Below are positions 1-64,000 of a stretch of 64,000 nucleotides of DNA, in pieces. Below the pieces are notes generated by a model. It saw nothing but the letters and a program-made list of their open reading frames with translations, did no database searches and was not told where the DNA came from. The position numbers and the translations under genes are program-made. Origin of the DNA: Candidatus Kuenenia stuttgartensis (lineage in GTDB: Bacteria; Planctomycetota; Planctomycetia; Planctomycetales; Planctomycetaceae); NCBI GenBank assembly GCA_945861865.1, contig CAMAWN010000003.1:1-64000 (forward strand), written 5' to 3'. Within the stretch, counting starts at the first letter, position 1, and every line of letters starts with the position of its first letter.

Positions 1-2
1 GT

Positions 3-1274
3 CGGATTGCAATTGAACGCCACCCATCTAAGTCCCTGGAAGAAGAGATCTTTCGGACTCCCCATCACCTCGCGAACGCAAAGAACCCAGGCAAGTGGAT
101 TCAAGGAGTCGATAGGCTCATCGAGGGCTGCGTCGCTTTCGCTCGTCAAGGCGAACCGGATCGTTTGCCAAAAATCCTCAGTCTCCTCGACAAACTCGAC
201 TTCACGCTCGACGAAGAGCATCAGCTCAATCTGCTCCGCGCCTACCAACTCGCGTTCATCCGGCTGGGTAATCCAGACAAGGAGACGTGCGCCGCGCTGG
301 CGAAGAAGTTTGACGATCTGTTCCCGCAGAAGTCGGACTTCGTCAACCGCGAGCTGTCGATCCTGATGGTTCACTTCCAGTCGCCGGGAGCCGTCAAAAA
401 ATTGGTGCCGGTGCTGGCTCAGGAGCGAGTCGCGTCGCAGGAGCCGATCGGCGAGCTACTCAGCCGCAACAAAGGCTACGGCGGAGTCTTCGCCGCGATG
501 CTCGCCAACCAGCCGGACCAGCAGCAGTACCACTACGCCTTCGTCCTGCGGAACCTGAAGACCGGCTGGACGCTCGACGACCGCAAGGCCTACTTCGCGT
601 GGTTCGAGAAAGCCCGCACCTGGAGCGGTGGGGCCAGCTATCCCAAATACCTGAGCAACATCGACGCCGACGCCTTCGCCAACAGCACCGACGCCGAACG
701 CCTGGCTATTGAAGCCCTCGGCATCCGCAAACCCTACGTCATCCCCGAACTCCCCAAAGCCAAAGGCCCCGGCAAGGATTTGTCGGTCAACGAAGTTCTC
801 GCGTTGGCCAGCGACGGTCTGAAAGGCCGCGACTTCAAGAACGGCGAGAAGATGTACAAGGCCGCCCGCTGCGTCGTCTGCCACCGCTTCGGCGGCGACG
901 GCGGAGCCACCGGCCCCGACCTGACCCAACTCGCTGGCCGCTTCAATTTGAAAGACTTGACCGACGCGATCGTCGATCCCAGCAAAGTCATCTCGGACCA
1001 ATACAAAGCGTCCGTCATTGAAACGAAGGACGGCAAAGTCATCACCGGTCGCATCGTGAGCGAATCCAAGGATTCGATCACCGTCGTCACCGACCCCGAA
1101 AACGCCACCAAGATTGTCGAGATCAAGAAGTCCAACATCGAAGAACAACAACCATCGAAGGTCTCGCTGATGCCCAAGGACTTGCTCAAGACGCTCAACG
1201 AAGACGAAGTCCGCGACCTGTTGGCGTACCTGCTGTCGCGTGGCAATCCGGCGGACGCTATGTTTCGGAGGTAA
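3..1274 (+). CDS. PVC-type heme-binding c-type cytochrome protein (5' partial)
   Basis: The frame is already open at base 3 and has no stop before 1274, so the gene begins upstream of the window; 423 residues are visible. A c-type heme motif CVVCH lies at bases 870-884, followed by GPDLTQLAGRF and a domain ending SLMPKDLLKTL, the layout of the C-terminal putative heme-binding domain of Planctomycetes and Verrucomicrobia (TIGR02603 type). The N-terminal half is helical and HEAT-like. By family it is probably an exported electron-transfer protein, often joined to a sugar-dehydrogenase-like propeller that would lie outside this window. The true start cannot be seen. A TTG at 165 could be mistaken for a start but sits inside the open frame. 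Confidence 0.9.
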   Translation, partial: RIAIERHPSKSLEEEIFRTPHHLANAKNPGKWIQGVDRLIEGCVAFARQGEPDRLPKILSLLDKLDFTLDEEHQLNLLRAYQLAFIRLGNPDKETCAALAKKFDDLFPQKSDFVNRELSILMVHFQSPGAVKKLVPVLAQERVASQEPIGELLSRNKGYGGVFAAMLANQPDQQQYHYAFVLRNLKTGWTLDDRKAYFAWFEKARTWSGGASYPKYLSNIDADAFANSTDAERLAIEALGIRKPYVIPELPKAKGPGKDLSVNEVLALASDGLKGRDFKNGEKMYKAARCVVCHRFGGDGGATGPDLTQLAGRFNLKDLTDAIVDPSKVISDQYKASVIETKDGKVITGRIVSESKDSITVVTDPENATKIVEIKKSNIEEQQPSKVSLMPKDLLKTLNEDEVRDLLAYLLSRGNPADAMFRR

Positions 1275-1316
1275 CCCCGAGTACCACTTTTCACTGAGTT
1301 TCGAAGGAGTCGATTC

Positions 1317-2249
1317 ATGCCGATTTTCAATGACAATTCCGAGACCATCGGTCGCACGCCGTTGGTCAAAATCAATCGCCTGACCGCCGGTCTGAAGGCC
1401 ACGGTCCTTGCCAAGATCGAAGGCCGCAATCCGGCCTACAGCGTCAAGTGCCGCATCGGAGCGGCCATGATTTGGGATGCCGAGAAGCGCGGCGTGCTCA
1501 AGCCCGGAATGCAGGTCGTCGAGCCGACCAGCGGCAACACCGGCATCGCGCTGGCCTATGTCTGCGCGGCGCGCGGCTATCCGCTGACGCTGACCATGCC
1601 GGAGACCATGTCGCTCGAACGCCGCATGATGCTCAAGGCGTTCGGCGCGACGCTCGTGCTGACACCGGGAGCCGAAGGCATGAAAGGCGCGATCGCTCGC
1701 GCCGAAGAACTCTCGAAGCAGCCGGGGTTCTTCATTCCGCAGCAGTTCAAGAATCCGGCCAACCCAGAGATTCACTTCAAGACCACCGGCCCGGAGATTT
1801 GGGAAGACACCAACGGCAATGTGGACTACTTCGTGGCGGGAGTCGGCACCGGCGGTACGATCACCGGAGTCTCGCGGTACATCAAGAAGCACAAAGGCCA
1901 CGCGATGAAGTCCATCGCCGTCGAGCCGACTGCCAGCCCGGTCCTCTCCGGCGGCAAGCCCGGCCCGCACAAGATTCAGGGGATCGGTGCCGGCTTCGTG
2001 CCCGACATCCTCGACATGTCACTGGTCGACGAGGTCGTGCAAGTCTCGAACGAAGAGGCGATGGAGTTGGCTCCTCGACTGGCGAAAGAAGAAGGCATCA
2101 TCAGCGGCATCAGTTGCGGCGCTGCGATGGCTGCGGCCCTGAAAGTCGCGGCTCGTCCGGAATCCGAAGGCAAGACGATCGTGGTCATCCTGCCCGACTC
2201 CGGCGAACGGTATCTCTCGACGCCGATGTTCGAGTACGCGAAAGCGTGA
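1317..2249 (+). CDS. cysK: cysteine synthase A (O-acetylserine sulfhydrylase)
   Basis: This 310-residue PLP enzyme makes L-cysteine from O-acetylserine and sulfide in the cytoplasm. The PLP lysine is K44 in [11 protein letters not shown], the substrate loop TSGNTG is at residues 71-76, and the phosphate-binding loop GTGGT is at 177-181. [10 protein letters not shown] closes the cofactor site near the C-terminus. The length is normal for the family, and SVKCR rather than SVKDR is also found in enterobacterial CysK. The ATG is preceded by AAGGAG at a suitable distance. The gene stands alone between a cytochrome gene and the HU-like gene, and a long inverted repeat follows its stop. Confidence 0.95.
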
Positions 2250-2250
2250 C

Positions 2251-2297
2251 GTGGCGGATGCGTCTCGCATCCATCCGACACGAGACGCATCGGCCAC
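2251..2297. repeat. 17-bp inverted repeat downstream of cysK
   Basis: Arms 2251-2267 and 2281-2297 are reverse complements with one mismatch, separated by 13 bases. It starts right after the cysK stop. There is no T-run on either side, so it is not a classical intrinsic terminator; it may act as an mRNA 3'-end stabiliser or be a dispersed palindromic element. Confidence 0.75.
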
Positions 2298-2540
2298 GAC
2301 GACCCCCAGCCCGGTCCTTGCGACTGGTGCTCAAAAAACGGGCCTCAGGAACTCGGCCTGTCGCGAGGCGGATTCGGCACGACGATTCACGCGGCGCTCG
2401 CGTGGATGTCAACACGGCCTATTTTTTGCGGAAATTGTGGGTTTTTTCGCGATAAGCCAGTTGCAATTTCGCCGCCGAATTATTTTCATCCCTTCGTTCG
2501 TACGTCACGTCGACGTGTTCACGTCCATCATCACCATGCT
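2298..2540. other. non-coding region upstream of the HU-like gene
   Basis: No convincing gene is seen here. The right half is richer in A and T than its surroundings and probably holds the promoter of the HU-like gene, but no -35/-10 pair with acceptable spacing could be fixed by eye. Confidence 0.4.
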
Positions 2541-2556
2541 AGGAGGGTTACTGATC

Positions 2557-2871
2557 ATGGCCAAAGCGGCTGCCAAAGCTCCGTCCAAATCCGAAATCTT
2601 TGCCAACGTCTCTGAGGCGACTGGCCTCAACAAGAAGCAAGTGGCGTCCGTATTCGACGCACTGGCTGCGGAAGTTGGGAAAGCGTTGGGCAAGAAGGGA
2701 CCAGGAGTCTTCGCGATTCCGGGCCTCTGTAAGATCGTTCGCAAGAACAAGCCGGCCCAACCTGCTCGCAAGGGCGTCATGGTACTCGGCCAACTGCGTG
2801 ACCTGCCGGCGAAGGCCGCCAGCGTGGCCGTCCGCGTTCGCCCGCTCAAGGCGTTGAAGGACATGGTGTAG
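2557..2871 (+). CDS. HU-family DNA-binding protein
   Basis: A 104-residue small basic protein with the HU/IHF layout: helical N-terminus (SKSEIFANVSEATGLNKKQV), a GPGVFAIPGLCKI strand region, and a lysine/arginine-rich arm. By family it binds and bends DNA in the nucleoid. The start at 2557 is chosen because AGGAGGG lies at 2541-2547, nine bases upstream; the frame stays open further upstream but that part reads as non-coding. The arm region is unlike the canonical RNPxTG form (KPAQPARKGVM), as in divergent HU-like proteins of planctomycetes. A strong terminator follows, so it is probably transcribed alone. Confidence 0.88.
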   Translation: MAKAAAKAPSKSEIFANVSEATGLNKKQVASVFDALAAEVGKALGKKGPGVFAIPGLCKIVRKNKPAQPARKGVMVLGQLRDLPAKAASVAVRVRPLKALKDMV

Positions 2872-2900
2872 TTGAACTGCTTCGGCACTCAGCGTTCACG

Positions 2901-2934
2901 AAAGCCCGGCTGCTAAGGCAGACCGGGCTTTTTT
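2901..2934 (+). terminator. rho-independent terminator after the HU-like gene
   Basis: A perfect 8-bp stem, AAGCCCGG (2902-2909) with CCGGGCTT (2923-2930), is followed by a run of six T starting inside the stem. It lies 30 bases after the HU stop. Confidence 0.93.
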
Positions 2935-2974
2935 CGTGGGACAAGTGTTATGTCTGACTGCGGCCACGTTACGT

Positions 2975-3070
2975 GCCTTCGCCCTTGGGGAGAAGGTGGC
3001 CGCAGGTCGGATGAGGGTTTCTTGGACTGTCGGCTCTCTCACTCCGATCCTCTCCCAGAGGGAGAGGGAG
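2975..3070 (+). repeat. dispersed intergenic repeat, copy A
   Basis: This 96-base stretch matches the reverse complement of 8012-8108 along almost its whole length at roughly three-quarters identity by eye. Shared blocks include AAGGTGGC, CTCACTCC and GAGGG. Its right end forms a perfect 8-bp hairpin (3049-3056 with 3060-3067, loop AGA). Both copies sit between genes, one upstream of the scpB stop and one between the thiolase and FadJ genes. Confidence 0.7.
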
Positions 3071-3087
3071 AATTGTGGAGCATCGAC

Positions 3088-3798
3088 CTACGCCGCGCTT
3101 GTGATCTCTTCCGCGATGGAGTTTCGTTGACGACGGAGGCGGTCGGCCATTGGCAGATCATCGAGCGATTGCAGGCCATACAGTTCCAGAAACTTTCGCG
3201 TCGTCTCGTACAAGAACGGACGGCCGAGCGAATCGTCTTCGCCGGCAATGCGGACCAGTTCCCGCTCGATCAACTGCTTGAGCATTTCGGACGACTGGAC
3301 GCCGCGAACCGCTTCGAGGTCGGCTCGGGTCAGCGGCTGCCGGTAGGCGACGATCGCCAGCGTTTCGAGCATCGGAGGAGTCAGCTTGTGCGCCGCTTGT
3401 CGCTGGTGCAGCTTGTCGAGCCAAAAGACAAGCTCACGCCGAGTCAACAGCCGCAAACCGGTTGCGACACGCTCGACTCGGAATGTCGAGCCGCTGGCGT
3501 CGTAAGCCAGGTTCAGCCGGTCGATCAATTGTTGAGCCTCTTCCACGTCGGCCAAGGTCGCGAGTTGCACCAGCCGTTTGATCGGCAACGGTTCGTCGGC
3601 GACAAACAAGACGGCTTCCAACCGGGCCATCTTTGGTGTGCGTCGATGCGCATCGGTGGGAAGTTTCGCCGTCAAGCAGTGAATGCTTCTCGTTGCGAAA
3701 AAATTCCACCGGAAGCCAGCCGCCGTTGAGGAGCGTGCTGAGATCCCAGCGAACCCGGACATGACGGACAGATCGCGAGTCGGACTCATGAGAAACAT
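3088..3798 (-). CDS. scpB: segregation and condensation protein B
   Basis: ScpB is a winged-helix kleisin-associated subunit that works with ScpA and SMC in chromosome condensation and partition. The conserved core begins at ARLEAVLFVADEPLPIKRLV, continues through LTRRELVFWLDKL and ETLAIVAYRQPLTRADLEAVRG, and ends SLDDLPMADRLR. The core would fit a start at 3630, but that ATG has no ribosome binding site. The ATG at 3798 has AGAGG five bases upstream, and the frame stays open to 3828. The N-terminal extension of about 56 residues is arginine-rich and of unknown role. The gene overlaps or abuts the end of the upstream membrane-anchored gene on the same strand, suggesting co-transcription. The family call is sure; the start is not. 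Confidence 0.88.
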   Translation of the reverse strand: MFLMSPTRDLSVMSGFAGISARSSTAAGFRWNFFATRSIHCLTAKLPTDAHRRTPKMARLEAVLFVADEPLPIKRLVQLATLADVEEAQQLIDRLNLAYDASGSTFRVERVATGLRLLTRRELVFWLDKLHQRQAAHKLTPPMLETLAIVAYRQPLTRADLEAVRGVQSSEMLKQLIERELVRIAGEDDSLGRPFLYETTRKFLELYGLQSLDDLPMADRLRRQRNSIAEEITSAA

Positions 3799-3809
3799 GG
3801 CGGCCTCTG

Positions 3810-4595
3810 TCAGCGTCGTGTCACCCACTCGTCGATTTGCCGCAGCACAGCCTGGACCGCGAGCAACGGTTCGGCGGCTTCGGCTTCAAAGCGGCGCGTG
3901 ACACGAGCGTCGCGGTGCGGAGTGAACTCGCACGCGAAATAGAATTCACCCAGTTGACTGCCCGGTTCCAGACGGAACTCTTGAATGCCGAGTTCGTTCA
4001 GCCGGCGCACCGCCTCACGCCACGTCAGGCCCTTGTCCGATCGTTCCGAGTTGGCTTCAAAAACGTTGGCGGTCGTCCGCATCGCGATCGGCTCGCCTGG
4101 CGTCCGAGCGGTTGTCGAACGAGTTCGGTTTCGCAGCTCGGACTGATTGGTGACGGCGACGGAATTCCCAAACAGATCCTCCAACCGTTGATCCGCTACT
4201 GCAGCCGGCTCTTGCGAAGTATTTTTCGTCAACCAAGGTTCGGCGTTGAGCGAAGTCTCGACGAACTTCGCCTCAGGTCCGCGCCACTCGACGTCGAGAA
4301 TTTGGCGGCTGTCGCGACGAGGACGCTCCACCGGACGAAAGATGTCTTGCAGTGGCGGCTCACCGTGCGAACCGGAACCTCGCAGGGAGGATTCCGCGAC
4401 AATCGTGGCTGACGACGCAGACTCACCGACACGGGGTTTGGGTCGAGTTCCCGCAGGCCGAGTTGTCGCATCGTTGACAGACGACGCAATCACCGGGACG
4501 AATTGCGGAACTCCAAACATCGCCATCAGCGGAACGCCGAGTAGCGGAACCATGAACATCAGCGTGGACATTGAATTGCCAGTTCGAGAGCGCAT
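3810..4595 (-). CDS. hypothetical membrane-anchored protein
   Basis: I do not recognise a family. The 261-residue protein has one hydrophobic N-terminal segment (about residues 9-37, rich in M, V, L and P), then a low-complexity, arginine-rich linker. Its C-terminal domain of about 100 residues starts near LTWREAVRRLNELGIQEFRL. A single-pass inner-membrane protein with a soluble C-terminal domain is likely. The start at 4595 is chosen because GGGAG lies nine bases upstream; the frame is open a little further. Its stop is next to the scpB start on the same strand, so the two are probably co-transcribed. Confidence 0.7.
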   Translation of the reverse strand: MRSRTGNSMSTLMFMVPLLGVPLMAMFGVPQFVPVIASSVNDATTRPAGTRPKPRVGESASSATIVAESSLRGSGSHGEPPLQDIFRPVERPRRDSRQILDVEWRGPEAKFVETSLNAEPWLTKNTSQEPAAVADQRLEDLFGNSVAVTNQSELRNRTRSTTARTPGEPIAMRTTANVFEANSERSDKGLTWREAVRRLNELGIQEFRLEPGSQLGEFYFACEFTPHRDARVTRRFEAEAAEPLLAVQAVLRQIDEWVTRR

Positions 4596-5027
4596 CCTTG
4601 CGAATCTCCCTGTTCCCGGACCAACTTGTTTCAAACCTCACATCTTGCGAGGCCGACGCGAGACCGGAATGTAGGCCGACTCGCAAAAACACATCAACGG
4701 CAGTTTTCGCCGATTTGACCTGTCGGGTCTGTCCTTCGTGAGTACTCGCCTCCGCGAGACCTTTCGGGTCGCAGCGTGGACAACGCTCGTGGGTCTGCGG
4801 ACGCGGGTCATTCCGGTTTCTGGAGGCTCGGCCGGTGAAGTGAATCGCCTGCCCGTCCCGATACGAACTGCGATGATACGGGATTCGGCACTGTCGCCGA
4901 GCCGCGTCGTGGCTGACCGTCGGAGACTTGTGCTCGCGACGTCACTCACGAGCATCCGCCCCCCGCCGAGCTGCCCTCCAGGAGGAATGCAACTCGCGCG
5001 CTGTTTTGCCGAAGGAGTTGAAGCTCT
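4596..5027. other. divergent intergenic region
   Basis: This gap of about 430 bases separates a minus-strand gene from a plus-strand DUF1571 gene and should hold promoters for both. No clear operator, small gene or structured RNA was found in it. Confidence 0.4.
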
Positions 5028-5849
5028 ATGAGCCTGAAATCTACGAACCAAGGTCGTCGCCATTTTCTGAAGCAGTCCGTCGCAGTCTCCTCTGGCTTGC
5101 TGTTGCCAGGTTGGGTGATCGCGGGTGACGTCCCCAAGACTGCGAAAAGCAACAATGCCACCAGCGGAGATACCCACAAACTCGGAGCCGCGATCAAGTT
5201 CGCCAAGGATGTCCAGGAGATGCTGAAAAAGGTCAACGACTACGAGGCGACGTTCACCAAGAAGGAAGTCGTCAGCAAGAAGCTGCTTCAGACCGAGATG
5301 TACGTGAAGTTCCGCGAGCAGCCCTTCAGCGTCTACCTCAAGTTTCTCAACCCGCATGGCGGCCGCGAAGTGATTTACGTCGCTGGCAGAAACAAAGATA
5401 AACTGTTGGCTCATGGCGAGGGGATCACATCCATCGTCGGAACCCTCAAGCTGAAACCGGACAGCAAAGACGCGATGGACGACAACCGCCATCCGATCAC
5501 GATGTTCGGCATGTCGAAGTTGGTCGCGACGCTGGTGCAGCAGTGGGAGGCGGACGAGAAGCACGACGATTGTGTCGTGAAATTCTTCCCGAACGCGAAG
5601 CTCGACAAAACCGAGTGCAAAGTGGTCGAAACGACTAATCCAAAACAAGGCAAGCACGCGCCGTTCCATTTGACGCGAATGTACATCGCGAAGGACACCG
5701 GCCTTCCGGTGCGTGTTGAGCAATTCGGCTTCCCTGCCAAAGGTGCTCAGCCACCGATCATCGAGGAGTACACGTACTCGAACATTAAGACCAACGTAGG
5801 CCTCAGTGATCTCGACTTTGATGCGGACAACAAAGCATACGGCTTCTAA
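5028..5849 (+). CDS. DUF1571 family exported protein
   Basis: A 273-residue protein with a Tat-like signal: R10-R11 in GRRHFLKQS followed by a hydrophobic stretch ending near VIAGD. The body matches DUF1571, a LolA-like fold common in planctomycetes: VNDYEATFTKKE, then YVKFREQPFSVYLKF, and late DTGLPVRVEQFGFP. Such proteins are thought to bind lipid or lipoprotein in the periplasm, but that role is inferred from the fold. AAGGAG lies upstream of the ATG at a normal distance. A strong terminator follows, so it is likely monocistronic. Confidence 0.85.
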   Translation: MSLKSTNQGRRHFLKQSVAVSSGLLLPGWVIAGDVPKTAKSNNATSGDTHKLGAAIKFAKDVQEMLKKVNDYEATFTKKEVVSKKLLQTEMYVKFREQPFSVYLKFLNPHGGREVIYVAGRNKDKLLAHGEGITSIVGTLKLKPDSKDAMDDNRHPITMFGMSKLVATLVQQWEADEKHDDCVVKFFPNAKLDKTECKVVETTNPKQGKHAPFHLTRMYIAKDTGLPVRVEQFGFPAKGAQPPIIEEYTYSNIKTNVGLSDLDFDADNKAYGF

Positions 5850-5877
5850 CGCGGTCGAGCCTGTTGACGAAACGTCC

Positions 5878-5909
5878 AAGCCCGATGAGCCTCACTCATC
5901 GGGCTTTTT
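5878..5909 (+). terminator. rho-independent terminator after the DUF1571 gene
   Basis: A perfect 12-bp stem (5878-5889 with 5895-5906) has a 5-base loop and is followed by a T-run. It lies 28 bases after the stop. Confidence 0.94.
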
Positions 5910-5957
5910 CGTTGACCATCCGATCATCGAGTCACCAGCGATGTGCCACTAAACTCC

Positions 5958-6578
5958 ATGACCGCCAGCCCGCCCCACGAATTCCGGGGGACACCGAGGC
6001 TTCGCCGACACTTCAATACGGAAACGACCGTGACCCGCATCTTTTTGACACTCGCATCGGTGAGCACGCTGTTGTTGCTGACCGTCTTCGTGCTCGGCCT
6101 GAACATCGGCGATCCACGAGTCCTCGAATCGCAACCTCTCGTGTCGTGGCATCTGCTGCTCGCACTGACCGGACTGATCTTCGCCACACTGGTTCATGCG
6201 GTGGTCCTGACCTATTTCATGGGGACTGGTCGCTGGATGGAAGATGTCAGCAAGACCTACCAACTCGACGATCACTGGCGAGTCGAATGTCAACGGCTGA
6301 AGTACCGAGTCCTCCCGTGGATGTGTTTGAGTTTGTTGCTCTTACTGACGACGATTGGCTTCGGAGCCGCCGCGGATCCGGCCGCACGTCTGGGTTTCTC
6401 CGGCTGCGTGGGCCTGTCGGCGAGCACGCTGCATTTGCTCGTCGCACTCACGACGGTTGGCGGCAACGTCCTGGTCAACGTCCGCGAGTTCCACGCTCTG
6501 GAACGCAACGGCCAGTTCGTCAACGAAGTGATTGCGAAAGTCCGCGAAATTCGGATCGCTCGCGGCTTGCCCGTGTAG
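5958..6578 (+). CDS. conserved hypothetical integral membrane protein
   Basis: A 206-residue protein with four hydrophobic segments: around TLASVSTLLLLTVFVLG, LLLALTGLIFATLVHAVV, MCLSLLLLLTTIGFGAA and the STLHLLVALTTVGGNVLV region. Conserved-looking soluble parts are MGTGRWMEDVSKTY, between the second and third segments, and the C-terminal NVREFHALERNGQFVNEVI. I do not recognise a named family. ATG 5958 is used; a GTG at 5943 is possible, and neither has a strong ribosome binding site. It lies just upstream of the beta-oxidation pair but nothing ties it to that pathway. Confidence 0.72.
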   Translation: MTASPPHEFRGTPRLRRHFNTETTVTRIFLTLASVSTLLLLTVFVLGLNIGDPRVLESQPLVSWHLLLALTGLIFATLVHAVVLTYFMGTGRWMEDVSKTYQLDDHWRVECQRLKYRVLPWMCLSLLLLLTTIGFGAAADPAARLGFSGCVGLSASTLHLLVALTTVGGNVLVNVREFHALERNGQFVNEVIAKVREIRIARGLPV

Positions 6579-6695
6579 GTTGGTCTTTCCAGGCCGCCCC
6601 GAATTACGTTTGTTGTCAGCTGCCGATACTCTTCCCGCCGATCAGGATTTACCGTCAGCCTGGGAAGACTGACCGACTTGGCCAGCGAGGGCATC

Positions 6696-7991
6696 ATGCC
6701 AGAAGCGGTGATCGTCGGAGGCGTGCGGACACCGTTCGTGAAAGCCGGAGCCGCGTTCAATCAGCTTCCGGCTCAGGAGCTGGGCCGTTTGGCGGTGCGT
6801 GAATTGTTGGACCGAGCCAATCTCGATCCCGCCCGCGTCGATGAGCTGATCTGCGGCAACGTCGCCAGCCCCGTCGACGCCGCGAATGTCGCCCGCGTCA
6901 TCGCGCTGCGAGCCGGCATTCCGCGCGACAAGATCGCTCACACCGTCAGCCGCAACTGCGCCAGCGGCTTCGAATGCGTGACGCAGGCATGTGACCGAGT
7001 CGTCGCTGGCCGAGCCAAATGTGTCGTCGCCGTCGGCGTCGATTCGATGAGCCACATCCCACTTTTCTACCCGAAGACATTTGCCGACAAATTGCTGCGG
7101 CTGAATTCCGTGAGATCGGCCTGGCAGAAGCTGAAGACCTTCGCTTCGTTCCGCCTGTGCGATTTGACTCCGCAGATCGGCATCAAGCTGGGACTGACCG
7201 ATCCGGTCACCGGCCTGATGATGGGAGACACGGCCGAGAAGCTCGCTCGCGAGTTCAAGATCACTCGCGATGAACAGGATCAATTCGCACTCCGCAGCCA
7301 TCAACTCGCCGCCGCGGCTTGGCAGGAGAATCGGTTGGCGTCCGAGGTGATGACGGTCTATGTCGACGAGCGCGACGGCGGAGTGAAACCGATCTCGCGA
7401 GACGTCGGCTTCCGAGCGGATCAATCGCTCGAATCGCTGGCGAAGATGAAGCCGTACTTCGATCGTCGTTGGGGAAGCGTGACGATTGGAAACTCGTGCC
7501 AAATCACCGACGGAGCTGCCGCGTTGTTGATCGTCGAAGCAAACACCGCGCGAGAGTGGGGCCTGACACCACTCGGCCGGATCCGTGATTACGCCTACGC
7601 CGGCTGCGATCCGGCTCGCATGGGACTCGGCCCGGTGTTCGCCACTTCGCGAGTCTTGCAGCAGACGGGACTGAAACTGTCCGACATGGAGTTGGTCGAA
7701 CTCAACGAAGCCTTCGCTGCTCAAGCGATCGCGTGTCTGCGCGGGTTTGAGTCCACGACTGTCGCGTGTGCTGCCGCGGGCTGTGAACTGGCTCCGCTGG
7801 GCCACGTCGATCTCGAACGGCTCAACGTGAATGGTGGAGCGATCGCGCTGGGACATCCCGTCGGCGCGACTGGCACGCGATTGATCCTCACGCTGCTGCA
7901 CGAGCTTCGCCGCCGCAATCTGACTCGCGGACTGGCAACGCTCTGCATCGGCGGCGGACAAGGTGGGGCGGTGGTGGTTGAGGTGGGATGA
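6696..7991 (+). CDS. acetyl-CoA acyltransferase (thiolase, FadI/FadA type)
   Basis: A 431-residue thiolase. The nucleophile is C88 in SRNCASGFECV, the catalytic His is H387 in GGAIALGHPVGATG, and the second Cys is C417 in LCIGGGQGG, so all three active-site residues are present. It should cleave 3-ketoacyl-CoA in the last step of beta-oxidation. The next gene encodes the FadJ-like hydratase/dehydrogenase, which together make the standard two-subunit pair. A TTG at 6678 is open but the ATG at 6696, preceded by GAGGG, is preferred. The length fits the FadI branch better than shorter acetoacetyl-CoA thiolases. Confidence 0.92.
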   Translation: MPEAVIVGGVRTPFVKAGAAFNQLPAQELGRLAVRELLDRANLDPARVDELICGNVASPVDAANVARVIALRAGIPRDKIAHTVSRNCASGFECVTQACDRVVAGRAKCVVAVGVDSMSHIPLFYPKTFADKLLRLNSVRSAWQKLKTFASFRLCDLTPQIGIKLGLTDPVTGLMMGDTAEKLAREFKITRDEQDQFALRSHQLAAAAWQENRLASEVMTVYVDERDGGVKPISRDVGFRADQSLESLAKMKPYFDRRWGSVTIGNSCQITDGAAALLIVEANTAREWGLTPLGRIRDYAYAGCDPARMGLGPVFATSRVLQQTGLKLSDMELVELNEAFAAQAIACLRGFESTTVACAAAGCELAPLGHVDLERLNVNGGAIALGHPVGATGTRLILTLLHELRRRNLTRGLATLCIGGGQGGAVVVEVG

Positions 7992-8011
7992 CGAAGAGGT
8001 TGACTGTTTGG

Positions 8012-8108
8012 CTCCCCCTCTTTTTGAGAGAGGGGTGGAGTGAGGGAGCTGTCCGTCATTGAATCCCTCTTCCGGCCTTCGCCACCTTTTCCCAAAGGGA
8101 GAAGGGCA
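8012..8108 (-). repeat. dispersed intergenic repeat, copy B
   Basis: Reverse-oriented copy of the element at 2975-3070, filling most of the 137-base gap between the thiolase and FadJ-like genes. Both ends are GA/CT-rich and can pair. It carries no coding potential that I trust. Confidence 0.68.
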
Positions 8109-8128
8109 GTCACGACAACAAGGAATTG

Positions 8129-10306
8129 ATGATGACAACTGCGGTGGACGACGTCGGAAGTACGACATCAACCTTTCTGCTCGATGCCGTAATGTGGCAC
8201 TCAGAACTTTGCGGCGGCGGCATTTTGAAGGTCCGCATCGACCGGCGTGACAAATCGGCGAACGCGCTGTCGAAGGGGATGCTGGAAGAGTTGGAACGGC
8301 TGATCGCCGAGATTCGGCGGGACGCGGCCGTGCGCGGCGTGATGTTTCTCAGCGGCAAGTCGGGGAGCTTCATCGTCGGGGCCGATGTGACCGAGATGAA
8401 AACAATGTCCGGCGGAGCTGAAGCCGCCGAGTTGTCGAAGCTCGGGCAGCGCGTGTTCGAGTTGCTCGAAACGCTGCACATGCCGACGGTCGCTTTGATT
8501 TCGGGAGCATGCCTCGGCGGCGGTCTCGAATTCGCGATGTCGTGTCGGTATCGCATCGCGGACGATCATGCGAAGACGTTGCTCGGTCTGCCGGAGGTGA
8601 AGCTCGGTTTGATCCCCGGCTGGGGTGGAACGGTGCGATTGCCGAAGTTGGTTGGATTGATCGAGGCGTTGCCGATGATCCTCACCGGCCGAATGCTCAG
8701 CGGTCGGCAGGCTCGGTCGAAGGGACTCGTGCATGACATGGTGCCGGTCGAAGCTTTACCGTTTGTCGGCGAAGACTTGCTGCGAGCGGTCATCAAATTG
8801 GGAACGGCCAGCACGCTCTTCAAGCGTCCGAAGCGATCGTTGATGGCTCGGCTGACGGAGTCGATTCCGCCGCTGCGAAATTTCGCGTTCCGCAAAGCGG
8901 AAGGCAAAGTGCGGCACGAAACGAAGGGCAATTATCCGGCTCCGCTCGCAGCCATCGAAGTGCTGCGTGCGGGATTCCGGCAGCCGATGTCGCTCGGCTT
9001 CGCGGCCGAATCGGCAGCGATTGAACGACTCGCCGACGCGCCGGTCACTCGCGAGTGCTTGCGGCTGTTCTTTCTGCAAGAGAATGCGAAGAACCCCGTG
9101 GAGCTCGCCGACATCGCCACCAAGCCGATCAGCAACGCGGCAGTCCTCGGTGCGGGGGCGATGGGAGCGGGCATCGCGCTGCTTCTGGCTCAGAAGGGAA
9201 TTTGGACTCGGCTGAAAGACATCAAGCCAGAGTTTCTGGCCAAGGGGATCGCGACCGCTCGCAAATGGGTGAAGAGCGATGTGCAGCGCAAGAAGTTGAC
9301 GCCGCTTCAAGCCTGCGACACGCTCGATCGCCTGCGACCGACGACCGATTTCTCAGGATTCAAACAAACGGACTTGGTGATTGAGGCGATTGTCGAATCG
9401 CTGCCGATCAAGCAGCAGGTGTTTCGCGAACTCGCGGAAGCGACCTCGCCGACGACCGTGCTCGCGACGAACACCAGTTCGCTGCTCGTCACCGAGATCG
9501 CCGACGGTGTGCCGCACCCCGAACGAATTGTCGGCCTGCACTTCTTCAATCCTCCGTTGCAGATGCCTTTGGTCGAAGTGATCCGCACCGATCAAACCAG
9601 TCCCGCCGCGCTGGCCACGGCGTTCGCGCTGACGCAACGGCTCGGCAAGACGGCGGTGATCGTGAAGGACTGTCCTGGTTTCTTGGTCAATCGCTTGCTC
9701 GCGCCGTACATGAACGAAGCGGGGTGGCTGCTGCTGGAAGTGTCCGATCCGCTGGAGATCGACCGAGCTGCTGTTGCGTTCGGTCTGCCGATGGGGCCAC
9801 TCGAACTGACCGACTTGATCGGGTTGGAAGTCGCTCAGCACGTCGCCGCGAACATGCACGCGGCGTACGGAGATCGAATGCTGCCGGCTCCGCTGTGGGC
9901 TGCATTCAAGGAACTTGCCGCCAACGATCCGAAGGCTGCGAAATCGCTGCTGGTCGGCAGAGGCTCGAAGAAGAAACTCAACCCGGCAGTTCGCCGAGCC
10001 ATCGACAAAGTGCGGCAGTCTGGCGAGTACTCGGTTCCCGGCGGGACACCGACACGCGAGGAACTGACTCAGCGCATGATCTTTCCCATCATCAATGAGG
10101 CCGCGCGCTGTCTCGCTGAGGGCGTCGTCTCAAAACCGGAAGACATCGATCTCGCGATGGTTTTCGGCACCGGCTTCGCCCCCTTCCGAGGCGGCCCCAT
10201 GCGTTATGCCGAGAGCCTCGGCTTCGCCAAAATTGTGGAGATTCTGGAGAAACTCGCGAACGGCCGGCCGCGATTGACTCCGTCGGACGCACTGAAGCGG
10301 CTTTGA
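8129..10306 (+). CDS. 3-hydroxyacyl-CoA dehydrogenase / enoyl-CoA hydratase (FadJ-like)
   Basis: A 725-residue trifunctional-type beta-oxidation alpha subunit. The N-terminal crotonase domain (about residues 20-210) has both catalytic glutamates, E134 in GGGLEFAM and E156 in GLPEVKLGLIPGWGG. A linker leads to the NAD-binding domain with GAGAMG at 341-346 and the dehydrogenase His H471 in GLHFFNPPLQMP. The C-terminal helical dehydrogenase domain follows (PMGPLELTDLIGL). It hydrates enoyl-CoA and oxidises 3-hydroxyacyl-CoA, passing product to the thiolase just upstream. AAGGA precedes the paired ATGs at 8129 and 8132, and either could be used. The gap to the thiolase holds a repeat element, so strict co-transcription is likely but unproven. 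Confidence 0.93.
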   Translation: MMTTAVDDVGSTTSTFLLDAVMWHSELCGGGILKVRIDRRDKSANALSKGMLEELERLIAEIRRDAAVRGVMFLSGKSGSFIVGADVTEMKTMSGGAEAAELSKLGQRVFELLETLHMPTVALISGACLGGGLEFAMSCRYRIADDHAKTLLGLPEVKLGLIPGWGGTVRLPKLVGLIEALPMILTGRMLSGRQARSKGLVHDMVPVEALPFVGEDLLRAVIKLGTASTLFKRPKRSLMARLTESIPPLRNFAFRKAEGKVRHETKGNYPAPLAAIEVLRAGFRQPMSLGFAAESAAIERLADAPVTRECLRLFFLQENAKNPVELADIATKPISNAAVLGAGAMGAGIALLLAQKGIWTRLKDIKPEFLAKGIATARKWVKSDVQRKKLTPLQACDTLDRLRPTTDFSGFKQTDLVIEAIVESLPIKQQVFRELAEATSPTTVLATNTSSLLVTEIADGVPHPERIVGLHFFNPPLQMPLVEVIRTDQTSPAALATAFALTQRLGKTAVIVKDCPGFLVNRLLAPYMNEAGWLLLEVSDPLEIDRAAVAFGLPMGPLELTDLIGLEVAQHVAANMHAAYGDRMLPAPLWAAFKELAANDPKAAKSLLVGRGSKKKLNPAVRRAIDKVRQSGEYSVPGGTPTREELTQRMIFPIINEAARCLAEGVVSKPEDIDLAMVFGTGFAPFRGGPMRYAESLGFAKIVEILEKLANGRPRLTPSDALKRL

Positions 10307-10396
10307 GAACCAAATTTCTCTTCCGATTTTCAGAGCAGTCTGTCATTCTCCTGCCGCTTTCCTCACCCACTTTGCCCCGCAATTCTGAGTCTTTTG

Positions 10397-11638
10397 ATGC
10401 CGTTCGGATTTTTCCGTCGAGCCAAGAAGCGAGTGACCGGAGTCGTCAAGCAGGCGATCATCCGGCACCACAAGAATTCGGGAGTCGTGCTGTTCTCCGA
10501 CACGACGCTGCGTGACGGCGAACAGATGCCGGGGGCGACACTCGACCCGGACGACAAGGTGCGGATCGCGCTGGCTCTCGAAGAGGCGGGGGTGCATTCG
10601 CTCGATGCCGGCTTCCCCGCGTCGTCGCCGGCGGATGTCGAAGCGATTCGACGAATGATTGGCGTCGTGAAAAAGCCGGTGCTGACCGCGCTCTGCCGAA
10701 CCGTGCGCGGCGACGTGGATGCGGCCGATGAGGCTCTGGATGGCAATCCCACCAACAAGCGCGGCGTCAGTTTGTTTTGCGGCACGAGTCCGCTGCATCG
10801 ACTGCACAAGTTGCAAAAGACGGAAACGGAAGTTCTGAAGATCATCACTGACTCGGTCGCATACGCCTGCGAGAAATTTGAAATCGTCGCCTTCAGTCCG
10901 GAAGACGCCAGCCGCACCGAAGTGCCATATCTCTGCCAGTGCTATCGTGAGGCGATCGATGCCGGCGCGACGACCATCGGCTTCCCGGACACGGTCGGGA
11001 TTCTCACGCCGGAAAAGGCTCGCGACTTCATCCGAACAATTCAGGACAACGTGCCGAACCTCGACAAGGCGTTGCTCGCCGTTCACTTCCACAACGACCT
11101 GGGACTCGCCGTCGCGAACACGTTGGCTTGCGTCGCTGAGGGAGCGAACGTCGTGCAATGCACGATCAACGGCATCGGCGAGCGGGCTGGCAACGCCTCG
11201 CTCGAAGAAGTCGCGATCGCACTCGCGCTGCATCCCGATCAGTACGGCGTCGAGTTCAAGCTCGACACGACCAAGTTGCACGCGCTCTGTCAGTTGGTCA
11301 GCGAGTTGACCAACTTGCCGTTGGCCCGGAACAAGCCGGTCGGCGGCGAGAATATTTTCGCGACCGAGGCCGGCATTCATCAGGACGGATTACTGAAGAA
11401 CCCTGACACCTACCTGCCGTATCGACCAGAAAAAGTCGGGGTTAGCGGCCTCACGTTGGTCATCGGCCGTCACAGTGGCCGTCGCGCCGTCGCTCACCGA
11501 TTGCATGAACTCGGCTACGAGTTGTCCGAAGAACAGGTCTTGGCCGTCTTGCAAGCCATCAAAGAGGTCCCCAAGGACGAGCGAATTACTGACGAATTGC
11601 TGACCCGGTTCGCTGGTCGAGTCACAAGTTCGGTGTGA
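10397..11638 (+). CDS. 2-isopropylmalate synthase-family enzyme lacking the regulatory domain
   Basis: A 413-residue DRE-TIM metallolyase. DTTLRDGEQ is at residues 35-43 with R39 and D40, the metal-binding HFHND has H230 and H232, and [14 protein letters not shown] follows. After the barrel comes [16 protein letters not shown] and the two small linker subdomains. The C-terminal LeuA dimer (leucine-sensing) domain found in enzymes of about 510 residues is absent. It could therefore be a feedback-insensitive LeuA, or a homocitrate- or citramalate-synthase-like enzyme; the sequence alone does not settle the substrate. The gene has no obvious operon partners. ATG 10397 is preferred over the TTG just before it. 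Confidence 0.82.
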
Positions 11639-11797
11639 CGTGCGGGCCACACAGGGCGTCGCGATCTGTCGACGAAAATGTGTTGTCCGATTTGAGCAAA
11701 GGCTGATACTCTGCCGCTGACTCGTCCTGCATTGATTTTTTGCATTCGAGTTTCCAGCACCGACCAAGTCAACAAGAAGTTGACGGAGGGCTCGACG

Positions 11798-12742
11798 ATG
11801 GCTGCCGATCTCGAAAGCCTCTGCAAAGCAGGCTGGCAATTGTTTCGACAAGGCAAACACGCCGAGGCAATTCAGGCATTCGATCAAGCCCTGCAGGCTG
11901 ACCCCGACCAGGCCGATGTGCATAATGCAATCGCCACCGCTTATTTCGCCGCCAAGAAATACGACAAGGCCGTCGAACACTTCACACGCGTGACGCAACT
12001 CAAGCCGAAGGACGCCAAGGCCTACATCAATCTTGGAGCGGTCTTTAATCGCAAGGGAGAGTTTCAGAAAGCCGCCGACATCCTGAAGCGGGCGATCTCA
12101 CGCGACGGCAAAGCGGTCGAAGGTTACTACAACCTTGGCATCGCCTACCGCGGAACGAAACAGCCGGCGATGGCGATCAACTCGTACAAAGAGGCGATCA
12201 AACTCAATCCGCGCATGCTCGACGCGATGCAGAACTTGGGCAACACCTACCTGGAGATGAACAACCCCAAAGCTGCCATCGAGCAATACAAAAAAGCGTT
12301 GGAGATCAATTCCGACTTTGAGCGTGCCAAGCGGGGACTGGCTCGCGCCGAGGAAGTCATCAATCAGGTCAATGAGACCGTCAATCCCTTTGGACGGTTG
12401 GTGGATCAGCATGCGGTCAAGCAAGCGACCGTCGATGTGCGACTCAAGAAAATGTCCCCTGAAGAACGTGTTCGAGATCGGCAAGCCATCCGTCGTCTGG
12501 CGGTCGAAACGCAATCCGTTTCTCAACAGTTACTCGAACACTTGCGCGACCACCTGCAAGACGATTTGACGCAACACAATCGTGGAGTGCAGTTCAGCTT
12601 GCAGAAGGTTCACAAATCGATCTTCGACTCCAACGAACGTTTTCTCACTTCCTTTGAGAAGTTTCAGGACTTGCGAACTCAGTTGCAGCGATTGGCGAAA
12701 GAACTCCGTTCCCATGAAGCCGCTCTGAAAGAAGCCAATTGA
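11798..12742 (+). CDS. TPR repeat protein with C-terminal coiled coil
   Basis: A 314-residue protein. Tetratricopeptide repeats fill about residues 5-175, seen as repeated A-x2-Y/F-x6-Y-x-A-x8-P patterns (AEAIQAFDQALQADPDQ, DKAVEHFTRVTQLKPKD). The C-terminal third is charged and helical, probably a coiled coil (LRTQLQRLAKELRSHEAALKE). There is no signal peptide, so it should be cytoplasmic, and by family it would be a protein-protein scaffold. The start is chosen for GGAGGG at 11785-11790, seven bases upstream. Its specific partner is unknown. Confidence 0.85.
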   Translation: MAADLESLCKAGWQLFRQGKHAEAIQAFDQALQADPDQADVHNAIATAYFAAKKYDKAVEHFTRVTQLKPKDAKAYINLGAVFNRKGEFQKAADILKRAISRDGKAVEGYYNLGIAYRGTKQPAMAINSYKEAIKLNPRMLDAMQNLGNTYLEMNNPKAAIEQYKKALEINSDFERAKRGLARAEEVINQVNETVNPFGRLVDQHAVKQATVDVRLKKMSPEERVRDRQAIRRLAVETQSVSQQLLEHLRDHLQDDLTQHNRGVQFSLQKVHKSIFDSNERFLTSFEKFQDLRTQLQRLAKELRSHEAALKEAN

Positions 12743-12758
12743 TGCATCGAGTCTCGTG

Positions 12759-13157
12759 ATGTGGCAACTTCCGTTATTCGCCTTTGGCACGTTGCGTCGA
12801 GGCGAATGCAATCATGGCTACCTCGCCGGAGCGTTCGATCGAGTCCTGCCGGCGAGGTTGTTGGACTTCGCCAGAGTCGTGCCCCTGATGATCGCTCGCG
12901 AAGCGAATTCCGTGGTGGACGGAGAGCTGTTCTGTCTCACACCCGCGACCTACGAAACCACTCTGTCGGCCTGTGATCGGCTGGAAGAATTACCAACCGG
13001 CAATTTGATCGGTCACGAATACCGACGCATCGCTGTCCGTGTGCAGACAGATTCCGGCGAATTCATCGCCTGGGCCTATGCGAATCCCAATGCCGAAAGT
13101 GACGCCGACCTGCTGCCGCTGATCGTGGCTGAAACGCAACGAGTCAAGCATTCGTAG
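12759..13157 (+). CDS. gamma-glutamylcyclotransferase-like (AIG2/GGCT fold) protein
   Basis: A 132-residue protein with the GGCT signature FAFGTLRRG near the N-terminus and an acidic pair E76-E77 in CDRLEELP at the expected catalytic position. GHEYRRIAVRV and the closing strand fit the fold. Members act on gamma-glutamyl amines or peptides, but the substrate here is unknown. It starts 16 bases after the TPR gene stop, so the two may be co-transcribed. A GTG three bases earlier is an alternative start. Confidence 0.78.
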   Translation: MWQLPLFAFGTLRRGECNHGYLAGAFDRVLPARLLDFARVVPLMIAREANSVVDGELFCLTPATYETTLSACDRLEELPTGNLIGHEYRRIAVRVQTDSGEFIAWAYANPNAESDADLLPLIVAETQRVKHS

Positions 13158-13174
13158 CCGTCGATGTTTTTCAA

Positions 13175-13198
13175 ACCGATGGAGCGCCGCTCATCGGT
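13175..13198 (+). terminator. possible terminator hairpin
   Basis: Stem ACCGATG (13175-13181) with CATCGGT (13192-13198) can extend by GC pairs across a bulge. It lies 17 bases after the GGCT-like gene, but the following bases are only mildly T-rich. Confidence 0.45.
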
Positions 13199-13403
13199 CA
13201 GTCTTTCGCGAATGACCGTCACTTTCTTGTTGATTTTTTGCGCAATCAGTCCTTAAAAGGCTATGTATTCCTCGCAGTCGCTGATCGCTTAGTTTACCAG
13301 GAAGACGAATCGTTTGGTGCCGGGCGTTTCGGCATCCCGTGGGCAACACCAAGAGAAAGCTCCCAACCAAAGCTTTGGTTTTGAGCGCAGATTGGAGGGA
13401 ATG

Positions 13404-14795
13404 ATGAGAAAGATGAGATCGCTCAGCAATTCACGACGCTTCGCTCGTCGCCGAGCAGGACTGCCTCCGGTTGAGATTCAACAACTCGAAACACGTATCT
13501 TGCCAGCGGGAGTCGTCAGTATTCTCGCGGATGCAAACGGCAACGTCACCGTCACCGGTGATTCGGCCAGTAACATCGTGGAGATTGTGATCGATGGCGC
13601 GGGAGTTCGCGCCACAGGCTTCGATGGCACTCGGATCCGCTTTGATGGGAACACCTTTGCGGAGGGGGAAGAAGTACAACTTCCGCTTCAGGAAACCAAC
13701 CAAATGCGTGTTGCTTTGAAAGGTGGCAACGACGGCTTCTTCCTGACGATCGATGGCGAACGGAACGTGACGGTTGCGCAAAATGTCACCATCGAACTGA
13801 GTTCGGGTGACGACGATGTCGAAATCTCGATCGCCGAGGGATCCTCGTTGGATGTGAGAGGCGCGGTCGTGATCGATGGCTCCAGCGGCAATGATACGAT
13901 CGAAATTTTCGGTGCGGGATTTTTGTCCGTGGAGAAAGCGTTCGACATCAAAGCCGGTACCGGTAACGATGCGGTTCTGGTGGATGTGGGGTCGCTGGAT
14001 GTCTTCGATAATTTCACCGTCAATGGCAATTTTGGCAACGATGTGATCTCGCTGTTTCTCGAAGATGCGAGCTTGGGTGATGTTCGCATCCAGACCGGAT
14101 CGGGTAATAACAAGGTCGAATTCGTGGTCGAGGGAGAATATGCGGAAGTGGACGGCTCGCTGGTCGTCGAGGGCGGCAGTGCCGTGGACACCGTAGTCAT
14201 CGGGGGGACCGCGGCACTCAACGAACTTCTGGACGACGGCGTCTTCGATGATCTGAATGGTGGTAATGAATTCTACGTTGGTCGAGACTTGCTCGTCAGC
14301 ACCGGGAGTGGTGCGGACGTTGTGGTTCTCGCCGGCGTTTCTGTGACCCGCGATCTGTCGGTCGCTACGGGTTCGAGCGACGACGTCATTGCGGCCAGCG
14401 ATCTGGAAGCCGGCCAGGATGTGAATTTCCGCACCGACGCGGGGAACGATCGGGTTTTCGCGGACACGATTGATGCGGGACGGCATCTGCGAGTCGACAC
14501 CGGTGCGGGCAACGACGACCTCGTCTTGGAAGATTTGTTCCTCGGAGACGCCACCGGGTTGGTCGACATCAAAATGGGCGCTGGCAACGACGACTTTGCG
14601 GTGCGGGGAGAGACCACCATCGGCGGCGGTGTGATCTCCATCAAGGTCAGCGGCGGCACTGGCATCGACGACCTTCTTGGCCCGGAAGTATTCGCAGAGG
14701 TTGCCACCAGCTTTGAAGGTGAACTTGGCGACGAGAATGTGGATGACATCGTCGATGCGATCATTGACGACATCCTGGACGTTCTGGTTGTGTAA
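13404..14795 (+). CDS. exported beta-helix / RTX-like repeat protein with LExRxLP N-terminal motif
   Basis: A protein of about 463 residues. A basic N-terminus (RRFARRRAG) leads to QQLETRILPAG, which resembles the LEPR-XLL-type motif that opens many large exported planctomycete proteins. The rest is a ladder of imperfect repeats with GxGND/GNDxV spaced about 20-30 residues apart (DGSSGNDTIEIFG, KAGTGNDAVLVDV, STGSGADVVVLAG), suggesting a right-handed beta-helix that may bind calcium. It ends with an acidic tail. GGAGGG sits just before the paired ATGs at 13401 and 13404, and 13404 has the better spacing. A DUF4331 gene follows on the same strand. Confidence 0.78.
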   Translation: MRKMRSLSNSRRFARRRAGLPPVEIQQLETRILPAGVVSILADANGNVTVTGDSASNIVEIVIDGAGVRATGFDGTRIRFDGNTFAEGEEVQLPLQETNQMRVALKGGNDGFFLTIDGERNVTVAQNVTIELSSGDDDVEISIAEGSSLDVRGAVVIDGSSGNDTIEIFGAGFLSVEKAFDIKAGTGNDAVLVDVGSLDVFDNFTVNGNFGNDVISLFLEDASLGDVRIQTGSGNNKVEFVVEGEYAEVDGSLVVEGGSAVDTVVIGGTAALNELLDDGVFDDLNGGNEFYVGRDLLVSTGSGADVVVLAGVSVTRDLSVATGSSDDVIAASDLEAGQDVNFRTDAGNDRVFADTIDAGRHLRVDTGAGNDDLVLEDLFLGDATGLVDIKMGAGNDDFAVRGETTIGGGVISIKVSGGTGIDDLLGPEVFAEVATSFEGELGDENVDDIVDAIIDDILDVLVV

Positions 14796-14847
14796 CGCGG
14801 ATTTCAGAAACACCCATCGACTACACGTTTAAGAAGGGAACCATGTG

Positions 14848-15906
14848 ATGAGCAAAATTGGAATGGCTCTGAGCCTGCTCGCTGGTCTGATTTTAGCCGC
14901 GCCCGCGTTTTCCGCCGACCACCGCGATGCACCAGCACTGCTGTTTGAAAACGGTGGAGATCGAAGCCTGGACCTCAATGACGTCTATCTCTTTCGGTCG
15001 CCGGCCAATCGGCGGAACACCGTCATGGCGATGACGATCAACCCATTTACGATTGGGGTTGGCAGCGACGATCCCGCGACCGGCGATGCCTTCAGCACGA
15101 CGGGTGCCTACGATTTCAAGATTGATACGAACGGCGACGCTTTGGAAGACATCACCTACACGATCACCTTTCAAAGTCAGACTCGTTACACGGTGACCGA
15201 AACGAGAACCGGAAAAACTCCCACGGTGCTGACACGAAATGCGATCGTCGGCAAGAACACCCGCTTGCCGGGCGGCCGACAGATCGTCGCCGCGACGTTC
15301 GATGATCCATTCTTCTTCGACATCAATGGCTTCCGAGCCTTCGACGCCGATGGAGCGATGGGTCCCAATCCACCACGCGAATTCAACGACGGGAACGAAT
15401 TCGACTTCTTCGCGGGATTCAATACTTCGGCGATCGTGCTCGAGGTTCCCAGTTCGACGTTCCCGGCCAGCATTGGCTTGTGGACGCGGACGCTCGACGA
15501 AGAGGGCATCCAAGTGGACCGCACGGCTCTGCCGGCGATCAACACCGTGTTTATTCGCCCGAACCGTTTTCATACCACCGGAGCCAATCACAAGAATCTG
15601 TTCAATGCTGGGATTCCGGCGGATGACGTGGAAGATTTCTTGGCAGAGGCGACCGCCGTGGTTTTCAATGTCACGGGAGATATGGAATATGCCTTGGCCA
15701 TTGCCGAGGCCGTGCTGCCGGACATCATGCCTTTCCGGCCCGCATCGAGCGACGGGTTCCTCAACGGCCGTCGGCTGGCCGATGACGTCATCGATGCCGA
15801 GTTGGGTCTTCTGACCAAGCAAGGGTTAACGACCGATGGGGTTCCCGCGAACGATCGGGCCTTCCGGAATACGTTTCCGTATTTGGCGACTCCCAACGAC
15901 AACTGA
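14848..15906 (+). CDS. DUF4331 family exported protein
   Basis: A 352-residue protein with a clear Sec signal peptide (MSKIGMALSLLAGLILAAPAFSA). The body fits DUF4331: SADHRDAPALLF near the mature N-terminus, DLNDVYLFRSP, then a Phe-rich central region and NGRRLADDVIDAELGLL near the end. The function of this family is unknown. The ATG at 14848 overlaps an earlier out-of-frame ATG-TGA at 14843-14848. AAGGGAA is upstream. A terminator follows the stop. Confidence 0.87.
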   Translation: MSKIGMALSLLAGLILAAPAFSADHRDAPALLFENGGDRSLDLNDVYLFRSPANRRNTVMAMTINPFTIGVGSDDPATGDAFSTTGAYDFKIDTNGDALEDITYTITFQSQTRYTVTETRTGKTPTVLTRNAIVGKNTRLPGGRQIVAATFDDPFFFDINGFRAFDADGAMGPNPPREFNDGNEFDFFAGFNTSAIVLEVPSSTFPASIGLWTRTLDEEGIQVDRTALPAINTVFIRPNRFHTTGANHKNLFNAGIPADDVEDFLAEATAVVFNVTGDMEYALAIAEAVLPDIMPFRPASSDGFLNGRRLADDVIDAELGLLTKQGLTTDGVPANDRAFRNTFPYLATPNDN

Positions 15907-15934
15907 AGCAAGTCGTCCGGATCTCGAGGGACTT

Positions 15935-15973
15935 GCCCGCCTTCCAATCCTTGTTGGAAGACGGGTTGTTTTT
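15935..15973 (+). terminator. rho-independent terminator after the DUF4331 gene
   Basis: A 12-bp stem (15936-15947 with 15954-15965, one mismatch) has a 6-base loop and is followed by TTGTTTTT. Confidence 0.88.
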
Positions 15974-16030
15974 CTGTCAAGCGGCCTGGGTGAGTCGAAC
16001 TTTTAGCTGCCTCTTGTTCCGGAGTTCTCC

Positions 16031-17374
16031 ATGTCTCTGACTCGGCGTCTTCCAAGATTGTGGCTGGTCATTGGATTGATCGGTTTTTGTTTTGCGCCGT
16101 CGATGGCGAACGCCGAAGACACGCCGGCGGCGAAGCAACCTACGGAAGCGACGGCAGCGAAAACCACGGAGTCTCCGACGGCGGCGGTCGACAAGGCCAT
16201 TCGCTTCTATCAACTGCGAATCGAGAAGCAGCCGAAGTCGGGTTTGGATTACATTCACCTGGCGCAACATTATGTTCGCAAAGCCAAGGATCATGGCGAT
16301 GAGTCGTGTTTCGCACTCGCTCAACAGGCGCTGGAAAAAGCGTTGGAGCTCTGGCCGAATGATCCCAAGGCGCTGCTGGCGATCGCCAGCGTGCATTGTT
16401 CGCGGCATCAGTTTCGATCCGGGCTGGAGGCGGCCCAGAAGGCCTTTGAACGCGACCCCGTGACTCTCGATGCTCTGGCCGTGGTCGCCGACGCCCAAAT
16501 GGAATTGGGCGAGTACGAAGCGGCGGAGGCGACGCTCAAGCGGATCACCGAAAAAGTAACGACCCCCGCTCCGGGCCTGTGGGTGCGACAAGCTCATCTG
16601 GCAGAGATCAAGGGGGAAACGGACTCGGCCCTCGACTTCTTAAAACGCGCGGAAGCAGAAGTTCTGAAGGGAAAGCAGGGCCGGCCAATTCCCCCTCGGC
16701 TGGTTTGGTATCAAGTGCGTCTGGGGCACTTTTATCTGGATCATGGAAAGCTGGAGGAAGCGGCTCAGAAGTTGGAGCCCGCAGTCGCCGCGCAACCAGA
16801 ATACTTCTTGGCGCGAGCTGGGCTGGCTGAGCTTCGTTCCGCTCAGGGTCGCTATGAGGATGCCCTCGCGGAATACCAGCGCACGATTGGACTCGTGCCC
16901 GATCCCATCTTTTTCATGGCGGCGGGCGACATCCATGCCAAACTCGGCCGCGCGGACGAGGCGCGTCAGCAGTACGATCACGCCGAAAAGCTGATTGTCG
17001 AGTCTGACGCGACGCCCGCCGAATACAGCCGCGAACTTTCGCAGTTCTATTCGAATCGGAATTTGAAGCCGGCGCGAGCGCTGGAATTAGCGAAGACCGA
17101 CCTGACCTTCCGACAGGACATTCACGGTCACGATGCCTTGGCGTGGGCCTTGTATCGCAACGAACGTTACGCCGATGCCGCCGCCGCCATCGAGCAAGCT
17201 CTGCGCTGGGGTACGAAAGAAGCCAAGCTGCACTATCACGCGGGGATGATCTGCGTGCGTCTGGGCCAAGCCGAGCGTGCGCGAACCCATCTTCAGCAAG
17301 CTCTGTCCATCAATCCCAAATTCTCCGTGCTCGAGGCCGACGAAGCCCGCAAGACGCTCGACGAATTGCCTTAG
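16031..17374 (+). CDS. exported TPR repeat protein
   Basis: A 447-residue protein with a Sec signal peptide ending ANA before EDTPAAKQ, an alanine/threonine-rich linker, and TPR repeats over the rest (for example [20 protein letters not shown] and [19 protein letters not shown]). It is probably a periplasmic scaffold; its partners are unknown. GGAG lies six bases before the ATG. The stop codon TAG lies exactly at the junction with an IS630-type transposase remnant, so the native C-terminus may have been trimmed or replaced, although the ending reads naturally. Confidence 0.82.
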
Positions 17375-17874
17375 ATGAGACGTGGGCCAGCACCAACATG
17401 ACTCGGCGTGACGGCCGCAGCCGTCGTGGTCAGCGCTTGATTGCCAAGGTGCCTCACGGCCATTGGAAGACAACGACCTTTGTCGCGGCATTGCGTCACG
17501 ACGGCTTGACGGCACCGCTGGTCATCGACGGGGCCATGAACGGCGAACTGTTCCGGGCCTACGTTCAACAACAGCTCGCACCGACGCTGCGTGCCGGCGA
17601 CATCGTGGTGATGGACAACCTCTCCGCACACAAGGTCGCTGGCATTCGTGAAGCGATCACGGCCGTGGGAGCCACGCTGGTCTATCTGCCTCCGTACAGT
17701 CCCGACCTGAACCCTATCGAACTGGTCTTCTCCAAACTCCAATGGCTGGTCCGCAGCGAGTCCCCACGAACCCTCGAATGCCTCTGGGCCTTCCTCGGCC
17801 AAACCCTCGACCACTTCCCACCCGACGAGCGTCTCCGCTACTTCCGACACTGCGGCTACGCTACAGGTGCATGA
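17374..17874 (+). pseudogene. IS630-family transposase, 3' half only
   Basis: The frame reads [12 protein letters not shown], then [28 protein letters not shown] and [17 protein letters not shown]. These are the three acidic blocks (D, D, E) of the DDE domain of IS630/Tc1-mariner-type transposases. The N-terminal helix-turn-helix half (about 150 residues) is missing: upstream of the first D the frame is the out-of-phase shadow of the TPR gene. The fragment begins at the TPR stop codon. It cannot encode an active transposase, and neither terminal inverted repeat was identified. Confidence 0.88.
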
Positions 17875-18011
17875 GAGAGGGACTAGCCACCGAACGCACC
17901 GAGACCGAAGTCTTGCTCGATCACTTCTGCCGCCGCGCGGTCGGCGGACTGATCCCCGTGCCCAGCTTGGAAGACTTCCTGCGAGCCAAAGCCAGTATCA
18001 CGCTCGGTTGA
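17871..18011 (+). pseudogene. unrecognised C-terminal gene fragment after the transposase remnant
   Basis: A short frame reads [14 protein letters not shown], then LDHFCRRAVGGLIPVP and SLEDFLRAKASITLG, ending at a TGA. It looks protein-like but has no upstream coding partner. It may be the tail of a gene cut by the IS insertion. I do not recognise the family. Confidence 0.3.
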
Positions 18012-18063
18012 ATCCGGGCCGCCGTGTCGGTGTCGTTTGCGAACATTGCAACGCGGTGCCCGA

Positions 18064-19392
18064 TTACATCCATTCCTTGATCGGGTGGCCTTCCAGCAAT
18101 CGAATCGGGCGACCGTCCGGGCTTTGCACAATCAAGTCGAGCGGCAAGCCGAGCTTTGAGTAAACCGTTGCGGCGATGTCTTCGCTGAGGTATTGCCCCT
18201 TCGCCACTGTGCCGCCATCGGCGTCTGTTGCACCAAGCACGGTGCCGCCGGGGATGCCGGCTCCGGCCATGACCGCGAAGCCCGTGTTGGACCAGTGATC
18301 ACGGCCGCTGGCACTGTTGATCTTCGGCGTGCGGCCGAAATCGGTCAGCCAGCAAACCAATGTCTTCTGCAACAGGCCCTGCTCTTCCAAGTCTGCCAGC
18401 AGCGCGGGCAATGCCTGATCGACGGGCGGAATCTTGCGGTCTTTGAGCGATTTGAAGTTGTCCGCGTGAGTGTCCCAGCCGCCGTCGGTCACCGTGACGA
18501 AGCGAACACCGGACTGCACCAATCGTCGAGCCAGCAAACAGCTTTGACCAAACTTGTGACGACCATAACGGTCTCGCAACTTCGGATCTTCGGCCTGCAT
18601 GTCGAACGCCTTCTTCGTTTCCGGCGCGGTGATCATGTTGAGAGCGGTTTTGAAATGCTCGTCGAGCGCGGCGAAGCGTTCCGGCTGAACATCGGCCTTC
18701 TTTTGCAAGGCGTCAATCGTGCTGAGCATTTCGCGGCGTCGATCGACTCGTGCCATCGTGATTCCCTGCGGTGGCGTGATGTCGCGCACCGTGAAGTTCT
18801 CTTGGTTCGGGTCGCTCGCCATCTCGAACGGGTTGTGCGCAATGCCGAGAATGCCGGCCGTGCCGCCACCGAAACGACGATCGACGCTCGTGCCGAGTTG
18901 CACGAACGGCGGCAGTACCGATTTGAATCCGTGGTGATAACTGACGACCGAACCGTAAGTCGGATACGTCATCGCCGGATTGAACTTTCGCCCCGACATG
19001 ACCCATTGGTCCGCCGTGCCGTGACTGCCGTTGAGCGGATTCCAGCCGCGCAGCAGGCCGTACCGCTTCAGTTCGCGAGCCATGTTCGGCAGGATTTCGG
19101 TGAACTGCACTCCGGGAATCGCCGTGTCGATGACGCCGTATTCCCCTTTGACGTTGACCGGCGCATCGGGCTTCGGATCAAACGTGTCGTGATGGCTCGT
19201 CCCGCCTTGAGTCCAGATCAGAATGCAGTTCACATCGCTGCCGGACGTCGCGCTGTTCTTGGCCGACGCTTGTTTCGCGGCCAAGGCCATCGGCAGCGAC
19301 ACTCCCAATCCGGCCAGCGATCCGACCTGCAAAAAACTTCGTCGTGAAACGCGTTCACAATCGCGAGTGGTGCCGGTGAGAAAACTCAGCAT
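18064..19392 (-). CDS. DUF1501 family Tat-exported protein
   Basis: A 442-residue protein with a twin-arginine signal (VSRRSFLQVGSLAGLGVS). It has the DUF1501 hallmarks of a sulfatase-like alkaline phosphatase fold: CILIWTQGGTSHHDTFDPKP, LRGWNPLNGSHGTADQWVMS, TVTDGGWDTHADNF and WLTDFGRTPKI. Genes of this family usually sit beside DUF1549/DUF1553 cytochrome genes in planctomycetes, and here such a gene lies next door but in divergent orientation. The enzymatic activity is not established. GGAG eight bases upstream supports the start. Confidence 0.9.
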   Translation of the reverse strand: MLSFLTGTTRDCERVSRRSFLQVGSLAGLGVSLPMALAAKQASAKNSATSGSDVNCILIWTQGGTSHHDTFDPKPDAPVNVKGEYGVIDTAIPGVQFTEILPNMARELKRYGLLRGWNPLNGSHGTADQWVMSGRKFNPAMTYPTYGSVVSYHHGFKSVLPPFVQLGTSVDRRFGGGTAGILGIAHNPFEMASDPNQENFTVRDITPPQGITMARVDRRREMLSTIDALQKKADVQPERFAALDEHFKTALNMITAPETKKAFDMQAEDPKLRDRYGRHKFGQSCLLARRLVQSGVRFVTVTDGGWDTHADNFKSLKDRKIPPVDQALPALLADLEEQGLLQKTLVCWLTDFGRTPKINSASGRDHWSNTGFAVMAGAGIPGGTVLGATDADGGTVAKGQYLSEDIAATVYSKLGLPLDLIVQSPDGRPIRLLEGHPIKEWM

Positions 19393-19665
19393 GGCGGGAT
19401 CTCCGTGGGCGGGTTCAGTTCGGCGAGGATCGACCGCTTGAAGCGGAACGGCAAACCGTATGGAGGCTCAACACTATGACCGACCGAGAATTTGAAATCA
19501 ACAGGTGCTTATGTTCGACGGACGAATTATGCTATCGGCCAATCTCGCCGAGGGCGTGATTGTGATACCGTTTCCCCCGCCGAAATCGTCCCTCCCGAAT
19601 CGTTCACGGGCGAACTCACCTACCAGACTGATGATCCCGTCGATTGGGATCTCAGGAGGTTTTCC

Positions 19666-22158
19666 ATGTCTCGACTTTGGCTTGTGGCCTTTGTTGTTGT
19701 CGGCAGCGTCATTCTGGATGGCCAATCCGCGAGATCCGACGGGCCAACCGATTTTGTCGTTGCTCCAGCGGAGGCGAAGCTCTCCGGCAATTTTGCTCGG
19801 GCTCAATTGGTTGTGACGCGAGCGGATGCGGGCGGGCAGATCGGCGAGCGGTCGGACGATTTGACGCACGGCGCGGCGTTTCAATCGAGCGACGTGAATG
19901 TCGTCACGGTCGATGCGCGCGGCCAATTACTGGCTAAAGCGAATGGCTCAGCAAAGGTGAGCGTGAAGGTCGGCGCGATCACGAAAGAAGTCCGCGTGAC
20001 GGTCGAGAAGATTGAGCCAGTGGCGAAGGTCGGATATGTCGAAGACGTTTCGCCGATCCTCAACAAAGCTGGATGCAGCATGGGAGCGTGTCATGCCGCT
20101 CAATACGGTCAAGGCGGATTCAAGCTGTCGGTCTTCGGCAGTGAACTCGATCAGGACCGTGAGGCGATCGTGCGCGATCGTGCTCAGCGGCGATTGAGCT
20201 TCGTCGAGCCGGGCGAAAGTTTATTCTTGAAGAAGCCGACGATGCAGGTGCCTCACGGCGGCGGCAAGCGGCTCGCGACGAACTCGGTCGATTACGAAAT
20301 CCTCAAGGCGTGGATCGCTAACGGCGCGCCGAAGCCGGATGCGAAGACTCCGGAGGTTGCGAAGATCCGCGTGTTCCCGTCGAAGCGACTCGGCGGCGTC
20401 GGACTGAAGCAGCAGTTGCGCGTCGAGGCGACGTACTCGGACGGCTCGACCCGCGACGTCACGAGTTGGGCGAAGTACGACTCGATGGACGACGGCATGT
20501 TGGTGGTCAACAGCGATGGGCTGGTGACAGTCACGGGCCAGGGACAGGCTCCGGTGATGGTTCGCTTCGAGGGGCAAGCGGTGATTTCGCTGTTCGTCAT
20601 CCCGTATCGCGAGTCCCTCGAACTGACCGGTTGGACCAACAACAACTTCATCGACGAACTGGCCTCGGCGAAGTTCAAGGAACTCGGCATCGATCCGTCG
20701 CCGTTGTGCGACGACGCGACATTCATTCGCCGAGCGTTCCTCGACGCGATCGGCCAAGTGCCGACCATCGAAGAGACGACCGCGTTCATCGCTGACGCTG
20801 ATCCGGCGAAGCGAACAAAACTAATCGATCGGCTGCTGGGGCTGACCGGCGATCCGAAGCTCGACATCTACAACGACGCGTATTCGGCGTGGTGGACGCT
20901 GAAGTGGTCGGACTTGCTGCGCAACACTTCAGGCCGCGCGGAACAAGGCATGTGGGCCATGCACAACTGGCTGCGAACCGTCTTCCGCGAGAACTGGGGC
21001 TACGACCGTATGGTCCGCGAACTCGTGACGGCGAAGGGCTCGGTCTTCAGTAACGGCCCGGCGAATTATTACGGCGTCAACAACAACCCGACCGAGGCGA
21101 CCGAAGCGACCGTGCAATTGTTTCTCGGCGTGCGGATGGAATGTGCCAAGTGCCACCATCACCCGTTCGAGAAGTACGGCCAAGGCGACTACTACGGCTT
21201 CGCGGCGTTCTTCGCCCGCGTCAGCAACAAGGGGAGCGAAGAGTTCGGCGCGTTCGGCGGCGAGTCGGTGGTCATCGTCCGCACCACGGGCGAGGTAAGT
21301 CATCCGAAAACCGGCAAGGTCCTGAAGCCGACGCCGCTCGACGCCGAGCCGGTCGAACATCCGCTTGACCGCCGCATCGCACTCGCCGATTGGATGACGT
21401 CGAAAGACAACGGCATGTTCGCCCGCTCGATCGTGAACCGTTACATGGCCTACCTGATGGGCCGCGGCCTGGTCGATCCCGTCGATGACATGCGTTCGAC
21501 GAACCCGCCCACGAACCCGCCGCTGATGGACGCCCTCGCAAAACATTTCGCCGACTCCGGCTTCAACCTCAAGCAGTTGACGCGGACGATCATGACCTCG
21601 CGGCTGTATCAGCTCGATTCGCAGCCGACGGCGACGAACGCCAGCGACCGCCGCTTCTACGCCTACTATCGAGTCAAACGTCTCTCCGCCGAATCACTGC
21701 TGGACGCGATCGACCGCGCCGCTGGCACGCAAACGAAATTCAAAAACCTGCCGCTCGGCACGAAAGCCATCGAACTCCCCGACGCCGAGTACCCCGACTT
21801 CTTCCTCAACGTCTTCGCGAAACCGAAACGAGCCAGCGTCTGCGAATGCGAACGCTCGCCCGATGAGAGTCTCGCCCAAGCCCTGCACACGCTCAACGGC
21901 GACATCCTCGCCAACAAAATCGCCGACGCCAAAGGCCGCATCGCCACACACCTGGCCGTCAAATCCGCCGACGGCAAACCGAAAGCTCACGACGAGATCG
22001 TCCGCGACTTGTACCTCGCCGCGCTCTGCCGCCAGCCGAACGACGCCGAACTCGCCGCCAGTCAAAAGTTTCTCGAACAAGCCGGCTCGCCCAAAGAGTG
22101 CTATGAAGATTTGCTCTGGGCACTCATCAACAGCAAGCAGTTTTTGTTCGTGAGATAA
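19666..22158 (+). CDS. DUF1549 / DUF1553 protein with Big_2 domains and a CxxxxCH motif
   Basis: An 830-residue exported protein. A hydrophobic signal segment (LWLVAFVVVGSVILDGQSA) is followed by a bacterial Ig-like (Big_2) region, then a planctomycete cytochrome-like segment with GCSMGACHAAQYGQ and a second Ig-like part. DUF1549 (NNFIDELASAKFKELGI onward) and DUF1553 (HPLDRRIALADWMTSKDNG onward) fill the C-terminal half. RMECAKCHHHPFEKYG carries a CxxCH that could bind heme. Such proteins are abundant in planctomycetes, and a role in respiratory or polysaccharide processing is inferred only. AGGAGG at 19654-19659 fixes the start; the frame is open for 58 codons further upstream. Confidence 0.9.
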   Translation: MSRLWLVAFVVVGSVILDGQSARSDGPTDFVVAPAEAKLSGNFARAQLVVTRADAGGQIGERSDDLTHGAAFQSSDVNVVTVDARGQLLAKANGSAKVSVKVGAITKEVRVTVEKIEPVAKVGYVEDVSPILNKAGCSMGACHAAQYGQGGFKLSVFGSELDQDREAIVRDRAQRRLSFVEPGESLFLKKPTMQVPHGGGKRLATNSVDYEILKAWIANGAPKPDAKTPEVAKIRVFPSKRLGGVGLKQQLRVEATYSDGSTRDVTSWAKYDSMDDGMLVVNSDGLVTVTGQGQAPVMVRFEGQAVISLFVIPYRESLELTGWTNNNFIDELASAKFKELGIDPSPLCDDATFIRRAFLDAIGQVPTIEETTAFIADADPAKRTKLIDRLLGLTGDPKLDIYNDAYSAWWTLKWSDLLRNTSGRAEQGMWAMHNWLRTVFRENWGYDRMVRELVTAKGSVFSNGPANYYGVNNNPTEATEATVQLFLGVRMECAKCHHHPFEKYGQGDYYGFAAFFARVSNKGSEEFGAFGGESVVIVRTTGEVSHPKTGKVLKPTPLDAEPVEHPLDRRIALADWMTSKDNGMFARSIVNRYMAYLMGRGLVDPVDDMRSTNPPTNPPLMDALAKHFADSGFNLKQLTRTIMTSRLYQLDSQPTATNASDRRFYAYYRVKRLSAESLLDAIDRAAGTQTKFKNLPLGTKAIELPDAEYPDFFLNVFAKPKRASVCECERSPDESLAQALHTLNGDILANKIADAKGRIATHLAVKSADGKPKAHDEIVRDLYLAALCRQPNDAELAASQKFLEQAGSPKECYEDLLWALINSKQFLFVR

Positions 22159-22193
22159 CCTGCGTTCTCGTGCCCCGTGAAGGAACCGCGACC

Positions 22194-24290
22194 ATGCGAA
22201 GACTGTTGTTAGCCGTCTCGTTGTTTGCCGCATCGACTGCTGCCGCGTCCGCGCAAACCGCGTTTCCGATGCTGATGAGCCTCAAGCCGGTGGCCGTGCA
22301 GGTCGGGACGACCAGCGAGATCACGGTCAACTCGCGGTACTCGATGCACTTGGCGGAGAGCGTGCTCGTGACCGGCGGCGGAGTGCTCGGTGAAGTCGTG
22401 CCTCCGGAGGTGAAGAAGGACGACAAAACTCCCAACGTCGTCGCGCTGAAAATCAAAATCTCGGTCGCGGCCGATGCGCTGCCGGGCGTGCGCGACCTGC
22501 GAGTTGTCACGGCTCACGGAGTCAGCACCGTCGCGCAGTTGGTCGTCGTCGAAGATCCGGTCGTTGCCGAGCAGGCCAAGAACGATTCGATTGCGGAGGC
22601 TCAAGCCATCACGTTGCCGGCAACCGTCTGCGGCTGCTTCGAGAAAGCCGAGGACTTGGACTTCTTCAAGTTCAATGTCGAAGCGGGGCAGTCGCTCGTG
22701 TTTCATGTCCGCTCGCAACGGTTGCAGGATCGGATTCACGATCTGCAAGCTCACAGCGATCCGATTCTGACGATCCGCAACGCGCAGGGTTCGACGATCG
22801 CGGCGGCGGACAACGTGTTTCACGGCGATCCGTTTTTGTGCCACCGCTTCGAGCAGGCCGGCGAGTATCTGCTGGAGATGCGCGACGTGCGCTACAACGG
22901 CAACCAGTACTGGGAGTACGCCGTCGAGATCCACTCGCGGCCCTTCGTGCGGAGCGTGTTTCCGTTGGCGATCGCGGCCGGAAAAGAACAACGACTCTCG
23001 GCCATCGGCTCGCAGCTACCGGCCGATCCAGTGGTGACGTTCACGCCGTTGAATGAGCTTCCGCCGGGCATCAATCGTTTGCGGTTGCCGTTCGTTGAGC
23101 GGACCAGCAATCCGGTCGCGACATTCGTCACCACGCTGCCGGTCGTCATGGAGTCAGCCGACGACAACAACGATGCCACGAAACTTCTCACGGCTCAGGC
23201 ATCAGCCCTAAGCTTGCCCTGCGTCATCAACGGTCGCATCGAACAACCGGGCGATGTCGATTGCTTCGTCTTCGAGGCGAAGAAAGACGACAAGCTGTCG
23301 TTCGAAGTCAAAGCCCGGCGGCTGCAATCGGAACTCGATTCGACGATCCGCATCGTCAACGACAGAGGGGCGACGCTCGTCGAGAACGATGACCTGCGAC
23401 TGGGCAAACGCGGGTCGCAGGATTCGTGGATCGAAACCTGGACCACTCCGGCCGACGGCAAGTACGCGATTGAAATTCGCGACATGCATTTGCGCGGCGG
23501 CGACAGTTTTGTGTACGCGATCGAATGCACGCACGCTCGGCCGTACTTCAATCTCTACGCCGATACCGACAAGACGAATCTCTCGCCCGGCGTGAACGGC
23601 GTGATGTGGGTGAAGGTCGAACGCAAGAACGGTTTCACCGGCGCAATCCAGTTGCACGTGGATGGTGTGCCGGAGGGAATCACCGCCGAGTGCGGCCGCA
23701 TCCTGCCCGACAAGAGCGTCGATGGCTGCATCGTTTTCAAAGCGACTCCAGAAGCCAGCCGAGCCGTCTCGCCGATCGTGATTCGAGGCACTGCGGTCCA
23801 TGCTCAGGCCGACGGCCAGATGGTCGAACTCTCGGCGATCGCTGTGCCGTATCAGGAAACCTACAACCCCGGCGGTGGCCGCAATCATTGGCCGGTCGAT
23901 CAACATATTCTGGCGGTCATCCCGCCGCACGACATCCGTGGCATCAAGCTGAGCGCCACCGACATCAAGCTCAAGCCGGGTGAATCGAAAACGATCGACG
24001 TCACAATCGAACGCGCGCCGGACTTCAAAGCCAACATCTCGCTCGACGTGACGATGACGCACCTGCAACTCTTCGCCGACACGCTGCCTCCCGGCGTGAC
24101 ACTCGACGGCAAGAGCAAAACGCTGCTCAGCAACGGAGCGACTCAAGGCACGATCACGCTGACCGCCGCCAAGACGGCCACGCCGATTGAGCGTCAGCTC
24201 GTCGGGCTGACGGCGAACATCTCGCTGAACTTCGTCGTGAAGACGACGTTTTGTGCTGAACCGGTTTTCGTGACCGTCGACAATCCCTAG
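22194..24290 (+). CDS. exported PPC (pre-peptidase C-terminal) repeat protein
   Basis: A 698-residue protein with a Sec signal peptide (LLLAVSLFAASTAAASAQ). After an Ig-like N-terminal part come two PPC-type beta-sandwich domains, recognised by EKAEDLDFFKFNVEAGQSL and by PGDVDCFVFEAKKDDKLSF with the later YAIEIRDMHLRGGDS. A C-terminal Ig-like region follows. It starts 35 bases after the DUF1553 gene with its own GAAGGAA site, so the two are likely an operon. PPC domains usually accompany secreted enzymes, but no catalytic domain is seen here, so a binding or structural role is inferred. Confidence 0.83.
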   Translation: MRRLLLAVSLFAASTAAASAQTAFPMLMSLKPVAVQVGTTSEITVNSRYSMHLAESVLVTGGGVLGEVVPPEVKKDDKTPNVVALKIKISVAADALPGVRDLRVVTAHGVSTVAQLVVVEDPVVAEQAKNDSIAEAQAITLPATVCGCFEKAEDLDFFKFNVEAGQSLVFHVRSQRLQDRIHDLQAHSDPILTIRNAQGSTIAAADNVFHGDPFLCHRFEQAGEYLLEMRDVRYNGNQYWEYAVEIHSRPFVRSVFPLAIAAGKEQRLSAIGSQLPADPVVTFTPLNELPPGINRLRLPFVERTSNPVATFVTTLPVVMESADDNNDATKLLTAQASALSLPCVINGRIEQPGDVDCFVFEAKKDDKLSFEVKARRLQSELDSTIRIVNDRGATLVENDDLRLGKRGSQDSWIETWTTPADGKYAIEIRDMHLRGGDSFVYAIECTHARPYFNLYADTDKTNLSPGVNGVMWVKVERKNGFTGAIQLHVDGVPEGITAECGRILPDKSVDGCIVFKATPEASRAVSPIVIRGTAVHAQADGQMVELSAIAVPYQETYNPGGGRNHWPVDQHILAVIPPHDIRGIKLSATDIKLKPGESKTIDVTIERAPDFKANISLDVTMTHLQLFADTLPPGVTLDGKSKTLLSNGATQGTITLTAAKTATPIERQLVGLTANISLNFVVKTTFCAEPVFVTVDNP

Positions 24291-24328
24291 CTGTGTTTCT
24301 CAGGTGAATCTCTTTCGGAGTTGCACTG

Positions 24329-25978
24329 ATGCACGCGTTCTTGCTGTTGTGCATGCTCGTGATGGGGGCCGAGACTTCTGAGCCGTTTGATCTCGTCATC
24401 CGCAACGGACGTGTTGTTGATGGCACGGGCAATCCGTGGTTTCACGGCGATGTGGCGGTGCGCGGAGATCGCGTTGTCGCGGTTGGCCGAGTTCCCAAGG
24501 CGACCGCCAAGCGAGAGATCGACGCGAAGGGACTCGTCGTCGCGCCCGGTTTCATCGACATTCACTCGCATTCGGATTTTGTGCTGTTCGAGGACGGCGA
24601 TGCGCCGAGCAAGATTCGGCAAGGGGTGACGACCGATGTGCTCGGCGAGAGCAATTCCGCCGGGCCGTTTCTGAAGCAGTTATCGCCACAGGTGGTGACG
24701 ATCAACGGCCAAAAGGTCGAACTGCGGACGATGCGTGATTACTTCGAGGCGATCGACCGCGCGGGTGTGTCGATCAACGTGGCGTCGTACGTCGGTCTCG
24801 GCCAAGTTTGGGAGTGCGTCATGGGACAGTCGCATCGCCGGCCGACTCCCGATGAGTTTGCCGAGATGAAACAACTCATCGCCCAAGCGATGCAGGACGG
24901 CGCGTTCGGCCTGTCGAGCATGTTGATGATGCCGCCTGGTTCCCTGGCGACGACCGACGATGTCGCGGAATTGTGCCAACCCGTCCGCGAGTACGGCGGG
25001 TTGTTCTCGTCGCACATTCGCAACGAAGGCTTGGGAGTGTTCGAGTCCGTGAAGGAAGCCATCGCGGTTGGCGAACGAGCCGGCGTGCCGGTGGACATCA
25101 TCCATCTGAAGATCGCTGATCAGAAATATTGGAACCGAATGCCGGAAGTGATCGCCTTGATCGAGGCCGCTCGCAAGCGGGGCGTCAACGTGCAGGCGAA
25201 CGTGTACCCGTACACGCGTGGCAACAACAATCTTGCGAGCATCATCCCGCCGTGGGCTCACGAAGGCGGCCCGCAAAAACTGATCGAGCGGCTGAAAGAC
25301 CCGGCCGAACGAGCCAAAATCAAACGGGATGCGGATTCTGAAATCGACGGCTGGTACAACCACTACACCGCCGTCGGCAAGGATTGGAGCCGGATGCTCG
25401 TCAGCGCGAACAACAGCTACCGCGGACTCACGATGGACCGCGTCATCGCCGAACGGAGCAAAGGCCGCAACCCGAAGCCCGATCCGCTCGACGTGCTGTT
25501 CGACATCCTGATCGAGGAAGGCGGTTCGGTCAGCACGGTTTACGCACATCACACCGAAGAGGACATGAACTTCGCACTCAAACAGCCGTGGTGCTCCGTC
25601 GGTTCGGACGGCTCCGCCTTGTCGACCTCTGGCCCGCTGCGTCGAGGCAATCCGCATCCGCGCAACTTCGGCACATTTCCGCGAGTGCTCGGGGTCTACG
25701 TCCGCGAGTTGAAACTGCTGACGCTCGAAGAGGCCATCCGCAAGATGACTTCGCTCAACGCCGCGAAGCTCGGCTTGAAGGATCGAGGCCGACTGCAAGC
25801 CGGAGCCTATGCCGACATCACGGTCTTTAACCCCGACCGAGTGCTCGACAAAGCGACTTACACGGAGCCGTTCCAGGACAACGTCGGCATCGAGTACGTG
25901 ATCGTCAATGGGCAAGTCGTGCTCGATCACGATCTCCACACGGGAGCACGGCCTGGTCGATCGCTGCGCCGTCGGTGA
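24329..25978 (+). CDS. D-aminoacylase-like amidohydrolase
   Basis: A 549-residue metal-dependent amidohydrolase. FDLVIRNGRVVDGTGNPW opens the beta-sandwich, the metal-binding HxH is H79 and H81 in DIHSHSDF, and GLSSMLMMPPG plus SHIRNEG follow in the barrel. GSDGSAL and RDRGRLQAGAYADITVF-like C-terminal motifs complete the N-acyl-D-amino-acid deacylase layout. It would release free D-amino acids from N-acyl forms or act on D-dipeptides. A short hydrophobic N-terminus (FLLLCMLVMGAE) may be a signal peptide. CGGAG eight bases upstream supports the start. It follows the PPC gene closely and may belong to that operon. Confidence 0.85.
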   Translation: MHAFLLLCMLVMGAETSEPFDLVIRNGRVVDGTGNPWFHGDVAVRGDRVVAVGRVPKATAKREIDAKGLVVAPGFIDIHSHSDFVLFEDGDAPSKIRQGVTTDVLGESNSAGPFLKQLSPQVVTINGQKVELRTMRDYFEAIDRAGVSINVASYVGLGQVWECVMGQSHRRPTPDEFAEMKQLIAQAMQDGAFGLSSMLMMPPGSLATTDDVAELCQPVREYGGLFSSHIRNEGLGVFESVKEAIAVGERAGVPVDIIHLKIADQKYWNRMPEVIALIEAARKRGVNVQANVYPYTRGNNNLASIIPPWAHEGGPQKLIERLKDPAERAKIKRDADSEIDGWYNHYTAVGKDWSRMLVSANNSYRGLTMDRVIAERSKGRNPKPDPLDVLFDILIEEGGSVSTVYAHHTEEDMNFALKQPWCSVGSDGSALSTSGPLRRGNPHPRNFGTFPRVLGVYVRELKLLTLEEAIRKMTSLNAAKLGLKDRGRLQAGAYADITVFNPDRVLDKATYTEPFQDNVGIEYVIVNGQVVLDHDLHTGARPGRSLRRR

Positions 25979-26341
25979 TCAATCGATCGTCAAGAACACT
26001 CCGACGATTGCGACGACCAGTCCGATGGCGTGACCACCGGCGGTTGAACCGAACATCGCGTTGGTCGCCATACCCAGCAGCCACGCCGAGGCTGCTCCTG
26101 CAACGATCCAACTTCCGATGATGGTCGTCGTTTTGGCGACCCCTTCGTTCCAGACGATGCTCAGCAAGCCGGCGATGCCCAACGCGATGGCAGTAATGAT
26201 CCACCCTTGTTGGAGCGCACCCGCTCCGGAGAGCAGGAAGATGGCAGCGACGATCCAATTCCCGTTGCTGATATTCTCGCCCAGTAGCGATCTGCGATGC
26301 CAAAAATGACGAGTATCAATGGGTTTTTCTCTGACCCTCAT
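25979..26341 (-). CDS. small integral membrane protein
   Basis: A 120-residue protein with three to four hydrophobic helices after a charged N-terminus (NWIVAAIFLLSGAGAL, ITAIALGIAGLLSIVW, IGSWIVAGAASAWLLG, IGLVVAIVGVFLTI). I do not recognise a named family. GAAGGA lies eight bases before the ATG. Its stop directly abuts the stop of the convergent amidohydrolase gene with no base between. FKBP and CsbD-like genes lie upstream on the same strand. Confidence 0.72.
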   Translation of the reverse strand: MRVREKPIDTRHFWHRRSLLGENISNGNWIVAAIFLLSGAGALQQGWIITAIALGIAGLLSIVWNEGVAKTTTIIGSWIVAGAASAWLLGMATNAMFGSTAGGHAIGLVVAIVGVFLTID

Positions 26342-26417
26342 AATCGTTGTCCTTCGATTCTGTTCGATCTGTGGAACGTGCGGCGGTGCCAGTGAAATTT
26401 CTCAAGGCGTGATTCCG

Positions 26418-26882
26418 TCACGTCGGAACTTTTGGCAAATTGTGTACGAGTAGCTGGAACTCGACCTCGACGGTCTTTCCAGCGAGGGGATGGTTGCCGT
26501 CCACGACCACAGTGGTCGGCGTGAGTTCCACAATTCTGACTTTTCGTCGCCGCCCCGACTTCACACCGATGGTCGTAAGTCGTTTCCCGATCTTCAGGAC
26601 GACGTCAGAGGGAAGTCGCTGTCGAGAAATTTCTTGAATCCGATTGGGGTGAAATTCTCCGTACGCGTCCGGAGGTTGGAGCGTCAATTGCTTCCGTTCA
26701 CCTTCGACCATCCCAATCACGCCTTTGCTGATGCCGGGCATCACTTCGTGGCTCCCCACGGTGAACTCGAACACTTCCCGGGCAAGACGTTGCAAGCCGG
26801 CTTTCTCGTCCTTGAATGAACCGGAATACTCAATCCGCACATAGTCACCGACCTTGGCTTTGCTGACCTTCGAGCTATTCAT
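26418..26882 (-). CDS. FKBP-type peptidyl-prolyl isomerase (SlyD-like)
   Basis: A 154-residue protein with the SlyD/FKBP plan. KVGDYVRIEYSGSFKD opens the FKBP half, FEFTVGSHEVMPGISKGVIGM marks the active-site loop, and the inserted IF domain ends VVVDGNHPLAGKTVEVEF. The His/Cys-rich metal-binding tail of E. coli SlyD is absent. It should speed proline isomerisation and act as a folding helper in the cytoplasm. AAGGAAA about eight bases upstream fixes the start at 26882, although the frame is open to 26918. It sits between a small membrane protein and a CsbD-like gene. Confidence 0.87.
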   Translation of the reverse strand: MNSSKVSKAKVGDYVRIEYSGSFKDEKAGLQRLAREVFEFTVGSHEVMPGISKGVIGMVEGERKQLTLQPPDAYGEFHPNRIQEISRQRLPSDVVLKIGKRLTTIGVKSGRRRKVRIVELTPTTVVVDGNHPLAGKTVEVEFQLLVHNLPKVPT

Positions 26883-26946
26883 GATTCGCGTTTCCTTTTC
26901 TTTCGCCGCACTCTTCACGAGACTCGATTGAGCGGTCTCAAAGCGG

Positions 26947-27174
26947 CTACGACTGTTCGACTTCGACGGGCTGTGCTTCGAATCCCGTCACGAACTCGTT
27001 GAGCGCTCTCTCGGCCGGCCCTTTTTCGTAGCCGCATTTTTCCTGGAGGAGGATCACCATCCGGTCGCGTTGCCCGCGGATTGTCGCGAGGTCGTCGTCT
27101 GATAGTTCACCCCACTTCTCTTTGGCTTGGCGACGCCATTCCTTCCAGTTGCCAATGATCTGTTCCCAATGCAT
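26947..27174 (-). CDS. CsbD-like stress protein
   Basis: A 75-residue, highly charged helical protein with the CsbD pattern HWEQIIGNWKEWRRQAKEKWGELSDDD shortened to its core blocks (WEQIIGNWKE, AKEKWGELSDDDL) and GYEKGPAERALNEF. CsbD proteins are induced by general stress in many bacteria, with unknown mechanism. AGGAG eight bases before the ATG supports this start. It is probably co-transcribed with the FKBP gene 64 bases downstream. Confidence 0.82.
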   Translation of the reverse strand: MHWEQIIGNWKEWRRQAKEKWGELSDDDLATIRGQRDRMVILLQEKCGYEKGPAERALNEFVTGFEAQPVEVEQS

Positions 27175-27219
27175 CACAACGACTCCTGGCAAGAAAACGT
27201 GCCGAGACCGGAAAGCAAA

Positions 27220-27270
27220 AAGCCGACGTGGCGGAACCCAGGAAGAGTTCCGCCACGTCGGCTTACTTGT
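27220..27270 (-). terminator. strong hairpin with leftward (minus-strand) terminator polarity
   Basis: A perfect 18-bp stem (27220-27237 with 27247-27264) has a 9-base loop. Read on the minus strand it is followed by TTTTTG, as in an intrinsic terminator. It lies upstream of the CsbD-like gene, and no intact leftward gene lies to its right before 29236. Confidence 0.82.
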
Positions 27271-27978
27271 TAACGCGCCCTCCGAACTCAGCCGGATTGC
27301 GATTTATTGAAGTCGTCCGAAACGTCGAAAAGTGTTCTGGATGTCATCAAAATTTCAACACGAGGCACTGTAACAGTGGCCGTTCAGAAGGGAAGACGTT
27401 TGGGGTTCTTCTGCGGAGATTGATAGCATTTATCGCCAATTGCGCCGCAAGAACTGCGGACTCGGATTCGTCGTCTCCACCGAGCAGCGTTCATCCTCAT
27501 CTCCCCCGCGTGTGAAATCACAGTTGGAGTTCGCCATGAAAACGCAGGGAGAAATTGAGGCCGCGATCTGCAAAGGGATTGCCCACTTCGAGCAGGAATA
27601 CATGGGGCGGGGAAGCCCAACATGCCCCACTCAGCCACACCCAAAACGGGTATGTCCGTCACCCAATAAGCCGCCTTTCCAGTGTCACTTGTGGTTCATG
27701 GCTGTCTGAATTCGTCAGCAGCCAAACTTCCAGCGAACCCGTCGAAAGAAAATATTCACGCGTGAAATTGGCTCTTGAGCGAGTCTTGTACAAGATTCCG
27801 ATTTGACCAACGGACTCGTCCGGCTCTGAGTGGCGCTTCGATTGCCGAAGGCCCGGTGATCGCGAAGCCGCACGGAGTCGCGACGAGCTTGCCGAATCAT
27901 CGCGTCGCGGGTACTCGATTCTCGCGTTGGCCGCAGCGTTGCCTCAGAATGCCCGCGATCTTCGAGGACACCGCGAAC
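27271..27978. other. decayed region between the stress genes and the PfkB gene
   Basis: Apart from the DUF2294/MpsC fragment at 27536 no convincing gene is seen in these 700 bases. Several short open frames occur on both strands but lack family features. Confidence 0.5.
27536..27709 (+). pseudogene. 5' fragment of a DUF2294/MpsC-type gene
   Basis: From the ATG the product reads MKTQGEIEAAICKGIAHF and EQEYMGRG, which matches the N-terminus of DUF2294 proteins (now MpsC, part of a sodium-translocating membrane-potential system). After about 27616 the similarity stops and the frame runs through non-homologous, cysteine- and proline-rich sequence to a TGA. Full proteins have about 110-120 residues, so three quarters are missing. 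GGAG precedes the ATG, showing that it was once translated. The family call rests on a short stretch. Confidence 0.6.
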
Positions 27979-28911
27979 ATGACCACTGCATTCACGATTG
28001 TCGGACTGGGCGAGTCGCTGTTCGACGTCTTTCCCGATCGAGCCATCCTGGGGGGAGCGCCGCTGAACGTGGCGTACCACGCGCATCAGCTTTGCTCGGC
28101 GAGCGGCGGCCGTGGCGTTGTGGCCAGCCGAACGGGGACCGACGAGTTGGGTCGGCGAATGCTGGAGGAGTTGCGGACTCGCGGCCTCACGGCGGACTTG
28201 GTGCAGATCGACGACGCGCATTCCACCGGCCGAGTGGACATCACGCTGCGTCACGGTGAGCCGACCTACGAGTTCCTCGCCGATGTGGCCTGGGATCATC
28301 TCGAATGGACACCGGAATGGCAGCAACTCGCTGAGACCTGCGATGCGGTGGTGTTCGGCACGTTGGCTCAGCGATGTCCGGGATCGCGAGCGACCGTGCA
28401 GCGTTTCGTCGAAACCGCGCAGCAGGCGATTCGATTGTTTGACGTCAATCTGCGTGTGACTTTCTTCGATGCGGACAGCCTGCGGCGCGGAACCGAACTG
28501 GCGACCGCCATCAAGCTGAATGCCGACGAACTGCCGATCGTGTTGCGACGGCTGGGTCTCGCGAGCAACGCGACGGATTCCGAGTTGTGCGACGAGCCAT
28601 CCGGCGGCGCGGGTCGGCTCTTGCAAGCCTTCGCGCGGACGAGCTTGCGATCTGTCGTCGTGACGCGCGGCGAGCAGGGGACGGAGTTGGTGACTCACGA
28701 GGTTTCGGTGCGCGGATCGGTCGCGCGGTTCGAGCGGCACCCGCAAGCGGACAATGTCGGCGCTGGCGATGCGTGTTCGGCTGGGCTGCTGTGGGGTTGG
28801 CTCAACGGTTGGCCGGCGGAGAGAACCGTCACATTGGCCAATCGGCTCGGAGCGTTCGTCGCATCGCAACCGGGAGCGACTCCCTCGATCCCCGACGATC
28901 TGCGGTGGTGA
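27979..28911 (+). CDS. PfkB-family carbohydrate kinase (fructokinase-like)
   Basis: A 310-residue kinase. GLGESLFDVFP and ILGGAPLNVAYH form the N-terminal sugar-binding part, and the PfkB signature DNVGAGDACSAG carries the catalytic base D264. It should phosphorylate a sugar, with fructose the likeliest guess from GGAPLNVA, but substrate choice cannot be proved. The frame is open upstream to 27775, but the ATG at 27979, with GAGGA upstream, starts the conserved domain. No transport or sugar-pathway gene lies beside it. Confidence 0.86.
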   Translation: MTTAFTIVGLGESLFDVFPDRAILGGAPLNVAYHAHQLCSASGGRGVVASRTGTDELGRRMLEELRTRGLTADLVQIDDAHSTGRVDITLRHGEPTYEFLADVAWDHLEWTPEWQQLAETCDAVVFGTLAQRCPGSRATVQRFVETAQQAIRLFDVNLRVTFFDADSLRRGTELATAIKLNADELPIVLRRLGLASNATDSELCDEPSGGAGRLLQAFARTSLRSVVVTRGEQGTELVTHEVSVRGSVARFERHPQADNVGAGDACSAGLLWGWLNGWPAERTVTLANRLGAFVASQPGATPSIPDDLRW

Positions 28912-28999
28912 TCAATTCGACTTCGTCGCAGCATTCGGCTGATCGTGACACAGGTCTTCGGCTCGCAGATCAAAATGCAAATGCCGATCGAGACGTTCC

Positions 29000-29236
29000 T
29001 CAACCTGCATCGTGGCGATCCGCTGCTGCGTTTGGGTCTGCGCGTGCGCGGCTCCCAACGAGATGCGCGATCAATCCCATGGTTCCCGCCAGGACCATCC
29101 AGGATTTGACGTTTTGAGGCATGTTGCCGCTGATGCACATTCCGAACAATATTCCGGAGAGCAGCAAGATCGAGTACGTGCTGACAACCGGATGTGACTC
29201 AGATGCCGCTGTGGAATTTGACACAGAGAGGTTCAT
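29000..29236 (-). CDS. small two-helix membrane protein
   Basis: A 78-residue protein with two hydrophobic helices (YSILLLSGILFGMCIS and WMVLAGTMGLIAHLVG) and a charged tail. GAAGG lies seven bases before the ATG, which favours a real gene despite its size. No family is recognised and there is no clear operon partner. Confidence 0.5.
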   Translation of the reverse strand: MNLSVSNSTAASESHPVVSTYSILLLSGILFGMCISGNMPQNVKSWMVLAGTMGLIAHLVGSRARADPNAAADRHDAG

Positions 29237-29402
29237 GATTCGGCCTTCAATTCAGGAATGGCGAGGTCCGGGGAAAGTCCTGGTCACGCCATCCCAAAGC
29301 TAGGTCATGAACAAAACGCTCACAGTTGAATCACGGCAACCCGTGCAAAAAGTGAACGGGGAGTTGATCAACTCGGCACAATCGCGACCCACGGACAGTG
29401 AG

Positions 29403-30428
29403 CTACTGCGGCGTCGCCGCAGGCCAATCCCAGACGCGAACCGTCCGATCCAAGCTGGCCGTCGCGACACGCGAAGTTCCGGAATCTGTCGCCAGATCGT
29501 GGATCGGTTGGCCCGTCGCAATGCTCCGCACAACCCGTCCCGAAGAGACTTCCCACCCCCGCAGCGTCCCGTCCCAACTACCGCTGACCAATTCGCCGCG
29601 AACCGATCCCAAGCCAGAGACGGCTTCCGGCTGAGCGAACTCACGCAGCGATTTGCGAGTGGCGATGTCCCAAACTTTGATCCGCCCGTTCCAATCGCCG
29701 CTGATCAACTGCTTGCCGTCGGCAACCAACGTGATTCGGCTGATGTCCGTTTCAGACCCCTTCACGGTTTGCACGACCTGTCGTGTTGCCGCGTCGCGCC
29801 ACAAGAGTTTTCCATCCGCTCCGGCCGTGACGAGCCACTTGCCATCCAACGAATACAGCGCCTGTTTGACCGGGCCGCGATGTTCCGGCTTGATCTGCTT
29901 CGAGCCGCGCTTGTCCACGAAGATCAAGGAGCCGTCTTGCATTCCCAAAACCAACTCGCGCTCGGAGGTGTTCGGTCGAAACGCGATGCAGATGGCCGCA
30001 GACGCCAACTGCGGAAACTCGACACGTTTCGGTTCCGATGTTCCGAATTGCCAACCAGCGAAGCCGTGCTCCAAGTCCGTCACGGCGAGCAGCCCATCCG
30101 GCGACCACGTCAAACTGACCAGCGGCGACCCGCGACCGGACTCCAATTTGACAGGCCGATCATTCGATTCGCTCCAGAACAGCACGTCACCATTCGCGCT
30201 GCCCGCCACCAGTTGCTTGCCGTCAGAGCTGAACTGCACCAGCGAGAGTCGTTCCGCATCCGTTTTCAACTCGCGTGGGGCGACGGTTGCCTCAGAGTTT
30301 TTTTCAGAGCCGCAGCCGCCGATCGCACATGAGGCCACGATCAGCAACACCAACAATTGTGTGACCAGCCCACGTTGGCGGACTGAGCTGTGAGGGGGAA
30401 TGAGAGGGAATTGGTCATTGCCCCTCAT
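29403..30428 (-). CDS. WD40-repeat lipoprotein
   Basis: A protein of about 341 residues. A hydrophobic segment ends in the lipobox AIGGC with C39 as the lipidated residue. After it come WD40-type repeats (FSSDGKQLVAGSANGDVLFW, LTWSPDGLLAVTD, GDWNGRIKVWDIATRKSL, SLDRTVRVWDWP) forming one beta-propeller. It is likely membrane-anchored facing the periplasm and acts as a binding platform. The frame is open upstream to 30785, but that part would overlap the divergent GGT gene. ATG 30428 is chosen for signal-peptide length; no good ribosome site decides it. Confidence 0.82.
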   Translation of the reverse strand: MRGNDQFPLIPPHSSVRQRGLVTQLLVLLIVASCAIGGCGSEKNSEATVAPRELKTDAERLSLVQFSSDGKQLVAGSANGDVLFWSESNDRPVKLESGRGSPLVSLTWSPDGLLAVTDLEHGFAGWQFGTSEPKRVEFPQLASAAICIAFRPNTSERELVLGMQDGSLIFVDKRGSKQIKPEHRGPVKQALYSLDGKWLVTAGADGKLLWRDAATRQVVQTVKGSETDISRITLVADGKQLISGDWNGRIKVWDIATRKSLREFAQPEAVSGLGSVRGELVSGSWDGTLRGWEVSSGRVVRSIATGQPIHDLATDSGTSRVATASLDRTVRVWDWPAATPQ

Positions 30429-30543
30429 CCGATTGGTGACAGCATTCATTCGCGATAGGCTGTCCGTCGTGGGCGCGGTCTTGTGCTGGCCAATTTGGTC
30501 GGCGACCGGTCGCTCCGTCAGGTCGTGCTTGGGAGATGTATTC

Positions 30544-32157
30544 ATGCCCGGAATGATTGTGGCTCCACAGCCAATCGCTGTCGAGGAAGGTGCGAAGGTG
30601 CTGGCGGCCGGAGGCAATGCCTTCGACGCGGCCGTGACGACGGCGGTTGTGCAAGGCGTGACCGACCCGCACTCGTGCGGAGTGGGCGGGTATCTGGTGA
30701 TGACGTCGCACCGCGCTGGGCAGACATCGCCATCGCCGATCTTCGACGCGCCGGCCATCGCCGGGTCGCTCGTGAAGCCGGACATGTGGAAGGACGCGAT
30801 CCTGCGACCGAACCCCGATGGCTGGGGCTACTTCCTCAAGGACAAAGTCAACGACAACGGATATCGGTCGATCTGTGTCCCCGGGATGGTGCGTGGATTG
30901 GCCGAGATGCAGCGTCGGTTCTGCACGCGTTCGTGGAGCGATCTTTTGCAACCGGCGATCCGCATCGCCGACGCAGGTTGGCCGGTCAGTTCCGGAAAGG
31001 CGACGAGCTGGAAAGAGCCGGCGAGTCAGCCGGAAGCGTCGTCGCTGCGAGAGAAATTGCACACGACTGCCGAGACGAAGCGCGTGTGGCTGAAGTCGGA
31101 TGGCTCGACCTACGAGGCGGGCGAGAAATTTCGACATCCCGATTACGCACGCACGCTTCGACGACTTGCCGAGCGCGGACCCGACGATTTTTATTCCGGT
31201 GAGTTGGCTCGCGAGATCGTCGGTGACTTGCAGAAGAACGGCGCGTGGATCACTGCCGCGGACTTGTCCGGCTACAAAACTCGCGAGGCGGCTCCGACGG
31301 TCATCAACTATCGCGGCTATCAAATCGTCACGAATCAATCGCCGCACGGCGGGCCGACGCTCGCACAAATCTTGAAGATTCTGGAAGCCGACGACCTGCA
31401 GTGCCTGGGTCACAACTCGGCGAAGTACATCCTGCGAGTCTCGCTGGCGATGAAGGCGGCGTTCGCGGATCGCAACCGAATGCTGGGCGATCCCGACTTC
31501 GAGCCAGATCGTGTGCATTGGATGCTCGCACCCGAGCGGATCGCACATTGGCGAGCAATCATCGAGTCCGGCAGACCGATCGACGTGTCGCGCGGTTCAA
31601 CGGAATCGAAGAACACGACGCAAGTCACCGTCACCGATCGCTGGGGGAATTGGGTCTCGCTGACGCATTCGCTGGGGTCGTCGTCGGGCGTGATCTCGCC
31701 CGGCTTGGGGTTCATGTACAACAACTCGATGATCAACTTCGATCCGCTGCCGGGTGGACCAAACGGCATCGCTCCGCATAAGGGGCGCACGACCGGCATG
31801 ACACCGACCATCGTCTACCACGGCGGCCAACCGGTGCTCGCGCTGGGTGCTCCCGGAGCGACTCGGATTATCACGGCGGTGCTGCAAGTGATGCTCAATG
31901 TGCTCGACTTCGGCATGAGCGTCAGCGACGCAGTGCTCGCGCCGCGCTTCGATTGCCAAGGGGACACGATCAAGTGCCAAGCCCGCATCCCGGAATTGGT
32001 GTGTTCGGAAGTTCGCAAGCATCACGCCATTGAACGCGCGTCGAAGAGTCACGGCGGCTTCGCGTTGGTCCACGCGATTGCATGCGATCCGCAGACCTGC
32101 CGCTTGACTGGCGCGGCCGACACGGGCGGCGAAGGAATGCCGTTGCTAGTCGACTGA
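30544..32157 (+). CDS. gamma-glutamyltranspeptidase homologue without a signal peptide
   Basis: A 537-residue Ntn-hydrolase of the GGT family. GMIVAPQPIAVEEGAKVLAA and GGNAFDAAVTTAVV open the large subunit, GVGGYLVM is the conserved glycine motif, and the autocleavage nucleophile is T358 in ESKNTTQVTVTD. HSLGSSSGVISPGLGFMYNN lies in the small subunit. GGT transfers or hydrolyses gamma-glutamyl groups such as those of glutathione. Most are exported, but this one starts directly at the mature-type sequence with GGGAG eight bases before the ATG, so a cytoplasmic place is inferred. It is divergent from the WD40 lipoprotein gene and convergent with the giant gene. Confidence 0.88.
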   Translation: MPGMIVAPQPIAVEEGAKVLAAGGNAFDAAVTTAVVQGVTDPHSCGVGGYLVMTSHRAGQTSPSPIFDAPAIAGSLVKPDMWKDAILRPNPDGWGYFLKDKVNDNGYRSICVPGMVRGLAEMQRRFCTRSWSDLLQPAIRIADAGWPVSSGKATSWKEPASQPEASSLREKLHTTAETKRVWLKSDGSTYEAGEKFRHPDYARTLRRLAERGPDDFYSGELAREIVGDLQKNGAWITAADLSGYKTREAAPTVINYRGYQIVTNQSPHGGPTLAQILKILEADDLQCLGHNSAKYILRVSLAMKAAFADRNRMLGDPDFEPDRVHWMLAPERIAHWRAIIESGRPIDVSRGSTESKNTTQVTVTDRWGNWVSLTHSLGSSSGVISPGLGFMYNNSMINFDPLPGGPNGIAPHKGRTTGMTPTIVYHGGQPVLALGAPGATRIITAVLQVMLNVLDFGMSVSDAVLAPRFDCQGDTIKCQARIPELVCSEVRKHHAIERASKSHGGFALVHAIACDPQTCRLTGAADTGGEGMPLLVD

Positions 32158-32175
32158 TTCACTTCGCTCTGATTG

Positions 32176-35100
32176 TCAGGCACTGCGACGATTGGCAGGT
32201 ATCGCGGCAGTCTTGTTGTCAGGGAAGGTGAACCACAGCCAGCGAGCCGCGTGCGAACTGGAATGCTGGTGGTCGGCTTCCTTGGCATTGGGAGTTTGAG
32301 CCGACTTGTCTTTCGTGGCGTTGGGCTTGCCCTGGCGTGGTGCTTGTTCGCCGGAGGGTGGCGTTGCTGGCGTGGCGCGGGGACGTTCGAGCGAAGAGCG
32401 TTTGGACTTCACCCCGTTGTTGACCGGAGGCGAGTTCGGTTGGCCTTGATCGCCGGCTCGCGGAGTCGCGGAGCGGTTGCGGCGCGGCGCGAGTGTCGGG
32501 AGCAAACTTTCGAGCATGTCGCCGAGGCGATAGATGCCGGAAGGGACACCGGTCAGCGTCTGACCGACGAGGCCCCAAAACTGATCGACGAACTCGGCAG
32601 GGATCGCCGAGGGCACGAGCGTGCGGTCACCCAGCAATTCACCGAGCGGTGATCCGAACGATTGCCAAAGTGGATCGAGCAAATGCTGCCGCGCGACTCG
32701 AGCAGAAACCGTCACCCAAGACATCAGCCCAGTCACCAGCGAGTCACGATCATCGAATTCAAATCCGTCGGATGTGGTCGTTTCTATTGCCGAGGCGAGC
32801 GCCAGGCGGAACTCCAAATTTCCGAAAGCTCCGACGACCCCGACGGCAGACGCGGCGGCATTCGCGGCGGTCAGGCCGAGTCCCACGGGAATCGTGGTCG
32901 AGTTGTTGCCGACTTGGAACGAGACGCTGCTCGTCGCGCCATCGGAAAGATTTTGGCTGACGATGTTGGTGGTCGTGCCGTTGCTATCGACGACGGTGAT
33001 CGAGGCATTGAAGTCGCCGCCCAATCCCGCGAGTTGCAAGTTGTAAGTGCCGTCGGGCGGCACCGGAACGATCAGCAATTCGACCGCGCCGTCGCCGGAA
33101 TAGTACGTGCCGGGAATCTGATTCACGGAGCTGGCACTCTCGGTGTAGCCCGATTGGCGGCCTGCGGGATCGGTCAGCACGAAATCGACGGGGTCGATGA
33201 TGATGACGATCGCTTTGGTCAGCCCCTGACTTTGGATGATCTGCACCGCTTTCGCTCGAATTGCGGTCAGCAGGCGGTCGTCATCCGCAACGACGATAAG
33301 AGCGGTCAATTCATTGCTCAGTGCCAGAGCCAATGCGTCGCCGTCTTCGGTCAGGATCGCCTGATCGTCGTTGCGGATGACCACCTTGCCGGCCGCCAGA
33401 TCCGGATCGATCGAGACTTCGGCCGGCGTGCTCCGCGGCAGCGAGAGCGCGACAGTGAAGATCTCGTCTGGCTCAATGTCCGTGTCGCCAAAGACGGTGA
33501 CGGGGAATGATTTCTGGACGACGCCTGCCAGGATGTCCGCCAACGTGAATTCGAGCGTGCCGCTGGCCGCCTCATAGTCAGAACCGGCCGTGGCCGTCGC
33601 GTCGGCCGTCGCGTAGTTCACCGACACGGCGTCACTCGGTTTGCCGATCAGCGTGACGAGGAATTCGGCTTGTTGGCTGCCCGAGTGGTTCTCGCGGATT
33701 TTGAAGACCGCCGGAGAGATCGCCACCAAGACGTTGGTGGTGGTGTCGTCATTGATGATCGTGCCCACGGCCTGCTGGCGCGACAGACCGAGAGTCCCGG
33801 GATCGTCGTGATTCTGCAATCGCAGGCTGACGGTCTTGTCGGCTTCGTTGTCGGTATCTCCCATGATCGGGATGTGAACTTCACGGGTGCGGAGAGCGTT
33901 GGTGAAAGTCAGTTGGTTGGTGAAGCTCGGCATCTCGCCGTCGAGTTCGGACTCGAAGGCGATGCCGTAATCGTCGCCGGCGATCGCGGTGTCGATGGCA
34001 ATGTTGCCGATGGAGTAGTCGGCCGTCACCGACGCGGTTCCGAGTGGCAGGTCGCCGATCAATCGCACGGTGAAGACCATCTCGTTCTGACCGGCTGAGT
34101 CACCTTCGAGCACTTGCGAGTTCGCGACGATCAACTGCGGGACCGAGTCATCGTCCAAGATTTGTGCGATGGCGACCGATTGCTGCGGAGACAGCTTGAC
34201 GTTGACTGGCGACTGAAGCTGCACGAAGAACAGCTCGTTCGGTTCCGAATCGTCGTCGGGGCGGATTTGCACTCGCAACGGTTGCTCGGTGACGCCCGGA
34301 TCAAACTTCAATTGGCCGGACGAGCGGAAGAAGTCCAACGGGCCGGGTTCGTCGGTGGCGAATGGAGTGTCGTCACTGATTCCTTCGGGACGCTGGAATT
34401 TGCGGTCGTCGCCCAACCGCGTGGAGAAGTCGATCGTGATCGTGTCCGCCGACGGCTTGTTGAGCTTCACGAGGAACGTGATGAAGTTCGGACCGGCGTC
34501 CCTTTCGTCCACGCTGACGCGCGTCGGCAAGATGGAGGCCAGCGGCAAAGCGTCCGCCGGGACTTGAGTCACCGTCACGCGGAAAGATTCTTCTGTTGAA
34601 AAGTGCGACAAAGCGTCGACCGACACCGCTTGGATCGTGTACTGCGCATCGGCGAATTGCAGCAGCCGGCCTTCCTTGACCGTGACCACGCCAGTCAGTG
34701 AGTCGATCGCGAAACGACCACCGGCATCGTTCGTCAGTCGATAGAAGATATCTTCGACCTTCGCGTCTTCGGAAATCAGCGTGATCCCCACACGGCTGCC
34801 GTCGAGAATACCTTCGGGAACGGTGTTGGCGTGATCGTCGAGATCTCGCGGCGCGGAGGGAGCGGCATCATTCACGCTGATCTTGAAACTGTTCGAGGCC
34901 ACGTCGCGACCGTCACTGGCTTGGACAATGATCGTGTGACTGCTCGCGGACTCGAAGTTCAAACGGCTGGCGTTGGCCACCGTCACCACGCCGGTCAAGC
35001 CATTGATTGCGAATCGTCCTCCCGCGTTGTCGGTCAGACTGAAGGTGATCGCGCCGCCATGAATGTCGCTGCTGTCCGCATCGACGCCGACCGAGTCACC

Positions 35101-38100
35101 ATTGATCGCCCCTTCCGACACGCTGTCCGCCGCCGCATCGCCATCCACCGGGAGGCTCGGCGGGACGTTCGTCACGGCGATCGTGAAGTTCTGAGTCGAA
35201 TGGTTGGTGCCGTCGCCGGCCTGCACCGTGATGCTGTGGCTGCTCGCGGACTCGAAGTTCAAACGGCTGGCGTTGGCCACCGTCACCACGCCGGTCAAGC
35301 CATTGATTGCGAATCGTCCTCCCGCGTTGTCGGTCAGACTGAAGTTGATCGCGCCGCCATGAATGTCGCTGCTGTCCGCATCGACGCCGACCGAGTCACC
35401 ATTGATCGCCCCTTCCGACACGCTGTCCGCAGCCGCATCGCCATCCACCGGGAGGCTCGGTGCAGTATTTGTCAAATTGATGGTCATCGTAGCCGTGGCA
35501 GTCGCAGCGGCATCGTCGGTGACCTCGATGGTTAGGCTGAACGTCGGCTGGCCTTCGAAATCCAATCCATTCGCGTTGCTGACAGTGATTTGTCCGGAAG
35601 TGGAATTGATGGCGAACACGTTGCCGGGATTGCCACCAGTGATCGCGAAAGTGACGTCCGAGTCGGCATCCGTTGCTGCCACGGTTCCGACGACCGCCCC
35701 ATTGCTGTTGTCCTCGTTGATCGAGAACGATTGAGCATTGATGACTGGAATGCGGTTGGCGATCAGAGCCACGTCGTTCGTTTTTCCGTCGCCGCCGCCG
35801 TCGTGGTTGTAGAAGATGTGCAGCTTGACGCCACCGGGCAACAACGTGCCTTGAGGCAATCCATTGAACGTGCCGCTGATAGCGTCGCTTCCGTCATTAT
35901 TGATGATGACAAACGTATCTCCGGCTGCTGGCGCGAATCCGAGTGTCGCATTCAGCACGGCACTCGCACCGATGGTCACGGTTCCGGTGACGTTGAGTTG
36001 ATCGTGGCCATTGGGGTCCGGGCCTGGCGTTGTGCCGTTGAGTTCCACGCTCAATGTGGACCCCGATTGCAGCGTCACGTTGCCGGAATTGAGGATGCCG
36101 GGCGAAGTTCCTGGTGCCACCGTGCCGCCGCTTTGCACGATCAATGTGTTACCGCTGTTGATGGTGCCGGTGCCTCCCACGGTCGTTCCGTTGGCAACGG
36201 TCACATTCGACGTGACCGAACCGTTGATCAGCAGTGTGCCGGCATTGACGACCGTGGTTCCGGTGTAGCTGTTCGGTCCCGAAAGAGTGAACGTGCCGTT
36301 GCCCGTCTTCGTCAGACCAAAGTTGTTTTCGTTGGTCCCCGCTCCGCCGAGCACTCCGCTGAAGGTGTCGTTGCCGGCGAGGTTGACACTCAGCGTGGCC
36401 GCCGTCGCCGAGCCATTGACGACCGTGCCACTCCCTTGCAGGGCGAACAGCGTTTCGTTGAATCCGTTCAATTGCAGCGTTGCACCGAACGCAACGACCA
36501 GTGGGCAGTCGTCGTCGATGCGATCCGAGTCGCTCAACCGGAACGTACCGCCGGTGAGTGTGATCGTGCCCGAGTTCGACGTGATCTCCGTCAGCGTCGC
36601 CACTCCGTCGGCGTCCAAAGTGATGCCACCACTCTCCGAGGCGAGCTGCGTCCCCGCCGACATCGTGATCACGCCGTCGGCTGTGTCGGTGCCCGCGTTG
36701 AGATTGACTGCCCCCGCACCTGCGGCGGAGACCGTGCCGGCCGTTTGCAGAATGTCTTCGGCGGCGTTGAGCGTGATCGCTCCGTTTTCGCCGCTGGCTG
36801 TGACGTTGGCATTCAACGTCAGGTCATTGGGGCCACTCAGAGCGGCATCACCACCGCGACTGAAAACGGCCACCGCATTGTCACCTCGAGATGCGACGTA
36901 GACGTGACTGCCGTCCGGGCTGACCGTCACGCTATTCGCTCCGAGCAATCCATCGACGCCTCCGGCGCCGTCCTGTTCAAACTCGACGAACGTCAACGCG
37001 CCGGTCAGGACATTACGGCTGAACACCGCCACCGAATTGTCATTCAACGACGCAATGTAGACGTGATTGCCGTCTGGACTGACCGTCACTTCCTGCGGTC
37101 CCAGCAAACCATCGACGCCCGCCACACCGTCACGCTGCAACTCGACGAACGTCAGTCCGCCGGTCGTTGTATTTCGGCTGAATACGGCGACCGCCGAGTC
37201 CGCAGACCCCGCAACGTAGACATGATTTCCGTCCGCGCTGATCGTCACGTCCTCTGCGCCGTTCAATCCATCGACGTCCCCCAAGCCATCTTGTTGAAAC
37301 TGGACGAACGTCAGCGCACCGGTCGTTTCGTTCCGGCTGAATACGGCCACCGCATCGCTCACAAACGAAGCCGCATAGACGTGCTTGCCGTCCGGGCTGA
37401 CCCGCACCTCACGAGGTTTTTCCAATCCCACGACGCCACCCACTCCGTTGGTCTTTGCCTCGACGAACGTCAGCGCGCCGGTCGTCTCGTTCCGACTGAA
37501 CACGGCCACCGCATCGTCGCTATTCGCTGCCGTGTAAACGTGCTTGCCGTCCGGGCTGACCGTCACGCCAAACAGGCTCGCCAAGCCCTCCACGCCGTTG
37601 ACGTCGTCTTGTTGAAACTCGACGAACGTCAGCGCCCCGGTCGTGGCATTCCGACGGAACACCGTCACCGCACTGTCACCAAACGACGCCGTGTAGACGT
37701 GCTTTCCATCCGGGCTGACCACCACGTCCAGAGCGGAGTCCAATCCATCAACACCCTCGACACCATCTTGCTGAAACTCGACGAACGTCAGCGCGCCGGT
37801 CTTGGCATTCCGACTGAAGACCGCCACCGCACTGTCACCAAACGACGCGGAATACACATGCTTGCCGTCCGGGCTGACCGTCGTGGCATTCGTCGAGTTC
37901 AATCCATCGACGCCTCCCACGCCATCCTGCTGAAACTCGACGAACGTCAGTTCGGCGGTGCCCGGCCCAGTGGTGCCCAAAGCGCTGAGGGTCACGTTGC
38001 CGCCGCCGGAATTGACCACGGGTTCATTCACCGTCAGCGGACTGCTGGCCGAGAGGACGATGTCCCCGCCCGTCGCCGAGACGCCCGTGATCGCCCCGAT

Positions 38101-41100
38101 CCCGCCGATGGTCAGCCCGCCCGTGTTCGACACAAACACGCCCCCCGAACCACTGACGGCCTCCAGCTTGCTGACCGCCGTGGCGAGCGGGTTGCCGCCA
38201 GTGCCGATGCCGCCCAATCCGACGGTGATCGTGAGATCATCCGCTCCGATGTCTGTCGTCGCTCCGCCCGAGACGATCGCGCCGGTGCCTCCCGTTGTCA
38301 GCGAGACGTTGCCACCGCGCGCATCCAGGCGGGCATTCGTGCCGACAAAACGGATGTCCCGATCGTTGGCTGTCGTGAGACTGAGATTCGTCGCTTCCCC
38401 ACGAGTGACCGCGTCATTGATGGTGATCGTGCCACTGTCCGTGTTGCCCACCAGAATCCCACTGGTCGTGGAGATCTGGTCCAGTTCCGCGTCGGTCAAC
38501 ACAAACTGTCCGCTTCCGCCGCTCACGCCCAAGTCGATCGAGCGATTCGTGGCGGACGGAATTAAACGGACGAGTCCCGATCCGGCATTCAGGAAGCCGT
38601 TGTGGTCAAAGTCGGCAGCGCGGATCGTGACAGCGTCCCCGTTGGACAAGATGCCTCCCGCTCGAAACAGCCCCAACTGCAAGTTCACGGTGCTGTCGGC
38701 TCCCGGAGACACTCCGGGTGCCGCGCGAGACATCGTCAAGAAACTGACTTTTTCGTCAAACCGAACAGTGCCGTCCTGGTCCGCAAGATGGTCACCACCA
38801 AGTTGCTGAATCGAGTTTGTTTCCGATCCCGTGTCGATAACCCAGGTGGGATCACCAGAAACCTTCGACGTGAAGCGATCGAACGAGTACAGATTGATGG
38901 GGTTACCCGTCACCGGATCGAACAACGGATCCTGAACCTGCATTCCGTCGAAATGCAGGAACAACCCAAACAGCGAATTCGAGAATTCAAACCGGACAAA
39001 CTCGCCTGGCAGAGAAAAATGTGTTTCGACGAATTCACCCAAGGCCTGCGGGGGGAAGTAGACGACTGGATCGCTGGCGCTGAAGCGAGTGTCTGCCGCC
39101 GACTGGGCGGTCGCCGTCGCCAGCGTGCTCGTGGAAATTACGACCGATCCGCCGCCGAGGGTACCGGTCGTCGCTGAAGTCCAATCCACAAATTCCGTGA
39201 TCGAGGCAATCGCAAACGTCCCCGTTCCGTTGTTGTCGCTGTCGGCATCGGCCGTGAACCGACCACCACTCGAGTCGGCCGCTGTCGTGTCGACGGGAAC
39301 TCCGTTGATCAGAATGCCGTTGGCCGCGGTGAGGTTGACGTTGCCGCCATTCGTCCGAATCTGTTGGACGACCGCAATCGACCCGGTGGATGACACCGCA
39401 GCGTCTTCGCCGTTGGTGAAGATTCCGTCCGGCGACAATGGTGCTCCGATCGACAGGTTGCCGGTGTTGGCGATAAACACGCCGCCGCTGTTCGCGGCGC
39501 ACGCGGCAATCGCGGAAGCAGCCGTCTCGAGCGCGTTGCTGGTTCCACCAACGCCCGCCGCTGAATCCAAAGAGAGTTCGCCAGCTCTGATGTCCGCCGG
39601 CGCAACTCCGTCATCCGTGATCGTGCCGATGCTGGCAATCAGATCAACTTTGTTCGTCCCGGCATCCAGCCCCGTGACCGTTATCGAGCCACCGGCGATC
39701 CTCACAGGACTCCGAAATGTGGCACTGGTGACCGTCACCAACCCGATGCTCTGCGGCGAACCGATTCCGCTGGTGCTGTTGAAGGGAGGCTCGCCGATCT
39801 GAATTGCCGCGAAACCGATCGCCAGCGCAGCGATGTCCGTGTCGGTTATGTCGAACGACGCCGGCCCCGCATCCGTTGGGGCTCCAACGGTAATCGGAGC
39901 ATCCCGCTTGATCGGTGCCAGCGTGAGGTTCATGGTTCCGGTGACGGAATCGTCACCGCCGTTGAATTCCACTTCCTCAGCCCGCAGCAGCGTTGGACCG
40001 ATCATGGCAACGTCCGAGTTGTACGTCTGCGATTTGAAGGTGCTGACCGAGCCACCGAATACGCCGGTCTGATTCGCGGTCACGGACAAGGATCGCAGCG
40101 GCGACAAGTTTCCGACGGGACCATTCAGATTGACGGTCGCCGTTCCAGCGTTGAGGCTCAGCGAGAACTGCGACTCGACGACATACGGAAATGACAGATC
40201 GGCATCCTTATCGTTCCACCGGCCCGGATCAGCCAGGTCGCTACCAATCAGTTGAGCCGCATTCTCGACGTTGCCGGAATTGTTCGGCTCACCAGACGCC
40301 CAATTCGAATACTCGAAATTCACCGCCGTTCCATTGGAATCACCGTTCCAAAACTGCACGCCGTCGTCGGGGTCGGCATCCCATTCCCAGCGTCCTTCGA
40401 CATCCGCATCGGAGGCTGCGATCCAAACATCGTTGGTACCGACGATCGCCTGCACCGCGTCTTGTTCCGCCTGCGAACGGATCGTGACCAAGTATCCGCC
40501 CGGTACGTCCAACGGTGCCTGAGCCTTGGCCGCGGCGTACGAAAGCGAAGTCGTCTGCAACGTGTAAGCCGAACTGGAATCGACCGCACCCTCAATCAGT
40601 ACGTTGCCGCCCGAACCGGAACCCGTGGCAATGATCACGTCGTTCGTCAGCACCACGTTGCCGAACAGACTGACTTTCCCATCAGCCGTCCGGAGATCGG
40701 CTCCGAGTCGAATCATCTCGGCCCGCAGTGAGATGTCTGTGGGACTCAGCGTATTCAGTGGAGTGTTGATGACGATCAGGTCATCGCCAGCCTGTCCATC
40801 GCTATCAAAGCCATTGATCAGAACATCGTTGCCATCACCGCCACGCAGGAAGTTCAGACCACCGCCGCCGTCCAACCTGTCCGCAAACTCCGAACCGGTA
40901 ATCGTGTCGGCACCACCACCGGAATTGACCTGGACGATTGTCAGACTTGTGAAGGTCATGGTTCTGACCTGGCTCAAGTTCAGGACATTCGAAAAGTTAC
41001 CGGTCGCCTGAACATCAAGGTTGGTCAGATTTGAGTCCGTTGCAAGTAAGTTCTGGCCGCTGTTGTTGACGGGAACACCATTCACCAGGACCGTGTTCGA

Positions 41101-41337
41101 ACCATCGACTGTGACGGTGATGTTGTCAGCGTCGCTGGCATTGATGTGGAGCGTTCCGGACGCGGGATCGAAGCCAGAAATAACCGTCGGGACCAGACGC
41201 ACCTCCAGCGTCTCGACGTTGGGAGCCATCCAGCGACGCATCTCATGCGGTCGCAAACGGTACCGAGTCCGAGGCAAGTCGTTCCCGAGCGACCTAGCTC
41301 TGCCAGACCAACCAAACAACCATGAGGTCAGCAACAT
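32176..41337 (-). CDS. giant multi-domain exported adhesin-like protein (about 3050 residues)
   Basis: The N-terminus carries an LEVRLVPT motif near residue 45, like the opening motif of many large planctomycete exported proteins. Then follow RTX-like GGDGND repeats (about 130-195), a C-type lectin-like domain (about 258-391, with EYSNWASGEPNNSGNVEN), filamentous beta-rich parts, seven 53-residue propeller repeats (about 1128-1498), an autotransporter-associated strand repeat (near 1670-1770), four cadherin-like domains (about 1860-2260) and three Calx-beta domains (about 2260-2660). The tail is basic and proline-rich. It is probably surface-exposed and involved in adhesion or matrix. TGAGGTGA about seven bases before the ATG at 41337 fixes the start; the frame is open to 41604. 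Domain positions are estimates by eye. Confidence 0.87.
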   Translation of the reverse strand: MLLTSWLFGWSGRARSLGNDLPRTRYRLRPHEMRRWMAPNVETLEVRLVPTVISGFDPASGTLHINASDADNITVTVDGSNTVLVNGVPVNNSGQNLLATDSNLTNLDVQATGNFSNVLNLSQVRTMTFTSLTIVQVNSGGGADTITGSEFADRLDGGGGLNFLRGGDGNDVLINGFDSDGQAGDDLIVINTPLNTLSPTDISLRAEMIRLGADLRTADGKVSLFGNVVLTNDVIIATGSGSGGNVLIEGAVDSSSAYTLQTTSLSYAAAKAQAPLDVPGGYLVTIRSQAEQDAVQAIVGTNDVWIAASDADVEGRWEWDADPDDGVQFWNGDSNGTAVNFEYSNWASGEPNNSGNVENAAQLIGSDLADPGRWNDKDADLSFPYVVESQFSLSLNAGTATVNLNGPVGNLSPLRSLSVTANQTGVFGGSVSTFKSQTYNSDVAMIGPTLLRAEEVEFNGGDDSVTGTMNLTLAPIKRDAPITVGAPTDAGPASFDITDTDIAALAIGFAAIQIGEPPFNSTSGIGSPQSIGLVTVTSATFRSPVRIAGGSITVTGLDAGTNKVDLIASIGTITDDGVAPADIRAGELSLDSAAGVGGTSNALETAASAIAACAANSGGVFIANTGNLSIGAPLSPDGIFTNGEDAAVSSTGSIAVVQQIRTNGGNVNLTAANGILINGVPVDTTAADSSGGRFTADADSDNNGTGTFAIASITEFVDWTSATTGTLGGGSVVISTSTLATATAQSAADTRFSASDPVVYFPPQALGEFVETHFSLPGEFVRFEFSNSLFGLFLHFDGMQVQDPLFDPVTGNPINLYSFDRFTSKVSGDPTWVIDTGSETNSIQQLGGDHLADQDGTVRFDEKVSFLTMSRAAPGVSPGADSTVNLQLGLFRAGGILSNGDAVTIRAADFDHNGFLNAGSGLVRLIPSATNRSIDLGVSGGSGQFVLTDAELDQISTTSGILVGNTDSGTITINDAVTRGEATNLSLTTANDRDIRFVGTNARLDARGGNVSLTTGGTGAIVSGGATTDIGADDLTITVGLGGIGTGGNPLATAVSKLEAVSGSGGVFVSNTGGLTIGGIGAITGVSATGGDIVLSASSPLTVNEPVVNSGGGNVTLSALGTTGPGTAELTFVEFQQDGVGGVDGLNSTNATTVSPDGKHVYSASFGDSAVAVFSRNAKTGALTFVEFQQDGVEGVDGLDSALDVVVSPDGKHVYTASFGDSAVTVFRRNATTGALTFVEFQQDDVNGVEGLASLFGVTVSPDGKHVYTAANSDDAVAVFSRNETTGALTFVEAKTNGVGGVVGLEKPREVRVSPDGKHVYAASFVSDAVAVFSRNETTGALTFVQFQQDGLGDVDGLNGAEDVTISADGNHVYVAGSADSAVAVFSRNTTTGGLTFVELQRDGVAGVDGLLGPQEVTVSPDGNHVYIASLNDNSVAVFSRNVLTGALTFVEFEQDGAGGVDGLLGANSVTVSPDGSHVYVASRGDNAVAVFSRGGDAALSGPNDLTLNANVTASGENGAITLNAAEDILQTAGTVSAAGAGAVNLNAGTDTADGVITMSAGTQLASESGGITLDADGVATLTEITSNSGTITLTGGTFRLSDSDRIDDDCPLVVAFGATLQLNGFNETLFALQGSGTVVNGSATAATLSVNLAGNDTFSGVLGGAGTNENNFGLTKTGNGTFTLSGPNSYTGTTVVNAGTLLINGSVTSNVTVANGTTVGGTGTINSGNTLIVQSGGTVAPGTSPGILNSGNVTLQSGSTLSVELNGTTPGPDPNGHDQLNVTGTVTIGASAVLNATLGFAPAAGDTFVIINNDGSDAISGTFNGLPQGTLLPGGVKLHIFYNHDGGGDGKTNDVALIANRIPVINAQSFSINEDNSNGAVVGTVAATDADSDVTFAITGGNPGNVFAINSTSGQITVSNANGLDFEGQPTFSLTIEVTDDAAATATATMTINLTNTAPSLPVDGDAAADSVSEGAINGDSVGVDADSSDIHGGAINFSLTDNAGGRFAINGLTGVVTVANASRLNFESASSHSITVQAGDGTNHSTQNFTIAVTNVPPSLPVDGDAAADSVSEGAINGDSVGVDADSSDIHGGAITFSLTDNAGGRFAINGLTGVVTVANASRLNFESASSHTIIVQASDGRDVASNSFKISVNDAAPSAPRDLDDHANTVPEGILDGSRVGITLISEDAKVEDIFYRLTNDAGGRFAIDSLTGVVTVKEGRLLQFADAQYTIQAVSVDALSHFSTEESFRVTVTQVPADALPLASILPTRVSVDERDAGPNFITFLVKLNKPSADTITIDFSTRLGDDRKFQRPEGISDDTPFATDEPGPLDFFRSSGQLKFDPGVTEQPLRVQIRPDDDSEPNELFFVQLQSPVNVKLSPQQSVAIAQILDDDSVPQLIVANSQVLEGDSAGQNEMVFTVRLIGDLPLGTASVTADYSIGNIAIDTAIAGDDYGIAFESELDGEMPSFTNQLTFTNALRTREVHIPIMGDTDNEADKTVSLRLQNHDDPGTLGLSRQQAVGTIINDDTTTNVLVAISPAVFKIRENHSGSQQAEFLVTLIGKPSDAVSVNYATADATATAGSDYEAASGTLEFTLADILAGVVQKSFPVTVFGDTDIEPDEIFTVALSLPRSTPAEVSIDPDLAAGKVVIRNDDQAILTEDGDALALALSNELTALIVVADDDRLLTAIRAKAVQIIQSQGLTKAIVIIIDPVDFVLTDPAGRQSGYTESASSVNQIPGTYYSGDGAVELLIVPVPPDGTYNLQLAGLGGDFNASITVVDSNGTTTNIVSQNLSDGATSSVSFQVGNNSTTIPVGLGLTAANAAASAVGVVGAFGNLEFRLALASAIETTTSDGFEFDDRDSLVTGLMSWVTVSARVARQHLLDPLWQSFGSPLGELLGDRTLVPSAIPAEFVDQFWGLVGQTLTGVPSGIYRLGDMLESLLPTLAPRRNRSATPRAGDQGQPNSPPVNNGVKSKRSSLERPRATPATPPSGEQAPRQGKPNATKDKSAQTPNAKEADHQHSSSHAARWLWFTFPDNKTAAIPANRRSA
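34940..35160 (-). repeat. cadherin-encoding direct repeat, copy 1
   Basis: Matches 35240-35460 at exactly 300-base spacing with only two differences (35045/35345 and 35131/35431) over 221 bases. Both copies encode adjacent cadherin-like domains, so this is a recent duplication or gene conversion inside the giant gene. Confidence 0.95.
35240..35460 (-). repeat. cadherin-encoding direct repeat, copy 2
   Basis: Second copy of the 221-base unit at 34940-35160. Similarity stops abruptly on the right at 35461. Confidence 0.95.
36840..37955 (-). repeat. seven tandem 159-bp units encoding a propeller
   Basis: The block TCGACGAACG (one base varies) recurs at 36983, 37142, 37301, 37460, 37619, 37778 and 37937, exactly 159 bases apart each time. 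Each unit encodes 53 residues with VSPDGKHVY and AVAVFSRN, the pattern of a lactonase/YVTN-type beta-propeller blade. Seven units would close one propeller. Confidence 0.95.
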
Positions 41338-41751
41338 CGATGTCACCTCAAACCCGCACAGGACAGGAGCACGCAGTCCTGCCGATTCCTCCCGAACCTC
41401 GCACACGGGAAGCGCACGAACTCTCGCTCGCTTCCTGAGAGGAAAGATCGGCTCGGCGCGCGAAACTCTAATGCCCGAAACCGACCCCCCGAAAGCGGAA
41501 AATCCGACGCCGCTTCCGCTTTGCGTACAATCCGAACAACCGGACGCCTTCTGTCTCTCCGATAGGACCGTTGCCACGCCAAGTCCCACTGTCGGCTTCG
41601 GCAAAACCGGATCAGTTTCACCAAAGCGCTGTCACTATTTGGGCCGATCCACACCCAGAGACATTCTCTGCGGCGGAATCTGCCGGAATCGTTGGTGTGG
41701 CAACCGTCGTCGCGGCGGAATGCTCAAGGCACGACACTCTTGGAATTCATC
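41338..41751. other. divergent intergenic region upstream of the giant gene
   Basis: It separates the giant gene from a small exported-protein gene and should hold promoters for both. No family-like coding sequence, operator or RNA structure was recognised. Confidence 0.4.
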
Positions 41752-42189
41752 ATGGCCGTTCGCGTCCTGTTATTGATTGTGTGTACGGGCTTGTTTGCCT
41801 CCGCGTGGAATTCGGATCGTCCCGTCGAGGCGACGCAACGTTTGGCAGCCAACACTCGTTGCCTGCCTGATCGCCCTTCGGCCGCTGACGAAGTCCACAG
41901 CTCGCTCATTGCGGTCGAAGTCGGCCGAGCCGTTTCGGTTTCAGCGGAGTTCGACGTGTCGGTCGTTTTGCTCCCTGAGCTGATCTCCCCCGGCACCTAT
42001 CGAGTCGTCGATGCTCAAGGCCGAGTGGCCTGGATGAGCATCCCTGTCGACAACAATCCCGAACGCGCCGCGACCGAACCGCAACCGATCTATTCCACGG
42101 AGTCCACAATGGGTCGCTGGTACTTCGTCCGCGTCGAGGCGGTACCGGTCATCGCGTCGCCGCCGGAAGCGACCGCAGTCCTTCGATGA
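41752..42189 (+). CDS. hypothetical exported protein
   Basis: A 145-residue protein with a Sec-type signal segment (MAVRVLLLIVCTGLFASAW). The mature part has a small beta-rich domain (SVSAEFDVSVVLLPELISPG, YRVVDAQGRVAWMSIPVD). No named family is recognised. A short GGA lies before the ATG. Its 3' end overlaps the end of the convergent SDR gene by 41 bases. Confidence 0.62.
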   Translation: MAVRVLLLIVCTGLFASAWNSDRPVEATQRLAANTRCLPDRPSAADEVHSSLIAVEVGRAVSVSAEFDVSVVLLPELISPGTYRVVDAQGRVAWMSIPVDNNPERAATEPQPIYSTESTMGRWYFVRVEAVPVIASPPEATAVLR

Positions 42190-43003
42190 CCGTCGGGAAT
42201 TGCAACTCGACGCGCAACTCGTCGCGCAATCTCTGATTCACGCACCGCTTGTTGAGCCGTCGCCGTTCGGCCGAGTCCGCCGCCAACTCTTCAAACTGCG
42301 GAGCTGTCGCGCCGGCCTGCTTGGCCAACTCGGCGTAATACTCTCGCCGACGCAACGGCCGATCGTCGCACACCAGATACGTTGCTCCCGGAACACCACG
42401 AGTCTCCGCAGCCAACACGGCTCGCACGGCGTCATCGACGTGAATGAGATTCAGCCACGCCTCTGGGTTGCCCGCCAACCGTTCACCGCGACGAAGCTGT
42501 TCGACACGAGCCAGCAAACGCCCTGGCCCGTAAATCCCCGCGAGCCGCAGCACGTTGGCGTCGCTCTTCGCTTGCCTCACGACCGCTTCCGCATCGCGGC
42601 AGATGCAGCCGCTCTCTTCCGTTGGCGTGGTCGGCGAGGATTCGTCAACCCGTTCTCCAGCATCTTGTCCGTAAACGCTGGTGCTGGAAACGTAGAGGAA
42701 TCGCTCGCACATCGCACCGACTTGTTGGAGAACATTACTCAACCCGTCAACGTAAACCGTGCGCTTGCTGGTTTGGCTCGCCCGATCAAAGCCGACCGCG
42801 TAGACCACCGTCTCCGCCGCCGGCAACTTTCGAAGTGACTCCGGATCGAGCACATCGCCGATCACCGGCTTCAATCCGAAACTGGCAAATCGCTCGGCGT
42901 TGGCCGTCGATCGGGTCAGCGCCCAAACCTCGTCGCCTTGCCGCAGCCACTCCTTCGCGACTCGCTCGCCGAGGTATCCGCAGCCAATCAGAAGTTTGCG
43001 CAT
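42149..43003 (-). CDS. NAD(P)-dependent epimerase/dehydratase (extended SDR)
   Basis: A 284-residue protein with an N-terminal Rossmann motif GCGYLGERVA (G7, G9, G12) and the extended-SDR block FLYVSSTSVYGQDAG. LRLAGIYGPGRL and LNLIHVDDAVRAV complete the family pattern. It resembles YeeZ-type SDR proteins; the substrate is unknown. The start at 43003 begins the Rossmann strand directly; upstream codons to 43051 are open but unlike the family. The 3' end overlaps the neighbouring convergent gene. Confidence 0.85.
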   Translation of the reverse strand: MRKLLIGCGYLGERVAKEWLRQGDEVWALTRSTANAERFASFGLKPVIGDVLDPESLRKLPAAETVVYAVGFDRASQTSKRTVYVDGLSNVLQQVGAMCERFLYVSSTSVYGQDAGERVDESSPTTPTEESGCICRDAEAVVRQAKSDANVLRLAGIYGPGRLLARVEQLRRGERLAGNPEAWLNLIHVDDAVRAVLAAETRGVPGATYLVCDDRPLRRREYYAELAKQAGATAPQFEELAADSAERRRLNKRCVNQRLRDELRVELQFPTVIEGLRSLPAATR

Positions 43004-43167
43004 CGAAGTCACGGCTCGCAGGAGCGACGTCCTTGTCGGTCTTGGAAACAATTTGATAGCGTGTGCCCGCGATCGCTCCCGCTAGAAGACGGCACGCCCG
43101 CCGGACGATAGCAGACCGACACTCGTTTTCTCAGCCTCCGTCACAGTCGCTCACCACAGAAACCACC

Positions 43168-44565
43168 ATGACCACGCCCATCCAATTTCCGAATGAAGTC
43201 CGATCCAACGCGGCTCGACAAGTCGTCAGCGAACGCGAGGCGCTCGCGTTGCGGACGTTTACTCCGACCCAAGCGGTGCTCGCCAAGTCAGCGGGAGTGT
43301 TTCATTGGACGCCAGAGAATCGGCGATTGTACGACTTCAGCTCGGGCGTATTGGTCGCGAACTTGGGGCACAATCCGAAACGCTGGCTGGGTCGGCTGGC
43401 CGGCTACATGGGTTGGTCGGCCGAGATGCTCAAGCCATCGAACGGCTTCGATGACTATTACTCGGCCGTGCCGCTGACGGCGTACAACGCGGTCACGGAA
43501 ATCGAAACGCGGGCGACCGAGCGGCTGGTCAAGAGCTTGCAGGCCTCGCCAGGCGGCGGCCGATTGCAGACGGTGATGTGGGCCGCGTCCGGCAGTGAAG
43601 CGGTGCAGAAGGCGCTGTGGGCCTGTCTGCATCGGGACGAATCGCGCGACATCATCCTCGCGACGCGTTACGGCTTTCACGGCAAGAAAGGACTCGCCGG
43701 AGCCGTCACGGGTTGCGAGGCCGATCACGATCGCGATCCGCGTGTGAAGTTCATCGCCTTTCCGATGACCGAATGCGATGACGTCAGCAAGTACGGCGCG
43801 GCATTCGATCCCGCGGCGTACGTCAATGAACTGGAAAAAGTTTTCGCCGAGTTCGGTCAGCGCATCAACTGCCTGATCACCGAGCCGTACCTCGGCGGCG
43901 GCGGCAGCTTTCATCCACCGGCGGCGTACCTGCAACTGCTGCAACGCTTTTGCCGAACTCACGACATCGCGTTCATTCTCGACGAAGTGCAAGCCAATTT
44001 TGGCCGCTGCGGCCGGATGTACGCCTTTGAGTCTTACGGCCTCGAGCCCGACTTTGTGACGCTCGGCAAAGGCTTGGGCAACGGCGTCCCGGTCAGCGCG
44101 GCGGTCGGTCGAGCGGACCTCATCGCCAGTTTGAATTACGGCGAAGCCTCCGACACTTGGTCGGCCAATCCGCTTGGTTGCGCGGCGGTGCTGGCGACGC
44201 TCGACGAGTTTGAAGCCAACCCAATCCTCGAACACACGCGATCGCTCACGGGGACCTTCTTCGAGGGGCTCAACCGTCTGAAAGAAACCGGCCTGATCGC
44301 CAAAGTCCGCGGCGAGCGCGAGGGTCTCGTGTACGGCATCGAATGCGCTCCGCGCGGTGCGCTGACGGCCAACGAAGTCGCCGTGAAGATTGTCGAAGCC
44401 GCGTATCTCGGACTTGGCGAGGACGGCATTCACCTGCTCGGCGCGCTGGCCGGCAAGGTCTTGCGGATCAGCCCGCCGCTGACCATCAGCCGTGCCGAAG
44501 CCAAGACGTCGCTCGATCTGCTTTACGACATCTGTCTCAAGCTGGCGGAGCGACTGCCAGCGTAG
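43168..44565 (+). CDS. class III PLP-dependent aminotransferase
   Basis: A 465-residue fold-type I enzyme. LYDFSSGVLVANLGHNP is the N-terminal class III block, MWAASGSEAVQKALW binds the PLP phosphate, D272 in FILDEVQANFGR pairs with the ring nitrogen, and K301 in LGKGLGNGVPVSA forms the Schiff base. It belongs with acetylornithine/4-aminobutyrate-type aminotransferases, but the exact amino donor is not clear. No pathway partner lies nearby. The start is the ATG before TTPIQFPNEVRSN; earlier codons are open but not family-like. Confidence 0.9.
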   Translation: MTTPIQFPNEVRSNAARQVVSEREALALRTFTPTQAVLAKSAGVFHWTPENRRLYDFSSGVLVANLGHNPKRWLGRLAGYMGWSAEMLKPSNGFDDYYSAVPLTAYNAVTEIETRATERLVKSLQASPGGGRLQTVMWAASGSEAVQKALWACLHRDESRDIILATRYGFHGKKGLAGAVTGCEADHDRDPRVKFIAFPMTECDDVSKYGAAFDPAAYVNELEKVFAEFGQRINCLITEPYLGGGGSFHPPAAYLQLLQRFCRTHDIAFILDEVQANFGRCGRMYAFESYGLEPDFVTLGKGLGNGVPVSAAVGRADLIASLNYGEASDTWSANPLGCAAVLATLDEFEANPILEHTRSLTGTFFEGLNRLKETGLIAKVRGEREGLVYGIECAPRGALTANEVAVKIVEAAYLGLGEDGIHLLGALAGKVLRISPPLTISRAEAKTSLDLLYDICLKLAERLPA

Positions 44566-44608
44566 TGAATTGGCGAAGTGGTCCTTCACGTCCTCAGGAG
44601 TCATGGCC

Positions 44609-45724
44609 ATGCGACAAGATTTGGGTCAGCGGTCGTTGCTAGTGTTGTTCGTCGGTTTGAGTCTGTTGTGGTGCTGGGAGGTCTCGAATGATTCGCGCCG
44701 CCTGGTTCGAGCGGAGGACCAACCGACTCCAGCCATCAGCAGTTCTCCGCTGTCGCCCCTGCCAACCAATCCGGCTTGGCGTGTGAGTCGCGCGGAATGT
44801 GATGCGCCGACTTGGCGACAGGCGATTCAGCGAGCCACTCAGCACAAGGCCTTGCAAGTGGGAGCCGGAGAGTTCACGTTGCTGCGTGTGGTCCTCGAAG
44901 GAGTTGAGCCTGTGACTCCTCCATATCTTACGGACGAGGCCAATCGCCGGCCCCCAAACACGGAGCAACCGCGTGGTGGTGACGCGGGCGTGTTGCCGCC
45001 TCTCCTGGGCACCGTGCCCTTGCCGACTCCCGGTCCGGAATTGTTGTCGGTGGTCAACGGCGTCCGCTTGTTTTTTTCGGACGCGGTCGGGAAGGTCGAG
45101 CCGACAGCCCGAGTCGCGCCCTCGCGAGCGAAGCTGGACATCGTTCAAGTCACGTCCACCAAAGTGGTCTCGCTCAAAGAATTGTATGGCGGGGGCGTCT
45201 TCTCTGAATTGGCGAATGGCGACTTCATTCTCATTGAGCACATCAACTCGACGCGGCGCATCGACGGTCGCGATCCCGTGAAGATCGGCAGCTTCACGCA
45301 TCACGCGGCCGAGTTCACGGCACAGGTTCCGCCGCGCGGGCAGTTGGGCATTCTCGGCGATGTGATTCTGTCGCGGCCGCAGCCCGAAGCGATGGGCCAG
45401 ATGGAATTGGATTTGCGTTTCGTCGGCAACGATTGGAGAACCACACAGCGGCTGCCAATGTACCAGCTGCAACTGGGGCCCTGTGTGGTGGGAGGGGCGT
45501 ATGGAGTCACTCGCGATTTCAATCACGACAATGTCTGCCACACCGGGCCGCTCCCCCCCGGTGAGTACAACCTGTTGCTGCCCGACTTCGACATGATCAA
45601 GAGTCGCTGGACGGTCCGCATCAAGCCCGGACAGATCACGCGCATCCGCTTCGAAGCCAGTGCGCCGAAGTCCGTCCAGTTGGTCGAAGAGACTTGGACG
45701 GAACGGCCGGACAAGGCCCCCTGA
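44609..45724 (+). CDS. hypothetical membrane-anchored or exported protein
   Basis: A 371-residue protein with an N-terminal hydrophobic segment (SLLVLFVGLSLLWCW) and a long soluble region without recognised domain. Features seen are a proline-rich stretch around LLGTVPLPTPGPELL and a late part HTGPLPPGEYNLLLPDF followed by WTVRIKPGQITRIRFEA, which looks like a beta-sandwich carrier-type domain. CAGGAG is eight bases before the ATG at 44609 and only two bases before the ATG at 44603, so 44609 is preferred. It starts 43 bases after the aminotransferase gene and could be co-transcribed. Confidence 0.68.
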   Translation: MRQDLGQRSLLVLFVGLSLLWCWEVSNDSRRLVRAEDQPTPAISSSPLSPLPTNPAWRVSRAECDAPTWRQAIQRATQHKALQVGAGEFTLLRVVLEGVEPVTPPYLTDEANRRPPNTEQPRGGDAGVLPPLLGTVPLPTPGPELLSVVNGVRLFFSDAVGKVEPTARVAPSRAKLDIVQVTSTKVVSLKELYGGGVFSELANGDFILIEHINSTRRIDGRDPVKIGSFTHHAAEFTAQVPPRGQLGILGDVILSRPQPEAMGQMELDLRFVGNDWRTTQRLPMYQLQLGPCVVGGAYGVTRDFNHDNVCHTGPLPPGEYNLLLPDFDMIKSRWTVRIKPGQITRIRFEASAPKSVQLVEETWTERPDKAP

Positions 45725-45746
45725 TTCACGCTCCCCAAGCGAGACT

Positions 45747-45771
45747 GATCGGTCGTTATCGCGGACCGATC
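45747..45771. terminator. hairpin between convergent genes
   Basis: Perfect 8-bp arms GATCGGTC (45747-45754) and GACCGATC (45764-45771) lie between the stops of two convergent genes. No clear T-run follows on either strand, so terminator function is only likely. Confidence 0.5.
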
Positions 45772-45787
45772 TCCCAGGGGCGGCGAC

Positions 45788-48211
<2,424 letters not shown>

Positions 48212-48356
48212 TGTGCTCAAGGCTACCCGCCAAACTTCAGCGAGAACGGCGGCGTCCGCTTGAAGCGGTGCGAAATGAGGACACGCAGCGCGACTCGACG
48301 CATCGCAGCGGTCGAGCCAACAGGCGAAAGACTTCCGGTCGTGACGGACGCGACGG

Positions 48357-48815
48357 CTATTTGTCGGGCTGCTGGACGAACATTGGCTGACCTTCGGCCG
48401 GGCGTGCGACAAACATGAATGTGCCAGTTCCTGTCGCGACGAGCACTCCCGCCGCCGTGCGGATCTCGCCGCGAGCCACTGCGGTTTGTCGGCCGGAGTG
48501 CTGGACTTCTCCGGTGATGGTCAGCGTCTCACCGCTCCAGGCCGGGCGTAAAAAATTAACGTTGAGTTGTGCGGTCACGCACCCTTGATCGTCACGGCAC
48601 AGCGTCGAGACCGCCCGCCCCATCGCGGTGTCGAGCAGCGTGGCGACGACTCCACCGTGCAAGATGCCGTGAGTCCGCAGATGTTGCTCGGCGACGGCCA
48701 GCCGCCATGTCGCACGGCCTTTTTCGGACGACACAGGCTCGGCGCGCAAGCCCTCCAGAAACGGGCCGAGCGGCCAAGAGTCCACGGGCGGAGATGAAAC
48801 CGTGCTGACGGGCAT
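48357..48815 (-). CDS. PaaI-type hotdog thioesterase
   Basis: A 152-residue hotdog-fold protein. HGILHGGVVATLLDTAMGRA is the PaaI/YdiI catalytic block and QLNVNFLRPAWSGETL forms the central strand. It should hydrolyse acyl-CoA or aryl-CoA thioesters. AAGGA eight bases upstream supports the start at 48815. It lies upstream of ftsK on the same strand with a 145-base gap. The C-terminal tail (about 15 residues after FMFVARP) is unusual and polar. Confidence 0.88.
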   Translation of the reverse strand: MPVSTVSSPPVDSWPLGPFLEGLRAEPVSSEKGRATWRLAVAEQHLRTHGILHGGVVATLLDTAMGRAVSTLCRDDQGCVTAQLNVNFLRPAWSGETLTITGEVQHSGRQTAVARGEIRTAAGVLVATGTGTFMFVARPAEGQPMFVQQPDK

Positions 48816-48907
48816 GTGTGATTCCTTGAATCGGTTGCAACGGTGAGTCAATCCTTCGCGGCGAAATGATGGTCATTCGGACGTTGCGGGACTAGGCTTC
48901 GCGGCCC

Positions 48908-50107
48908 ATGACCGAGCCGTCCCCGTTCCCCGATGAATCGTCGCTGTTGCGAGCACTCCGCGCGTCGCCGGCTTTGTTCGAGGCGATTGCTCACCCCGAC
49001 TCGAAAGAGACCGAGTTCCATTTGCAGCAACGACTACGAAACGAGTTTCCGGTCGAGATGGTGGTTGCCGCGCTGACTTTGCAAGACATTCGCCGGAAAG
49101 CCGCAGCCTCGGGAAAATTCACGCGAGCCGATCAGATGTGGCTCACGCCGACCGGTCTCGAGCAGGCGACCTCGGAACCGATCGCGCGACACAAAGCTCA
49201 GCGATTCAGCGGGACGGTTTGGGATTTTTGCTGCGGCATCGGCGGCGATTCGCTCGCGCTGGCCTTGCGTTGCGAGGTTCACAGCGTCGATCTCGATGCG
49301 GCCATGTGTCTGCGAACCGAATGGAATGCGGAAATCTACGGCGTTCACGAGCGAGTTCGCACCGTCGTCGCCGACGTCTCGCAGCCGGGTAACCGCGCGG
49401 GGTTACTGCATATCGATCCGGATCGGCGACCCGGCGGACAGCAGCGCATGCGGCGGATCGAGGACTGCTCTCCGAATCTCGAAGTGCTGCGGACGTTGAT
49501 GTCCGAGTTTCGTGGCGGCGCGATCAAGCTCAGCCCGGCGAGTAATTTCGGTGGCAAGTTCGCGAACGTCGAAATCGAATTGGTCAGCCTGCACGGCGAG
49601 TGCAAAGAGGCCACAGTTTGGTTCGGCGAACTCGCGGGCGATCAGCCGTTCCGAGCAACCTCGTTGCCGTCGGGAGAAACGATCGCCGCCGAACCGCTCT
49701 CCGCGCGCGTGGACATCACGCCGCCACGGGCGTTTGTCTTCGATCCCGATCCGGCGATCGTTCGCGCCGGATTGCTCGATGTGCTGGCCGAGCGACTGCA
49801 ACTCACGCGACTCGATGATGCTGAAGAATATTTGACCGGCGATCAGCCACTCCGCTCGCCGTGGCTGCAGACGTTTCGCGTGCTGGAAGTTATCCCGAAC
49901 AACGACCGCGAAGTCCGCGCCGCTTGCCGCCGCCGCGATTTCGGTTCGGTGGAGATCAAGTGTCGTCACTTGCCGATCGAGGTCGAGCGTGTCCGCCGCA
50001 AGTTGCCGCTGGAAGGCTCGCGGGCCGGCGTGCTGATCTTCGCTCGCGTGCTCGGCAAAGCGCAGGTGATCGTCGGCGAGCGAAACGCAGAGAGCCTGCT
50101 CGGTTGA
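48908..50107 (+). CDS. class I SAM-dependent methyltransferase (THUMP-like)
   Basis: A 399-residue protein. A helical N-terminal part (SSLLRALRASPALFEAI, VVAALTLQDIRRKA) precedes a Rossmann-type methyltransferase with motif I WDFCCGIGGDSLAL (D106 to D114) and VHSVDLDAAMCLRT. HIDPDRRPGG is the next conserved block, and the C-terminal third matches THUMP-like domains near PRAFVFDPDPAIVRAGLLDVL. The likely target is RNA or a protein, as in related families, but the substrate is not known. A terminator hairpin overlaps its last codons. It is divergent from the thioesterase gene. Confidence 0.85.
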   Translation: MTEPSPFPDESSLLRALRASPALFEAIAHPDSKETEFHLQQRLRNEFPVEMVVAALTLQDIRRKAAASGKFTRADQMWLTPTGLEQATSEPIARHKAQRFSGTVWDFCCGIGGDSLALALRCEVHSVDLDAAMCLRTEWNAEIYGVHERVRTVVADVSQPGNRAGLLHIDPDRRPGGQQRMRRIEDCSPNLEVLRTLMSEFRGGAIKLSPASNFGGKFANVEIELVSLHGECKEATVWFGELAGDQPFRATSLPSGETIAAEPLSARVDITPPRAFVFDPDPAIVRAGLLDVLAERLQLTRLDDAEEYLTGDQPLRSPWLQTFRVLEVIPNNDREVRAACRRRDFGSVEIKCRHLPIEVERVRRKLPLEGSRAGVLIFARVLGKAQVIVGERNAESLLG

Positions 50108-50127
50108 CCGAACAGGCTCTCGCTTTT
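50090..50127 (+). terminator. terminator overlapping the end of the methyltransferase gene
   Basis: A 15-bp stem (50090-50104 with 50107-50121, one mismatch) with a 2-base gap is followed by GCTTTT. The stop codon TGA at 50105-50107 lies in the loop. Confidence 0.85.
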
Positions 50128-50209
50128 GGCACCGATGTGAGTCCTGAAGCGCGCGGCATCCCTGCCGGCATCGAACGTCCCTGTTCGACGCTTCATGGAC
50201 GCGCTGGGC

Positions 50210-50512
50210 CTAGAACACATCGAGAATGAAGTGATGGCCGCGGTGATACGGTTGCTCGGTCCCGTAGAAGTTGTACCAGTTCTTGTTCTGCACCGGGATC
50301 CGCTGCTGGGGGTTGTAGCGGTAGTACAAACTGTCGTTGCTCCCTTGCGGGCGCTGAAAGTTGTGCGGGTAGTACAAGTACGGGTAGTAGTTGAACCGGT
50401 TCCAGTCGGTCGGTTGCCCACGTCCGGCAGCCTGAGCGGTCGAGCCGCCAAACTGCGTCGCAGCGACAATCGCCAAGCAGATCAATCCCGTGGTCAGAAT
50501 TCGTCGCAGCAT
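50210..50512 (-). CDS. small tyrosine-rich exported protein
   Basis: A 100-residue protein with a Sec signal peptide (LICLAIVAATQFGGSTAQA). The mature part is rich in Tyr, Asn, Pro and Arg (NRFNYYPYLYYPHNFQRP, QNKNWYNFYGTEQPYHRG). No named domain is recognised; the composition suggests a cell-envelope or matrix protein. AGGAG nine bases upstream supports the ATG. Confidence 0.7.
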   Translation of the reverse strand: MLRRILTTGLICLAIVAATQFGGSTAQAAGRGQPTDWNRFNYYPYLYYPHNFQRPQGSNDSLYYRYNPQQRIPVQNKNWYNFYGTEQPYHRGHHFILDVF

Positions 50513-50709
50513 GGTCCGCGTGCTCCTGAAGTCCGTGAGTTGGACAAAGTGTCTGATTCTTCATCGGCATCGGCACGACCCGCACCACACGAAAAATCGA
50601 CAGAGCTCCGCGCACCGGCAAACTCTTCCGCTTGAGCCGTTCGTTGGATCGGCCATAACGTAGCCGCGTGCGGTTCGCGGGGGTCGCGTTTTCAGCAACG
50701 GAGTGTGCC

Positions 50710-51897
50710 ATGTCTCGTTGGTCTTGGCTTTCGATTTTGCTGGCTCTGGTGATGCCTGCGAGAGCCGACGATCTGCCGAACGGCTGGGAGGGCGCAATCC
50801 GTCCTGAGCATGTCCGTCCGCACGTCGAGTTCCTCGCCAGCCCAGCGTTAGCCGGCCGATCCGGAACCAATTCCGCCAAAGCCGCCGACTATTTGGTCAA
50901 GCAGTTTCGCGACTGCAAGCTGCGACCGCTGTTCGCGGACGGTTCCTTCGAGCAGTCGATCCCGACCTCGGCCGAAGAGCCAGTCGGAGACGATCCCTCG
51001 CCCAAAACACCGCGCATCGTCGGCCGCAATGTCGGTGCTTGGCTGGAAGGGAGCGATCCGAAACTTCGCGACGAGCTGATCGTCATCGGTACGCACTTCG
51101 ATCACCTCGGCACTCGCAATGGAAAAATCTTTCGCGGAGCCGACGACAACGCCAGCGGCACTGCGATGATGCTGGAAGTTGCTCGACAGTTGGCAGCCTC
51201 GAAGCAACGTCCGAAGCGGAGCATCGTCTTCGTCGGCTTCGATCTCGAAGAACAACTACTGTGGGGTTCACGCTGGTTCGTCGCGCATCCGCCGTTTGAG
51301 CTTGATCGAGTCAAACTCTTCATCACCGCCGACATGATCGGACGGTCTCTGGGGGATTTGCCATTGCCGACGATCTTCGTGATGGGCAGCGAACATGCGC
51401 CGCGGATGAAACTGCTGCTGGACGACGTCGGCTCGCCGCGCGGGTTGGAAGTCGCTCGGCTAGGAATCGACTTGATCGGCGTGCGCAGCGACTACGGGCC
51501 GTTCTGGAACGAAAAAATTCCGTTTCTGTTTTTCTCGACCGGGGAACATCCCGACTACCACACGCCGCGCGACGTGCCGGAGAAACTCGACTTCGACAAG
51601 ATCGCTCGCGTGTCGAGCCTCGTGCTGAAACTGGTCGAGGCCACCGCGAACGCCGAGGGTGCTCCGGAATGGACCGACGAAGTCCGCCCCGACATCGCCG
51701 AGGTCAAAGCCATCCACCGCATCACCGACCTGCTGCTGCAAGCCGGCGAAAAGAAACCGCTCACCGACCTGCAACGGTTGATCGTCACGCAGGCTCAGAA
51801 CAAGTGCCAGCAAATCCTCGATCGTGACACGTTCACCACCGATGATCGCAAATGGCTGATCCGCATCTCACAATTGCTGCTACTCTCGGTCTTTTGA
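50710..51897 (+). CDS. M28-family zinc aminopeptidase, exported
   Basis: A 395-residue enzyme with a signal peptide (SWLSILLALVMPARA). The M28 zinc ligands are H129 in VIGTHFDHLG, D145 in GADDNASG, E180/E181 in FDLEEQ, D208 in ITADMIGR and H284 in PDYHTPRD, so the bimetal site is complete. It should remove N-terminal residues from peptides outside the cytoplasm. A PDZ domain, common in planctomycete relatives, is absent. GGAG about six bases upstream supports the start. It ends 26 bases before the transhydrogenase-like gene. Confidence 0.9.
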   Translation: MSRWSWLSILLALVMPARADDLPNGWEGAIRPEHVRPHVEFLASPALAGRSGTNSAKAADYLVKQFRDCKLRPLFADGSFEQSIPTSAEEPVGDDPSPKTPRIVGRNVGAWLEGSDPKLRDELIVIGTHFDHLGTRNGKIFRGADDNASGTAMMLEVARQLAASKQRPKRSIVFVGFDLEEQLLWGSRWFVAHPPFELDRVKLFITADMIGRSLGDLPLPTIFVMGSEHAPRMKLLLDDVGSPRGLEVARLGIDLIGVRSDYGPFWNEKIPFLFFSTGEHPDYHTPRDVPEKLDFDKIARVSSLVLKLVEATANAEGAPEWTDEVRPDIAEVKAIHRITDLLLQAGEKKPLTDLQRLIVTQAQNKCQQILDRDTFTTDDRKWLIRISQLLLLSVF

Positions 51898-51923
51898 CGG
51901 TAGCTAATTCCAGGAGCCAAACG

Positions 51924-53207
51924 ATGCCTCTTGCGACCGACACCGCGTTTCAGATCATGGCCTCAAACTGCCGCTTCGGAAGCGGCATCACGCACGAGGT
52001 CGGCATGGACTTGGTTGATCTTGGCGCGAAGCGTGTGCTGCTGGTGATCGACCCGGCGGTGCGACGAGTGGCGACTGGCTCGGTCGTGCAGCAGTCGCTG
52101 GAAGACAACAAACTCGACTTCGCCGTGTTCGACGCGATCGAGATCGAACCGACCGACACGAGCTTTCTCGCGGCATCGAAGTTCGCGACCGAGGGAAACT
52201 TCGACGCGATTCTGGCAGTCGGCGGCGGCAGCACGATCGACACGGCGAAGGCGGCGAACGTCTTCGCGACACATCCAGCCGACTTCCTCGATTACGTCAA
52301 CGCTCCGATCGGCAAAGGGAAACCGGTGCCGGGACCGCTCAAGCCACTGATCGCGATTCCGACAACGGCCGGCACTGGCAGCGAGACGACCGGCGTCGCG
52401 ATCTTCGATCTCGTGTCACGGCGAGTGAAAACCGGCATCGCGTCGAAGTACGTCCGGCCGACGCTCGGCATCGTCGATTGGGACAACACACGCACTCAAC
52501 CGCCGGCGGTCGCCGCCAGCGCGGGCTTGGATGTGCTCAGCCATGCGCTCGAAAGTTACACGGCGATTCCGTACGACCAACGACTGCGACCCGCTCGGCC
52601 GAGTGAGCGGTCAGCCTACCAAGGCGCAAACCCGATGAGCGATGTCTGGGCGCTGCGAGCGCTCGAGCTCGTCGCCGAGTTCCTGCCACGAGCGGTTGCC
52701 GACACGAGCGACGAGGAAGCTCGGATGCAGATGATTCTGGCCTCGTCGATGGCCGGCATCGGATTCGGCAACGCCGGAGTGCATCTGCCGCACGCGATGG
52801 CGTACCCGGTCGCCGGCATGGTGCGAGAATTCCGGCCGGCCGGATTCGCCACCGATCACGCGATGGTGCCACACGGCATGTCGGTCATCCTGCACACTCC
52901 GGCCGTCGCGAGATTTACGGCCACGACTTCACCGCAGCGGCATTTGCTGGGGGCGAAAGCGTTGGGAGCGGACATCTCGCGAGCGAATCCCGCCGATGCG
53001 GGACGCATCCTCGCGGATCGCGTCATCCATTTCATGCAAACGCTGAAGATGCCGCACGGGCTGAAGGAAGTCGGCTACGGCTCCTCCGATATTCCTGCAC
53101 TGGTGGAAGGGACGCTGGCCCAGCAACGGCTCATCAAACTCTCGCCACGAATGACCGCTGCGGAGGAACTCGCCAAAATGTTTGAGAAGTCGATGGTGAT
53201 TTGGTAA
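51924..53207 (+). CDS. hydroxyacid-oxoacid transhydrogenase (iron alcohol dehydrogenase fold)
   Basis: A 427-residue iron-dependent dehydrogenase. ILAVGGGSTIDTAKAAN is the NAD-binding block, AIPTTAGTGSETTGVAIFD follows, and iron ligands sit in LDVLSHALESYT, HLPHAMAYPVAG and DHAMVPHGM. The RPAYQG-like insert (RSAYQGANPMSDVWA) and the overall match to animal ADHFE1 point to transfer of hydride from 4-hydroxybutyrate to 2-oxoglutarate, rather than simple alcohol oxidation. That activity is inferred. CAGGAG seven bases upstream fixes the start. It may be co-transcribed with the M28 gene. Confidence 0.87.
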   Translation: MPLATDTAFQIMASNCRFGSGITHEVGMDLVDLGAKRVLLVIDPAVRRVATGSVVQQSLEDNKLDFAVFDAIEIEPTDTSFLAASKFATEGNFDAILAVGGGSTIDTAKAANVFATHPADFLDYVNAPIGKGKPVPGPLKPLIAIPTTAGTGSETTGVAIFDLVSRRVKTGIASKYVRPTLGIVDWDNTRTQPPAVAASAGLDVLSHALESYTAIPYDQRLRPARPSERSAYQGANPMSDVWALRALELVAEFLPRAVADTSDEEARMQMILASSMAGIGFGNAGVHLPHAMAYPVAGMVREFRPAGFATDHAMVPHGMSVILHTPAVARFTATTSPQRHLLGAKALGADISRANPADAGRILADRVIHFMQTLKMPHGLKEVGYGSSDIPALVEGTLAQQRLIKLSPRMTAAEELAKMFEKSMVIW

Positions 53208-53354
53208 TCGCCGTTTTTTCCGGCCATTGCTGCGTTGCTTGAAGTGCGGGGGAGGCTCCAATACCATGCCCCGCTCTAAACGGCGGGAAAACTTGAGAAA
53301 TCGTGCGTAACTCGTGGGCTGTTCCCACGTTGAACGAATTTTTGCGGAGAGATC

Positions 53355-53537
53355 ATGGCAGTTCCCAAACGGCGCACGTCGAAATCCCGTGCCCGCAAGC
53401 GTCGCAGTCACAACGCGATTAAGCCTTTGAATTTGACGACTTGTCCGCAGTGCAGCGCGATGGTGCCGTGCCACAGCATCTGTCCGCAGTGCGGGCACTA
53501 CCACGGCCGAAGCTACGACGCCGGCAACGAGGAATAG
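53355..53537 (+). CDS. rpmF: 50S ribosomal protein L32
   Basis: A 60-residue basic protein. MAVPKRRTSKSRARKRRSHN is the universal L32 N-terminus, and the zinc-ribbon cysteine pairs CPQC and CPQC are present. GGAG lies five bases before the ATG. It is the first gene of the rpmF-plsX-fabD cluster. Confidence 0.97.
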   Translation: MAVPKRRTSKSRARKRRSHNAIKPLNLTTCPQCSAMVPCHSICPQCGHYHGRSYDAGNEE

Positions 53538-53566
53538 TCGCAGACGCTTCGGCGAGGAACATCCTC

Positions 53567-54568
53567 ATGCGGATCGCGCTGGACGCAATGGGGGGCGATT
53601 ACGCTCCCGGCCCGAACATCGACGGGGCCATTGCCGCGTTGCAGGCTCACCCTGAGTTGGAAGTCGTCCTGGTCGGCGACCAACCGCAGTTGGAGCCGTT
53701 GCTCGCGAAGGCCGGGTTCTCGTCCGAGCGTTTGATCCGGCGGCACTCCGACAGTTGGATCACAATGGAGGAAAAGCCGACCGAGGCGCTCCGCAAAAAG
53801 CCGAACTGCTCGATCTCGGTTTGCTGGCAGATGATGGCCGCCCGCGAAGTTGATGCCGTCGTCAGCGCGGGTCACACCGGAGCGGTCGTCGCGGCGGGAC
53901 TCAAGACGCGGCTGTATCTGAAGAACGTCAAGCGGCCCGGTATCGCGGTCGCCCTGCCGACTCAAAAGGGACGCGCGGTCTTGATGGACGTCGGCGCGAA
54001 TCCGGCGGCTCGGCCCGAGCATCTCTTCCAGTACGGCATCATGGGACTGGTTTACGCTCGCGATGTGCTGGGGATCGAGAACCCGCGCGTCGGCCTGATG
54101 AACATCGGCAGCGAAGACGGCAAAGGAAACGACCTGTACCGCGAGACGCACTCGCTGTTGCAGAACAGCCGGCTGCGCGAGGCGTACGTCGGCAACGTCG
54201 AGGGCCGCGATCTGTATCAGGGCAATGTGGATGTCATCATTTGCGAAGGCTTCGTCGGCAACGTCGTGCTGAAAGTCAGCGAGGGCATGGCCGACTTCCT
54301 GTTCAAGACAGTCGCCCGCGACGTCATCGGCAAGTTGAATCAAGAGCGTGATCTCGGCATGCAAGCCCTGCACAACGTCGGCAAACGCTACCACTACAGC
54401 GAAGAGGGCGGTGCCCCGCTGCTGGGGATCGATGGCATCTGCATCATCTGCCACGGTTCGAGCAACGGTCTGTCGATTCGCAACGCGCTCAAAGTCGCGA
54501 TGACATTCAAGGACCGCGAAATCAATTCGTCGATCTCCGCCGCACTGGTGGAGATGCCGCTGGCGTGA
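53567..54568 (+). CDS. plsX: phosphate acyltransferase PlsX
   Basis: A 333-residue enzyme that makes acyl-phosphate from acyl-ACP for phospholipid synthesis. IALDAMGGDYAPGPNIDGA is the family N-terminus, VSAGHTGAVVAAGL and GVALPTQKG-like blocks follow, and VDVIICEGFVGNVVLK is the C-terminal signature. The length is normal. GAGGA eight bases before the ATG decides the start. It lies 29 bases after rpmF, and fabD follows after 11 bases, the common bacterial order. Confidence 0.95.
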   Translation: MRIALDAMGGDYAPGPNIDGAIAALQAHPELEVVLVGDQPQLEPLLAKAGFSSERLIRRHSDSWITMEEKPTEALRKKPNCSISVCWQMMAAREVDAVVSAGHTGAVVAAGLKTRLYLKNVKRPGIAVALPTQKGRAVLMDVGANPAARPEHLFQYGIMGLVYARDVLGIENPRVGLMNIGSEDGKGNDLYRETHSLLQNSRLREAYVGNVEGRDLYQGNVDVIICEGFVGNVVLKVSEGMADFLFKTVARDVIGKLNQERDLGMQALHNVGKRYHYSEEGGAPLLGIDGICIICHGSSNGLSIRNALKVAMTFKDREINSSISAALVEMPLA

Positions 54569-54579
54569 GGTGGTGAATC

Positions 54580-55488
54580 ATGAGCATGGCCTTCCTCTTC
54601 CCCGGCCAAGGCGCGCAGTCCGTCGGGATGTGCAAGTCGATCTACGACAAATACGCCTGCGCGAAATCGCTGTTCGATCGAGCCTCCGAGATCCTCGGCG
54701 ACGACCTCGCGAAGCTTTGCTTTGAAGGCCCGAAAGAGCAACTCGATGCGACGAGCTACAGCCAGCCGGCGCTGTTCGTGGGTGCTCTCGCCGCGCTGGA
54801 GATGCTCAAAGAGGTGAAGCCCGATCTCGTCGCGAGCGCCACGCACACGGCGGGACTCAGCCTGGGCGAGTACACGTCGCTCGTCTTTGCGGGAGCCATC
54901 AGTTTTGAAGATGGTCTGAAGGTCGTGCAGCGACGCGGACAGGCGATGCAAGAGTCAGCCGATCGGCAGCCCTCCGGCATGGCCAGCCTGCTGATGCTCG
55001 AGTGCGAAAAGGTGCAAGCGATCTGCGACGAGGCTTCGGCGGTCGGCCAGGTCTCGATCGCGAACTTTCTGTGCCCCGGCAATCTCGTGATCTCCGGCGA
55101 GAAGCCCGCTGTTGCCAAGGCAGTCGAACTCGCCGACGCGGCTGGCGGGAAAACCGTCACGCTCGCCGTGGCCGGTGCATTCCACACGAGCATCATGGAA
55201 CCGGCCGACCAAAAGCTGGCGGACGCTCTCGCCAGTGTCCCGATCCAAAAGCCGCGAATTCCGGTCGTCTCGAATGTCGATGCCGCAGTGCATTGGGAAC
55301 CGGACGAGATTCGGCAACTGCTCGTCCGACAGGTCGTCAACCCGGTTCGCTGGGAAGATTCCATCCGCTGGTTGTTAGCCCAAGGGGTCACCGAGTTCAC
55401 CGAAGTCGGCCCCGGCAAGGTGCTCGCCGGACTGCTCAAGCGGATCGACCGCAAGGCGAAGTGCGAGAACGTCAACGAGGCTCTGTAA
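54580..55488 (+). CDS. fabD: malonyl-CoA:ACP transacylase FabD
   Basis: A 302-residue enzyme that moves malonyl from CoA to ACP at the start of fatty-acid synthesis. LFPGQGAQSVGM is the N-terminal block, the nucleophile is S94 in AGLSLGEYTS, and the catalytic His is H202 in AVAGAFHTSI. The residue before the serine is Leu (L93) rather than the usual His of GHSLG. EVGPGKVLAGLLKRI closes the protein. It follows plsX closely; fabG and acpP do not follow. Confidence 0.95.
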   Translation: MSMAFLFPGQGAQSVGMCKSIYDKYACAKSLFDRASEILGDDLAKLCFEGPKEQLDATSYSQPALFVGALAALEMLKEVKPDLVASATHTAGLSLGEYTSLVFAGAISFEDGLKVVQRRGQAMQESADRQPSGMASLLMLECEKVQAICDEASAVGQVSIANFLCPGNLVISGEKPAVAKAVELADAAGGKTVTLAVAGAFHTSIMEPADQKLADALASVPIQKPRIPVVSNVDAAVHWEPDEIRQLLVRQVVNPVRWEDSIRWLLAQGVTEFTEVGPGKVLAGLLKRIDRKAKCENVNEAL

Positions 55489-55530
55489 CCCTGTCGCTGA
55501 CGTTTTGGCACACAGGCAGGAAGTCGGAGC

Positions 55531-55821
55531 ATGCCCTGGTTACGAATCGAGTTGACCGCCGACGAGCAGCGGATCGTGTTGGACGAGCGCGAGTCGCTGG
55601 CGACTTCGGTGCGTCGTCGAAGTCGCGGTGTTTCCGGCGGCAGTATGAGCCGCCTCACAATCAGAAACGTGATCGCCGAGCAAATCGCACAAGCGATTTC
55701 GGAAATTGGCAGAATACTGCGGACACGACGTTTGCGTTGTCACAGGGCTACAATCCCGCCCCTCTTCCGCAGGAGCGAGCGAGATGGCCGAGTTGACAGT
55801 CCGAGCGTTGATGATCGATGA
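55531..55821 (+). pseudogene. possible remnant of an IS630-type transposase N-terminus
   Basis: The first 20 residues, MPWLRIELTADEQRIVLDER, resemble the opening of IS630-type transposases of planctomycetes (hydrophobic IELT block then helix). After that no helix-turn-helix follows and the frame overlaps the next gene by 38 bases. It has GGAG upstream, so a small real protein is also possible. The call is weak. Confidence 0.3.
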
Positions 55822-56731
55822 CGATTCGTCGATGTTCGATCTCACGCGCGAACTGTTCGATGAACGGTATCCAGGGCGGTTTGTGTTCGATTGGGCCGGT
55901 TCGTTCGATGATGGCCTGGCGGCGATCCGACAGACTCGACATGACGTGTACCTCGTTGATCACCGCATCGGTGGGCAGCGCGGCGTGGAATTGGTCGCGG
56001 CGGTCGCGGCGGAATGCCAGGCACCGATCATCGTGACCTCGGAGCAGGAGAACCACGACCTCGACGTCGCGGCCTTGCGCGCGGGAGCGGCGGATTATCT
56101 GGTGCGCGACGTCCGAGACGTCGGCCACTTGGAACACGCGATTCGGTACGCGCTGCAACAGAACGAACTGTGGGCCGCTCTTCGACACCGGCATTGGCAG
56201 GACCGCGAACGATGCCTCGCCGCCGACATGGACGGCTACATCGCCAAACCGATTCGTCAGCAAGAAGTCGTTGCGGTCTTGCGATCCGCCGTCGGCGGAC
56301 TCGCCGGCAAAACCGGTTTGTTTCGCCTGACTGCCGAGCACGCTGCGGTGGTGCCTGTCGAAGAGGACTCCAGTCATACAGCCGCTGCGGCCATGCGACG
56401 GCTCAACTGGAAACAAGCCCTGCGCTTAGTCGCGGACGATCGGGATTTGTTGAACGAGGTTTTGGCGGCATTTGTCGAAGAATGTCCGCAATTGCAGGCT
56501 CGGCTGCGGCAGGCGGCGGCCGACGAAGATTGGGCCACGGTCGCGAAAACCTCACACACTTTGCAGGCCGCGTTGCGGCTGTTTGGGGGCGAAGTCCTCG
56601 ATTTGGCGATCGCCTTGGAGGACAGTTGCAAACGAGATCGAATGGGTGAAAACCGCGATCTGTTTGAAAAGTTCAGCGAAGAACTTGAGAATGTCCTGAT
56701 TGAAGTTCAAGGTTACCTGAAAGGTACGTAA
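55784..56731 (+). CDS. receiver / truncated receiver / Hpt phosphotransfer protein
   Basis: A 315-residue signalling protein. The first receiver domain has the acidic pocket in LMIDDDSS, phosphoacceptor D59 in YLVDHRIGG, but R108 replaces the usual Lys in DYLVRD. Residues about 140-170 (DRERCLAADMDGYIAKPI) match only the last quarter of a second receiver. The C-terminal part (about 206-315) is an Hpt domain with H258 in KTSHTLQAALRLFGG. It should pass phosphate in a multi-step relay. AGGAG about eight bases upstream supports the start. A REC/HATPase gene follows 87 bases downstream. Confidence 0.85.
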   Translation: MAELTVRALMIDDDSSMFDLTRELFDERYPGRFVFDWAGSFDDGLAAIRQTRHDVYLVDHRIGGQRGVELVAAVAAECQAPIIVTSEQENHDLDVAALRAGAADYLVRDVRDVGHLEHAIRYALQQNELWAALRHRHWQDRERCLAADMDGYIAKPIRQQEVVAVLRSAVGGLAGKTGLFRLTAEHAAVVPVEEDSSHTAAAAMRRLNWKQALRLVADDRDLLNEVLAAFVEECPQLQARLRQAAADEDWATVAKTSHTLQAALRLFGGEVLDLAIALEDSCKRDRMGENRDLFEKFSEELENVLIEVQGYLKGT

Positions 56732-56818
56732 CGCAGGGCCAGGTAGATCGCTTGCCCCAATCACATCATCCCACCAAACCGGCACTGGTGAACTGCTCGT
56801 GCCTACAAAGCTCAGCCC

Positions 56819-57736
56819 ATGCGTCCTGGCCAGCACACAGTTTTGGTTGTAGATGATTCCGCCATCGACCGCCGTTTGGCATCCGGGCTTCTCGAAAAAG
56901 TAGGCGGTTTTCAAATCGTGTTGGCCACCAATGGCAAGGACGCTCTGCAAGCGTTGAAGTTGCAGCCGATCGACCTCGTGCTGACCGACATGCAAATGGA
57001 CGAGATGGACGGCTTGGAACTGGTCGAAGCTGTGCGAGCCGACTACCCGTTGACGCCGGTCATCCTGGTGACCGCTCTGGGCAGTGAAGAGATCGCGGTC
57101 AAGGCTCTCGAAAAAGGAGCTGCCAGTTACGTCTCCAAACGCCGCTTGCAACAAGACCTGATCGAGATCGTGCAGCAGGTCATCGACAACTCCGACGAGA
57201 ACCGCATGCAGTCACGACTGATGCACCGCTTGGTCCGGAACGAATTCTCGTTCGTGCTGAACAACGACCTGTCGCTGGTTCATTCGCTGGTGAAGTATTT
57301 GCAACACACGCTGCGCTGCGTGCGCTTGGTTGACGAGGTGGACCGCTTGCGAGTCGGGATCGCGGTCGAAGAGGCTCTGCTCAACGCGCTGTATCACGGC
57401 AACCTGGAAGTCAGTTCGGAGTTGAAGGAACGAGATCCGAATCTGTTCGAAGAGACGGCTCGGCAACGCTGCGAGCTAGAGCCGTATCGCAATCGCCACA
57501 TTTTCATCGACGCGCTGATTTCGCGCGAGCAGGCTCGGTTCGTGATTCGTGACGAAGGCCCCGGGTTCAACCCCCAGACGCTGCCCGACCCCACGGATCT
57601 CGCCAACCTCGAAAAACCCAGCGGCCGAGGTATCCTGCTGATGCGCTCGTTCATGGACGAAATCAGCTTCAACGAACTCGGCAATCAAGTGACGCTCGTG
57701 AAGCTCGGGGCGAAAACCGAGGCCTGCGACGAGTGA
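56819..57736 (+). CDS. response regulator with C-terminal HATPase (RsbW-like) domain
   Basis: A 305-residue protein. The receiver has D57 in LVLTDMQMDEMDG and the conserved Lys in ASYVSKRR. After a linker comes an ATPase of the HATPase_c_2 type with N-box EEALLNALYHGNLE, DEGPGFNP and GRGILLMRSFMDE. This pairing suggests phosphorylation-controlled binding or phosphorylation of an anti-sigma or STAS-type partner, as in RsbW systems. No partner is seen in the window. It probably works with the preceding REC/Hpt protein. Confidence 0.87.
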   Translation: MRPGQHTVLVVDDSAIDRRLASGLLEKVGGFQIVLATNGKDALQALKLQPIDLVLTDMQMDEMDGLELVEAVRADYPLTPVILVTALGSEEIAVKALEKGAASYVSKRRLQQDLIEIVQQVIDNSDENRMQSRLMHRLVRNEFSFVLNNDLSLVHSLVKYLQHTLRCVRLVDEVDRLRVGIAVEEALLNALYHGNLEVSSELKERDPNLFEETARQRCELEPYRNRHIFIDALISREQARFVIRDEGPGFNPQTLPDPTDLANLEKPSGRGILLMRSFMDEISFNELGNQVTLVKLGAKTEACDE

Positions 57737-57889
57737 TTGCTCACCACCGTTGCCGCGAGCATTCGCACCGATAGAATCCCGCCGAATTGCAGCGTTGTGA
57801 CCAATGCGAATGGTCATCGACGCTCCGAGGGATCGCCTCGGTCAGCCCCGAATGGCTGGCTTCTTCTTTTCGCTGGCGGGTCATCACGG

Positions 57890-59611
57890 ATGTCGGACAC
57901 CAAGCTTTCTCGAATGCTCAACCAAATCCATCACGGCGACTGCATTGTCGGCATGAACGCGATGCCGGAGGGGTCCATCGACCTGGCCTTCGCCGATCCG
58001 CCGTTCAACATCGGCTACGACTACGACGTCTACGACGACGCTCGCGCTCGACACGATTACCTCGATTGGTCGCGAGCCTGGATCGGCACGGTCCACCGAG
58101 CACTCAAACCGGACGGTACGTTCTGGCTGGCCATCGGCGACGAATACGCCGCCGAACTCAAACTCATCAGCCAAGAAGTCGGCTTCCACTGCCGCAGTTG
58201 GGTGATCTGGTACTACACCTTTGGAGTGAACTGCAAAGCCAAATTCAGCCGCTCGCACGCGCACCTGTTTCACTTCGTCAAAGACCCGACGCAGTTCACC
58301 TTCCGCTCCGACCTCTTGGAGAATCGCATCCCCTCCGCGCGGCAACTGGTCTACGCCGACAAGCGAGCCAACTCGGTCGGCCGTCTGCCCGACGACACTT
58401 GGATTTTGCGTCCGCAAGACTTGGTCGATTGCCTGACTCCGGGCGAAGACACCTGGTACTTCCCTCGCGTTGCTGGCACGTTCAAAGAGCGAGCCGGATT
58501 TCACGGCTGCCAAATGCCCGAACAACTGCTCGGCCGCATCATCAAGTACTGCTCGAACGAGGGTGACACGGTGCTCGATCCGTTCTCCGGCAGCGCGACG
58601 ACACTGGCGGTTGCGAAGAAACTCGGCCGCCAATTCCTCGGCTTCGATCTCTCGCCGGAATACATCCAACGGGGCCGCGATCGTCTCGCGAATTGCCGAG
58701 TCGGCGATCTGCTCGATGGTGCTGCGGAGCCAGCGGTCAGCGCACCGACCACGCCGCCGAAAGGAACTCGCAAAGGCAAGCTCACAACCATCACTGCGAC
58801 CGAGGCGGCAACGCAGACCGAGGCTCTCTCAACGGAACAGCGTTTTGAAAAAGGCTTGATCGAAGCCTTCGCCAAGTCGAGCCAAGGCTATTCACTCGAC
58901 CGCTTGGTCACGGACCCCGACCTCAATCGCGAGTTCGTTGATCACTGCCGGCGACTCGGCTTGCCCGGAGACGCGCGGCTCTGGAATTGGAAGCTCTTCA
59001 ACTACCGCAAGGCCGGCAAGCTCTCGAGCGTTCCGACCACTCAACGGACGCAAATCAGTTGGCAGGACTGCGACCAATTTCTGTTCGCCAGCGAAATCGC
59101 GCTCGCCAAGATGTTCGCTGATGGCAGTGAAAGCCTCGATGCGATTCTGTGCGACCCCGAACAGGCGGCGCAATTCGATTGCATCGCGCAGTCGTTCTGC
59201 CCCGGCTTAACGCCATTCCAGTACCGTTGGGGCGCGTTGATGCTCCGCAAGGAATCCAAGTCGGCTCGCGCGCGAGCTGACGTGCTCCGCAGCATCGCAC
59301 CCGCGAAGCTGTCATCGGCCAAGCCGCTCGCGACTGCCAAGTGGACTGACTATCCCGATGCGGCGGGGCTGTATCTCGTCCTCGGAGCCAACAGCCGCGA
59401 CAAGCTCTACGTCGGCGGTTCGCTCAACTTGCGGCAACGGCTGCAAACGCAATTCAGCGGTCCACCGCTCCGCACCTGGAAACGGGAATCGGCCGATCTG
59501 CGTGTCCGCTTTTTCACAGCCGAACCGAACACGCCGGAATTGCTGGCGTATCAGTGCTTGCTCATCCGCGAACACCAGCCGAAACTCAACGTGCGAGACA
59601 TCGCCGTCTGA
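57890..59611 (+). CDS. DNA methyltransferase fused to a GIY-YIG-like domain
   Basis: A 573-residue protein. The N-terminal half is a beta-class DNA (N6-A or N4-C) methyltransferase: DPPF (D36-F39) in FADPPFNIGYDYD, and the SAM motif LDPFSGSATT (D230) after it. A linker and a helical region of unknown role (about 330-480, SLDRLVTDPDLNREFVDHC) lead to a GIY-YIG-type domain with GLY at 493-495, YVG at 507-509 and R517. The catalytic Glu position of UvrC-type enzymes seems to be Q555. No separate restriction gene is beside it. uvrB starts 26 bases downstream. The frame is open upstream, but the ATG at 57890 starts the family-like part; the ribosome site is weak. Confidence 0.84.
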   Translation: MSDTKLSRMLNQIHHGDCIVGMNAMPEGSIDLAFADPPFNIGYDYDVYDDARARHDYLDWSRAWIGTVHRALKPDGTFWLAIGDEYAAELKLISQEVGFHCRSWVIWYYTFGVNCKAKFSRSHAHLFHFVKDPTQFTFRSDLLENRIPSARQLVYADKRANSVGRLPDDTWILRPQDLVDCLTPGEDTWYFPRVAGTFKERAGFHGCQMPEQLLGRIIKYCSNEGDTVLDPFSGSATTLAVAKKLGRQFLGFDLSPEYIQRGRDRLANCRVGDLLDGAAEPAVSAPTTPPKGTRKGKLTTITATEAATQTEALSTEQRFEKGLIEAFAKSSQGYSLDRLVTDPDLNREFVDHCRRLGLPGDARLWNWKLFNYRKAGKLSSVPTTQRTQISWQDCDQFLFASEIALAKMFADGSESLDAILCDPEQAAQFDCIAQSFCPGLTPFQYRWGALMLRKESKSARARADVLRSIAPAKLSSAKPLATAKWTDYPDAAGLYLVLGANSRDKLYVGGSLNLRQRLQTQFSGPPLRTWKRESADLRVRFFTAEPNTPELLAYQCLLIREHQPKLNVRDIAV

Positions 59612-59637
59612 GATCCGGTTCGGTGTGAGATCGAGAC

Positions 59638-61725
59638 ATGTCCGACTTTCAACTCGTCGCGCCGTTTGAGCCTGCCGGTGATCAGCCGAAGGCGATTGAT
59701 GCGCTGACGCGCGGCATCCATGAAGGCAAGCGGAATCAGGTGTTGCTCGGCGTCACCGGTTCCGGCAAGACCTTCACGATGGCCAACGTCATCGCGCGGT
59801 TGAATCGGCCGACGCTGATTCTGTCGCACAACAAGACGCTGGCGGCGCAGCTTTATGGCGAGTTCAAAGAGTTCTTCCCGCACAACGCGGTGTCGTACTT
59901 CGTCAGCTACTACGACTACTACCAGCCGGAGGCGTACATCCCGGCTCGCGACATTTACATCGAGAAGGACTCGTCGATCAACGACGACATCGACCGGCTG
60001 CGGCTCGCGGCGACGTCGGCGCTCATCAGCCGGCGGGATGTCATTGTCGTCGCCAGCGTGTCGTGCATTTATGGACTCGGCTCACCCCGCGATTACCTGG
60101 AGATGATGGTCACGCTGCGGCCCGGTGACACCGTGGATCGCGACGAGTTACTGCTGAGGCTGATCGACATTCAGTACAACCGCAACGACTTCGAGCCGTC
60201 GCGCGGCAAGTTCCGCGTGCGCGGCGACGTCGTCGAAGTCTGGCCGGCCTACGAGGAGTTCGCGTACCGCATCGAACTGTGGGGCGACGAAGTCGAGCGG
60301 TTGTCGATCATCAATCCGCTGACCGGCGAGGAAGCCAAGCGGCTCGACGAGTTGTACGTCTACCCGGCCAAGCACTTCGTGATGCCGCAAGAACGTGTCG
60401 CCGCCGCCGTCTCGGACATCGAGGCGGAACTCGCCGAACGGCTCGATCAGTTCCGACAGGAGGGCAAGCTGCTGGAAGCTCAACGCTTGTCGGCGCGAAC
60501 GCGGTACGACATGGAACTGCTCCGCGAAACCGGCTTCTGCCCCGGCATCGAAAACTACTCGCGAGCACTCGCCGGCCGCAAAAAAGGAGAGCCACCGGAC
60601 ACGCTGTTCGCCTTCTTCCCGAAAGATTTCTTGATCTTCATCGACGAGTCACACGTCACGCTGCCGCAAGTCCGCGGGATGCACGCCGGCGACAAGTCCC
60701 GCAAAACAACGCTCGTCGAACACGGCTTTCGTTTGCCGATGGCCCTCGACAACCGCCCGCTGCAATTCGAAGAGTTCGAGAAGATGCGCGGCCAAGCCGT
60801 GTTCGTCTCGGCCACGCCCGCCGATTGGGAATTGGAACAATCGGGCGGCGAAGTCGTGCAGCAAGTCATTCGTCCCACCGGCCTCGTCGATCCGCTCGTG
60901 CATGTGCTGCCGGCTCGCGGACAGGTGCCGCATCTCAAAGAGGAGATCCGCAAGCGAGCCGAACACAACGAACGAGTCCTCGTCACGACGCTCACGAAAC
61001 GGCTGGCCGAAGACCTCACGAACTACCTCGTCGAAGAAGGGGTCCGCTGCAAGTGGCTGCACTCCGAACTCGACACGATTGAACGAGTCGAAGTCATCCG
61101 CGAACTCCGCGAACAAAAGTTCGACGCGATCATCGGCGTGAACCTGCTCCGTGAGGGCATCGACATTCCGGAAGTCTCGCTGGTCGCGATTCTCGACGCC
61201 GACAAGGAAGGCTTTCTGCGGAGCGCGACGAGCCTCGTGCAAACGATCGGCCGCAGCGCCCGTAACGTGAATGCCGAGGTCATCCTCTACGCCGACAAAG
61301 TCACCGACTCGATGCAACAGGCGCTGGACGAGACCAGTCGACGACGAGAATTGCAACTCGCCTACAACGCCGAGCACGGCATCACGCCGGAGACGATCAA
61401 GAAGGCCATCAAGCGCGGCATCGAAGAAGAGATCGCCGCCCAGCGCGTCATCACCGAATCAGTCGGAGTCAGCGAGACGCAGTACGTCACGCAAGAGTTC
61501 CTCAACGAACTCGAACGCGAGATGCACGCCGCCGCGCAGAACCTGGAGTTCGAACGCGCCGCCCAACTCCGTGACCGCATCCTCGAACTCAAAAACCAAG
61601 CCGGCCAAGCGGTCGCCGCCGGTGATCCCGGTTTCAAGTTGGCCCAAAAGAAACCCAAACGGGGCCGAGGTCGTAGAGGTTCAGGCTCGTCAGGCGATCG
61701 GCGAGTACCGAAGCCGGAACGATGA
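59638..61725 (+). CDS. uvrB: excinuclease ABC subunit B
   Basis: A 695-residue damage-verifying helicase of nucleotide excision repair. Walker A is GVTGSGKT with K44, the beta-hairpin has [12 protein letters not shown], and [16 protein letters not shown] plus [17 protein letters not shown] are conserved helicase motifs. The C-terminal UVR domain ([20 protein letters not shown]) binds UvrC, followed by a basic tail. The length is usual. It is close behind the methyltransferase/GIY-YIG gene and overlaps the next frame by ATGA at its stop. Confidence 0.97.
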
Positions 61726-61736
61726 GAGGTCGCATG

Positions 61737-62993
61737 ATGGATTCAATGTGGAAACGGTTTACTCGCGTTGTTGCACTCGCGGCGGTCTCGATCGTTTGCA
61801 CTCACGGTGCCGCCCAGGAGTGGACTCGGTTTCGCGGTCCCAATGGGTCGGGGGTGAGCGATGCGAAGACGGTGCCGGTGAAGTGGACTGATTCGGAAAT
61901 CAACTGGAAGGCCAAGTTGCCGGGCGGAGGAATTTCTTCGCCAGTGGTGTGGGGCGAAAAAGTCTTCGTGTCAGCCGCCGAAGTAGATAAGGGGCGACGG
62001 CATCTGCTCTGTTTGGACGCGAAGACGGGCAAAGAGTGCTGGCGACAGACGGAGACATTTCAGGCGTACAAGAAGCACAAGGTGAACTCCTTCGCGACCA
62101 GTACACCGGCTGTCGATGAAGCGCGGGCATATCACGTTTGGCAATCGGCAGAAGGGTCCGCATTGCTGGCATTCACTCACGACGGAGCACCTGCCTGGAA
62201 GTTTCAATTGGACGCATTCTCCGAAGGTCATGGTGGCGGAGTTTCACCAATTGTGTGGGACGATCTCGTCGTGCTGGCTTGTGATCAGCAGGGACCAAGT
62301 TATCTGGTCGCAGTCGATCGTCGTACTGGCGAGCAACGTTGGAAGACACCGCGTCAGAGCAAGCGCGCGGGCTACTCGACACCGTGTGTGTATCAAGTCC
62401 CTGGCCGTTCAGCGGAGCTGATCTTCACTGAGTGGAAGCATGGCATCACGGGGCTTGATCCTGCGACCGGCCAAGTCCGATGGGAGATTGACTGCTTCGG
62501 CAAAGAAACCGAACGAGCGATCGCGTCGCCGATCATCGCGGGAGATGTGATCTTCGGAACGTGCGGCTTCGCCACGTCTGACAAGCACTGTGTTGCCGTG
62601 CGGCCGCGCGATGCGGGTGACAAGGTTGAGGCCAAAGAACTGTTTCGCGTCGAGAAGAGCGCCCCGCACCTGCCGACACCGATCGCGTTCAACGGTCGGT
62701 TGTTCCTGTGGACCGAGAAGGGAATCGTTTCGAGCGTGAAGCTCAACACGGGCGACGTGCTGGAGACCAAACGGATCGGCGGGAATTTCTCGGCATCCCC
62801 GGTCTGCATCGACGGCAAGCTGTACGGCATCAGCGACGACGGCGAAGTGATTGTGCTCAAAGCGGACGACAGCTTGGAAGAACTTGCCCGCAATCCACTC
62901 GACGAACCGTGCCGGGCGACCCCCGCCGTCTCCGGTGGGAGGCTATTTTTGCGTACGATGAGCCAATTGATCTCCGTTGGCGGTAGCCCGTAA
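61737..62993 (+). CDS. PQQ-like beta-propeller protein, exported
   Basis: A 418-residue protein with a signal peptide (FTRVVALAAVSIVCTHGAA). The rest is a propeller of PQQ-like repeats with W-docking motifs: WTRFRGPNGSGVSD, LCLDAKTGKECWRQTE, VAVDRRTGEQRWKTP, TGLDPATGQVRWEID. In planctomycetes such proteins are abundant and exported, with unclear ligand. Several ATGs occur at 61722, 61734 and 61737; 61737 is preferred because AGAGGT is six bases upstream, while 61722 overlaps the uvrB stop. Confidence 0.88.
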   Translation: MDSMWKRFTRVVALAAVSIVCTHGAAQEWTRFRGPNGSGVSDAKTVPVKWTDSEINWKAKLPGGGISSPVVWGEKVFVSAAEVDKGRRHLLCLDAKTGKECWRQTETFQAYKKHKVNSFATSTPAVDEARAYHVWQSAEGSALLAFTHDGAPAWKFQLDAFSEGHGGGVSPIVWDDLVVLACDQQGPSYLVAVDRRTGEQRWKTPRQSKRAGYSTPCVYQVPGRSAELIFTEWKHGITGLDPATGQVRWEIDCFGKETERAIASPIIAGDVIFGTCGFATSDKHCVAVRPRDAGDKVEAKELFRVEKSAPHLPTPIAFNGRLFLWTEKGIVSSVKLNTGDVLETKRIGGNFSASPVCIDGKLYGISDDGEVIVLKADDSLEELARNPLDEPCRATPAVSGGRLFLRTMSQLISVGGSP

Positions 62994-63128
62994 GTGCTTG
63001 GCAGAGAACACCCTCAGCCGTATTTCCGGCGATTTCCGAGCAAGACGGTTGACGCCGACTTGCTCACGGCTAGGATGTTGCCGTGAACTGAGATTCAATC
63101 TCACGGAGGCGACGCAAGTCGTCAGGCC

Positions 63129-63356
63129 ATGCACGAAGGCAGCTTCTGCTCCGAGGACGTGATTTGCCACTGCCTGAAGGTCACTCAGGCGGAGGTGGAA
63201 TCCGCCATTGTGACCTCCGACGAGCCGTCGCTGAGATGCGTGATGCGGATGACCGGGGCCGGCACCGGTTGCACGGCCTGCCATCGAGCGATCCGCGGTC
63301 TGATCCGAACTCAGTGTCCGCCAGCCTCTTCTTCGCCGACCTGCGTGATGAGATAG
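63129..63356 (+). CDS. bacterioferritin-associated ferredoxin-like [2Fe-2S] protein
   Basis: A 75-residue protein with the BFD pattern: VICHCLKVTQAEVESAI gives CxC, and TGAGTGCTACHRAIRGLI gives CxxC, together the four ligands of a [2Fe-2S] cluster. Bfd proteins reduce the heme of bacterioferritin to release stored iron. The bfr gene lies on the opposite strand, tail to tail, with an overlap of 46 bases, which supports the call. The last residues beyond IRT are probably tail. Confidence 0.87.
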   Translation: MHEGSFCSEDVICHCLKVTQAEVESAIVTSDEPSLRCVMRMTGAGTGCTACHRAIRGLIRTQCPPASSSPTCVMR

Positions 63357-63799
63357 TTTTGCAGGCCGAGCCGCTTGATCAAATCGATCTGCGTTTCCAG
63401 CCAGTCGACGTGCTCTTCGGATTCAACCAGAATCTTCTCCAGCAAGTCTCGACTGCCGCCATCGTTTTCCGCGATGCACAAGGCGACTGCGGCGTTGTAC
63501 GTTTTGACTCCGTTGGATTCGAGCGCCAGGTCGTAGTCGAACTGCTCCGGGATATCAGTGCCGACGCGAATGACGTCGTAGCGGGCGATCTCTGGGACGC
63601 CCTCCAGAAAGAGGATGCGGTCGATGAGCATTTCGGCATGCTTCATCTCACCCATGGATTCGACGTAGTGCTTGGCGGCGAGGCGGTTCAGTCCCCAGTT
63701 CTTGCACATTTTGGCTTGGACGAAGTACTGGTTGATCGCGGTCAGTTCGATGGTCAGCCCCGCGTTGAGGGCGTCGATGACTTTTTGAGATCCTTGCAT
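63311..63799 (-). CDS. bfr: bacterioferritin
   Basis: A 162-residue iron-storage protein that forms a 24-subunit shell. Ferroxidase residues E18 in TIELTAINQYF, E51 and H54 in GEMKHAEMLIDR, and E/H in VESEEHVDWLE are present, and M52 in EMKH is the heme-binding Met. AGGAG nine bases before the ATG fixes the start at 63799; the frame is open to 63922. It converges on the bfd gene. Confidence 0.96.
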   Translation of the reverse strand: MQGSQKVIDALNAGLTIELTAINQYFVQAKMCKNWGLNRLAAKHYVESMGEMKHAEMLIDRILFLEGVPEIARYDVIRVGTDIPEQFDYDLALESNGVKTYNAAVALCIAENDGGSRDLLEKILVESEEHVDWLETQIDLIKRLGLQNYLITQVGEEEAGGH

Positions 63800-64000
63800 G
63801 ATGCATTCTCCTGGAATGAGCCGATTGGCGGCTGGTGTTTTCATTTTCGGTTTGCGAACAGCGGGTGGATTGTAGTACTGGAAGATTAACGGTCTACCGG
63901 CTCGTCCCGCATCCTTCCGCATTTTTCGTCAACTGAGATGTGATCCCGACGCGAGAAGCAGTCTCAATGCCGACTTCGAGCTTGGCCTGGCGATCACTTT
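63800..64000. other. region upstream of bfr to the window edge
   Basis: Probably holds the bfr promoter. A minus-strand frame ending at 63894 reads protein-like near the edge (DRQAKLEVGIETASRVGI) and may be the tail of a gene beyond the window, but it is too short to call. Confidence 0.3.

Follow-up and report, generated by a model that had tools for sequence, protein, structure and literature searches.

The gene at positions 57890 to 59611 of the window, the whole stretch of 64,000 nucleotides that was analysed, is probably a solitary, domesticated DNA methyltransferase (M) that stems from a restriction-modification-like operon of M, a nuclease (R) and a small third gene (S), and that carries a pseudo-nuclease module as its tail. 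M is a single chain of a beta-class methyltransferase domain, a helical domain (here MID) and a GIY-YIG fold in which the metal-binding glutamate is replaced. This glutamate is missing from all counted copies of the module that are fused to the methyltransferase and present in the stand-alone copies of the main class, and in a minority of relatives an intact stand-alone copy, R, directly follows M.

The fused gene and its methyltransferase domain

The features of the window gene are listed below with their coordinates and strand.

57890..59611, +, fused gene M (DNA methyltransferase, MID, degenerate GIY-YIG), ATG start, 573 aa
57890..58714, +, beta-class amino-methyltransferase domain, residues 1-275 (Pfam, PDB relatives, motifs)
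58715..58819, +, linker, residues 276-310 (alignment and domain boundaries)
58820..59299, +, MID domain, residues 311-470, two homologous helical repeats (profile match and model)
59324..59608, +, GIY-YIG fold, residues 479-573, predicted to be catalytically dead
59450..59452, +, codon Gln521, at the Arg+4 site that holds His in 19/19 stand-alone nucleases (Eco29kI H108)
59552..59554, +, codon Gln555, at the site of the metal-binding Glu (I-TevI E75, Eco29kI E142)
59638..61725, +, uvrB, a neighbour outside the system

The fusion of a methyltransferase with a GIY-YIG-like domain in one protein, which a sequence-only reading had reported, is real. The profile search proposed there for the methyltransferase half matches residues 30-260 to the Pfam family N6_N4_Mtase (E = 3.8e-49, 168 bits against a cut-off of 26.7), and the C-terminal part has a GIY-YIG fold (discussed below). 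Motif IV, ADPPF (residues 35-39), precedes motif I, DPFSGSATT, which is the beta-class order, and Ala takes the place of the final Gly of FxGxG, both in the window and in many relatives; a motif comparison found the methyltransferase motifs to be common to fused and orphan relatives. Solved relatives of the domain in the PDB include CcrM, M.MboIIA and M.RsrI, and M stays far under the NCBIfam equivalog cut-offs for both PRK11524 (YhdJ-type; 152 against 292 bits) and CcrM (113 against 830 bits). M would more likely modify N6-adenine than N4-cytosine.

A strong match to the methyltransferase (E ≤ 1e-70) occurs in about 49 of 59 relatives, while 4 of the 12 genomes of the genus lack one, so that the gene is common rather than universal. 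Cultured hosts of a fused gene include Thalassoglobus neptunius and strain K23_9. The literature search turned up neither a dedicated methylome study for Planctomycetia nor biochemical or methylome work on any member of the family, and M is a candidate resident DNA methylase for this group. The stop codon of M lies 26 bases upstream of the uvrB ATG at 59638, which agrees with the gap read earlier, and no partner restriction gene adjoins M in the window, as had also been noted.

The tail: a helical domain and a GIY-YIG fold lacking its glutamate

A GIY-YIG profile match in the C-terminus had been named as the check on this half of the protein, and its outcome depends on the profile: with Pfam alone the window stretch scores 14.6 bits and stays under the cut-off of 22.6 bits, but NCBIfam segments, a PDB profile search, the predicted structure and paralogues carry the assignment. 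The last 109 residues of M match the GIY-YIG segments of the DEDD-exonuclease, UvrC and Cho models of NCBIfam (E 1.7e-5 to 2.3e-4), a search of the PDB with the family profile finds GIY-YIG domains of UvrC (E = 1.9e-12), and the model of the tail (pLDDT 96.5, pTM 0.92) overlays the GIY-YIG domains of UvrC, T4 EndoII, I-TevI and Eco29kI (Z 5.7-7.8). Of the paralogues that were tested, the four stand-alone ones lacking a HicB domain all score above the Pfam cut-off, and three fused to HicB stay under it. The window tail has the GIY and YIG motifs of the superfamily fold and keeps Tyr495, Tyr507, Arg517 and Asn567 of the active site.

The metal-binding Glu of GIY-YIG nucleases aligns with Gln555 of M. 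In an alignment of 76 sequences, this Glu is missing in 52/52 methyltransferase-fused copies, with Gln as the commonest natural substitute (Gln in 34, Lys in 8, Arg in 6, Trp in 3 and Ala in 1), and kept in 19/19 stand-alone copies that lack HicB (Fisher 1e-17 for 52 fused and 19 stand-alone copies, which are related and not independent events). The His at catalytic Arg+4 is likewise kept in 19/19 stand-alone copies and in 8 of the 52 fused ones, being missing in the other 44. The five HicB-fused copies form a class apart, with Leu at the Glu position in four and Glu in one. A second collection, which came with organism names and overlaps the first in part (several contigs are identical), lacks Glu in 66/66 counted fused copies and has it in 22/22 counted stand-alone copies, rows being counted where the terminal Asn is aligned. 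In four stand-alone-looking rows with Lys or Gln, which were left uncounted, the gene begins with the first or second base of the locus; as this is a contig edge, the simplest reading is that they are fused genes cut there. Fused copies that stand in tandem with R also lack Glu, hence the loss tracks fusion and not solitude, and since the fused copies are related it may represent one ancient event that was later conserved.

Cleavage by R.Eco29kI is lost in both the E142A and the H108F mutant, the former of which still binds DNA (PMC1952068), and the PDB holds a DNA-binding crystal structure of its inactive E142Q variant (3mx4). The fused fold is predicted to be catalytically dead. An acidic residue occurs five positions ahead of the lost Glu in roughly 45% of the fused copies (Glu550 in the window), which could allow residual activity, and in another nuclease fold, that of BtgZI, Gln can stand for Glu (PMC4081073). 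The Tyr, Tyr, Arg and Asn of the nuclease site are mostly retained across the fused copies, and the methyltransferase, MID and GIY-YIG parts, set against five relatives of the genus, give a dN/dS of 0.02-0.15 in each of the 15 comparisons. Purifying selection, together with the mostly kept Tyr, Tyr, Arg and Asn, indicates that the tail is maintained, though probably not as a nuclease.

The helical middle domain that the sequence-only reading could not name has now been delimited as MID: the search that had been suggested for the middle region alone, run with residues 311-470, found no named family in Pfam or NCBIfam. A profile of one half of MID matches that of the other (E = 8.3e-10, probability 96.5), the modelled domain consists of helices throughout and has similar halves (pLDDT 96.4), and a near-invariant Arg-Lys closes each repeat. 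In searches for structural relatives, Foldseek gave E > 1 and VIA-align a best Z of 4.9; the best VIA-align rows, among them GT-1, GlnRS, ARR1, FlhD, TFIIB and Cre, all with Z < 5, were taken as no evidence. Some of these weak overlays (all Z < 5) are, among others, with DNA-binding helical domains. As these structural neighbours are weak, it is from the company it keeps that MID may be a DNA-binding domain.

The paired nuclease, the small gene and their history

The type II arrangement of a restriction gene beside the methyltransferase is absent from the window and present in relatives: an intact MID+GIY-YIG nuclease, R, lies immediately downstream of M in 20 of the 117 distinct fused loci whose downstream sequence was long enough, on the same strand and abutting or overlapping M. 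In a first tree with six paired nucleases, the R group has a support of 91 and the fused group of 96; in a larger tree with 21 paired nucleases the fused copies form one group (support 94), and the paired nucleases do not strictly form a single group (4 changes). The closest relative of each R is another R and never the adjoining fused gene, hence R is not a recent local duplicate of the tail of M. Distances between the MID domains of M and R are correlated (r = 0.66; partial r = 0.56 given the methyltransferase domain, p = 0.001), much of which co-inheritance alone could account for, and M-MID and R-MID are equally identical within and between operons (0.40 and 0.40), a comparison that does not show a shared target.

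S is a gene of ~118 aa with a conserved PSCF ending that follows M or R; where R is present, S often comes after it. Six of 398 genomes in the class carry S, each time beside M or R, and it had no match in the family libraries searched; examples are given below.

L141 4274-4600; L130 4722-5051; L153 5908-6255, S, ~118 aa, ends PSCF

The window assembly holds one MID-module match and no S. The suggestion that M is an orphan modification enzyme is supported for the window genome, whose assembly has no R or S match; at 90% completeness of the assembly, the absence of both genes from the organism is likely, not certain.

Composition separates paired from solitary genes (p = 7e-9). M genes with R have a GC content below that of their flanks in 16/16 cases, with a median of 4.9 points, while solitary M genes match their flanks (median -0.1 points, n = 100), as does the window gene (60.6% against 60.4% GC). 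Orphans without a tail make up 19 of 96 methyltransferase rows and are interspersed in the methyltransferase tree, on which tail-less orphans require 12 changes and paired loci 7, at least five of each being forced by starred branches; these counts cannot separate gain from loss. The pattern is most simply read as that of an old M-R(-S) unit that repeatedly lost R, S and sometimes the tail, with transfer of the unit in some lineages as an alternative. R may also have been gained repeatedly, since it is found in only 20/117 fused loci and the tandem nucleases are not one clade.

Competing readings, known systems and other carriers of the module

The window gene would thus probably descend from an operon of up to three genes, namely M, R (MID plus an active GIY-YIG) and S (~118 aa). 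R would cut unmodified sites, and M, bearing a matching but dead copy of the module of R, would modify them, with the pseudo-nuclease tail (MID plus GIY-YIG without Glu) most likely acting as a DNA-binding, target-recognition or assembly arm. Many lineages, that of the window included, have M alone, with no R or S, and in some the tail of M is missing as well. It is proposed more tentatively that M-R-S is a new restriction-modification-like system of Planctomycetota, in which M and R read the same site via homologous parts and from which the window gene was domesticated. It is unlikely that M is simply an orphan methyltransferase and its C-terminal module a passive relic without a role: the many tail-less relatives (19/96 rows, interspersed in the tree) and the loss of the catalytic residue fit such a relic, but purifying selection acts on both MID and GIY-YIG within the genus (dN/dS 0.04-0.15), the nuclease Tyr, Tyr, Arg and Asn are mostly retained and the tail is found across many genera and families. 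Similarly improbable is that the paired loci do not serve defence at all, R having another role (e.g., cutting methylated or damaged DNA) and M marking its substrate. This would agree with S being unlike known restriction-modification proteins, with the position of the paired loci, by eye, among housekeeping genes (apparent dnaN and gyrB at L130) and not in obvious defence islands, and with the lack of matches for the window module in plasmids, for a paired R in phages and for the MID alignment in viral contigs; however, the AT-rich composition, patchy distribution and scattered absence of R fit the behaviour of restriction-modification systems.

Two further functions raised by the sequence-only reading find little support. 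For M to be a self-contained restriction-modification protein, i.e., a single-chain type IIC-like enzyme whose C-terminal GIY-YIG cuts while its methyltransferase protects, is very unlikely: both folds do lie within one chain and an engineered RM.Eco29kI fusion is functional (PMC3039593), but Glu is absent in every counted fused copy and His in 44/52, and a separate gene supplies an intact nuclease in 20 loci. Least probable of all, and not supported, is a role in repair, in which M would act together with UvrB, perhaps as an accessory of the UvrC type. In its favour are the 26 bp between M and uvrB, found in the window and also in a second genome (G003), and UvrC as the nearest solved structure to the GIY-YIG of M. 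In two other genomes of the genus (G006 and G009), however, ~500 bp with a conserved ORF separate the two genes, and uvrB is not beside M in G001, G004 or any other locus examined, so that the adjacency is confined to the genus and amounts to local synteny. Hence, of the conservation across planctomycetes that had been asked about, the fusion is borne out in many genera and families and the uvrB neighbourhood in the genus only. Moreover, UvrC itself is present in 55/59 relatives, and M lacks both the active-site Glu and any other UvrC domain, no UvrC RNase H-like domain having been found in it. Neighbourhood clustering was swamped by spurious antisense ORFs and served mainly for S and uvrB.

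L054 273-787; L055 2586-3105, conserved ORF (CPMCEKLT...) that separates M from uvrB in two genomes of the genus

The ~500 bp in G006 and G009 had been considered as a nuclease remnant, which was rejected, the ORF being unrelated. In the window assembly (G000) no UvrC RNase H-like domain was found, and as nearly all relatives have UvrC, this is treated as incompleteness, probably a missing contig.

With the beta-class solitary or type II methyltransferases (CcrM, M.MboIIA, M.RsrI, YhdJ) M shares the catalytic domain and the order of motif IV before motif I, and its best matches in the PDB and NCBIfam are of this kind, but it has about 300 further residues (MID and pseudo-GIY-YIG). In the GIY-YIG type II systems Eco29kI, Cfr42I, Hpy188I and DraR1, a methyltransferase is paired with a GIY-YIG nuclease, as in some relatives of M; here, in contrast, M and R share a homologous MID+GIY-YIG that is inactive on M, a third small gene, S, may follow, and MID has no library family. 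Type IIC/IIG enzymes and the engineered RM.Eco29kI fusion also combine a nuclease fold and a methyltransferase in one chain (PMC4081073, PMC3039593), whereas the nuclease fold of M is predicted to be dead, its beta-class methyltransferase is N-terminal and cutting, where present, would occur in trans. UvrC and Cho have the GIY-YIG fold and are the nearest solved structures to the tail, but M lacks their other domains, its catalytic Glu is replaced and the neighbourhood link is not conserved. The same domain order is found in a GIY-YIG nuclease of Lactobacillales with an N-terminal COG4123 methyltransferase, which differs in its methyltransferase family, its Slx1-like nuclease and the absence of a described MID (PMC1564403). 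No paper on the planctomycete methyltransferase-GIY-YIG fusion was found in a search that missed most subscription journals, hence priority cannot be claimed. A methyltransferase with a dead homologue of the module of its nuclease would make the matching of two specificities directly testable, and the M family would illustrate a route from a defence pair to a solitary epigenetic enzyme.

In a search of the phylum, the MID+GIY-YIG module was seen in the class of the window and in one genome of another class, to which the L289 carrier belongs. Beyond M and R, it occurs in several further proteins, examples of which are listed below.

L067 6973-7911; L068 2407-3438; L139 4980-6122; L289 4895-5917, stand-alone MID+GIY-YIG with a signal-peptide-like N-terminus
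L069 1614-2879; L161 4918-6090; L165 4654-5862, HicB/RHH-MID-GIY-YIG, catalytic Glu replaced by Leu
L198 4314-7652; L199 1183-6117, DrmMI/Eco57I-like methyltransferase with C-terminal MID and degenerate GIY-YIG

Stand-alone carriers with an intact active site and an N-terminus that resembles a signal peptide by eye (L067, L068, L139, L144, L148, L154 and L289) are possibly exported nucleases, and a HicB/RHH domain is fused to the module in L069, L161, L165, L171 and L176. The proteins of L198 and L199 represent a second, unrelated methyltransferase with a degraded GIY-YIG, which supports a non-cutting role of the module on methyltransferases and hints that the dead module may serve as a specificity part that can be reused. 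At L073 (6667-7848), an orphan methyltransferase ends in what appears to be a decaying remnant of MID.
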